In this document: piece after piece, positions 1 to 34,917 of the stretch
How positions within the stretch are numbered: position 1 is the stretch's first letter
Layout of the letters: every line of letters begins with the position of its first letter
Source: Actinobacteria bacterium HGW-Actinobacteria-7
GTDB taxonomy: Bacteria > Actinomycetota > Coriobacteriia > Anaerosomatales > PHET01
NCBI GenBank assembly: GCA_002841275.1
Contig: PHET01000025.1
Location: 1 to 34,917 of the forward strand
DNA: 34,917 nt
Reading direction: 5' to 3'
Notes under the pieces: model-generated
What the model saw: the letters and a program-made list of their open reading frames with translations, nothing else
Database searches by the model: none
Told to the model about the DNA's origin: nothing
Program-made: the position numbers and the translations under genes

Positions 1-1
1 C

Positions 2-271
2 CTAGTCGCGCTCGACATAGGTGTCGTCCGGGTAGCACCAGAGCCAGTCGCTGGGCAGGTTACTCACCGGACCGATGATCGGGTGTCCCGTGTCGGCGTA
101 GTGAGCGCGAGCGTGCTTGCGAGGCGACGAGTCGCAGCAGCCCACGTGACCGCAGGTCTTGCAGACGCGCAGCGAAACCCACGTGGTGCCCTCCTTCACG
201 CACTCCTCGCATACGCCGTCGACGCGCGGCGCGAGATCGGGGTCAATCTCAGAGAGGTGGTTACAGGCCAT
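2..271 (-). CDS. UBP-type zinc finger domain protein
   Basis: The 89-residue product starts at the ATG at 271, preceded by AGGAG eight bases upstream; an upstream in-frame ATG at 310 has no such site. Nearly the whole protein is a ZnF-UBP fold, visible as CNHL near the N terminus, CEEC, then CKTCGHVGCCD followed by histidines in HARAHYADTGHPI. In eukaryotes this fold binds the ubiquitin C-terminal tail. Bacterial stand-alone copies are common in actinobacteria, their ligand is unknown, and they are usually annotated only by domain. The gene diverges from the PLP-enzyme pair at 402. The domain assignment is firm; the cellular role is unknown. Confidence 0.85.
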   Translation of the reverse strand: MACNHLSEIDPDLAPRVDGVCEECVKEGTTWVSLRVCKTCGHVGCCDSSPRKHARAHYADTGHPIIGPVSNLPSDWLWCYPDDTYVERD

Positions 272-303
272 GTCGTCTCCTGTTCCGCGGGATGGTCTCA
301 GGA

Positions 304-345
304 GGTTCATACCGCTAATGGTTCAGGGACAGTCGCTGATGAACC
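304..345. promoter_or_regulatory. GGTTCA direct/inverted repeats, possible operator
   Basis: The divergent gap between the zinc finger gene and the PLP-enzyme genes holds GGTTCA at 304-309 and 320-325 and its inverse TGAACC at 340-345. The last two form an inverted repeat with starts 20 bp apart, about two helical turns. This could be a regulator site for either gene. No promoter is clear and the repeats are only 6 bp, so this is weak. Confidence 0.25.
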
Positions 346-401
346 GAGCGGCAAGCGCTAGACTGGACAGGTCCGCCTGCGCCCCTGGAAGGACCCGCCG
401 C

Positions 402-1508
402 ATGTCGCTGCCGATCGTCGATCGCTATCCGTTGCTCGCCACGCTGCCGCACGTGGCGCTGGGCACGTTGCCCACGCCTGTGGAGCGGCTGCACCTCGAC
501 ACACCGGGCCTCACCGAGTTGTGGGTGAAACGCGACGACCTCACCAGCACGCTCTACGGCGGCAACAAGGTCCGCAAGCTCGACTTCCTCCTGGGCCAGG
601 CACTTGCCGAGAACCGCCGGGCCGTCATCACCTTCGGCGCGTACGGCTCCAACCATGCGCTGGCGACCGCGGTGCACTCCCGCAAGTTGGGTCTCGAGCC
701 GCACGTCGTGCTCTCACCGCAGGCGCCTGGACCGTTCGCGGCCGCTACGCTGCGCGCCCATGCGAAGCTGGGCACGGTGATCCACCCGGTCGACGGCTGG
801 GACGGAGCACGCGAGGCCGTGAGCGCCAAGCACCAGCTGACCCAGCGCGACGGCGTCGAACCGCTCGAGATCCCCATGGGTGGCACGAGCGCGCTGGGGG
901 CGGTGGGCTACGTGAATGCGGCCTTCGAGCTTCTCGGCCAGGTCGATGCCGGTCAGCTCCCGCTCCCCGACGCGGTCTATGTCCCCGGCGGCACGCTGGG
1001 AACCGCGATCGGCCTCGCGCTGGGCTTCGCAGCCGCCGGTGTGGCCACGCGCGTCATTGCCATCCGCGTCACCCCCGACGAGGTCGCCAACGACGCCTTC
1101 GCCCAGAAGATCGCGGCTCAGACCGTGGAGCTTCTGCGCGCAGCCGACCCGAGCTTCCCGGCGCTGGGCTTCTCGGACCTGCGCTTCACCCTGCGCCACG
1201 ACTGGTTCGAGCCGGGCTACGGCGTCGTCACCCCGGAGACGAGCTCCGCAGTGGCTGCTGCCGCAGACGCGCACATCAAGCTCGAGACCACCTACACCGG
1301 CAAGGCGTTCGCGGCGATGCTCGCCGATGCCGCGGCCGGCCTTCTGGGCGATGAGCGGGTTCTGTTCTGGGATACGTACAACTCGGCGCCCATGCCTGCG
1401 CCGGGACCGGTCGAGCTACTGCCGCAGGTGCTGCAGGACTACGTTGCGACCTGCGACGAGCTGTTCGGCACGGTGCCTGCGACCACGACGGAAGGGGACA
1501 GCGAATGA
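402..1508 (+). CDS. PLP-dependent D-cysteine desulfhydrase / ACC deaminase family protein
   Basis: The 368-residue protein belongs to the fold-type II PLP family (COG2515) that includes D-cysteine desulfhydrase, which yields pyruvate, sulfide and ammonia, and 1-aminocyclopropane-1-carboxylate deaminase. The signature is WVKRDDLTSTLYGGNKVRKL, in which Lys56 of GGNK should hold PLP. GAYGSNHALATA and the glycine-rich PGGTLGTAIGLALG should bind the cofactor phosphate. The ATG at 402 is chosen because GGAAGGA precedes it and the family N terminus begins there; the open frame extends upstream to 159 without homology. Its stop overlaps the next start by ATGA, so it is co-transcribed with the threonine-aldolase-like gene. 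The family is clear; whether the substrate is D-cysteine cannot be decided from sequence. Confidence 0.85.
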   Translation: MSLPIVDRYPLLATLPHVALGTLPTPVERLHLDTPGLTELWVKRDDLTSTLYGGNKVRKLDFLLGQALAENRRAVITFGAYGSNHALATAVHSRKLGLEPHVVLSPQAPGPFAAATLRAHAKLGTVIHPVDGWDGAREAVSAKHQLTQRDGVEPLEIPMGGTSALGAVGYVNAAFELLGQVDAGQLPLPDAVYVPGGTLGTAIGLALGFAAAGVATRVIAIRVTPDEVANDAFAQKIAAQTVELLRAADPSFPALGFSDLRFTLRHDWFEPGYGVVTPETSSAVAAAADAHIKLETTYTGKAFAAMLADAAAGLLGDERVLFWDTYNSAPMPAPGPVELLPQVLQDYVATCDELFGTVPATTTEGDSE

Positions 1509-2518
1509 TCTGGCGAGGATTCGGCTCCGACAACCACGCGGGTGTTCATCCCGAGGTGATCGCTTCAATCATGTCAGCCAACCTGGGCCATGCCCACGGC
1601 TATGGCGAAGACCCGTGGACCGCCGAGGCGACAGCGACGCTCAAGCGCCATCTGGGTGACGAGTGCGACATCGCATTCGTCTTCAACGGCACCGGTGCCA
1701 ATTGCGTCTCGCTGGCGGCCGTCTGCCGTCCCTGGGAGAGCGTCATCTGCGCCTCGACCGCCCATATCAACTGCGATGAGTGCGCGGCGCCCGAGCACCT
1801 GGCCGGCGTCAAGCTCGTCACGGTCGAGACACCGGACGGCAAGCTCACCCCCGATCTTGTGCGCCCGCACCTCACCAATTTCGGTTTCGAACACGCCGCC
1901 CAGCCGCGCGTGATCAGCGTGAGCAACGTGAGCGAACTGGGCACCGTCTACACGCCCGAAGAGCTCTCGCGTCTCGCGGAACTGGCGCACGAGCATGGCA
2001 TGTTGCTGCACGTCGACGGCGCGCGCATCGCAAACGCGGTCGTGTCGCTGGGCTGCACGCTGCGCGAACTCACCGCCGAGGCAGGAGTCGACATCCTCTC
2101 GCTGGGCGCGACCAAGAACGGCGCCCTAGGCGCCGAGGCGGTCGTGCTGTTCGGCGGCGCCCGGACCGATGACCTCAAGTACATCCGCAAGCAGCTGGGG
2201 CAGCTCGCCAGCAAGATGCGGTTCGTCGCGGCGCAGTTCTCGGCGATGTTCGAGGGTGACCTGTGGCTCGAGTCCGCCGCACACGCCAACGCGATGGCGC
2301 GCAGCCTGGCCGACGGTGCGCAGGCCGCTGGCATCGAACTCGCGCAACCGGTCAATGCCAACGAGGTCTTCGCGATCCTACCCGCCCAGAAGATCGCGCC
2401 GCTTCAGGAGCGCTTCCACTTCTACATCTGGGACGAGCCGGGCCACATCGTGCGCTGGGTCACCTCGTGGGACACCACTCAAGACGACGTCGATGCGCTC
2501 ATCACGGCACTTGCTTAG
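1505..2518 (+). CDS. Low-specificity threonine aldolase / beta-eliminating lyase family
   Basis: The 337-residue fold-type I PLP enzyme resembles L-threonine aldolase (LtaE), which cleaves L-threonine or allo-threonine to glycine and acetaldehyde. Visible features are the N-terminal GSDNHAGVHPEV (family form SDNxxGxHP), FNGTGANCVSL for phosphate binding, the aspartate in LLHVDGARIANA that pairs with the pyridine nitrogen, and the Schiff-base Lys204 in SLGATKNGALGAEAV. Length fits the family. It overlaps the upstream gene by ATGA, and its last 17 bp overlap the convergent sugar-dehydrogenase-like gene. Pairing of two amino-acid PLP lyases suggests catabolism of hydroxy- or thio-amino acids; that is inference. 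Aldolase is the likeliest activity, but related lyases share these motifs. Confidence 0.85.
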   Translation: MIWRGFGSDNHAGVHPEVIASIMSANLGHAHGYGEDPWTAEATATLKRHLGDECDIAFVFNGTGANCVSLAAVCRPWESVICASTAHINCDECAAPEHLAGVKLVTVETPDGKLTPDLVRPHLTNFGFEHAAQPRVISVSNVSELGTVYTPEELSRLAELAHEHGMLLHVDGARIANAVVSLGCTLRELTAEAGVDILSLGATKNGALGAEAVVLFGGARTDDLKYIRKQLGQLASKMRFVAAQFSAMFEGDLWLESAAHANAMARSLADGAQAAGIELAQPVNANEVFAILPAQKIAPLQERFHFYIWDEPGHIVRWVTSWDTTQDDVDALITALA

Positions 2519-3728
2519 CGCCCACCTTGTAGAGCGTACCGCCACCCCACTCGCACACGTACACTTCGCCCGCCTCGTCCTCGCCGAAGCTCGAGGGATT
2601 GCCGACGCTCTCGATCACGGTCCGCTCGAGCGGCCGCGCGAGGACCGACCCGTCAGGTGCCGTGCGTTGCAGCCCGGTGATCCATCCGGCTTCGAAGTCC
2701 GCATACAGGTACGTTCCAACGAGCGCGGGATTCTCGGACCCCCGGTACACGAAGCCGCCCGTGACCGATTGGCCTCGGTCATGCCCGTACTCGGTGATTG
2801 GGAACATGAAGCCCTGCTTGCTGGGGTTCGCGTCCGAGGGATAGGGGTACGTGCCCTCCCACAGGTGCCAGCCCCAGTTCACACCAGACGCCTGCCCAAG
2901 CGGCACGAAGTCGATCTCCTCCCACGCGTCCTGTCCCACGTCGCCGATCCACAGGTCATGGGTCTTTCGGTCGAAACTGAACCGCCACGGGTTGCGCACG
3001 CCACGCTCCACCACTTGAGGCTTCGGCTTCGCGGATGCCGAGAAGTCCAGTACCAGCATCTTTCCCAGCAGCTGTCCGGGGTTCTGCGCGCGATTGCCCG
3101 GATCGCCTCCGGAGCCGCCGTCGCCCATGCCGACCCACAATCGGCTTGTACCGGGTTCGAACATCAGACAGCCGCCGTTGTGGTTGGCGAAGGGCTGCGC
3201 TACGGCTAGGACTTCTTCCGGTCCCGTGAGCTGCGGTGAGTCGCTTGACGGGTCGCCTGCGGTGAACCGCGCTACGACGGTGTCACCGTGGGCGTCGGTG
3301 TAGTCGATGTAGAGGATGCCGGACGTGGTGTAGTCAGGTGCGAAGGCAAGGCCCAGCAGCCCGCGTTCGCCGCCGGTGCTGATGCGCTTGCTCACGTCCA
3401 GGAACGCGCCCGGTTGTGTGTGGCCGTTGCGGATCACCCGGATACGACCACCCTGTTCGACCACGAAGAGGCGGTTTGAACCGTCACCCGCATTGGTCAC
3501 GAACACCGGCTGCACCAGCCCGCTCGCCTCGGGGGTCAAGGTGACTTGCAGCGCATCGAGCGACACGGCCCCGGTGCCACTGACGGCCGGAGCGGGGCCG
3601 GGTGCGGGCACGCTCACCGGTGCCGACGGCGTCGCGGCCCGCGGCGTGCAGGCAGCCCCGGCGCATGCCGCGCACAGCAGGGCCCCTGCGACGACGGCTT
3701 TGGCGGCGGTGTGTGTCACGCGTCTCAC
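2502..3728 (-). CDS. PQQ-dependent sugar dehydrogenase-like exported protein (GSDH/HHIP beta-propeller)
   Basis: The 408-residue protein has a short basic N terminus and a hydrophobic stretch (AAKAVVAGALLCAACAGAA), then a Pro/Ala-rich linker and a six-bladed propeller of the glucose/sorbosone dehydrogenase family. Diagnostic pieces are NRLFVVEQGGRIRVI, GERGLLGLAFAPDY, NHNGGCLMFEPG, VGMGDGGSGGDPGNRAQNP, RNPWRFSFD, IGDVGQDAWEEI and NWGWHLWEG. Members oxidise sugars with PQQ, but many bacterial homologues have no known substrate. The GTG at 3728 is chosen because GTGA overlaps the peroxiredoxin stop; longer frames run into that gene. Cysteines near the cleavage region suggest a lipoprotein, but no canonical lipobox is present. 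The 3' end overlaps the convergent aldolase gene by 17 bp. Confidence 0.85.
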   Translation of the reverse strand: MRRVTHTAAKAVVAGALLCAACAGAACTPRAATPSAPVSVPAPGPAPAVSGTGAVSLDALQVTLTPEASGLVQPVFVTNAGDGSNRLFVVEQGGRIRVIRNGHTQPGAFLDVSKRISTGGERGLLGLAFAPDYTTSGILYIDYTDAHGDTVVARFTAGDPSSDSPQLTGPEEVLAVAQPFANHNGGCLMFEPGTSRLWVGMGDGGSGGDPGNRAQNPGQLLGKMLVLDFSASAKPKPQVVERGVRNPWRFSFDRKTHDLWIGDVGQDAWEEIDFVPLGQASGVNWGWHLWEGTYPYPSDANPSKQGFMFPITEYGHDRGQSVTGGFVYRGSENPALVGTYLYADFEAGWITGLQRTAPDGSVLARPLERTVIESVGNPSSFGEDEAGEVYVCEWGGGTLYKVGAKQVP

Positions 3729-4207
3729 GGGGTGAACGCGCCGTGGCCGAGTTCTCGGATCGCATCGACCACATCCTGTGCGTGTCCTTCGAGCGAGACC
3801 TTGGGCCACACGCGGGCGATCAGGCCCTCGTGATCGACAAGGAACGTGCTGCGCTGTGCGGTCACCCCCAAGACTCCCCGTGCCCCGTACGCGTCGATGA
3901 CGAGCTTGCCCGGGTCAGGAATCATAGGGAAGGTGAGCTCGAACTTGTCGATGAAGCGCATCTGGATTTCCCGCTTGTCCGCACTGACGCCCACCACGAG
4001 GGCGCCCAAGGCCTCCAGAGCCATCTTGTGCTCCTGGAAGTCCTTGGCTTCGTGCGTTCAACCAGGGGTATTGGCGCGTGGGTAGAAGTAGACGACCACC
4101 CACGAGCCGCGATGGTCGGCCAGGCGGAACCGGCCGCCTGTCGCCGTGGGCTCATCGATGTCCGGGGCGGTGTCGCCCGGACGGGGCATGGTGATCTCGT
4201 CTGTCAT
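3725..4207 (-). CDS. bcp: Selenocysteine-containing peroxiredoxin (Bcp/PrxQ family)
   Basis: Reading through the in-frame TGA at 4060-4058 gives one 160-residue thioredoxin-fold peroxiredoxin. The N-terminal part has PGDTAPDI, FRLADHRGSWVVVYFYPRANTPG; then comes the TGA at codon 50 and THEAKDFQEHK. Family members read TPGCT here, so UGA sits exactly at the peroxidatic cysteine. The C-terminal half (GVSAD, FPMIPDPG, RSTFLVDHEGLI) is normal for the family, which argues against a pseudogene. The resolving cysteine usually five residues on is Lys55, suggesting a one-Sec mechanism with an external thiol reductant. The start at 4207 follows GGGAGA. The gene reduces hydrogen or alkyl peroxides. It overlaps the downstream sugar-dehydrogenase-like gene by GTGA. 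Standard gene calling would split it into two fragments. Confidence 0.88.
4037..4060 (-). promoter_or_regulatory. Candidate bacterial SECIS hairpin of the peroxiredoxin
   Basis: Directly after the UGA codon (4060-4058) the mRNA can fold GAAG/CTTC arms (4051-4048 with 4040-4037) around the 7-base loop CCAAGGA. The loop GG lies 18-19 nt from the U of UGA, the distance expected for SelB-dependent elements. The stem has only four pairs, and a longer hairpin further down (CCAGGAGC with GCTCTGG) is an alternative, so the exact structure is uncertain. Confidence 0.45.
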
Positions 4208-4345
4208 CGTCTCTCCCTGGAACGCTGAACCTCTGTCTGTTGTATCTACCTCCATCAGGCGGACCGCACACGCTGCGCCGCGGTTGATTTGCGCTTGTGA
4301 GCTGCGGCGGTACCATGGCGGGTAGTTGATGGCTATAACGTCACG

Positions 4346-4801
4346 ATGCGCGACCCGCAGACTAGTTCGCTGTCGAAAGAGGCGCAGCGTGACTCGCTTG
4401 TCGGCAGGTTGCGCTTCTCGGCGGGTGCACTGGCTCCCAAGGGCTCGGTCGTGGTCGTGTTCGACGCGCGCGAACAGCTCGGGCACGCCTCGGAAGACGC
4501 CGGGGTGGTCAAGGTGGTCTACGCCGCAGACGCCGACGACGAGATCGTGCGCAGGTGTGCTGCGGTCCGGGGCGAAGTGTCGGTGGTCACCGATGACATG
4601 CGACTTCGCGCGCGGATCGCCCAAGACGTGGGTAGGCACGTGACGTTCCGCTCGGGTGACGAGGTCACGGCGTCGGCGTTGAGAGCCTCTCGGCAGGCCA
4701 AGTCGCCAAGTCCGGTGGCGCGCGAGGACGAGTTGCCTGATGATGCGGACGCGATCACCGATGAGTTGAGCAGGCTGTGGTTGTCAGATGAGGATGCATA
4801 A
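4346..4801 (+). CDS. NYN-domain (YacP-like) ribonuclease, apparent frameshift at the N terminus
   Basis: The continuous frame from the ATG at 4346 gives 151 residues of a NYN/YacP-type PIN-like nuclease: VVVVFDAREQ, then VVYAADADDEIVRR and VSVVTDDMRLRARIAQ, which carry the acidic residues typical of the family. The missing first strand is just upstream in the same frame: codons 4322-4345 read VVDGYNVT, the hallmark (V)DGYN motif. No ATG, GTG or TTG lies in frame between it and the stop at 4298-4300. Dropping one G from the GGG at 4320-4322 joins ATG 4315 to it as MAVVDGYNV. The true gene is probably 4315-4801 with a one-base sequencing or biological frameshift. Members include the RNA-processing nuclease Rae1. 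It is divergent from the peroxiredoxin. Confidence 0.75.
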   Translation: MRDPQTSSLSKEAQRDSLVGRLRFSAGALAPKGSVVVVFDAREQLGHASEDAGVVKVVYAADADDEIVRRCAAVRGEVSVVTDDMRLRARIAQDVGRHVTFRSGDEVTASALRASRQAKSPSPVAREDELPDDADAITDELSRLWLSDEDA

Positions 4802-4816
4802 GCGAGGAGAGCACAC

Positions 4817-5575
4817 GTGAGCGGAGTCGTACTCAACGTCATCACCATAATCGCGGGAACCGCCGTCGGCCTGGCGTTTGGTCGGGCCATCGCAGATAGG
4901 TTCCGGACAATCGCGTTCACGGCTATCGGGCTGTCCACCAGCGTCATCGGCGCGTCGATGAGCATCGGCGGGATGAACAAGATGGGGACTACAGCAATGG
5001 GCGACTACGCGCCGCTGGTCTTCATCGGTTCGCTCATCGCCGGCTCACTCACAGGTGAAGCGCTGCGCATCGAGTACTGGCTGGAGCGCTTCGGCCTCTG
5101 GCTGCAGGACATCTCCTACAAGTTGCCGTTTCTCGCGCCCACTCCCCGAAGCGCGTCCGATGAGCCCGGCGAGAAGGGCCACACGCTGGTCGAGGGGTTC
5201 GTGACCGCATCGCTGCTGTTCTGTGTGGGGGCGATGACCGTGCTGGGCTCGCTGCAAGACGGTCTGGGCGACCACCAGCTGCTCTACATCAAGTCCACAC
5301 TGGACGGTTTTGCGGCGCTCTTCCTCTCGACGACGCTAGGCGTTGGAGTGGGGCTGTCTGTCATCCCCGTCATTCTCATCCAAGGGGCGCTGGCGCTTGG
5401 CGCACACGCGCTGTCCCCGTTCATGACCGATGGCGTGATCTTCTCGCTGACCGCGGTTGGTGGCGCTCTGATTCTTTCAATCGGTTTGGACCTGTTGGGG
5501 GTCAAGCGGCTACCGGTGGGCAACATGCTGCCCTCCATCGTGATCGCGGCCGTCGTAGGCGGCCTGTTTGGCTGA
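4817..5575 (+). CDS. DUF554 family integral membrane protein
   Basis: The 252-residue hydrophobic protein begins at a GTG preceded by GAGGAGAG. It has about six to seven membrane segments: VVLNVITIIAGTAVGLAFG at the N terminus, a pair around residues 35-80, and a C-terminal group including SIVIAAVVGGLFG. The conserved GSLIAGSLTGEALRIE, FVTASLLFCVGAMTVLGSLQDGL, KSTLDGFAAL and SIGLDLLGVKRLPVGNMLPS match the DUF554 (YdfK-like) family, whose function and substrate are unknown. The stop overlaps the TTG start of the next gene, so the two are probably translationally coupled. Confidence 0.85.
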   Translation: MSGVVLNVITIIAGTAVGLAFGRAIADRFRTIAFTAIGLSTSVIGASMSIGGMNKMGTTAMGDYAPLVFIGSLIAGSLTGEALRIEYWLERFGLWLQDISYKLPFLAPTPRSASDEPGEKGHTLVEGFVTASLLFCVGAMTVLGSLQDGLGDHQLLYIKSTLDGFAALFLSTTLGVGVGLSVIPVILIQGALALGAHALSPFMTDGVIFSLTAVGGALILSIGLDLLGVKRLPVGNMLPSIVIAAVVGGLFG

Positions 5576-6128
5576 GTCGCCCGACAGCCTGTCTGCCAGA
5601 GACTCGGCGGCTGGCGCCCAGGGTGCTCGGCTCGAGCCGCGGTCAGCCGGCTACTGCGTCATGTGCGACCGGATCGTGGAGCGGACGGGCACGGGTGCGT
5701 GTCCTGCCGGCCATCCGCCGGCGGCGGTGGCGGGGCACATCGCGCTTGGCGATGGCGAACCGGTTCCAGCGCTCGGTCGCTTCAACCTCGCAGCGTTTCT
5801 GGTCCCGCCCATCTGGGGACCGTTTCACGGCCAGTGGGCCAGCGCGATCTTTCTGCCCTTGTGGGTGTTCGCAGACAGCGTGATCGCGTCCGCCGCGGGT
5901 AGGGGAGCGGCCGGACTCGCCGGCGCGGTCTTCGTGGGCGTGGTCACGCTGGGCATTCAGGCGTTCTTCGCCAAGCGGGCCAACGGCGTCGCATGGAGGC
6001 GCGTTGCCGCTCGTGTGAGTGTGGAGGAGTTCTCGCGTCGCGAACGAGCGTGGGCGGTGGCGGCGATTCCGCTTGGGCTGCTCATAGTCGGTTGGGCCAC
6101 GTACTATCGGGTTGTGCTTGCCGGTTAG
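5568..6128 (+). CDS. Small membrane protein with N-terminal zinc-ribbon-like motif
   Basis: The 186-residue protein is placed at the TTG at 5568, which overlaps the DUF554 stop by eight bases. After a disordered Ser/Ala-rich start it has YCVMCDRIVERTGTGACPAGHP, a possible Cys4/Cys3His metal site. Next is FNLAAFLVPPIWGPFHGQWASAIFLPLW, then three hydrophobic segments up to LLIVGWATYYRVVLAG. The FNLAAFLVPPIWG pattern recalls DUF2628-like membrane proteins, but I do not assign a family with confidence. Function is unknown. The gap after it contains the promoter of the next operon. Confidence 0.6.
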   Translation: MAESPDSLSARDSAAGAQGARLEPRSAGYCVMCDRIVERTGTGACPAGHPPAAVAGHIALGDGEPVPALGRFNLAAFLVPPIWGPFHGQWASAIFLPLWVFADSVIASAAGRGAAGLAGAVFVGVVTLGIQAFFAKRANGVAWRRVAARVSVEEFSRRERAWAVAAIPLGLLIVGWATYYRVVLAG

Positions 6129-6179
6129 GGTGCCCTCTCTGCCCATTTCCCTTGCTTCCATGGCGTGCGAAGTTGTGAG

Positions 6180-6209
6180 TTGACGGGCGTAACAATGTGT
6201 TGTTACACT
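6180..6209 (+). promoter_or_regulatory. Sigma70-type promoter with palindromic operator in the spacer
   Basis: TTGACG (6180-6185) and TACACT (6204-6209) are separated by 18 bp. The spacer and the start of the -10 form the perfect inverted repeat GTAACAATGTGTTGTTAC at 6189-6206. A dimeric repressor bound here would cover the promoter. It drives the membrane-protein/PspC/DUF4004/bactofilin operon; the leader that follows can fold two small hairpins (6222-6235 and 6239-6254). Confidence 0.7.
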
Positions 6210-6280
6210 CTGTGAGAACCTGGGTAGAAGAACCCTGTGGGCGGCAGTCCGCCCCAGAGCGATGAGAAGGTGGGAGTGAG

Positions 6281-6838
6281 ATGCAGTACGGATATGACCC
6301 CCAGAGTGCGTCGGGCAGCAACAGCGGTTCGCCTTCAGGTGACGACTTCCGCTCGGCAGCGCGCGGCGGGGGAACGACGCTCGGGGTGGCGCTCATCGTG
6401 ATAGGTGCGGTGTTTCTCGCCGCTCAAGTGCTTCCGGGGCTCACCTGGTGGACACTCTGGCCAGTGTTGATCGTGGTGATGGGGCTGGCGATGGTCGTGA
6501 CTCCCAGCCGCTGGCACGGGTGGGGCGTCGAGCGTGTCGCGGACGGCATCGGCACGGCGCTCTTCGGCCTGCTTCTTCTTGCGAACACCACGGGGTATGT
6601 CTCCTGGCAGGTCTGGTTCACGTTGCTCTCTCTGTGGCCGGTGCTGCTGATCTCGGCGGGAATCGGGCTGCTTGCCAAGGCATCGGGGCAGGACTGGTTG
6701 CGCGCGGTCGCGTCGGTGCCCGTGTGGATCGTCTTGCTCTACGCGGCCGGGCTGTGGTGGGCCGGAGCGCCTCTGCCCATCCAGCTGCCAGCGATGCCCT
6801 CGGATTTCCTGTCTACGCCGTTTCTTCAGTTCCGCTAG
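6281..6838 (+). CDS. LiaI/LiaF-like transmembrane region protein
   Basis: The 185-residue protein starts at the ATG at 6281 behind AAGGTGGGAGTGAG. After about 30 polar Gly/Ser-rich residues it has GVALIVIGAVFLAAQVLP, WWTLWPVLIVVMGLAMVV, a third segment ending TTGYVSWQ, and WFTLLSLWPVLLISAGIGLL. The repeated W-x-LWPV-LI--G pattern is the LiaI-LiaF-like membrane region (DUF5668 type) found in envelope-stress sensors and PspC neighbours. A last hydrophobic stretch (VPVWIVLLYAAGLWWAG) follows. It has no catalytic features and is probably a membrane sensor or scaffold. It is the first gene of a four-gene operon. Confidence 0.7.
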   Translation: MQYGYDPQSASGSNSGSPSGDDFRSAARGGGTTLGVALIVIGAVFLAAQVLPGLTWWTLWPVLIVVMGLAMVVTPSRWHGWGVERVADGIGTALFGLLLLANTTGYVSWQVWFTLLSLWPVLLISAGIGLLAKASGQDWLRAVASVPVWIVLLYAAGLWWAGAPLPIQLPAMPSDFLSTPFLQFR

Positions 6839-6850
6839 GAGGTTGCATTC

Positions 6851-7366
6851 ATGATCCGCTCAACGCGCAACGGGTTCTTCGTGCTTGCTGGGGTGGCGTT
6901 GGTGCTCACCGGTGCACTGCTGCTCGCCGACCGTCTGATCGCTCCGGTCCTGCGCCCGCTGCAGTACCTCCTGCATACAACAGGGCTGGTGGCCTGGCCG
7001 CTGGTGCTCATAGGTGTGGGAGTGGTGCTCATCACCGCGTCGCGACATGTTCAGTCGGGGGGCAGGCTGTATCGCTCGCGCACGAACCGGGTGGTAGGCG
7101 GTGTTTTGGGTGGCGTCTCGGCCCACTGGGGTCTGCCTGCCGGGATCGTCCGCACCGTGTTTGTCGTTCTGGCTATCCTGACCAGCGGATTCACCGCGCT
7201 GGTGCTCTATGTCCTGGCAATGGCGTTCATTCCCGAGGAGCCATCACCGGCCTTCGCGTCCATGGACGCGCCCGCAGTGCCGCCGGCGCCGCCCATTCCC
7301 TCCGCGCCGGGTGCGCCAGTCGCACCGCCGGTGCCTGGCAGCCCCTCGACGACCGCGGTCTCCTAG
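6851..7366 (+). CDS. PspC domain membrane protein
   Basis: The 171-residue protein begins at an ATG behind AGGAGGTTG. Two membrane helices of the LiaI/LiaF-like type (FFVLAGVALVLTGALLLAD and GLVAWPLVLIGVGVVLITA) precede a PspC domain: LYRSRTNRVVGGVLGGVSAHWG, then IVRTVFVVLAILTSGFTALVLYVLAMAFIPEE. PspC proteins sense or transmit membrane stress, in enterobacteria by recruiting PspA from the activator PspF. No pspA or pspF lies nearby. The C-terminal 45 residues are a Pro/Ala tail likely exposed to the cytoplasm. The fusion of a PspC domain with extra helices and its bactofilin neighbour suggest envelope maintenance. Confidence 0.85.
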   Translation: MIRSTRNGFFVLAGVALVLTGALLLADRLIAPVLRPLQYLLHTTGLVAWPLVLIGVGVVLITASRHVQSGGRLYRSRTNRVVGGVLGGVSAHWGLPAGIVRTVFVVLAILTSGFTALVLYVLAMAFIPEEPSPAFASMDAPAVPPAPPIPSAPGAPVAPPVPGSPSTTAVS

Positions 7367-7405
7367 GCGGCGGGCCCATCACGATTTCGAAAGGAGGCAA
7401 CGCGC

Positions 7406-8029
7406 ATGGATCCTGAACTCATCAGCAAGAAGGACCTGCTGGCGGCGACCGGTATCAGTTACGGCCAGCTCTACCGCTGGAAGCGCAAAGGCCTGATTCC
7501 CGAGGAGTGGTTCATCCGCAAGTCCACTTTCACCGGTACCGAGACGTTCTTCCCGCGCGACAAGATGCTCGCTCGCATCGAACGGGTACTGTCGATGAAG
7601 GACGGCGACCTCTCGCTCGACGACATCGCCGATGCAGTCACACCCGATCTGGGTAGCGTCTCGCTCATTCCGGCCCACGCTGCCGAGAAGGGCGTCGTCT
7701 CGCAACAGGCGCTCGACGTCTACCTGGCGGTCCATCCCGGCACCGATGCGCTGCGCTATGGCGAGTTGCTGTCGCTCTACGTGCTCGACCGGCTGCTCGC
7801 CACCGGCGAAGTCTCCCTCGACGAGGGCCGTTGGGTGCTAGCCGCGTTTGAGGAGGCATACCCGGGCTTCGAGGGCGGGGACTGCGATCTGGTGCTCGTT
7901 CGCAAGATGGGCGTCGCGGTGTGCTTCATGCTCACCAGCACCGCCGAGCTCGCGTTCGAAGGCGGGGCGCGCATGGTTGCGCGCATAAACGTACAGGAAT
8001 CAGTCGAGGCGCTCAGCGCCCGGCTGTAG
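7406..8029 (+). CDS. DUF4004 (YhbD-like) helix-turn-helix protein
   Basis: The 207-residue protein has a strong ribosome site (AAAGGAGG) before ATG 7406. The N-terminal third, LISKKDLLAATGISYGQLYRWKRKGLIPEEWF, is a MerR-like winged helix, followed by FPRDKMLARIERVLSMKDGDLSLDDIAD. The pattern matches Bacillus YhbD, whose gene sits in front of the bactofilin genes yhbE and yhbF; here too the next gene is a bactofilin. It is probably a DNA-binding regulator or a bactofilin assembly partner. The C-terminal half has no recognised fold. The conserved order in Firmicutes and here supports a shared function, which is inference. Confidence 0.75.
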   Translation: MDPELISKKDLLAATGISYGQLYRWKRKGLIPEEWFIRKSTFTGTETFFPRDKMLARIERVLSMKDGDLSLDDIADAVTPDLGSVSLIPAHAAEKGVVSQQALDVYLAVHPGTDALRYGELLSLYVLDRLLATGEVSLDEGRWVLAAFEEAYPGFEGGDCDLVLVRKMGVAVCFMLTSTAELAFEGGARMVARINVQESVEALSARL

Positions 8030-8045
8030 AGAGGGAGGAACCATC

Positions 8046-8774
8046 ATGACCGTCTTTGCAGACCGCTCGGACATGACCGTCAACGGCGGTGGCAGCATCG
8101 GTGCCGGTGCCTACAACGACATCGTGATCAACGGTGCCGGCACGATAGCCGGTGACGTCGAGTGCGCGACGATGAAGATCAATGGGGCGGCAACGGCCGA
8201 CGGGAACGTGAAAGCCACGACCATCACGGTCAACGGCTCGGGCAGTTTCACCCGAGATGTGCAGGCGGGCGAGATGACCGTCAACGGTGATGCTTCTGTG
8301 ACCCAGGGTGCCGGAATCGGGCGCCTCAAGGTCAAGGGGCGCGCCAGCGTGGGCGGCAGCCTTGCCGCTCACGAGGTCGACTTGCGGGGCACGCTCAAAG
8401 TGGATGGCGACTGTTCCGCCGACACCTTCGTGGGCGAGGGAGTGTTCACCATCGGCGGGCTTCTCAATGCCGGCACGGTGCACGTGCAGCTGTTCGGTCC
8501 GTGCTCGGCACGTGAGATCGGTGGCGAGAAGGTGACCATCGCACAGTCCCGCAAGGGCTTCGCCGATTTCGTTGCCATGTTCTCCGAGAAGCGCGCACGC
8601 ATCGACACCATCGAGGCCGATGAGGTCTGGATCGAGAACACCACTGCCCGTATCGTGCGCGGCGGGACCGTCACGCTGGGCCCGGGATGCGAGATCAACC
8701 TCGTCGAGTACACGGGCACGTACACGCCGGCTGCAGACGCGCGCGTTGGGGAGGCTCGGAAGGTCGAGGCGTAG
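8046..8774 (+). CDS. Bactofilin (polymer-forming cytoskeletal protein)
   Basis: The 242-residue protein starts at ATG 8046 behind GAGGGAGGAA. It is built of short repeating beta-helix turns: MTVNGGGSIGAG, DIVINGAGTIAGDV, MKINGAATADGNV, ITVNGSGSFTRDV, MTVNGDASVTQGA, LKVKGRASVGGSL, LKVDGDCSADTF. This is the DUF583/bactofilin signature. Such proteins polymerise without nucleotide into filaments that scaffold cell-shape and envelope enzymes. It resembles Bacillus YhbE/YhbF (BacE/BacF). The C-terminal 80 residues are less regular. It ends the operon with the DUF4004 protein and the PspC protein and is followed by a terminator. Confidence 0.88.
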   Translation: MTVFADRSDMTVNGGGSIGAGAYNDIVINGAGTIAGDVECATMKINGAATADGNVKATTITVNGSGSFTRDVQAGEMTVNGDASVTQGAGIGRLKVKGRASVGGSLAAHEVDLRGTLKVDGDCSADTFVGEGVFTIGGLLNAGTVHVQLFGPCSAREIGGEKVTIAQSRKGFADFVAMFSEKRARIDTIEADEVWIENTTARIVRGGTVTLGPGCEINLVEYTGTYTPAADARVGEARKVEA

Positions 8775-8883
8775 CGGGGCGGCGGGTGGGTCCGCCGTGC
8801 TCAAACAGCTTCGCTGCGAAGGCCGCCGTCGGGCGGCCTTCTTGCTGCAGGACTGCGCGCGGCGGACCCACCCACCGCCCCGC
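8774..8883. terminator. Rho-independent terminator nested in a 24-bp inverted repeat
   Basis: The inner hairpin has 9-bp arms AAGGCCGCC (8819-8827) and GGCGGCCTT (8832-8840) around GTCG, followed by CTT. Around it lies a second inverted repeat, 8774-8797 against 8860-8883, 24 bp with one mismatch. It sits between the convergent bactofilin and nth genes, so it can stop transcription from both sides. Confidence 0.75.
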
Positions 8884-8969
8884 CTCTCGGCACTGGGAGC
8901 CGGGCAACGACGCGTGGGAAGCCCCCAGAGCGCGCGTCCTACCCACTCCACGCCCTACGGGGCTGTACC

Positions 8970-9671
8970 CTAGTCGGCCTCTCGCCATCCGGTCGGCTCG
9001 AACGCGCTGGGGCAGATGTCGTTGAGGAAGCAGGATCCGCAGGTGGGACGTTTCGCGGTGCAGACGGCTCTGCCGTGGGTGATCAGGTCGTAGTTCACGC
9101 GGTGCCAGTGGTTGGGCGGGAAGAGCCACATCAGATCGCGCTCGACCTTATCGGTGTCCTTCTCGGTGGACAGACCGAACCGGTGGGCGAGGCGGAAGAC
9201 GTGCGTGTCTACCGCGATACCCTCGACTTTGTTGAACGCTTCCCCCAGCACGATGTTCGCGGTCTTGCGTGCGACACCCGGCAACGAGGTGAGGCCCTCC
9301 ATCGTATCGGGCACCTCACCGCCGAACTCGGCCACGATGCGCTGGCATGTGGCGATGATGTTCTTGGCCTTCTGATGGTAGAACCCCAGTGACTTGACGT
9401 AGCCTTCCACCTCGAGCTGATCCGCGCCCGCGAGGTCGGCGGGTCCCGGGTAGCGTTCGAACAGTGCCGGGGTCGCCTTGTTCACGCCCACGTCGGTGGT
9501 CTGCGCCGAGAGGATCACCGCGATCAGAAGCTGATACGGGCTGTGGAAATGCAGCGCAGCGTGCGGGTCCCCGTAGGCCTGCGCGAGTCGCTCGGCGTAC
9601 AGCGGAGCGAGCCGTTCGCGCTCGGTTCGCGGAAGTTCGGGAATCGGCTCAGCGGTCTGCTTGGCGGCCAT
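8970..9671 (-). CDS. nth: Endonuclease III (DNA glycosylase/AP lyase)
   Basis: The 233-residue enzyme removes oxidised pyrimidines and cleaves the abasic strand. The helix-hairpin-helix LTSLPGVARKTANIVLGEAF carries the catalytic lysine in ARKTA, and VDTHVFRLAHRFGL carries the catalytic aspartate. The C terminus has the four-cysteine [4Fe-4S] loop in exact CX6CX2CX5C spacing (C-TAKRPT-C-GS-C-FLNDI-C). ILSAQTTDVGVNKATP near residue 50 is also typical. Start ATG 9671 follows GAGGAG. It is divergent from the RNR operon and convergent with the bactofilin gene. Confidence 0.97.
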   Translation of the reverse strand: MAAKQTAEPIPELPRTERERLAPLYAERLAQAYGDPHAALHFHSPYQLLIAVILSAQTTDVGVNKATPALFERYPGPADLAGADQLEVEGYVKSLGFYHQKAKNIIATCQRIVAEFGGEVPDTMEGLTSLPGVARKTANIVLGEAFNKVEGIAVDTHVFRLAHRFGLSTEKDTDKVERDLMWLFPPNHWHRVNYDLITHGRAVCTAKRPTCGSCFLNDICPSAFEPTGWREAD

Positions 9672-9804
9672 CGTCTACTCCTCAGCGGCGCGGTTCTGCG
9701 GCTTTGCGTCGATGATAGCGCGACTGACTTCCGACGAGCGTCGCGAGCTTCTGCCAGGCGGGCAGATTCCGCTGTTGAACGGCAATCGCCCGTGCGAGGC
9801 GTCG
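9672..9804. other. Intergenic part between nth and the RNR promoter
   Basis: About 130 bp upstream of nth and ahead of the nrdD promoter. It should hold the nth promoter on the minus strand, but I see no convincing -35/-10 pair, and no small gene or RNA. Confidence 0.4.
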
Positions 9805-9832
9805 TTGACAAAGAATTGCCTTTGACTACCAT
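9805..9832 (+). promoter_or_regulatory. Promoter of the class III RNR operon
   Basis: A consensus -35 TTGACA (9805-9810) is followed after 16 bp by TACCAT (9827-9832). The expected transcription start near 9840 coincides with the 5' edge of the cobalamin riboswitch, which supports the placement. Confidence 0.65.
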
Positions 9833-9871
9833 ATGTTGTGCCACGGTTCCCCAGACCACAATATCTGGGGC
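9826..9871. promoter_or_regulatory. Two NrdR boxes
   Basis: Two sites resemble the NrdR consensus ACACWATATCTTGTGT: 9826-9841 (11 of 16 matches, strong right half ATAT-TTGTG) and 9856-9871 (12 of 16, strong left half CCACAATATCT). Their ATAT cores are 30 bp apart, close to three helical turns as in known tandem NrdR sites. The first overlaps the -10. NrdR represses RNR operons when (d)ATP is abundant. The pairing and location make this likely although each box is imperfect. Confidence 0.65.
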
Positions 9872-10038
9872 TAAGAGGGAAGCCGGTGCCTCCGAGTGGA
9901 GAATGCCGGCGCTGTCCCCGCATCTGTGTGCGGCGAGCTGCTGTCAGCTGAATGTCACTGGCGTGAGGTAGCGTCGGGAAGACGATGACAGTGGTGATGA
10001 CCCGCGAGCCAGAAGACCTGCCGCGGCATGAAGAACCG
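9844..10038 (+). ncRNA. Cobalamin riboswitch
   Basis: The leader of nrdD contains the conserved blocks of the AdoCbl riboswitch in order: GGGAAGCCGGTGCC (9878-9890 region), CTGTCCCCGCATCTGT and GCGGCGAG (9912-9936), TGTCACTGG (9953-9961), CGGGAAG (9975-9981), then GATGACCCGCGAGCCAG and the B12 box AGCCAGAAGACCTGCC (to 10022). P1 can form from CGGTTC (9844-9849) and GAACCG (10033-10038). No U-run terminator follows, so control is probably at translation. Cobalamin binding should switch off the B12-independent RNR, as reported for class I nrd genes in Streptomyces; that implies a B12-dependent class II enzyme elsewhere. Confidence 0.92.
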
Positions 10039-10136
10039 AAACGTTCGGGCGGGGTGTCTCAGCGGTTCGAGTATCGATGCGGCTGTGCTGCGTTGATACC
10101 CGGCCTGGGAGCCTGTTCCCCGAGAGGAGTATCAGC

Positions 10137-12194
10137 GTGGCCGAGGATCAGAACATCATTCCCGCGACGGAGCTCAACCCAACTGCGGTCGTGCCATCGG
10201 GTGTCATCAAGCGCGAGGGCGAGCGAGTCCCCTTCGATGCCGAGAAGATCCGCTCGGCCGTCGAACGCGCTGGCATCGCGTCAGGAGAGTACGACTCCAA
10301 CGAGGCCTTGCTGCTCACGGCCCAGGCGATCAAGGTCCTCAAGCACCGGTTCGGCAACCGCGAGCCCGACATCGAGCAGATCCAAGACGTCGTCGAGCAG
10401 GTGCTCATCTCGGCGAACCATTTCGCGACTGCTCGCGCCTACATCGTCTACCGCGAACAGCGTGCTCGCTTTCGCGAGGACAAGAGGACCGTCGTGGAGG
10501 TCGAGACCTCCGTCAACGAGTATCTCGACCGTGCCGACTGGCGCGTGAATGCCAACGCGAACCAGGGCTACTCGCTAGGCGGGCTGATCCTGAATGTGTC
10601 AGGTAAGGTCATCGCGAACTACTGGCTGTCGCACGTCTATCCTGCCGAGGTGGGCCGTGCGCACCGCGAGGGCGATCTCCACATCCATGACCTCGACATG
10701 CTCGCCGGCTATTGCGCCGGGTGGTCGCTGCGGACGCTACTGACAGAGGGTCTCAACGGCGTCCCTGGCAAGGTCGAGTCGGCACCGCCCAAGCACCTGT
10801 CGAGCGCGGTGGGACAGATCGTGAACTTCCTGGGAACGTTGCAAAACGAGTGGGCGGGCGCGCAGGCGTTCAGCTCGTTCGATACCTACTTGGCACCGTT
10901 CATCCGTCTGGATGATCTGTCCTACGACGAGGTGCGTCAGTCCATCCAGGAACTCGTCTACAACCTCAACGTCCCGTCGCGCTGGGGCACGCAGACGCCG
11001 TTCACCAACCTCACGTTCGACTGGACCTGCCCGGACGACCTCAAAGACGAGTACCCCATCATTGGGGGAAAGATCTGCGACTTCACCTATGGCGAACTGC
11101 AGACCGAGATGGACTTGATCAACCGCGCTTACATCGAGGTCATGACCGAGGGTGACGCCAAAGGCCGCGTCTTCACGTTCCCGATTCCCACCTACAACAT
11201 CACCAAGGACTTCCCGTGGGAGAGCGAGAACGCTGATCTGCTCTTCGAGATGACGGCGAAGTACGGCCTGCCGTACTTCCAGAACTTCCTGAACTCGGAG
11301 CTGTCTCCCAACATGGTGCGTTCGATGTGCTGCCGCCTGCAGCTCGACCTCTCCGAACTGCTGAAGCGCGGTAACGGCCTGTTCGGCTCGGCCGAGCAGA
11401 CCGGGTCGCTGGGGGTCGTCACGATCAACTGCGCGCGCTTGGGCCACCTGTATGCGGGCGATGAGCCAGCGCTGCTCTCGGCGCTCGACACACTGCTTGA
11501 GTACAGCCGGACCTCTCTCGAGCTCAAGCGTAAGGTCATCCAGAAGCACATCGACAACGGCCTGTTCCCGTACACAAAGCGCTACCTGGGCACGTTGCGC
11601 AATCACTTCTCGACGGTAGGCGTCAACGGGATCAACGAGATGATTCGCAACTTCACTGAGGATGCTCAGGACATCACCACCACTCAGGGCGAGGAGTTCG
11701 CGCTGCGCTTCCTCGATCATGTGCGCGCGCGCATCACTGCCTTCCAGGAGGAGACCGGGCATCTCTACAACCTTGAGGCCACGCCGGCGGAGGGCACGAC
11801 CTACCGGTTCGCCCGTGAGGACAAGAAGCGCTACGGCGATGCGATCCTGCAGGCGGGATCTACCGAGAACCCCTACTACACCAACTCGAGCCAGCTGCCC
11901 GCAGGCTTCACGAGCGACCCGTTCGAGGCCCTCGCCCGTCAGGAGCCGCTCCAGCGCAAGTACACCGGCGGTACCGTCCTGCACCTCTACCTGGGCGAGC
12001 GCGTCAGCTCGGTCGAGGCCTGCAAGAAGCTCGTACGCCGCTCGCTCGAGGGCTTCCGGCTTCCCTACATCACCATCTCGCCAACGTTCTCGATCTGCCC
12101 GACACACGGGTACCTCGATGGCGAGCACCAGTTCTGCCCGAAATGCGACGCCTCGGCAATAGCCGAGAAGCGTGCAGCCGCCTGTTGTAGCTGA
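10137..12194 (+). CDS. nrdD: Anaerobic ribonucleoside-triphosphate reductase, catalytic chain without glycyl-radical domain
   Basis: The 685-residue class III RNR large chain starts at GTG 10137 behind AGAGGAG; an upstream ATG at 10077 lies in the riboswitch expression region and is rejected. Residues about 18-110 form an ATP-cone (VIKREGERVPFDAEKIRSAV to YIVYREQRARF), the allosteric dATP/ATP sensor. The barrel carries SRWGTQTPFTNLTFDW, Cys398-Cys399 in RSMCCRLQLDL and GSLGVVTINCARL. The C-terminal zinc site is SICPTHGYLDGEHQFCPKC. The chain then ends at AACCS, with no RVxGY glycyl-radical motif; that domain is encoded by the next ORF. It makes dNTPs for DNA synthesis under anoxia. Controlled by NrdR-like boxes and a cobalamin riboswitch. 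Confidence 0.95.
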   Translation: MAEDQNIIPATELNPTAVVPSGVIKREGERVPFDAEKIRSAVERAGIASGEYDSNEALLLTAQAIKVLKHRFGNREPDIEQIQDVVEQVLISANHFATARAYIVYREQRARFREDKRTVVEVETSVNEYLDRADWRVNANANQGYSLGGLILNVSGKVIANYWLSHVYPAEVGRAHREGDLHIHDLDMLAGYCAGWSLRTLLTEGLNGVPGKVESAPPKHLSSAVGQIVNFLGTLQNEWAGAQAFSSFDTYLAPFIRLDDLSYDEVRQSIQELVYNLNVPSRWGTQTPFTNLTFDWTCPDDLKDEYPIIGGKICDFTYGELQTEMDLINRAYIEVMTEGDAKGRVFTFPIPTYNITKDFPWESENADLLFEMTAKYGLPYFQNFLNSELSPNMVRSMCCRLQLDLSELLKRGNGLFGSAEQTGSLGVVTINCARLGHLYAGDEPALLSALDTLLEYSRTSLELKRKVIQKHIDNGLFPYTKRYLGTLRNHFSTVGVNGINEMIRNFTEDAQDITTTQGEEFALRFLDHVRARITAFQEETGHLYNLEATPAEGTTYRFAREDKKRYGDAILQAGSTENPYYTNSSQLPAGFTSDPFEALARQEPLQRKYTGGTVLHLYLGERVSSVEACKKLVRRSLEGFRLPYITISPTFSICPTHGYLDGEHQFCPKCDASAIAEKRAAACCS

Positions 12195-12205
12195 AAGGAC
12201 GAGAC

Positions 12206-12400
12206 ATGAGTGCACAGAAGACAGAGCTGACAGAGGTAGAGATGCTTCAGATCGCGCTCAACGACGACGAGCGTCAGCCGTGCGAGGTCTGGACCCGCGT
12301 GATGGGTTACCACAGGCCCGTCGCCTCCTTCAACAAGGGCAAGCAGGGCGAGTACGCCGAGAGAGTCTGCTTCACGGAGCCTGGTGAGCGCGCCAACTGA
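12206..12400 (+). CDS. Detached glycyl-radical domain of NrdD
   Basis: This 64-residue ORF begins at ATG 12206 behind AAAGGACGAG, 11 bp after the nrdD stop and in another frame. Its second half, CEVWTRVMGYHRPVASFNKG followed by KQGEYAER, matches the C-terminal glycyl-radical loop of NrdD (RVxGY...NxGKQxE). Gly34 would carry the radical. In most NrdD proteins this segment is fused to the zinc site of the large chain; here it is a separate polypeptide that must dock into the barrel next to Cys398/399 and be activated by NrdG. Its own ribosome site and clean ends argue against a frameshift. Its last 17 bp overlap nrdG. Confidence 0.88.
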   Translation: MSAQKTELTEVEMLQIALNDDERQPCEVWTRVMGYHRPVASFNKGKQGEYAERVCFTEPGERAN

Positions 12401-13103
12401 CGTCTCCGTGGGCGGCTTCGTGCCGCTCTCGACCGTGGACTGGCCGGGTCAGCTCGTGGCAACGGTGTTCACGCACGGTTGCCCATGGGACTGCCCGTAC
12501 TGCCATAACCCGCACCTGCTGGGCCATGAGCCCGAGGACCTTGCCGGGTCGCTTGGTGACGCTTCCGCCGAGACGACCTGGGCCGACGTGATGGCGTTTC
12601 TCGGCAAGCGCGCAGGCCTGCTCGACGGCGTGGTGTTCTCGGGAGGGGAGCCCTGCGCGCAGCGGGCGCTGCTCGATGCGGTACAGCAGGTGCGTGAGGC
12701 CGGTTTCGCCGTGGGCCTCCATACGGCGGGATCGGTGGTGTCGCGCTTCGAGTCGGTTCTGCCGCTCGTGGACTGGGTCGGCTTCGACGTGAAGGCGCCC
12801 TTCGACGACTATGACCGCATCACGCACGTTGCGGGTTCGGGCGCGCACGCGCTTGCCAGCCTGCGGGCGCTGGTAGGCAGCGGCATCGAGTTCGAGGCGC
12901 GTACCACGGTTCATCCTGACCTGCTGACGCGTGATGACCTCGCGCGGCTCGCCGACGACTTGGAGCGCGAAGGCGTTCGACGCTGGGCGATCCAGGGATA
13001 CCGCGCCGACGGGGTGCGCCCGGGGCTTGTTCCGCCACAGGCACTTACGCCGCAGATGTTGCCGCCGGGCCTTGCCGAGCGCTTCGAGTTCACCCTTCGC
13101 TGA
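12384..13103 (+). CDS. nrdG: Anaerobic RNR-activating radical SAM protein
   Basis: The 239-residue radical SAM enzyme generates the glycyl radical of NrdD using S-adenosylmethionine and a [4Fe-4S] cluster. THGCPWDCPYCHNP gives the cluster ligands Cys33, Cys37 and Cys40; FSGGEP is the SAM-binding GGE motif; VDWVGFDVKAP is typical of activases. It is longer than the minimal 155-residue E. coli NrdG and belongs to the 220-240-residue type (often called NrdG2). The GTG start at 12384 overlaps the glycyl-radical ORF, implying coupled translation. Confidence 0.93.
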   Translation: MSAPTDVSVGGFVPLSTVDWPGQLVATVFTHGCPWDCPYCHNPHLLGHEPEDLAGSLGDASAETTWADVMAFLGKRAGLLDGVVFSGGEPCAQRALLDAVQQVREAGFAVGLHTAGSVVSRFESVLPLVDWVGFDVKAPFDDYDRITHVAGSGAHALASLRALVGSGIEFEARTTVHPDLLTRDDLARLADDLEREGVRRWAIQGYRADGVRPGLVPPQALTPQMLPPGLAERFEFTLR

Positions 13104-13120
13104 CACCCGCGTGTTGACGC

Positions 13121-13149
13121 TTGACCCGCGCATTCCGCGGGCATACTCT
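13121..13149 (+). promoter_or_regulatory. Promoter of mfd with inverted repeat
   Basis: TTGACC (13121-13126), a 17-bp spacer and TACTCT (13144-13149) form a plausible promoter. The spacer contains CCCGCG-cattc-CGCGGG (13125-13141), a possible operator. The 141-bp gap after nrdG otherwise holds only a GC palindrome near 13155-13170 with no U-run. Confidence 0.5.
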
Positions 13150-13244
13150 GGGCACCCCCCGCAGCGGGGCGCGGTTGCTTGTGCACCGCGCCGTCGTTTG
13201 CGGGCTTTCGTGCTGTTCTGCGACTTCTGAGGAGTGCTCGCTCC

Positions 13245-16200
13245 ATGCTCATCGATCGCCTGTCTGCCTCGTTCTCCCGCTCCGGTGCATATAGCACCGT
13301 CACCGAGTTGCTGTCTCGCGGTGATGACGCTTCGCTGGCTGTTCCCGGGCTGGTGAGGCCGGCGCTGGTCGCCACGATCTTTCGCGCCCAACCGCGCCCT
13401 GTGTTCGTAGCGGTGGCTGGGGCCGAATCGGCCGAGCGTTTCTGGCGGCAGACCGCGTCGTTCCTCGGTCGCGAAAACGTGTTGTTGCTTCCCGACCGTT
13501 CTGACCTTCCTTGGTCGGTTGTCGCACCTGACGTCGCCGAGGTGGGTGCGCGAGCGCGCGCGCTGCATGCACTCGAGACAAACCGGCCGGTCGTGGTGGT
13601 CGCGGCGGCTCGGGCGCTCTTGCGTTCCGTTCCGCCGCAGGGCAGCCACAACGTGTACCGGCCGCTCGCGCTTGCTGCGGGTACGACGCTCGACCTAGAG
13701 AAGGCAGCGGCGACGCTCTCGCGCATGGGCTATATACGTCTGGACTCGGCTGACGAGCCCGGCACGTTCGCGATTCGCGGAGGTGTCCTTGATGTCTTTG
13801 GCGCGGGCAGCCAGCACCCCGTGCGCGCCGAGCTGTACGGCGACGACCTTGAGTCACTCAAGCGCTACGTTCCCGGCACCGGACAGACCATCGGCGACGC
13901 CGGCCCCACCGAGATCTACCCATGCAGGGAGCTGGTGCTCTCCGCTCGCGGCGCCGAGTCAGCCGAGCGCGCTCTGCGCGACCATGCGCTCAAGGACCAA
14001 CTGCTCGCCCTCGAACTCGAGAAGCTGCGCGAGGGCATCCCGTTCAACGGCGTTGAGCGCTATCTGCCACTGCTCTACAAACGTGCGGCCGCACCCACCG
14101 AGTACTTGGGTTCCGAGGTGCTCGTCGTGGTGGCGGAACCACGCTCGCTCTTCGACGACACGGTTCGCCGCCGAGAAGAGCTGGAGACCGCGGCGAAGGC
14201 CGTCAACTACCGCTCGGTCGCACCCGGCAAGGCCCCCCTCGACGGTCTGTACCTCACTCCTGCCCAGATTGATTTCGGCGAGCGCCAGAGGCTTACGCTT
14301 CTCTCGATGCTGCGCGCCGGCTCGGGTGTTGATGCCGAGCTGATCGCGCGCAGGCCCGAGGTGTCCGGCGGCGAAGACAAGTTCATCGGCGGCGTTCGTT
14401 CGCTCTTATCGGCAGGGTTCGCTGTCGCGCTGGCGGTTCCCGACCGGCGTACGCGCAGGCGCGTGGGCGATCTGTTGGTCGAGGCGGGAGTGGGCATCAC
14501 AGAGGAGCGCGATGTCGAGGCGGACGGTGCGCTCGATCATCTTTCCGCGCTCGAAGAGGGCAAGGTGGACATCGTCGATGTGGAGGTCCCCTCGGGCTTC
14601 GTGGTACCTGACGCACGGGTCGCGGTCATCTCGATCGATGACGTGTACCCGCGCTCGATGGTGCGCAGGCGCCGCCGCGAGATCGACCCCACCCGTGTGA
14701 CATTCAGTTTCGCCCCGGGTGACTACGTTGTGCACGCGACCCACGGTATCGCTCTGTTTCGCGAGGTGATTCGCCAAGAGGTCATGGGCGCCGAGCGCGA
14801 CTACCTGCTGCTCGAGTACGCCAAGGGCGACAAGCTGTTCGTTCCGGTGGAGCAGATCGACCGCATCACCAAGTTCGTGGGCCCGGACGGCGGAGCCCCG
14901 CGCATCACCCGGCTCAACACCGCCGACTGGAGCAAGGCGACGGGCAAGGCGCGCAAGGCCGCCCGCCTGCTGGCGTTCGATCTGGTGGACCTGTACGCTC
15001 GCCGCTCGACGGTCACCGGCCACTCGTACACCGAGGACACCCCGTGGCAGATAGAGATGGAGGCGATGTTCCCGTACGTGGAGACGCCGGACCAGCTCGC
15101 CGCCATCGCCGACGTCAAGGCCGACATGGAGTCCGACAAGCCCATGGACCGGCTGGTCTGCGGTGACGTGGGATACGGCAAGACCGAGGTCGCCATCCGA
15201 GCCGCGTTCAAGGCTGCGAGCGACGGCAAGCAGGTCATGGTGCTGTGCCCCACGACCATTCTCGCGCAGCAGCACTACACCAACTTCACCGAGCGGTTCG
15301 CGCCGTTTGGCGTCAAGGTCGAGGTCATGAGCCGTTTTCGCACGGACTCACAGCAGAAGGGCGCGCTTGAGGGCTTCATGTCAGGCGAGGTCGCGGTTCT
15401 GGTGGGAACGCACAGACTCCTCTCGCGCGATGTGGCCCCCAAGGACCTGGGTCTGGTCATCATCGACGAGGAGCAGCGATTCGGCGTCGAGCACAAGGAG
15501 CAGCTCAAGAACCTGCGCGAGCAGGTCGACATCCTGACGCTGTCCGCGACACCCATTCCCCGTACTCTGCAGATGTCGCTTTCCGGTGTCCGCGATATGT
15601 CGATCATCGACACGCCGCCGCCCAACCGCTTCCCTGTCAACGTGCACGTCGGCGAGTGGGACGAGGACGTTGTCAGCGCGGCGGTGCGCCGCGAGCTCGA
15701 GCGTGGCGGACAGATCTACTACGTCTCGAACCGCGTGAAGACCATCGACGATGCGGTCCAGCGGGTGCGCGACGCCGCCCCGGAAGCGCGTATTGCCGTG
15801 GCCCACGGTCAGATGTCCGAGAAGCAGCTCGAAGCGGTCATGGAGCAGTTCGCCGCCAACGAGGCTGACGTGCTCGTCGCCACCACCATCATCGAGTCCG
15901 GCATCGACAACCCGCACTCCAACACGCTGATCATCGAGGACTCCCAGCGCCTGGGCCTTGCGCAGCTCTACCAGCTCAAGGGCCGTGTGGGGCGCAGCCA
16001 CGTGAAGGCCTACGCGTACTTCCTCTTCCCCAGAACGGCGGCGCTCACAGAGACTGCCATCGAACGGCTCACCGCCATCAAGGAGAACGACGAGCTGGGA
16101 TCCGGCATCAAGATCGCAATGCGCGACCTCGAGATTCGCGGGGCTGGCTCGCTTATCGGTGCTGAGCAGAGCGGGAACCTCTCGGCAGTTGGCTTCGACC

Positions 16201-16709
16201 TGTTCGCTGCCATGCTGATGGAGGCTGTTGCGGAGGCGCGCGGCGAACCGGTTGTCGCACATCCCGACATCAGAGTGGACCTGCCGCTGGCCGCATTCAT
16301 TCCCGCTGAGTACCTCGAGGATGTGGACGAGCGCGTACGCTTCTACCGACGACTCGCCGGTTCACCCACGCTCGAGGCGGTCGACGCAGTGGCGGCCGAG
16401 TTGCGCGATAAGCACGGCGCGTTGCCGGAACCCGCTCGCAACCTTGTCGACATCGCCCGCATCAAGGCACTCGCGGCCGACGGTTCGATCACGTCGGTTG
16501 CACTGGTGCGTCGCAGGCTGGTCTTCTCGCCGGTGGACCTCAGCGATGAGAAGCGTGGTCGTATGGCGGCACTGGGCGCGGTATTCCTCGACCGCAAGAA
16601 GGAACTGGCGCTCCCGATCGAATATGGAGAGTCTGTGGCTCACAAGGCTTTGGACACACTTAGTGCTATATACTCACGGCAGTCCGTACCCAGCTCTCAG
16701 GAGGAATGA
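13245..16709 (+). CDS. mfd: Transcription-repair coupling factor
   Basis: The 1154-residue ATPase removes RNA polymerase stalled at DNA lesions and recruits UvrA. ATG 13245 gives the usual family length; the frame extends upstream without homology. Order of domains: UvrB-like N-terminal region (residues about 40-200), the RNA-polymerase-interacting domain with FAPGDYVVHATHGIALF near 490-510, a RecG-like helicase with Walker A GDVGYGKTEVAI (Lys646), DEEQ box starting at Asp741 (IIDEEQRFGVEHKEQ), SATPIPRTLQMSLSGVRDMS and QLKGRVGRSHVKAYAYF, then the TRCF C-terminal domain. A TTA leucine codon occurs at 14404-14406. It heads a run continuing through a prolyl isomerase, mazG and eno. Confidence 0.97.
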   Translation: MLIDRLSASFSRSGAYSTVTELLSRGDDASLAVPGLVRPALVATIFRAQPRPVFVAVAGAESAERFWRQTASFLGRENVLLLPDRSDLPWSVVAPDVAEVGARARALHALETNRPVVVVAAARALLRSVPPQGSHNVYRPLALAAGTTLDLEKAAATLSRMGYIRLDSADEPGTFAIRGGVLDVFGAGSQHPVRAELYGDDLESLKRYVPGTGQTIGDAGPTEIYPCRELVLSARGAESAERALRDHALKDQLLALELEKLREGIPFNGVERYLPLLYKRAAAPTEYLGSEVLVVVAEPRSLFDDTVRRREELETAAKAVNYRSVAPGKAPLDGLYLTPAQIDFGERQRLTLLSMLRAGSGVDAELIARRPEVSGGEDKFIGGVRSLLSAGFAVALAVPDRRTRRRVGDLLVEAGVGITEERDVEADGALDHLSALEEGKVDIVDVEVPSGFVVPDARVAVISIDDVYPRSMVRRRRREIDPTRVTFSFAPGDYVVHATHGIALFREVIRQEVMGAERDYLLLEYAKGDKLFVPVEQIDRITKFVGPDGGAPRITRLNTADWSKATGKARKAARLLAFDLVDLYARRSTVTGHSYTEDTPWQIEMEAMFPYVETPDQLAAIADVKADMESDKPMDRLVCGDVGYGKTEVAIRAAFKAASDGKQVMVLCPTTILAQQHYTNFTERFAPFGVKVEVMSRFRTDSQQKGALEGFMSGEVAVLVGTHRLLSRDVAPKDLGLVIIDEEQRFGVEHKEQLKNLREQVDILTLSATPIPRTLQMSLSGVRDMSIIDTPPPNRFPVNVHVGEWDEDVVSAAVRRELERGGQIYYVSNRVKTIDDAVQRVRDAAPEARIAVAHGQMSEKQLEAVMEQFAANEADVLVATTIIESGIDNPHSNTLIIEDSQRLGLAQLYQLKGRVGRSHVKAYAYFLFPRTAALTETAIERLTAIKENDELGSGIKIAMRDLEIRGAGSLIGAEQSGNLSAVGFDLFAAMLMEAVAEARGEPVVAHPDIRVDLPLAAFIPAEYLEDVDERVRFYRRLAGSPTLEAVDAVAAELRDKHGALPEPARNLVDIARIKALAADGSITSVALVRRRLVFSPVDLSDEKRGRMAALGAVFLDRKKELALPIEYGESVAHKALDTLSAIYSRQSVPSSQEE

Positions 16710-16713
16710 CCGG

Positions 16714-17694
16714 ATGAAGTCGCTCCGTATCGTGTTCGCAGCCGCCCTCATGGTGGCGCTCACCCTTGGTGCAGGAGGCTGCACCTCCAAGAATGTAGCC
16801 GCAAAAGTGAATGGCGACGTCATCACCATTGACGAGCTTAACGTGCAGGTCGACCAGCTGAAGAAGCAGTACCCGCAGATGTTCGAGGGAGCGGACGGCG
16901 AAGGCCGCCTGCTGGACTTCAAGCAGCGGCTGTTGGACAACCTCATCAACCAGAAACTTGTCGAGCAGGCTGCCAAGGATAAGAAGATCGAGGTCACCGA
17001 TGCCGAGGTGACCAAGCAGGTCGATCAGCTCAAGGCCGGCTTCAAGGATGACGCGCAGTTCCAGTCCGCGCTGAAGAGCGCCGGGATGGATGCCGCTGGC
17101 CTCACCAAGCAGATCAAGGATCAGCTCGTCACTCAGAAGCTCATCGAGAGCCTGTCGAAGGACACCACCGTCACGGTGGCCGAGATGCAGGCGTATTACG
17201 ACAAGAACAAGACGCAGTTCGAGCAGAAGGCTGCGAAGCGCGCGATGCACATTCTGTTCAAGCCGGAGGACAAGGCCACCGCGCAGAAGGTGCTTCAGCA
17301 GATCAAGGACGGTGGCGACTTCTCGGCACTGGCGAAGAAGTACTCGGTCGACACCGCGACCGCCAGCAAGGGCGGCGACCTTGGATGGCCGACCACGCCG
17401 TACGTCGATGAGTTCGAGGCCGCGCTTGCCAAGCTGGGCAAGGGCGAGACCTCCGGTCTGGTCCAGACCCCGTACGGATGGCACATCATCCGTGTGACCG
17501 ACACGCGCAAGGGCTCGCAGCAGACGTTCTCGGAAGTCAAAGACCAGATCCAGCAGATTCTGATTCAGCAGAAGCGCGCCGAGGACTACCAGAAGTACCT
17601 CGACGCACTGCGTAAGAAGGCCAAGATCGAGATTCTGATCGACGAGCTCAAGGCCGGTGCCGCTGCTTCGACCGCCGCGACGGCGACCAAGTAG
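16714..17694 (+). CDS. PPIC-type peptidyl-prolyl isomerase lipoprotein (SurA/PrsA-like)
   Basis: The 326-residue exported foldase starts at ATG 16714 behind CAGGAGG, just after the mfd stop. The signal MKSLRIVFAAALMVALTLGA ends at GGC, a likely lipid-attachment cysteine. The N-terminal SurA-like helices (VNGDVITIDELNVQVDQLKK, LLDNLINQKLVEQAA) lead to a parvulin domain at about residues 165-265: AKRAMHILFKPEDKATAQKV, GGDFSALAKKYSVD, KGGDLGW, GLVQTPYGWHIIRV. The C-terminal helix is Gln/Lys rich. It assists folding of secreted proteins at the outer face of the membrane. The mfd-isomerase-mazG-eno order is common in actinobacteria. Confidence 0.92.
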   Translation: MKSLRIVFAAALMVALTLGAGGCTSKNVAAKVNGDVITIDELNVQVDQLKKQYPQMFEGADGEGRLLDFKQRLLDNLINQKLVEQAAKDKKIEVTDAEVTKQVDQLKAGFKDDAQFQSALKSAGMDAAGLTKQIKDQLVTQKLIESLSKDTTVTVAEMQAYYDKNKTQFEQKAAKRAMHILFKPEDKATAQKVLQQIKDGGDFSALAKKYSVDTATASKGGDLGWPTTPYVDEFEAALAKLGKGETSGLVQTPYGWHIIRVTDTRKGSQQTFSEVKDQIQQILIQQKRAEDYQKYLDALRKKAKIEILIDELKAGAAASTAATATK

Positions 17695-17719
17695 TCGTAC
17701 CAGTAGCGGCAGGAGACAG

Positions 17720-19793
<2,074 letters not shown>

Positions 19794-19821
19794 GTCCCAG
19801 ACGATCCGAGAAGAGCTGTTC

Positions 19822-20712
19822 GTGAAAGACAGGACCAGAAGCATCCCAGAGGTGTCGGACGCTCGGTTCGGTGTGCCCATCGAGCCCACGCTCGCGCGTC
19901 GGGACCGGCTGGCAAACCGCTATGACTACATCTTCGGCCAGGAGCGCGTGTTCCCGGAACTCGTGACCGCGCTTCTGGCCGCGGTGCCCCAAGGGACCAA
20001 CCTGCTTGAAGTAGGAGCCGCCGCCGGCCTGCTCACTAGGCCATTGCTCACGCGCGCCGGTACTCTCACAGCCTTGGAGCCCTCGGCCGGGATGCTGATG
20101 CGGCTGCTCGAAAGCGATGTGGCCAACGATGATCGGTTGGCGACCATGCAGGGGATGGTAGAAGACCTCACCGATCGCGCGATCTTCGATGACGCGGTAG
20201 TCACGTTCACGCCACGCCGTGGCATGGGACTTCTCACTCTGCTCACCACCCTGGCCAGCCACGTGACCGGCCAGATAGTCATGTTGCTCGACGATGACGG
20301 CTCTATGGACTGGGCATATGTCGCTCGCGCCGCCGCCATCCAGGGTTTCGATGTCGAGGTCAAGATCGTTACGAACAACGTATGTGGCGAACACGATCAG
20401 AAGCGCGCGATCCTACTGACCGCAGGCGTTGGCTCGTGGTGCCAAGACTGCACGCCGGAAGAGCTGTGGGAACTTGAGGCCCGCGTGGTCGATGTCCCGA
20501 CCCCGGCACCGCGTGGTGCAGCGACTCGTCTGATGCGCTACTTCCTCAACGGTGGGGATCGCGCCATCGTGGTCAAGACCGAGATCGACGGCGTCGAGCG
20601 ACTGTACGGCAACCTGCGTACTGCTGCGCATCGGCTAGGGCGTGACGAGGTCACGGTTCGCCGTGTTGATGATGGCATCCAGCTGGTCCGTCTGCCCAAA
20701 GCCACCGAGTAG
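19822..20712 (+). CDS. SAM-dependent methyltransferase-like protein
   Basis: The 296-residue protein from GTG 19822 has a class I Rossmann fold start: NLLEVGAAAGLLTRPLLTRA resembles motif I, and LTALEPSAGML resembles motif II with an acidic residue binding the SAM ribose. The usual motif IV is not obvious (DDAVVTFTPRRGMGLL lies in its place). The C-terminal 70 residues contain a CQDC pair. It could be a divergent methyltransferase that has lost activity; the substrate is unknown. It lies between eno and pyk in the same direction. Confidence 0.6.
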   Translation: MKDRTRSIPEVSDARFGVPIEPTLARRDRLANRYDYIFGQERVFPELVTALLAAVPQGTNLLEVGAAAGLLTRPLLTRAGTLTALEPSAGMLMRLLESDVANDDRLATMQGMVEDLTDRAIFDDAVVTFTPRRGMGLLTLLTTLASHVTGQIVMLLDDDGSMDWAYVARAAAIQGFDVEVKIVTNNVCGEHDQKRAILLTAGVGSWCQDCTPEELWELEARVVDVPTPAPRGAATRLMRYFLNGGDRAIVVKTEIDGVERLYGNLRTAAHRLGRDEVTVRRVDDGIQLVRLPKATE

Positions 20713-20774
20713 CGTCGAGCTGGGTACCTACTCATAGGGGCCGAACCGGGTTCCCCTGTGAGGAGGCGGATGAA

Positions 20775-22172
20775 GTGCGCCGTACGAAGATCATTGCAAC
20801 GCTGGGTCCCGCCACGGATCCGGATGGAGTTCTCGAAGGCCTGATTGCCGCGGGCGTGGATGTAGTACGCCTCAACGCCGCGCATGCGGAGCCGCAGGAG
20901 CTTGCCCAGCGGCTGGGGGCGATTCGTTCTGCAGCGGCTCGCGCAGGTCGCGAGATAGGCGTCCTTCTCGATCTGCCGGGACCCAAGATTCGGGTTGGCG
21001 ATGTGGCCGAGGGAACCGTCCTCGAGCCCGGTGCGGAGTTCAGTCTGGTGGCCGAGTCGTGTGTCGGGGGTTGCCAGAGCGCGTCGATCTCCCACTACGC
21101 ACTCTCTGACGATGTGTCAGCGGGAGATCGGATCCTGCTCGATGATGGTCGTCTCGAACTGATTGTCGTGAAGGTCAATCCCGGCGAGGTTGTGAGTCGT
21201 GTGGTCATCGGTGGAGCGCTCACCAGCCACAAGGGCGTGAATATCCCCGGAGTCACCCTGTCGATCGACGCGATCACCCAGTATGACCGGGAGGTGCTTG
21301 CGTGGGCGATGGGTGCCGAGATCGATTGGGTGGGGCAGTCCTTCGTGCGGTCCGCACGCGATATCCAGGAATTGCGGTCCTGCATGACGGAGAGACAGAT
21401 CCCCATCATTGCCAAGATCGAGAAGCACGAGGCTGCTGCATCGATAGCAGAGATCGTCTCGGCGGCCGACGCGGTGATGGTCGCTCGTGGCGATCTGGCT
21501 GTGGAGACGGCTCCGGAACGCGTTCCGGTGCTGCAGAGGCAGATTGTCGCAGCCGCTCGAGCCGCAGGTAAGCCGGTCGTCATCGCAACTGAGATGCTTG
21601 ATTCGATGAGGGAGCGACCACGTCCCACGCGTGCCGAGGCGAGCGACGTCGCGTCAGCGATATTCATCCGGGCTGATGCCGTCATGCTCTCCGGCGAGAC
21701 GGCAGTGGGTCTGTATCCTATTGAGTCCGTGGCCACCATGGCGCGTATAGCAGTCGCCGCAGAAGCGGCTGCACCGCCACCACGTCCGCCGCACGGGTCG
21801 TCGGATACCGATGACGTGCAGACGGCAGTGAGTGCTGCCGTCAGCGAACTCGCAGCCGACCTGCATCTCGCCGCGATCGTCACACTCACCCAGTCGGGGG
21901 CGACGGCGCTCGCCGTCTCGCGCTATCGGCCGGTGACGCCGATCATCGCGGCTACTCCGCGCGTGGAAGTTGCACGCCGGCTGCAGATGGCGTGGGGGGT
22001 ACGGTCGATCACGCTGCCATTCGCAGAGCATACTGACGCACGGCTCGACCAGGTCACGACTGCCGTCAGGGAGGCGGGTCTTGCCTCGCCGGGCGAGTGC
22101 ATCGCGATGACCGCGGGGTTGTGGTCGCGCGTTCCCGGTGGCACCGATTTCCTGCATGTTCGCGCGGTGTGA
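20775..22172 (+). CDS. pyk: Pyruvate kinase, probably potassium-independent
   Basis: The 465-residue enzyme makes ATP and pyruvate from phosphoenolpyruvate. GTG 20775 follows GAGGAGGCGG and opens with RRTKIIATLGPATD. Motifs: VVRLNAAHAE, LLDLPGPKIRVG, SHKGVNIPG, IIAKIEKHEA with the catalytic lysine, MVARGDLAVE, IATEMLDSMRERPRPTRAEA and DAVMLSGETAVGLYP. Lys71 in GPKIR stands where potassium-dependent enzymes have Glu117 (rabbit numbering), and two potassium ligands are lost (Ser76 to Ala36, Thr113 to Leu67), so it should not need potassium. The usual GDLGVE is GDLAVE. It has its own 62-bp upstream gap. Confidence 0.95.
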   Translation: MRRTKIIATLGPATDPDGVLEGLIAAGVDVVRLNAAHAEPQELAQRLGAIRSAAARAGREIGVLLDLPGPKIRVGDVAEGTVLEPGAEFSLVAESCVGGCQSASISHYALSDDVSAGDRILLDDGRLELIVVKVNPGEVVSRVVIGGALTSHKGVNIPGVTLSIDAITQYDREVLAWAMGAEIDWVGQSFVRSARDIQELRSCMTERQIPIIAKIEKHEAAASIAEIVSAADAVMVARGDLAVETAPERVPVLQRQIVAAARAAGKPVVIATEMLDSMRERPRPTRAEASDVASAIFIRADAVMLSGETAVGLYPIESVATMARIAVAAEAAAPPPRPPHGSSDTDDVQTAVSAAVSELAADLHLAAIVTLTQSGATALAVSRYRPVTPIIAATPRVEVARRLQMAWGVRSITLPFAEHTDARLDQVTTAVREAGLASPGECIAMTAGLWSRVPGGTDFLHVRAV

Positions 22173-22215
22173 ACCTCCGCTTCTCACACGGGTCATGACG
22201 ACATGCTGGGGGGTG

Positions 22216-22229
22216 CGAACAGGCGTTCG
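22216..22229. promoter_or_regulatory. LexA/SOS-box-like operator
   Basis: CGAACAGGCGTTCG is a perfect CGAAC-N4-GTTCG palindrome, the core of the Gram-positive (DinR/LexA) SOS box. It lies in the pyk to ftsB-like gap, 51 bp upstream of the -10 at 22281. A 10-bp palindrome TAGACGTCTA follows at 22247-22256. If LexA binds here it would tie a division gene to DNA damage. Chance occurrence of a 10-base match is possible. Confidence 0.5.
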
Positions 22230-22257
22230 TATCCCTAAGCCTCAAGTAGACGTCTAG

Positions 22258-22286
22258 ACGACACACCCGCGCTATGGTGCTACAAT
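22258..22286 (+). promoter_or_regulatory. -10 element TACAAT ahead of the ftsB-like gene
   Basis: TACAAT at 22281-22286, preceded by TGC, is a good -10. No clear -35 is seen (GACGAC near 22258). The ATG at 22285 overlaps this box and is therefore unlikely to be the start of the downstream gene. Confidence 0.45.
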
Positions 22287-22353
22287 GCGCCCGTACTCGG
22301 CTAACCATGCCGAGACGGATCGCTGGCCTTCACCTAGGACTTCTCAGGGGCTC

Positions 22354-22917
22354 ATGGCACCGAGGAAAACGCACAACGGGGCTTCAGCGGCGACGCGACG
22401 CACACCCACGCGAGGTGGGGTGCGTGCGTCGTCTGCTTCGCGCACTTCGACGTCGCCGAAGCCGCGCCCCGCAGCGCGACCGAAGGCGCGGACCTCCTCG
22501 GCGAAGAAGAGCAAACGTCGCAGCGCCGACCCCGGCCGCTGGTGGACACTCCCGGCTGCGGTGGTCGTGGTATTGGTCGTGTTCGCGTGGTCGTACTATC
22601 CGGTCGTACGTGTTCAGTATCGCGAGACTCGCGAGCAGGCCCGCCTGGCTGCTGAGCTGAAGGGCCTGCAGGAACGCAACGAGAGGCTCCGCGACTCGGT
22701 CGATCGGCTCAGAACCCCCGAGGGCGTCGAGGACTACGCACGCAGTCAACTCGGGTTGGTCAAGAAGGGCGAGCACCGTGTCGTCGTCGTGACCGACGGC
22801 AAGGCTCAGGCCTCCTCGGCACCCGCCAACACGTTGCGCATCGACAGCGACGAGACCACTGCTACGCCGATCGGCCCGTGGACGGCCTTCCTCGACCTGG
22901 TGTTCGGCGTCGAGTGA
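22354..22917 (+). CDS. FtsB/DivIC-like septum formation initiator
   Basis: The 187-residue bitopic membrane protein is started at ATG 22354 because the ATG at 22285 overlaps a promoter element. Residues 1-62 are a basic Ala/Ser/Arg/Lys-rich cytoplasmic tail. WWTLPAAVVVVLVVFAWSYYP (63-83) is the single membrane helix. Then comes a coiled coil, YRETREQARLAAELKGLQER with NERLRDSVDRL, and the family motif TPEGVEDYARSQLGLVKKGE. FtsB/DivIC joins FtsL and FtsQ/DivIB in the divisome. Position between eno/pyk and DUF501-Ppx matches actinobacterial genomes. Its stop overlaps the next GTG. Confidence 0.85.
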   Translation: MAPRKTHNGASAATRRTPTRGGVRASSASRTSTSPKPRPAARPKARTSSAKKSKRRSADPGRWWTLPAAVVVVLVVFAWSYYPVVRVQYRETREQARLAAELKGLQERNERLRDSVDRLRTPEGVEDYARSQLGLVKKGEHRVVVVTDGKAQASSAPANTLRIDSDETTATPIGPWTAFLDLVFGVE

Positions 22918-23441
22918 GTTCCGAAGCACACACCGGCTCGGACGTATCGCTTGTCGCCGCGCAGATAGGGCGCGCTCCTCGGGAACCGTGGCGCGTCCGG
23001 ACCCGGTGCAAATGGGGACATCCCAGCGTGATAGTGTCGCCGTCGACTCTTGGCGACGGAACACCCTTTCCGACCTTGGCATGGCTGACCTGTCCGTGGC
23101 TCGCCGAGGAGGTCTCGGCGTTGGAGTCTGCGGGCGGGGTCTCCCGCTGGCGGTCCTGTGTCGCAGCTGATCAGGCAATCACCGATGAGTTGCTGGAGGC
23201 GGATGCGGCTCTGAGAGAGGCGCGCGCGCGGGAAAGCAGCGGCCGCGATGAGTGCGCCGGCGTGGGGATAGCCGGCCAGAGTGATCCATTGCAGGTGAAG
23301 TGTCTGCACACGCATGTCGCCCTCGCGCTCATGGACATCGCGGACCCGGTGGGTCGGGGAGTCCTGGCCGAAGTTGGCGACGCGTGCCCCGATGAGCGCT
23401 GCGCTCGGCTGGTGCTCACGATGGCGGAGGGTCTGCGCTGA
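22914..23441 (+). CDS. DUF501 family protein
   Basis: The 175-residue soluble protein starts at GTG 22914 (GTGA overlap with the FtsB-like stop). CKWGHPSVIVSPSTLGDGTPFPTLAWLTCPWL and LEADAALREARARE are characteristic of DUF501, an uncharacterised family always found beside FtsB/DivIC and Ppx/GppA in actinobacteria. Several cysteines (CKWGHP, LTCPWL, QVKCLHTHVALALMD) plus histidines could bind metal. The KCLHTHVA segment is the most conserved. Function is unknown; context suggests division or polyphosphate/(p)ppGpp metabolism. Confidence 0.85.
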   Translation: MSSEAHTGSDVSLVAAQIGRAPREPWRVRTRCKWGHPSVIVSPSTLGDGTPFPTLAWLTCPWLAEEVSALESAGGVSRWRSCVAADQAITDELLEADAALREARARESSGRDECAGVGIAGQSDPLQVKCLHTHVALALMDIADPVGRGVLAEVGDACPDERCARLVLTMAEGLR

Positions 23442-24388
23442 TGGGTGGAACCGTACGTCTTGCCGCAATAGACATCGGCACCGTCACCACGCGGCTACTC
23501 GTCGCCGACGTGGGACCGGGAGGCGTTGCCGAGGTCGGTCGGTCGACCGATATCACTCATCTGGGAGAGGGGCTTACCTCGAGCGGGCGCCTGTCTGCTG
23601 ATGCGATGAACCGGGTCGCAGACGTGATTGCCCGCTATGCGGACACGATGGCAGAGCTTGACGTGGTCCGGTTCCAGGCACTGGCCACCAGTGCGAGCCG
23701 TGACGCCGAGAATGGCAGCGAATTCACCGCGCTGCTGGCCAGCCGCGGAGTGGTGCCCAGCATCATCGAAGGGTCACGAGAGGCAGAACTGGCGTTTCTT
23801 GGCGCAACCGCTCAGATCGGCGGGGAAGGGCTGCTCGTGGTCGACTGCGGCGGTGGCTCCACCGAACTCGTGGTGGGCAGCGCGGATCACTCGGGACCCG
23901 AGCTCGTAGTGGATATTGAGGCCGCGCGCTCGATCGATGTAGGCAGCAGACGCATGACCGAGATGTTCCTGCACAGCGATCCGCCAACCAGAAACGAGAT
24001 CGCGGAAGCACGCGGATGGGCCGCCGACGAACTGAGGGGATTCTTCGACCGGCTCGACGAGCGCCCCACGCAGATGATAGGTCTCGCAGGTACAGCGACC
24101 ACGCTTGCTGCTGTGAGGCTCGAGATGGCCGTCTACGATCCCGCGAGGGTGCATGGGTTCGAACTCTCAGGCGCCGATATCTCAGATGAGGTAGAGCTTC
24201 TGGCGGCGCTGCCCTTGGAAAGACGCCGTCGGGTCGTGGGTGTTCATCCCCAACGGGCGGGAGTGATCGTGGCCGGCGCACTGATACTCGAGACGGTGCT
24301 GGCGCTCGCCGGTCTGGACAGCATGGTTGTGAGCGAGCATGACATCTTGTATGGGATACTCTTGGACACCTATCGCGACCTGCAGTGA
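23441..24388 (+). CDS. ppx: Ppx/GppA family exopolyphosphatase
   Basis: The 315-residue protein of the actin-like ATPase fold starts at ATG 23441, sharing one base with the DUF501 stop (TGATG). LAAIDIGTVTTRLLVADV is the phosphate 1 motif, FQALATSASRDAEN and IIEGSREAELAFLG are family specific, VVDCGGGSTELVVG is the phosphate 2 motif and IGLAGTATTLAAV follows. It releases phosphate from polyphosphate or hydrolyses pppGpp. The short form without the C-terminal HD domain is typical of actinobacterial Ppx1/Ppx2. Ppx versus GppA cannot be separated by sequence alone. Confidence 0.9.
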   Translation: MGGTVRLAAIDIGTVTTRLLVADVGPGGVAEVGRSTDITHLGEGLTSSGRLSADAMNRVADVIARYADTMAELDVVRFQALATSASRDAENGSEFTALLASRGVVPSIIEGSREAELAFLGATAQIGGEGLLVVDCGGGSTELVVGSADHSGPELVVDIEAARSIDVGSRRMTEMFLHSDPPTRNEIAEARGWAADELRGFFDRLDERPTQMIGLAGTATTLAAVRLEMAVYDPARVHGFELSGADISDEVELLAALPLERRRRVVGVHPQRAGVIVAGALILETVLALAGLDSMVVSEHDILYGILLDTYRDLQ

Positions 24389-24410
24389 TGACGGTCCCGG
24401 TACGTGGAAT

Positions 24411-24497
24411 GGCGGCGTATCCGAATTGGCACAGGAGGCGGACTTAAAATCCGCTGACCGAAAGGTCTTGTGGGTTCGACCCCCACCGCCGCTACCA
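24411..24497 (+). tRNA. tRNA-Leu (anticodon UAA)
   Basis: An 87-nt cloverleaf: acceptor GGCGGCG with CGCCGCT (a G-U first pair), D arm TCC/GGA, anticodon stem around CTTAAAA giving anticodon TAA, a long class II variable arm TGACC-GAAA-GGTC, T arm GTGGG-TTCGACC-CCCAC, discriminator A and encoded CCA. It reads UUA, a rare codon in this GC-rich genome; one TTA is seen in mfd. Confidence 0.96.
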
Positions 24498-24597
24498 GCG
24501 AAAACACGCGGCCGGGCCGTGAATGGGATACTTGCACGATGAGGCGAGAAGATACCGTTTCAGAGTACGGACTGGGCGAAAGGAGGCAGGGACAACG

Positions 24598-25251
24598 ATG
24601 ACGGATGACAGACCCGCACGGTTGTACCAGGCCTTCGTGAGCCAGGATCCGGCGCAGGCGATCGCCGTCATCGAGAAGGCCCGTTCTGCGGGCATCGCAC
24701 AGGGGCAGCTGTTCGACCAGCTCTTCGCGCCCGCCATGTCGCTTCTGGGTGGCGCGTGGGCGGACGGCGCCATCGACGAGTACACCTTCACTCAAGCAGC
24801 GGTGGTGGCCGAGCAGATCACGAGTTTCGTCACGCCGCCAACGACCGCTCAAGACACCGGTGTGACCGTGCTGCTGGGCACCATGCACCGCGACCATCAC
24901 GCAATCGACAAGGACATCACGGCCGCCGCACTCAAGGAGGCTGGTCATCGGGTGATCGATCTGGGCGTCGACGTGCGACCCGCCGAGTTCCTCGAGCGGG
25001 CCGACGAGACCGGCGCGCGAATCGTGATCGTCTACGCCCAGCTCATCGGAACCGCACACAGCGTCTCCCGCGTCCGCGAGATGTTTCACGCAGGCGGCCG
25101 AGACGACCTTGTGCTGTTCGTCGCCGGCGGACCCTTCTCGGCGGATATATCGCTGGCTAAGCAGGTCGGGGCCAACGGTGTGGTGCGCGGGGCCGAGAGC
25201 GCATTGAAGCTGGTTGCCAAGATCACGGCGGGTCGCGGAGGCGGCACGTGA
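24598..25251 (+). CDS. Cobalamin (B12)-binding domain protein
   Basis: The 217-residue protein is started at ATG 24598 behind AAAGGAGG. Residues 1-85 form a four-helix cap (ARLYQAFVSQDPAQAIAVIE, LFDQLFAPAMSLLGGAWADG), whose AWADGAIDEYTF recalls the W/E cap of light- or B12-sensing proteins such as CarH more than methionine synthase. Residues 88-210 are a Rossmann B12 domain: VLLGTMHRDHHAIDKDI replaces the classic GDVHDIGKN, with His101 as the likely cobalt ligand and Asp104 in place of Gly; VAGGPFSAD is the GG motif. No methyltransferase partner is present. Its stop overlaps the TPR gene by four bases, so it is probably a sensor or carrier for the following genes. Confidence 0.8.
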   Translation: MTDDRPARLYQAFVSQDPAQAIAVIEKARSAGIAQGQLFDQLFAPAMSLLGGAWADGAIDEYTFTQAAVVAEQITSFVTPPTTAQDTGVTVLLGTMHRDHHAIDKDITAAALKEAGHRVIDLGVDVRPAEFLERADETGARIVIVYAQLIGTAHSVSRVREMFHAGGRDDLVLFVAGGPFSADISLAKQVGANGVVRGAESALKLVAKITAGRGGGT

Positions 25252-26411
25252 GCCCACGCAGCCGACAGGTTCTGCTCGCCGAAGGGCTTGCACGCCAGGG
25301 CCACGTCGCCCCGGCGGTAGAGGCCTGCTACGAAGCGTTGCGCCTCGATGAGTCGGATCCGCTGGTCCACGTGCTTCTCTCGGACCTCTTCCTTGCCGGC
25401 GACTTCTACGACGAGGCCATCGAAGCGGCCTCAACAGCCATCGAACTCGACCCGGACTGTGCCCCGGCGTTCCTGTCGCTAGGGCTCGCCTACGATCGCA
25501 GGGGCGGTATGTGGGACCAGTCGATCCTGGTCTGGCACGAACTCGCCGAGGTCGCCCCTGACCTGGTCACCGCACACGTGCAGCTGGGCGAGGCGTTCGC
25601 CGCCGCCGCGTTCGAGGAGGAAGCAATCGAGGCGTGGCGTGCCGCGCTGGGCCTCAACGCGCACGAAGCGCGAGCGATGTATAACCTCGCAGTCGCCGCC
25701 TTGAAGAAGGAGGGCATGGCCACCGCGCTTCCGGGCTTCCGACGTGCGGGCGAACTCGACCCGAGCCAAGACGACTTCTTCTTCGCGCTCGCCGGTGTCT
25801 ACGACGACGGGGCGGCCGCGCCCGATCCCATCGATGTGGCTCCGGATCGTGACAGCCGCTTGGGCGCAGCATTCGCGCTTGCCTTCGAGGAGGACTACTT
25901 CAGTGCGGTAGACCTCATCCGGCTGATTCTTGACGAGAACGCATCTGACGCCGAGGCGCTGGCGCTGGCGGGATACCTGTATCTGAAGCAGGACTCGGTC
26001 AACGAGGCTATGGCGGTCGCACTTCGTGCGCTGGCCATCTCGACCAAGACGCCCACCGCCGTCTACGTGCTGGGTGCCGCGTTCGCCAAGCGACCAGGGC
26101 TCAACAGGAATGCCGCGCGGGTCTTTGGCGCGCTCGCCAAGGCCGTGCCGAACCAGGCCATGCCGCACGTGCTTCTGGCCGAGTCACTTCTGGGCCTTCA
26201 GCGGTTCGGGCAGGCGAAGCAGGCCTACCTGAGAGCGGTTGAATTGGACCCGACGTTCGTTCGAGCACGCTTCGGTCTGGCGGCCGTGTTCCTGACGGAG
26301 GGCGAATATGCCCGCGCTCATCACGAGATCCGTCGGGCTGCCTACCACGACACGAGACGCCAGGGACTGTTCTGGCGCTTGTATGACGACTACGCGCAGG
26401 GGAGGGAGTAG
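25248..26411 (+). CDS. Tetratricopeptide repeat protein
   Basis: The 387-residue soluble protein has about ten TPR units, for example APAVEACYEALRLDESDPLV, YDEAIEAASTAIELDPDCAP, EEEAIEAWRAALGLNAHEAR, VNEAMAVALRALAISTKTPT and FGQAKQAYLRAVELDPTFVR. No signal peptide is seen. The GTG start overlaps the B12-protein stop by GTGA, and the next gene starts 3 bp after its stop. TPRs mediate protein contacts, so it may link the B12-binding protein to the downstream enzymes. I do not recognise a named family. Confidence 0.85.
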   Translation: MSPRSRQVLLAEGLARQGHVAPAVEACYEALRLDESDPLVHVLLSDLFLAGDFYDEAIEAASTAIELDPDCAPAFLSLGLAYDRRGGMWDQSILVWHELAEVAPDLVTAHVQLGEAFAAAAFEEEAIEAWRAALGLNAHEARAMYNLAVAALKKEGMATALPGFRRAGELDPSQDDFFFALAGVYDDGAAAPDPIDVAPDRDSRLGAAFALAFEEDYFSAVDLIRLILDENASDAEALALAGYLYLKQDSVNEAMAVALRALAISTKTPTAVYVLGAAFAKRPGLNRNAARVFGALAKAVPNQAMPHVLLAESLLGLQRFGQAKQAYLRAVELDPTFVRARFGLAAVFLTEGEYARAHHEIRRAAYHDTRRQGLFWRLYDDYAQGRE

Positions 26412-26413
26412 GG

Positions 26414-28417
26414 GTGCCCACGCGCAAAGGCGGACCACGCCAACCCAGGGAGCGAGTCGCCCGCCCCGACACAGCCACACCTCCGCCGCGCAGAGCGAGC
26501 ACGCAAGCAGCGGCAGACGTTGCGCAGGCCAAACCGGCTCAACGGAATCAGCTGTTCCCTGCGGGGGCGTCGCTGTATCCGCTGGACACGGAGACTCAGA
26601 GTCCTGAGGACTGGTACGGGCGTGATCCCGGTGAGGACCTCGACGAGCTTGCCAAGGCCCGCTGCGCGCTCGTGCGTGTGTTCGTGAGCTGGAGAGTGAT
26701 TGAACCGCAGGTCGGTCAGTACGCCGAGGAGGCGATCGAACGTCTCGCGGGAATCATCGAGGCTGCTCGTTCTCGCAAGATTCAGACGGTGGTCTGCTTC
26801 TTCGCCGACGACCGGCACTCCGAACTCACGGATGTCACGTGGGGAAAGCGCCGCGATCCTCGAAACGATTCATATCTTGTCCAGCGCGAAGCGGCACTGA
26901 TCCAGAAGGTCGTAGGCCGCCTGCGCAAAGAGGCCGGGGTGTTCGCCTGGCAGCTGGGCAATGAGGCCTTCATAGCGGGATTCACGTCATCCGATGAGCT
27001 CGAGACGTGGGTCGCCACCATGCGCGAGGCAATCCGCGAGGTTGACCCGACTCGCCCGATCGGGCTGGGCGCCGACGCGGAGACGCTGTTCCGTTCGAAC
27101 GGTGTGGACGCGCGCAACGCACTTGAGAGCTGCGAGTTCGCGGTGTCCCATGTGACCGCTGCGTATCGCGCTTACGCAGCCGAGGGCCCTCTCACGTCGG
27201 GCCCCTCGACCTACCTGGACTCGTTTCTCTTGCGGCACGCCCATCGCGGGCGGCCGGTTCTTCTCGACGATGTGGGCACGCTCGCGCTCGACATGTCCGC
27301 TGGCGAAGAGGCTTCGTATCTGCGCTCGGTCCTGTGGGGTGGGTTCATCAATAGGGCCGGCGGCGCTCTCGTGCGCAGGTTGCGCGACATGGACACCGAG
27401 CGCCGCGAGCCGTACTTCATCGATCCCTTCGAGACGCTCGTGGGGCTCATGGACGCCGAGGGCGTCGCCAAGCCGGCATACACGGAACTGAACAAGTTCG
27501 TGCGCACGGTGGCCCGAATCGACCTCAAGGCCCACACGCTGCTCGCCGAGCGCACCGCCGTTTTGGTGCCCTCCGAGCGCTATGAACCGCTGCCGAACCT
27601 TGCAGGACTCTACGACCCGCGTTCCTGTCTGCACGCGTTCATCGCGACCAAGAACGCGCACGTGCCTGTCGCCGTTATCGGCGAGGACGACGGATTCGAG
27701 GAGTTTCAGGTACTCGTGGTGCCCAGTGTGTTCGCGCTGGCCGATAAGACCTGGGAGCGGCTGGGCACGTTCGTCCAAAGCGGCGGCACTTTGCTGCTGT
27801 CCTACGGCGGTGGCGATGCCCACCCCGCAAGTCGCGATCTGTTCGGCGTCGAGTTTCTGGGCGACGGCGGACCGCGCGAGGAACTCTCATGCCGCGTGGC
27901 GCAGCCGGATGTTCTAGGAGCGCTTGAGAGTTTCGACGCTCGTTTCGAGGTCCCCAACTTCGCGCTGCTCTCGGGTGGCACGGCGACCATCGTCGCCACC
28001 GACGCGCAAGGAAGCCCGCTTCTTACTGTGAACCAAGTGGGCCAGGGCCGTGCGGTCTACATCGCTGTTCCTCTCGAGAGGGCGATCGCGCAGGGCGACC
28101 CTTGGGCGACGCCAGCGCCAATCCGTCACCTGATACGCGAGGTGTACGGTGCCGTGGCGCGCGCCGCGGGGTGTGGCGCGCCTGTCGAGTGCAGCGCTGC
28201 TGAAGTGGAGGTCGCGCTGTTCCAGGGGGAAGCCGATGATGTTGTTGTGCTACTCAATCACAGCGACGCCAAAGAGGAAGCGGTACTGACACTGGAGCGG
28301 CGGGTCGCGTCGATCTCTGACGTGCGGGGGGGCACCCCGGTGGCCGTGGGCAGCAACACGTTCACGGTGGGGCTTGAACCGAATGGTGCGAGCGCATTGC
28401 GATTGACGTACGCGTAG
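26414..28417 (+). CDS. Glycoside-hydrolase-like TIM barrel protein (GH-A clan type)
   Basis: The 667-residue protein starts at GTG 26414 behind GGGAGGGAG. Residues 1-50 are a basic Pro/Ala tail without a signal peptide. FPAGASLYPLDTET, LVRVFVSWRVIEPQVGQY and QTVVCFFADDRH follow GH5/GH42-like barrels; FAWQLGNEAF supplies the acid/base Glu184. The expected nucleophile glutamate on strand 7 is absent: VLLDDVGT has Asp285/Asp286. Residues about 380-560 resemble a beta-galactosidase trimerisation/GATase-like domain (LVVPSVFALADKTWERLGTF, SGGTLLLSYGGGD), and a small beta domain ends the chain. Likely acts on a glycan inside the cell, or is an inactive binder; substrate unknown. Confidence 0.75.
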   Translation: MPTRKGGPRQPRERVARPDTATPPPRRASTQAAADVAQAKPAQRNQLFPAGASLYPLDTETQSPEDWYGRDPGEDLDELAKARCALVRVFVSWRVIEPQVGQYAEEAIERLAGIIEAARSRKIQTVVCFFADDRHSELTDVTWGKRRDPRNDSYLVQREAALIQKVVGRLRKEAGVFAWQLGNEAFIAGFTSSDELETWVATMREAIREVDPTRPIGLGADAETLFRSNGVDARNALESCEFAVSHVTAAYRAYAAEGPLTSGPSTYLDSFLLRHAHRGRPVLLDDVGTLALDMSAGEEASYLRSVLWGGFINRAGGALVRRLRDMDTERREPYFIDPFETLVGLMDAEGVAKPAYTELNKFVRTVARIDLKAHTLLAERTAVLVPSERYEPLPNLAGLYDPRSCLHAFIATKNAHVPVAVIGEDDGFEEFQVLVVPSVFALADKTWERLGTFVQSGGTLLLSYGGGDAHPASRDLFGVEFLGDGGPREELSCRVAQPDVLGALESFDARFEVPNFALLSGGTATIVATDAQGSPLLTVNQVGQGRAVYIAVPLERAIAQGDPWATPAPIRHLIREVYGAVARAAGCGAPVECSAAEVEVALFQGEADDVVVLLNHSDAKEEAVLTLERRVASISDVRGGTPVAVGSNTFTVGLEPNGASALRLTYA

Positions 28418-28425
28418 GCGCACGG

Positions 28426-29856
28426 ATGCATCAATGGCCGCGGCACGGTGGGCCGGCGGTTGGACAGGATGACGGGGGTGCACGGATGCTCGAAGACGGC
28501 GACGACGGTTCGAGGTTACTGCTTGAATCATGGCTGGACCTGGCTGACGCGATAGAGAGCCAGCCGCAGCTGCGTGCGGTGTTCTTCGACCCGGTGACGG
28601 GCCTCCCCACCACGCCGCTGCTGTTCCCGCGGATCAGTTCGTTGTTGGAGGATCGCGGCGAGGTCTCACTTCTGTGTGTGAACGTGGTTCGCTACTCCCG
28701 CATCGAGGAGATCTACGGCTGGAAGGTCTTCGACGGCGTCATGCGCCAGGTGGCCGAAGTGCTGGACCAGATCACCGGCGAGACCCTTCGAGACTCAGAC
28801 GTTATCGCCGAACTCATGAACTCCGGCAACGCGTTTGTCGTCGTGCTCTCTCCGCCGCGCATGACCGCCTGTATCGATCCCTCATCGCGCGATGAGATCG
28901 CCCGACGTGTCGAGTCGCGGCTTCGCGAAGAGCTGGCTTTGCGGTTCGAGCCTGCGCTGTTCAAGAAGTTCGGATGCTACGTCGGCGCTTCAACGATCTG
29001 TCGAGACGAGGAAGTACGTCTGGAGCGGCTCGTCTTCGAGGGGCTGCAAGAGGCGCTGGCAGACAGTCATAACCGCGTCAGCGAGGACGCGAGCCAGCGC
29101 GAGACGGCGCTGCGGGCAATACTACAGGCCGAGGAGATCCACACGCTCATGCATCCGATCTTCGACCTTTCGAGCATGGAGCCCGTAGGGTACGAGGCGC
29201 TCTCACGCGGCCCCGAAGGCTCGGAGTTCGAGCACCCGGACAAGCTGTTCTCGGTGGCCTACGGGGCCGACCTGGTGACGAGGCTCGAGCGTGTATGCCG
29301 CAAGCGTGCCCTCGAAATGGCCGTCGGGATGCCGGAAGGCCGGCTGCTGTTCCTCAACATCGAACCGGGAGCCGTGTCGGACCCCCGGCTCAGAGACGCG
29401 GTCACCTTGGCGATGATGGCCGAGAATCCTCTGGCGCCCGGCTCTGTGGTGCTCGAGATCACGGAACGTGAGGCGATCGCGGATTTCGCCGCCTTCCGCG
29501 CGACACTCGACTATGTGAGGGCGTTGGGATTCAGCGTCGCGGTCGATGATGCCGGGTCGGGCTTCGGCTCTCTGCAGTGTCTTGCGGAGGTGCGCCCCGA
29601 GTGGCTCAAGATCGACCAGTCGCTCGTACGTGGGTGCGACTCTGATGAGGTTCGCCATACGATGATCGAGTCGCTGGTCACAGCGGCCGCTCGCCTTGGT
29701 TCAAAGGTCATTGCCGAGGGAATCCAGACGGTCGAGGAACTCCAGACGCTTCGCTCCGTTTGTGTGGGCTACGGCCAAGGGTTCCTGCTGGCGATGCCGG
29801 CACCTGAGTTTCCGGAAGACGAAGACCTACCCGCCCGACAGTATGTGAAAGGCTAG
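28426..29856 (+). CDS. Degenerate GGDEF plus EAL domain cyclic-di-GMP phosphodiesterase
   Basis: The 476-residue soluble protein is placed at ATG 28426; ATG 28486 (MLEDGDDG) is an alternative start. A degenerate GGDEF domain spans about residues 50-230: DPVTGLPTT keeps the LTGLPNR region but the signature loop is SGNAFVVVL, so it should not make c-di-GMP. The EAL domain (about 235-465) is intact: VGYEALSRGP, LFLNIEPGA, LEITEREAI, VAVDDAGSGFGSLQ (usual DDFGTG), LKIDQSLV, IAEGIQT and GYGQGFLLAMP, giving the metal ligands and the catalytic lysine. It should hydrolyse c-di-GMP. It follows the GH-like gene by 8 bp and selD by 3 bp. Confidence 0.85.
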   Translation: MHQWPRHGGPAVGQDDGGARMLEDGDDGSRLLLESWLDLADAIESQPQLRAVFFDPVTGLPTTPLLFPRISSLLEDRGEVSLLCVNVVRYSRIEEIYGWKVFDGVMRQVAEVLDQITGETLRDSDVIAELMNSGNAFVVVLSPPRMTACIDPSSRDEIARRVESRLREELALRFEPALFKKFGCYVGASTICRDEEVRLERLVFEGLQEALADSHNRVSEDASQRETALRAILQAEEIHTLMHPIFDLSSMEPVGYEALSRGPEGSEFEHPDKLFSVAYGADLVTRLERVCRKRALEMAVGMPEGRLLFLNIEPGAVSDPRLRDAVTLAMMAENPLAPGSVVLEITEREAIADFAAFRATLDYVRALGFSVAVDDAGSGFGSLQCLAEVRPEWLKIDQSLVRGCDSDEVRHTMIESLVTAAARLGSKVIAEGIQTVEELQTLRSVCVGYGQGFLLAMPAPEFPEDEDLPARQYVKG

Positions 29857-29859
29857 TAG

Positions 29860-30906
29860 ATGAGTTCACACGAACCGGTACGTCTCACAAGTCTCTCAAG
29901 CAAAGCCGGTTGAGCGGCCAAGTGGGGTCCGGAGGATCTCCAGAAAGTACTCGACAAGATCGCGCCGGGAAACTCGGACGCGCTGATGCTGGGATTTGAG
30001 ACCAGCGATGACTGCGCGGTCTACCGGCTCAACGACGACATGGCGGCGCTGCTGACGATCGACTTCTTCACCCCGATCGTCGACGACCCTTATGATTTCG
30101 GGCGCATCACGGCAGCAAATGCACTCTCAGACGTGTACGCGATGGGTGGCCGGCCGCTTACCGCGCTCAACATGCTCGCGTTTCCCTGTTCGCTGGGTGC
30201 CGACATCGTTGGGGAGGTCGTTCGTGGGGGTGCCGAGAAGGTCACCGAGGCAGGTGCCGTGACCGTGGGCGGCCACACCATCGACGACAAGGAGCCCAAG
30301 TACGGGCTGTCGGTCTTCGGAGTGGTGCATCCGGACAAGGTCGTTCGAAACCGGGGTGCTCGACCGGGAGACGTTCTGTTTCTCACCAAGCCGGTAGGCA
30401 CCGGAATCTGGGGCACCGCGTTGAAGCGCCAGCTGGTGACTGAAGACGACGCGCGAGAGGTCATCGAGTCGATGGCGACGTTGAACAAGGCGGCGTGCGA
30501 GGCCATGGTCGAAGTCGGCGTGCATGCTGCCACGGACCTGACTGGGTTCGGGGTGCTTGGCCACCTTCAGGAGATGGCGCATGCGAGCGGGTGCGCAGCT
30601 GAACTCTCACTGGCTACCGTTCCCCTGTTCCCCCGGACCGTCGAGTTCGCGGAGGAGGATGTGGTTCCGGGCAGAACGGCAGAGGTCATCTCTTGGGCGA
30701 ACGGCTTTGTGCAGTGGCACAGCTCGCAACCGCGCAATCTCTGGATGAAGGTGCTTTGCGACCCTCAGACCAGCGGTGGCCTCATGATCGCCGTGTCGGA
30801 GGAGGCAGCGGATCAGCTGCGCATCGGCCTCGAGGTCCGGGGTGTCGAGGCGGCGAGTATCGGCCGCTTCACCTCGGGTTCGCCAGGCGTCATCACCGTC
30901 ATCTGA
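29860..30906 (+). CDS. selD: Selenide, water dikinase, itself a selenoprotein
   Basis: Read from ATG 29860 (AAAGG upstream) through the in-frame TGA at 29911-29913, the product has 348 residues: MSSHEPVRLTSLSSKAG, then Sec18, AAKWGPEDLQ. This matches the E. coli start SVRLTQYSHGAGCGCK, in which Cys17 is catalytic; Sec replaces it. The second Cys of that motif is Ala here. The ATP-binding core follows: DDCAVYRLND, DFFTPIVDDPYDFGRITAANALSDVYAMGG, GGHTIDDKEPKYGLSV, LTKPVGTGI, ATDLTGFGVLGH and DPQTSGGLMIAV. It makes selenophosphate for tRNA-Sec. Gene callers that stop at TGA would start it at 29986 and lose the active site. Confidence 0.93.
29911..29941 (+). promoter_or_regulatory. SECIS hairpin of selD
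   Basis: Right after the UGA, a seven-pair stem (29924-29930 with 29934-29940, two of them G-U) closes a GGA loop at 29931-29933. The loop guanines are 21-22 nt from the U of UGA, within the distance used by bacterial SelB. The position and GG apex support Sec decoding. Confidence 0.7.
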
Positions 30907-30927
30907 CCCAGCAGAGTCGAAGTGTTC

Positions 30928-30957
30928 GTGACGGCGTAACAGATCTCCGTCTATAAT
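30928..30957 (+). promoter_or_regulatory. Promoter of the YedF-like gene
   Basis: A perfect -10 TATAAT (30952-30957) is 18 bp downstream of GTGACG (30928-30933). It gives the YedF-like gene its own promoter besides read-through from selD. Confidence 0.65.
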
Positions 30958-31000
30958 CCTCCTGTATCGAAAACTGCATCAATACTTATGGAGGAATCCC

Positions 31001-31339
31001 ATGGCGAAGCGCCTTCTCGTGCTGTCCGACCACATCGGCCGCGACTCGGACGAGCTGGGGCACATCTTGATGCAGAACTTCCTGTATGCCACCGCGCGTA
31101 ACAGTGAGCCCCCGCTGTGTGTGATGCTCATGAATGGCGCCGTGCGCCTGGCCTGTGAGGGCTCGAGCTCGCTCGACGACCTCCGCCTTCTGGCCGAGAA
31201 GGGCGTGGACATCAAGGCATGCGGTACCTGCCTGGACTTCCTGGGGCTCAAAGACTCTCTTGTCGTCGGCGTTGTAGGCACGATGGTCGATGGTGTCGCC
31301 GCATTGCTCGGCGAGGGCGATGTCGTGACGATCGGATAG
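31001..31339 (+). CDS. YedF-type DsrE-domain selenium metabolism protein (C-terminal domain only)
   Basis: The 112-residue protein starts at ATG 31001 behind GGAGG. It matches the DsrE-like C-terminal half of the selenium-associated YedF family: LLVLSDHIGRDSDELGHILM at the start, FLYATARNSEPP, MLMNGAVRLACEGSSSLDDL, and the diagnostic GVDIKACGTCLDFLGLKD with a Cys pair. Full-length members add an N-terminal TusA domain, absent here; no TusA gene precedes it. The family tracks with selD and may deliver selenium to SelD, which is inferred from co-occurrence. A terminator follows. Confidence 0.85.
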   Translation: MAKRLLVLSDHIGRDSDELGHILMQNFLYATARNSEPPLCVMLMNGAVRLACEGSSSLDDLRLLAEKGVDIKACGTCLDFLGLKDSLVVGVVGTMVDGVAALLGEGDVVTIG

Positions 31340-31384
31340 AGCCGACGGCGACTGCGCCCGTGAGGGAGCCTACGACAGAATGTT

Positions 31385-31420
31385 GACGGGCGGCCGGAGA
31401 GATTCCGACCGCCCGTCTTT
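31385..31420. terminator. Rho-independent terminator
   Basis: GACGGGCGG (31385-31393) pairs with CCGCCCGTC (31409-31417), extended inward by CGG/CCG, and is followed by TTT. It ends the selD-YedF unit and may also serve the convergent CxxCH gene. Confidence 0.85.
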
Positions 31421-31453
31421 GCGTCATCTGACTGTGGAGCTGGCCAGGAACAA

Positions 31454-32005
31454 CTAGCCCCTGCCGCTGTGGCGCCCTCCACTGCGGCTGCTGCTGCGAC
31501 TGCCGTTGCGGCCGTCGTGCTTCCGCGTGCGTGAGCCGGACGTCTTGTGCCCGTCTCCGTCCTCGGACTGGTTCGCTTCGTGTCGGACCTGGGCCGAATC
31601 GCCCTCGGCTTCGTCCGACTCGTGGTCGCGTGCCTTGGCCTCGTCGCTGTCTCCAGCTTCGTTGGCATCGTCGTCGGCCTCGGCGGTGTTGTTCTCCGTG
31701 GCGTCGTCTGCATCCGTATTGCCGGCTTCATCGTTGTCGTTGACCGCAGGTGCGGTACCCGGATCGGTCGTTCCGCCGCCGGTGGTGGGCGGAGTCGTGG
31801 GGGTCGGAACGGGGGCGGGAGCGGTCACCGTATGACAGTTCGTGCAGGTCGAACTTGAGCGGCCATCGCTGTGCGACGACGGGGGGGTTGCGCCCTGCTG
31901 GATCGTTGGCGCAGCCACGGCGATCGCGGCGAACACCATACCGGCGATTGCGATGAGTCCGGCGATCCATGCCGCACGGGACGTGAGCAGCTTCTTCACA
32001 TTCAT
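31454..32005 (-). CDS. Exported small protein with one CxxCH heme motif and charged tail
   Basis: The 183-residue protein starts at ATG 32005 behind AGGAGGT. Residues 10-32 are a signal or anchor helix (AAWIAGLIAIAGMVFAAIAVAAP). SHSDGRSSSTCTNCHTV holds Cys54, Cys57 and His58, a c-type heme site preceded by a His that could be the sixth ligand. The remainder is low complexity: a Pro/Thr linker, an Asp/Glu/Asn/Ala-rich acidic block (about 85-145) and a Lys/Arg/Ser/Gly-rich basic end. It may be a monoheme cytochrome tethered outside the membrane. It lies between selenium genes but on the other strand, and upstream are phased repeats (32066-32098). No family recognised. Confidence 0.65.
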   Translation of the reverse strand: MNVKKLLTSRAAWIAGLIAIAGMVFAAIAVAAPTIQQGATPPSSHSDGRSSSTCTNCHTVTAPAPVPTPTTPPTTGGGTTDPGTAPAVNDNDEAGNTDADDATENNTAEADDDANEAGDSDEAKARDHESDEAEGDSAQVRHEANQSEDGDGHKTSGSRTRKHDGRNGSRSSSRSGGRHSGRG

Positions 32006-32065
32006 AGATACCTCCTGAGCTTGACGCGAGGGCTTTCCTCGGCCTGACAACTATCGGGCACGAAC

Positions 32066-32104
32066 GTGAGGGGACGGTGAGAGGAGCGTGAGAGTTCTCT
32101 CACG
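32066..32104. promoter_or_regulatory. 11-bp phased GTGAG repeats (OmpR/PhoB-type operator candidate)
   Basis: GTGAG occurs at 32066, 32077 and 32088, exactly 11 bp apart; on the minus strand this reads CTCTCAC-GCTC, CTCTCAC-CGTC, CCCTCAC-GTTC. Tandem 11-bp direct repeat units are how OmpR/PhoB-family regulators bind (for example PHO boxes in Streptomyces). The last unit also forms the palindrome CGTGAGAGTTCTCTCACG (32087-32104). It lies 61-93 bp upstream of the CxxCH gene start, with TAGTTG at about 32048-32053 (minus strand) as a possible -10, and upstream of selA on the other side. Confidence 0.5.
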
Positions 32105-32188
32105 AAGGTGGTCGGGCGTGACGTACAGACGGGTCGAACGACCGGCACACGGGCAGGATGTGGTCCGTCGCGCGGTGCCTTCATTCGG

Positions 32189-32194
32189 TACAAT
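32189..32194 (+). promoter_or_regulatory. selA -10 element, probably leaderless transcript
   Basis: TACAAT at 32189-32194 ends 7 bp before the selA ATG at 32202, so the transcript would start at or next to the start codon. No ribosome site is seen there. No convincing -35 is present at 16-18 bp upstream. Confidence 0.45.
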
Positions 32195-32201
32195 CATCCC
32201 C

Positions 32202-33596
32202 ATGGATACCAACACCTCTCTGCGCGCCCTGCCCAAGACCGATGAAGTCCTCGTGCGGGCCGAGCTGGCCTCCGCACTTGAGCGGATGCCGCGTGCGATG
32301 GTCCTGGACGCCGTGCGCGGCGCCATAGAGGCTGCTCGCGCACGCATTCTTGCAGGCGAGGAGCTCAACTACACCGTTGAAGACGCAGCGCGTGACGCGG
32401 CAGGCCGGGCGGTTCTCGCCGAGCGCCACTCGCTGCGGCGGGTCATCAACGCGACCGGCATCATCGTGCACACCAATCTGGGGCGAAGCGTGCTCTCCGA
32501 GGCAGCGGTCGCGGCCGTGGCTGAGGTCGCGACGCACTACTCAACACTCGAGTACGACGTCGAGAGCGGGGAGCGCGGCAGCCGTCACGTGCACTGCGAA
32601 GAGCTGCTGTGCCGGCTCACGGGTGCGGAAGCCGCGATGGCCGTCAACAACAACGCGGCAGCCGTCATGATCGGGCTGGCTGCTCTTGCACGCGGGCACG
32701 AGGCGATCGTGAGCCGAGGGCAGCTCGTCGAGATCGGCGGCAGCTTCCGGATACCGGACATCATGCGCGAGTCCGGCGCCACGATGGTCGAAGTCGGCAC
32801 CACCAACAAGACACATCTGCGCGACTATGAGAACGCGCTCACCGACAAGACCGGCCTGATTCTCAAGGTCCACTCGTCGAACTACCGCGTGGTGGGCTTC
32901 ACCTCCGAGGTGGAGACGCGCGACTTGGTCGACTTGGGGGCACCACACGCCGTGCCGGTGATGGAGGATCAGGGTTCAGGCGTGCTCGTCGACCTGCAGC
33001 GTTACGGGCTTCCCTATGAGCCCACCGTAGCGCGCAGCATCGAGCAGGGTGCTGCCGTGGTCACCTGCAGTGGCGACAAACTGCTGGGCGGTCCGCAGGC
33101 CGGCATCCTGGTTGGTCGCCACGACATCATCCAGCGGCTCAAGAAGCACCCGATGGCCCGCGCGCTGCGCCTCGACAAGATGACGCTCGCCGCACTTGAA
33201 GCGACGCTCAGAGCCTATCTTGATGAGGAGCGCGCGGTCGCTCAGATACCCACGCTGCGCATGCTCACGATGCCTCTCGCACAGAGCAGCGAGATCGCCG
33301 AGAAGCTCGCCCAGCGTGTGCGCGAGGCGGTAGGCGATGGTGCCGAGGTCACGGTGGCCGAGGACGTCGCCCGCGCGGGCGGCGGCTCGCTTCCCATCAC
33401 CGATATCCCCACCGCTGTCGTCGCGGTGGCTCCACGCACCGTGAGCGTCGTTGCGCTCGAGAACGCGCTTCGCACCGGTGCCGAACCGGCGATCATCGGC
33501 CGCGTCAAAGAAGAGCGGCTGCTGCTCGATCCGCGAACGCTCGTGAACGCCGAGGAGCACGATATCGTCGTGCGCCGTCTCGGCGAGATCCTCTAG
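32202..33596 (+). CDS. selA: L-seryl-tRNA(Sec) selenium transferase
   Basis: The 464-residue PLP enzyme converts seryl-tRNA(Sec) to selenocysteinyl-tRNA(Sec) using selenophosphate from SelD. The ATG at 32202 gives the family length (E. coli 463). Motifs: the N-terminal helical tRNA-binding region [122 protein letters not shown] and the PLP lysine Lys293 in [16 protein letters not shown]. The selB start lies 8 bp downstream. Confidence 0.97.
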
Positions 33597-33604
33597 GTCT
33601 GCCG

Positions 33605-34917
33605 ATGAGTGCGCCGTCGCTGGTTCTGGGCACCGCTGGCCACATCGACCACGGCAAGTCTTCGCTGGTGCACGCGTTGACGGGCACCGACCCTGACCGG
33701 TTGAAAGAGGAGAAGGACCGCGGCATAACCATCGAGCTGGGGTTCGCACGCCTTGAACTCCCGTCGGGCCGGGCGATGGGCGTGGTGGACGTACCGGGAC
33801 ATGAGAAATTCGTACGCCAGATGGTCGCTGGAGCAACCGGTATCGATGTGGTGATGCTGGTCATCGCCGCAGATGACGGTGTGATGCCTCAGACGCGTGA
33901 GCATCTCGCAATCCTGGACCTGCTGGGTGTGGATACCGGCGTGGTCGCGCTCACCAAGATCGATCTGGTCGAGCCGGACTGGATCGAGCTCGTCTCGGCG
34001 GACATCGCTGCGCTGCTCGTGGGCACCGGTATCGAAGGGGCACCGATAGTCCCCGTGTCCAGCCGCACGCGCCAGGGCGTCGATGAGCTGCTCAAGGTGC
34101 TCGACGAGGTCGCCACAGACGCGCCGAGTAAACACGCGAACCTTCCCATGCGCCTGCCGGTGGACCGGGTGTTCACGATCGCAGGCGCGGGCACGGTTGT
34201 GACGGGCACGATGTGGTCCGGATCGGCCACGAAAGACGACCTGGTCGAGATCTATCCCGAGCGCGTCGATGCACGCGTGCGGGGAGTTCAGGTGCACAGC
34301 ACTGCCGTCGAGCGGGCGCACGCCGGCCAGCGAGTGGCGATGAACGTCGCAGGCGTGGAGCGCGACCAGATTAGCCGAGGAGACATCATCGCCGCCCCGG
34401 GTACGCTGACGGTCACCGACCGCTTCGATGCGCGCTTCACCTATCTCGGACTTCCCGGTGACGACCGTCCTTTCGAGACGGGTGCGCGGGTCCATGTGAA
34501 CCACGGCACCCGCGAGGTGCTGGGCAGGGTGCTGCTCATGGACGGGGTGGAGTCTCTGGCGCCGGGGCAGAGCGCGCTTACGCAGATCCGTTTGGAAGAG
34601 CCGCTTGCACCTCGCTTCGACGATCGTTTCATCGTCCGGAGCTACTCGCCGGTCTACACCATCGGCGGTGGCGTCGTACTCGACGCGCTGCCTCCTAGGC
34701 GCACCAACCTCAAGGACCACGAGCGGGAACTGCTCGACGCACTGCTCGCACACGATCTCTCCAGCGCGAGCGTGGGATTGCTCGCTGCGCGCGCCCTGCC
34801 CATGAGCAGTGCGGAGGTTGCTGCTGCACTTGGCGTACCGCGTGCGCAGGTCGCCGACGAACTCAACAAGGCGAAGCTCGAACGGTTGAAGATAGGCACC
34901 GAGACGGCGTTCATCAC
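33605..34917 (+). CDS. selB: Selenocysteine-specific elongation factor SelB (3' truncated by window)
   Basis: The first 437 codons of SelB run from ATG 33605 to the edge. SelB delivers Sec-tRNA to UGA codons marked by a SECIS hairpin. The GTPase domain shows G1 [19 protein letters not shown]2 [14 protein letters not shown]3 [20 protein letters not shown], and G4 ALTKIDL. Domain 2 has [17 protein letters not shown] and domain 3 [14 protein letters not shown]. The C-terminal winged-helix RNA-binding repeats have just begun ([20 protein letters not shown]). The start is ATG 33605; no strong ribosome site precedes it, so translation is probably coupled to selA. selC is not in the window. Confidence 0.96.

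Follow-up and report, generated by a model that had tools for sequence, protein, structure and literature searches.

A predicted, lineage-restricted LexA operator ahead of the division gene ftsB in Anaerosomatales

In the papers compared here, SOS control of cell division is exerted through dedicated inhibitors. According to the consulted part of PMC3989709, C. glutamicum and B. subtilis have lexA in the neighbourhood of SOS-induced division genes. As for structural genes, the ftsL transcript of B. subtilis falls under replication stress, and the available portion of PMC6051672 links this fall to division control and describes it as SOS-independent, while an excerpt of PMC8203912 reports DnaA bound at the B. 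subtilis ftsL promoter. For mraZ, a division-linked gene that is not an inhibitor, a predicted LexA site was bound in vitro according to the consulted passages of PMC3998124. Literature searches combining LexA or SOS box with ftsB, divIC and Coriobacteriia found no LexA site at ftsB. Judged by title, none of the matches listed for LexA with fts genes concerned such a site, and those for LexA with Coriobacteriia all looked unrelated. The terms ftsB and divIC are also absent from the main text of the S. venezuelae LexA ChIP-seq paper (PMC9380542). The site described below is of a known kind; ftsB as its target is new.

The DNA analysed, a stretch of 34,917 nucleotides referred to as the window, is contig C34 of the genome of Actinobacteria bacterium HGW-Actinobacteria-7 (G000; 2.53 Mb, 38 contigs). 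Along its whole length a perfect CGAAC-N4-GTTCG occurs only once, as CGAACAGGCGTTCG (Table 1). The chance expectation for a perfect core is 0.06 per window, and 6 of 100 dinucleotide-preserving shuffles contained at least one. The first-pass annotation had pointed to this perfect Gram-positive LexA core, placed it 51 bp upstream of a -10 element and described its surroundings as a short gap ahead of an FtsB/DivIC-like gene. Each of these statements agrees with the sequence: 28 bp separate the box from the -35 and 51 bp separate it from the TACAAT hexamer, the gap between pyk and ftsB spans 181 bp, and the DivIC domain is recognized by Pfam. The box starts 138 bp before the ftsB start codon and lies 43 bp past the pyk stop; since pyk upstream sits on the same strand, the box serves no divergent gene. 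At the gathering threshold, Rfam reports no family near the site.

Table 1. Coordinates of the features around the predicted ftsB operator (window positions), and of LexA-core sites ahead of methyltransferase genes (locus and contig positions)
Feature	Position	Strand	Remarks
Pyruvate kinase gene pyk	20775..22172	+	Pfam PK, PK_C; upstream of box
LexA (SOS) box (predicted) CGAACAGGCGTTCG	22216..22229	.	Palindromic core CGAAC-N4-GTTCG
Spacer between box and -35, 28 bp	22230..22257	+	Same length, mean pairwise identity 0.73 (four box genomes)
-35-like hexamer ACGACA, ftsB promoter	22258..22263	+	GCGACA in the other three box genomes
-10 hexamer TACAAT	22281..22286	+	Extended -10 context GTGCTACAAT
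ftsB/divIC, 187 aa	22354..22917	+	Start from homologues (MAPRKT...); Pfam PF04977 DivIC, E 1.7e-13
DUF501 gene	22914..23441	+	Overlaps ftsB end; start chosen by reading; Pfam; operon presumed
Ppx/GppA phosphatase gene ppx	23441..24388	+	Touches DUF501 gene; Pfam; operon presumed
Methyltransferase LexA-core site	L005:1501-1514 (G000:C23:27131)		
Methyltransferase LexA-core site	L193:1501-1514 (G011:C151:89141)		

The longest open reading frame would start ftsB at 22285. This start was rejected, as it falls inside the -10 hexamer and homologues point to the in-frame ATG at 22354, with most of ten aligned sequences starting at or beside that methionine. A hydrophobic stretch is visible in the FtsB translation, and the gapless gene order ftsB-DUF501-ppx fits an FtsB/DivIC divisome locus. 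The ftsB promoter, ACGACA-17-TACAAT (22258-22286), is the sole promoter called between 22000 and 22500, and a script located a TGN-extended -10 in 50 of 58 genomes, among them that of the window. Immediately 5' of the -35, at 22240-22257, lies an imperfect dyad-like sequence, CCTCAAGTAGACGTCTAG. A dyad beside the -35 appeared general by eye, which the script counts do not bear out: exact dyads (arms of at least 5) occur anywhere in 300 bp in 27 of 58 genomes and not in the window. By hand count, 12 of 58 relatives have exact dyads at the promoter (about -97 to -127). A general dyad operator is thus not claimed. Ahead of the ftsB start, at 22320-22353, there is a leader stretch like GCTGGCCTTCNCACAGGA, a motif found exactly in 12 of 58 genomes and in the looser form [TC]GGCCT in 31 of 58. 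Elsewhere in the window, Rfam reports a cobalamin riboswitch (9827-10039, +, 122.3 bits), and an AIR-synthase-type gene, possibly selD (29986-30906, +), together with selA (32088-33596, +) suggests selenocysteine use.

The lexA gene of this genome is found at C26:77970-78578 (TIGR00498, E 3.2e-73; LexA_DNA_bind and Peptidase_S24 domains by Pfam). The perfect core occurs at 12 places in the genome, compared with 5 for a reversed-pattern control. Among these are two sites upstream of lexA, one in the predicted promoter of recA (Pfam RecA) and a pair at a UvrD-helicase gene. Another precedes a DUF6504 gene, behind which lies a gene of the DNA polymerase III alpha type that is read as dnaE2. Three further sites do not resemble targets: one lies within an aminotransferase class-III gene, one within an ORF with no Pfam match, and one, upstream of a HATPase_c gene and dnaA, differs in the type of its inner bases. 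Locating lexA and its own operator, the check proposed by the first-pass annotation, thus yielded two perfect boxes ahead of lexA and one in the predicted recA promoter. A differing LexA motif in this lineage, which would have spoken against the proposal, did not turn up. Throughout the order, lexA was found in 66 of 69 genomes, and each of the 30 loci surveyed out of these 66 carries one or more perfect boxes in the 220 bp upstream of the match, 53 in total. With both orientations of the 53 boxes pooled, 105 of the 106 first inner bases are A or G. This R..Y rule holds, by hand count, at 7 of the 12 perfect-core places of the genome, namely lexA (two), recA, the dnaE2-like operon, the uvrD-like gene, an M23 gene and ftsB. 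The flanks of the lexA-locus boxes show no strong preference with which the ftsB boxes could be compared.

The box in the window therefore matches the motif of the organism's own lexA promoter, and it is one mismatch away from CGAACACCTGTTCG, which is present without any mismatch in two copies upstream of lexA and in single copies at recA and ahead of the M23 gene. With up to 2 mismatches, CGAACACCTGTTCG gives 47 forward and 48 reverse matches versus 20 and 14 for the control. Since the control counts are high, the many weak matches are taken as background, and the window site belongs to the few with one mismatch.

Several other loci carry the same core. Divergently from lexA runs a LysM-type gene (L006:1091-1633, -, on G000:C26) whose predicted promoter carries two perfect LexA boxes; its LysM match has an E-value of 0.00043 and 20.6 bits against a cut-off of 20.9. 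It is followed by nrdR (Pfam), an arrangement resembling the surroundings of known SOS division inhibitors. The lexA-type box CGAACACCTGTTCG at L002:1501-1514 (G000:C19:1824) precedes a Peptidase_M23 gene (1555-2646, +), possibly an SOS-controlled cell-wall hydrolase. CGAACAGTGGTTCG lies upstream of a HATPase_c gene and dnaA (L001:1501-1514, G000:C1:152686), and its inner bases are not of the lexA type. In two genomes of the order, a cytosine-5 DNA methyltransferase gene (Pfam) likewise has a LexA-core site ahead of it (Table 1).

Conservation was followed in 61 genomes searched for FtsB, of which 59 gave matches and two, G010 and G049, gave none. After removal of one weak match (G034, E 7.4e-4), 58 genomes including the window's own were left, and their upstream DNA was read (on a few contigs it extends for less than 300 bp). 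A perfect box ahead of ftsB is present in 4 of 7 members of the clade formed by families f1 and f15 and in 0 of 51 genomes outside. The carriers are G000 and G002 (f1) and G026 and G032 (f15), and the box-free members are G001 and G003 (f1) and G017 (f15), where the 4.5-5 kb fetched from each contain no perfect core. G024 has a box with a single mismatch, AGAACCCCTGTTCG, at a different position, and 28 contigs with a related ftsB have no perfect box within 300 bp upstream (two of them have less than 300 bp there). The two families form one clade with a support of 0.909 in a midpoint-rooted tree of Pyk, FtsB, DUF501 and Ppx pieces (from 53, 58, 57 and 30 genomes, respectively; 58 rows, 1055 columns). 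Because f1 and f15 form one clade, both one gain followed by three losses and up to four gains are possible histories of the box, and the agreement of the four related box genomes does not amount to four independent events.

In all four carriers the distance from box to -35 is 28 bp, even though G032 has an extra gene between pyk and the box, and FtsB of the other three is 49-54% identical to that of the window. The mean pairwise identity among the four rises from 0.32 over the 20 bp to the left of the box to 0.83 in the box itself, and it is 0.92 in the -35. Taken with the spacer value in Table 1, these figures mark the box as the upstream edge of the conserved promoter region. Among perfect 5-4-5 inverted repeats ahead of ftsB in the 57 relatives, the commonest arms are CGAAC and CGTGC with 3 genomes each, so this arm control is not clean; other orderings of the CGAAC letters (30 in all) are represented by one arm only, in 1 of 57 genomes. 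Overall, a box kept at fixed spacing in 4 of 7 clade genomes supports a functional site.

Wider pattern searches give a similar picture. The order-wide pattern matches 26 places in 22 of 69 genomes, with 4 matches in 3 genomes for the control; 4 of the 26 loci are FtsB (the same four genomes), 10 are LexA and 12 neither. The class-wide pattern of box and promoter matches in 9 of 396 genomes, a sample from a larger group, versus 1 of 396 for the reversed pattern. These matches comprise 4 ftsB, 3 uvrA-like genes (identified by Pfam in one case and by reading in two), 1 cytosine methyltransferase gene and 1 place near a tyrosine-recombinase gene. The class-wide pattern thus retrieves chiefly targets of LexA type. 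Both the order-wide and the class-wide pattern demand particular letters, and other arrangements could escape them. The recombinase match is a LexA-type box of the R..Y kind, CGAACAAACGTTCG, in another genome of the class (G260:C2, L196), near a gene of the phage-integrase type.

The ftsB box differs in position from the boxes at the five SOS promoters used for comparison. With the transcription start assumed 7 bp past the -10, its centre lies at about -70.5 (approximately -77 to -64), and the box overlaps neither the -35, the spacer, the -10 nor the start, as the box of a classical LexA-repressed promoter would. At the five other SOS promoters inspected, the boxes do overlap the predicted promoter, with centres at -21.5 for recA, -20.5 for the dnaE2-like operon, -39.5 and +16.5 for the uvrD-like gene, -39.5 and +5.5 for lexA, and -23.5 and +2.5 for the LysM gene. 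A stricter promoter scan called the dnaE2-like, lexA and LysM promoters and missed those of recA and uvrD. An upstream box is not unique to ftsB, since the methyltransferase gene of this genome has a LexA-core site (not R..Y) at -50.5. One lexA-locus box lies at -69.5 from lexA, where it is part of the LysM promoter that points the other way. The same procedure found no convincing promoter for the M23 gene.

According to these results, the site is concluded to be a real, lineage-restricted LexA operator of ftsB, as predicted from sequence, and the interpretation of the first-pass annotation is supported overall. In the reading preferred here, the operator would bring ftsB into the SOS regulon of one clade, namely two families of the order Anaerosomatales (class Coriobacteriia), and would act from upstream, with support of transcription weakly favoured; the probability of this reading as a whole is roughly 0.4. 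What the data show is the sequence itself, its likeness in kind to the genome's own LexA motif, its conservation at a fixed spacing and its place relative to predicted promoters; we infer LexA binding, membership of the operon and the direction of control. DUF501 and ppx would presumably join ftsB in the regulon. From its place at about -77 to -64, 5' of the single conserved ftsB promoter, LexA would modulate transcription without the usual block of polymerase; simple occlusion is argued against by the box centre near -70.5 and by the lack of a second promoter at the box. The earlier caution that a second promoter or activation had to be considered was apt, though its first half found no counterpart in the form of a conserved second -10 near the box, so upstream action on one conserved promoter is the better reading.

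As for the sign of this action, LexA supporting ftsB transcription, with damage lowering FtsB, is weakly favoured, and weak repression is nearly as likely. In undamaged cells, bound LexA would help a promoter with a weak -35. Upon damage, RecA-triggered cleavage of LexA would lower FtsB, and this fall would strengthen the arrest of division that the separate LysM-type gene beside lexA imposes. That LexA is in this way an upstream activator of a core and presumably essential divisome gene, whose RecA-triggered destruction switches ftsB down, is a tentative proposal. The distance of about -70.5 resembles that of class I activators; LexA, however, is generally a repressor, which counts against activation, and the matches listed in a literature search for LexA as an activator included nothing usable. 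Support of transcription fits the biology slightly better, because the LysM-type gene with its boxes adjoins lexA and because ftsL falls in B. subtilis. A need for LexA as activator is doubtful, since box-free promoters look equally weak at the -35, and the regulation seems dispensable for ftsB, given that G001, G003, G017 and all 51 outside genomes have no perfect box.

The same operator might also work with the opposite sign, a reading nearly as likely. From its upstream place, LexA would then weakly repress ftsB, for instance by getting in the way of an activator bound at the dyad beside the -35 or of the alpha subunit of the polymerase, and damage would raise FtsB, perhaps preparing division after repair. 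LexA represses its usual targets, and the boxes of the five inspected SOS promoters are suited to repression; moreover, the ftsB box borders a conserved spacer in which some relatives have an exact dyad, from which an activator could be displaced. However, a single box near -70.5 overlaps neither -35 nor -10, no conserved second promoter was found at the box, and more division protein during damage would presumably run counter to division arrest.

It is improbable that LexA binds but leaves ftsB unaffected or nearly so, the box being a relic or a LexA store in the course of loss. The absence of the box from G001, G003 and G017, close relatives of carriers, would fit such a loss, but a perfect core and the 28-bp spacing are kept in four genomes, among which FtsB of the other three shares 49-54% identity with that of the window and similarity to the left of the box is close to that expected by chance. 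Still less probable is a second, overlapping, damage-inducible ftsB promoter driven by the box: the five SOS promoters inspected elsewhere in the genome seem to have such a layout, but G000 and G026 have no TANNNT within 45 bp on either side of the box, and those of G002 and G032 lie at places that do not match. Finally, a pyk terminator hairpin or a chance palindrome that no protein binds is the least likely reading, for although the repeat stands behind pyk and its arms could pair into a 5-bp stem around a 4-base loop, no terminator-like site is called in 22000-22500, the CGAAC arms are invariant in four genomes where a hairpin would tolerate paired changes, and both the 0.06 expected per window and the near absence of reordered arms (one of 30 orderings, 1 of 57 genomes) speak against chance.

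Returning to the predicted LexA operator, if the preferred reading is true, this lineage tunes the amount of a divisome core protein upon damage and not only inhibitors. If LexA indeed activates, the result would be a division checkpoint by withdrawal of a structural protein, alongside the LysM-type inhibitor. The fixed upstream position makes the question of activation by LexA directly testable.

In comparison with known systems, the site shares the core and inner-base preference of Gram-positive LexA/SOS boxes, as seen at lexA and recA of this genome and at the 30 lexA loci, and differs from them in lying upstream of its promoter (about -70.5) rather than on it. The product of mraZ is not a core divisome protein. 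The mraZ site, as far as the consulted part of its source describes it, is the nearest precedent found, although it belongs to another gene and comes from another source than the ftsB box. The fall of ftsL in B. subtilis is alike in being transcriptional control of a member of the FtsL-DivIC group, but it is SOS-independent, whereas the site here is of the LexA type. As for the SOS division inhibitors YneA, SosA, DivS and ChiZ (Rv2719c), they are alike in linking DNA damage to the septal machinery; in contrast to these inhibitors, the gene that carries the predicted LexA site here is a structural gene of the divisome.

Follow-up and report, generated by a model that had tools for sequence, protein, structure and literature searches.

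A stretch of 34,917 nucleotides, the entire contig in a 2.53 Mb genome and referred to here as the window, carries four adjacent genes on its forward strand that code for a B12 protein, a TPR protein, a glycoside hydrolase (GH)-like protein and an EAL protein. The locus raises the question of whether these four belong together and, if so, what they do. An earlier note on this DNA had taken them for a functional unit of four genes and suggested a B12- or light-responsive signal that lowers c-di-GMP and acts on an exopolysaccharide. All four open reading frames are present as described, and their Pfam assignments agree with the identities given: B12-binding (6e-15) and the B12-binding_2 cap (6e-5), TPR_11 (1e-26), Glyco_hydro_42M (6.5e-13) with Cellulase (2.6e-6), and EAL (2e-44) with a weak GGDEF (3e-6). 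As in the note, the set could not be matched to a known pathway.

The B12 gene begins at the ATG at 24598, with AAGGAGG upstream. Its 4-bp overlap with the TPR gene is real and conserved, and the TPR and GH-like genes are 2 bp apart in the window. The EAL gene is probably less tightly coupled than had been claimed. Its reading frame from an earlier start spans 28426-29856, and the 8-bp gap that this start leaves probably reflects the choice of start codon rather than the true spacing. The ATG at 28486 (Met21), which gives a gap of about 68 bp, appears to be the likelier start because conservation of the protein sets in at about residue 32, the orthologues are about 451-458 aa long, and the corresponding gaps in the window's nearest relatives are 73 and 77 bp. 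Within the unit the forward strand showed no terminator-like site. The selD gene begins 3 bp past the EAL stop, and the closely spaced gene run thus extends beyond 29856; selD had been overlooked because an in-frame TGA breaks its reading frame. The selA gene lies further on, and both are conserved neighbors. Hydropathy suggests neither a signal-peptide-like N-terminus nor a membrane segment in any of the four proteins, in line with the description of the GH-like protein as lacking a signal peptide.

Table 1. The cassette and its boundaries in the window.
Feature	Coordinates	Strand	Basis and remarks
tRNA-Leu(TAA)	24411..24497	+	ARAGORN; left boundary of cassette
Corrinoid-binding (B12) protein, 217 aa, four-helix cap + Rossmann domain	24598..25251	+	Pfam, conservation, AF2
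TPR protein, 387 aa, cytoplasmic	25248..26411	+	Pfam TPR_11; 4-bp overlap with B12 gene
GH42/Op5Man5-like protein, 667 aa, three domains	26414..28417	+	Pfam, alignment, AF2
EAL protein, 456 aa from likelier Met21 start; degenerate GGDEF + intact EAL	28486..29856	+	Pfam, orthologue comparison
selD, Sec (TGA) at codon 18	29860..30906	+	Flanking housekeeping gene; right boundary of cassette

The relatives form one order, that of the window (Anaerosomatales/OPB41, class Coriobacteriia), and named records with relatives are mostly Coriobacteriia, Actinobacteria, Actinomycetes or Anaerosomatales. The GH-like protein is present in 59 of the 69 genomes of the order and in none of the 329 other genomes of the class. 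In a phylum sample of 396 genomes just three distant relatives of it were found outside the order, and no B12 or TPR orthologues lie within their loci. A genome-collection scan found no B12-TPR-GH trio outside the order; the scan started from two peptide patterns and may therefore miss copies that are very distant. Two weak B12 matches (~1e-27) occur outside the order. We tentatively read the trio as an order-specific, vertically inherited cytoplasmic unit that would act as a corrinoid/sugar-ligand sensor complex with an optional c-di-GMP output.

The GH-like protein is predicted by AF2 to have a three-domain GH42-type structure (pLDDT 81) with a TIM barrel and a GH42M domain; a disordered N-terminal tail of about 40 aa, rich in Pro and Arg, precedes them. 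In fold, the protein most closely matches GH42 beta-galactosidases, Op5Man5 and GH164 mannosidases. The similarity to the GH42 beta-galactosidases and GH164 beta-mannosidases, which are likewise of a cytoplasmic type without a signal peptide, covers the whole length of the fold (TM ~0.65-0.69), although the identity is just ~14-17%, the NCBIfam GalA model scores far below its cut-off and Pfam Glyco_hydro_42 just below. Op5Man5 is the top PDB sequence match (1.2e-28; 22% identity in the fold match) and shares the TIM barrel and trimerization domain, whereas the protein described here has an extra C-terminal beta domain. In Op5Man5 the catalytic residues are E156 and E281, and the active site also contains R58, N155, E335 and W317 (PMC8233224). 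The equivalents of R58, N155, E156 and E335 are kept in the GH-like family, including the acid/base Asn-Glu on beta4 (N183 in 38/39, E184 in 39/39). The other two residues are altered. A gap-free alignment over beta7 places E281 on position 286 of the window protein. Of 40 sequences, 19 have D at this position, 17 have G, three E and one A, so that the canonical Glu is not conserved; two of the three proteins with Glu are from the window's nearest relatives. W317, of the -1 subsite, is replaced by R321 in 38 of the 40. Both the nucleophile E and the -1 subsite W are retained in three relatives from outside the order. The simplest reading of these sequences is that the family gave up canonical retaining hydrolysis and kept the pocket. 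The protein is thus probably not a canonical retaining glycosidase, and hydrolysis of the Op5Man5 kind is unsupported.

It could still be an unusual active cytoplasmic glycosidase or transglycosidase that uses Asp286 or the invariant Asp285 in place of Glu, the cassette then handling an intracellular glycan under corrinoid/TPR control. The intact GH42-type fold, the retention of N183-E184, R88 and E340, the invariance of D285, the Glu at 286 in 3 of 40 and the occurrence of transglycosylases among GH42-like folds (7x87 is among the fold matches) are all consistent with such an enzyme. But D285 aligns with Gln280 of Op5Man5 in the gap-free alignment and not with the nucleophile, 18 of the 40 sequences have Gly or Ala at position 286, and the -1 Trp is exchanged for Arg in nearly all members of the family while the relatives outside the order keep both residues. 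Such an enzyme is unlikely, though less so where Glu is present. We prefer the role of a subunit that binds a sugar or glycan ligand over that of a digesting enzyme, because the pocket is kept and the canonical retaining nucleophile lost.

For the B12 protein, the AF2 model (pLDDT 91) consists of a cap and a Rossmann domain. D99 and H101 (D99-x-H101) are invariant in its orthologues. Because of this predicted fold and the two invariant residues, the protein is likely to bind corrinoid. The closest PDB structure is MttC (7xcn, 1.8e-19), followed by 1y80 and then by CarH/photocobilin domains. It shares with the MttC/MtxC proteins of methyltransferase systems the cap and Rossmann domains and the D-x-H motif, and the fold alignment gives 28% identity to 7xcn; in form its D-x-H is closer to that of the MtxC proteins than to the E-x-H in the aligned photocobilin. 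It differs from them in its operon partners, here a TPR and a GH-like protein, in that no partner methyltransferase is recognized, and in that the curated subfamily models do not recognize it: all NCBIfam corrinoid models score far below cut-off, the best with 65 of 310 bits. No methyltransferase or activase gene was recognized among the annotated flanking genes or in the conserved gene order. Since the curated models are not matched and no methyltransferase gene was recognized nearby, the protein was not classed among the known methyltransferase partners. The genome has eight other PF02310 matches.

The same likeness would fit an MtxC-like methyl carrier in C1 metabolism or O-demethylation; its methyltransferase would be encoded at another locus and docked by the TPR protein, and the GH-like protein would present a (methylated) sugar. 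That MttC is the closest solved relative, the form of the D-x-H motif and the other PF02310 matches in the genome all speak for it. The scores of the corrinoid models and the want of a recognized methyltransferase or activase in the conserved neighborhood count against it, and it offers no explanation for two residues of the B12 protein, the conserved Trp and R127, which is near-invariant. We consider a methyl carrier quite unlikely. For the sensor complex that we prefer, the chances are about even that its corrinoid protein senses corrinoid state rather than transferring methyl groups.

Do the genes belong together at all? The order ppx–tRNA-Leu–B12–TPR–GH–(EAL)–selD–selA is kept in loci reaching that far. 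The same order recurs in ~38 wide loci and 44 named loci, which excludes chance. The spacing from the B12 to the TPR gene is -4 to +5 bp in nearly all relatives, and in one genome, G005, ~1.6 kb of other sequence separates the two; that from the TPR to the GH-like gene is ~-14 to +8 bp with start-codon choice allowed for, which probably accounts for the larger values. In 31 of 32 relatives the B12 gene is preceded, at a distance of 49-190 bp, by a tRNA-Leu(taa). Synteny also extends over the flanking block, from pyruvate kinase to selA, so gene order alone is little proof of a common function. The recognized neighbors are pyruvate kinase, DivIC, DUF501, ppx, selD and selA, and no polysaccharide synthase, glycosyltransferase or EPS export gene was recognized among those conserved.

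Losses of the cassette are more telling. Ten genomes of the order have no GH-like protein, and the B12 and TPR orthologues are missing in 10/10, no trio orthologue surviving alone in any of them. On a tree built from pyruvate kinase, PPX and DUF501, the trio must have been lost four times, together with the EAL gene. In the cassette-less genomes tRNA-Leu adjoins selD. G003 and five genomes of genus g14 show a continuous empty locus, ppx–tRNA-Leu–selD–selA without the cassette, and in G013 the tRNA and the selD match lie only 101 bp apart. In G017 ppx and the tRNA are followed by other genes. The contig of G021 ends within ppx, so its loss, like those in the incomplete genomes G064 and G066, is read from the genome search only. 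G017 and G021 have neither the trio nor a selA match. An obligate selenium link through selD/selA is rejected, since G003 and genus g14 have lost the trio and retained both genes.

That the genes are mere neighbors in a slowly evolving syntenic region, with no common function, fits the likewise kept order of the pyruvate kinase-selA block; it is very unlikely, and already largely refuted, as in most loci the genes of the trio lie ~0 bp apart and overlap at start and stop, and the trio has been removed as a block four times while the flanks stayed. Joint loss may be a single deletion and so shows the dispensability of the block more directly than physical interaction. The proteins are also well conserved: mean pairwise identity is 0.70 for the TPR protein, the best conserved of the four, 0.66 for B12, 0.65 for EAL and 0.62 for GH, against 0.61 for the neighboring pyruvate kinase. 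The B12, TPR and GH-like proteins very probably form one functional unit. Scattering of the genes among relatives, which the earlier note had named as grounds for giving up the idea, is not seen: they stay side by side throughout the order and disappear as a set.

The EAL protein stands apart from the trio. Its orthologue alone is missing in 8 trio-bearing genomes (8/38 loci), in at least three losses on the tree, and no relocated copy was found in these genomes at E<=1e-60. None of the eight trio-less genomes searched has an EAL orthologue either. Since the EAL gene is lost alone and never found without the trio, the four-gene unit of the note is better described as a three-gene core with EAL as an optional accessory, found only alongside the trio; EAL as an essential partner is ruled out. 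No correlation between residue 286 of the GH-like protein and the presence of EAL was seen by eye.

The residues E257, N311, E344, D374, D375, K395, E431 and Q451 are kept in 28-29 of 29 EAL sequences. The EAL domain therewith looks catalytically intact, as expected for the c-di-GMP-degrading protein that the note had described. The GGDEF domain has SGNAF or similar in place of the GG[DE]EF of an active cyclase. This arrangement is that of GGDEF-EAL phosphodiesterases with a degenerate GGDEF; unlike these, the protein here has no input domain on its chain and occurs only with the trio. The genome contains 23 GGDEF matches, and c-di-GMP signaling is therefore rich in it. The lowering of c-di-GMP stands as far as the EAL domain is predicted to be active, as an accessory output only, because 8/38 loci hold the trio without it; a function centered on c-di-GMP is weakened to that extent. 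Whether the EAL protein is under control of the trio seems to us a balanced question. Coupling of a B12 domain to c-di-GMP has a precedent in a photocobilin with a diguanylate cyclase domain (PMC11796333, PMC10979010).

The light signature of CarH-type proteins comprises GxxW, EH, GxxH and GxxxP (PMC11796333). In the B12 protein GxxW is present (G51 in 32/33, W54 in 33/33), whereas EH, which caps the adenosyl group, is replaced by F64 (32/33) and T65 (31/33). In GxxH the histidine, the lower ligand, is the invariant H101, but position 98 is R in 27/33 and G in 2 (R98xxH101), and GxxxP reads G123xxxR127, with a near-invariant R in place of P. The CarH-like cap proposed in the note thus holds for the overall two-domain cobalamin-binding architecture shared with CarH and photocobilin, and not for three of the four motifs; a DNA-binding or bilin domain is also absent. 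Because only GxxW is present, the protein is not assigned as a photoreceptor, and is closest to the methyltransferase corrinoid proteins. Action on an exopolysaccharide fares no better: the nucleophile of the GH-like protein is not conserved, and the recognized neighbors include none of the polysaccharide synthases or glycosyltransferases of Bcs/Pel/Psl/Pga-type operons. A light sensor of the CarH type that would bring down c-di-GMP and control exopolysaccharide has in its favor the architecture, GxxW and the CarH/photocobilin structures among the fold matches, and is extremely improbable given the replaced motifs, the conserved neighborhood with no recognized EPS synthase or export gene and the isolation of cultured members of the order from subsurface sites (PMC9686372).

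In its simplest form, the sensor complex proposed here would consist of the B12, TPR and GH-like proteins in the cytoplasm. The corrinoid protein would dock on the TPR scaffold and change in corrinoid occupancy or in the state of the Co ligand. On the same scaffold would sit the GH42-like protein, probably trimeric, which would bind a sugar or glycan ligand. Where present, as in most lineages, the EAL protein would be the c-di-GMP phosphodiesterase output, with the degenerate GGDEF as its regulatory domain. With considerable doubt, the whole may amount to an undescribed light-independent, corrinoid- and sugar-gated c-di-GMP switch, built of a TPR scaffold, a pseudo-glycosidase and a dedicated EAL protein and confined to one order.

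None of the four proteins has a PADLOC match, so a known anti-phage defense system was rejected. Neither a paper nor a model describing the combination of cobalamin-binding, TPR, EAL and glycoside hydrolase proteins was found in the open-licence literature and the family libraries, nor a paper in that literature on an OPB41 glycoside hydrolase with cobalamin. As far as this limited search reaches, the combination is new as a unit, each part coming from a known superfamily.

Most of the order, a deep-branching one with few cultured members, has retained the module, which is more strongly conserved than pyruvate kinase; from this breadth and conservation the module probably matters to the lifestyle of its hosts. 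The repeated natural losses with intact flanks and the EAL-less lineages provide ready-made comparisons for function. If the mechanism is true, c-di-GMP signaling would gain a B12-type sensor that does not depend on light, and a dead glycosidase that serves as a ligand-binding subunit.

The GH-like protein begins with a tail of ~40 residues, rich in Pro, Arg and Ala, which is weakly conserved and predicted to be disordered (pLDDT 32-38). In G005, a genome of the same order, the B12 and TPR genes are separated by ~1.6 kb, and this stretch has, judged by eye, PIN-like, ribbon-helix-helix-like and nucleotidyltransferase-like ORFs that resemble toxin-antitoxin genes.

Elsewhere in the window, a cobalamin riboswitch (122 bits) lies about 14 kb from the cassette, immediately upstream of an anaerobic ribonucleotide reductase gene (NRDD). 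A 386-aa protein encoded downstream of selA is conserved in most loci (37-51% identity) and had zero Pfam or NCBIfam matches.

Features of the window and of related loci
Feature	Position	Strand	Genome
Cobalamin riboswitch	window 9827-10039		
NRDD	window 10077-12194		
GH-like N-terminal tail	window 26414-26540		
selD	window 29860-30906		
386-aa protein	window 33593-34753	-	
Stretch between B12 and TPR genes	L165 2915-4502		G005
Glycosyltransferase-like + GtrA-like genes (by eye)	L158 2360-6761		G038
Multihaem cytochrome-like ORF, adjoins tRNA (by eye)	L155 1-7861		G017
QueD-like ORF (by eye)	L153 3754-4824		G003

The selD gene is itself a selenoprotein gene with a TGA at codon 18. The frame meets a stop after 14-19 codons in nearly all relatives, as expected for selenocysteine; in one relative (L048) it is open throughout.

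In genomes lacking the B12-TPR-GH-like trio the tRNA-Leu/selD site can carry different genes (L158, L155 and L153 in the table). Since neither the trio nor a selA match is present in G017 and G021, the cassette and the selenocysteine genes may have been lost together in these two genomes.
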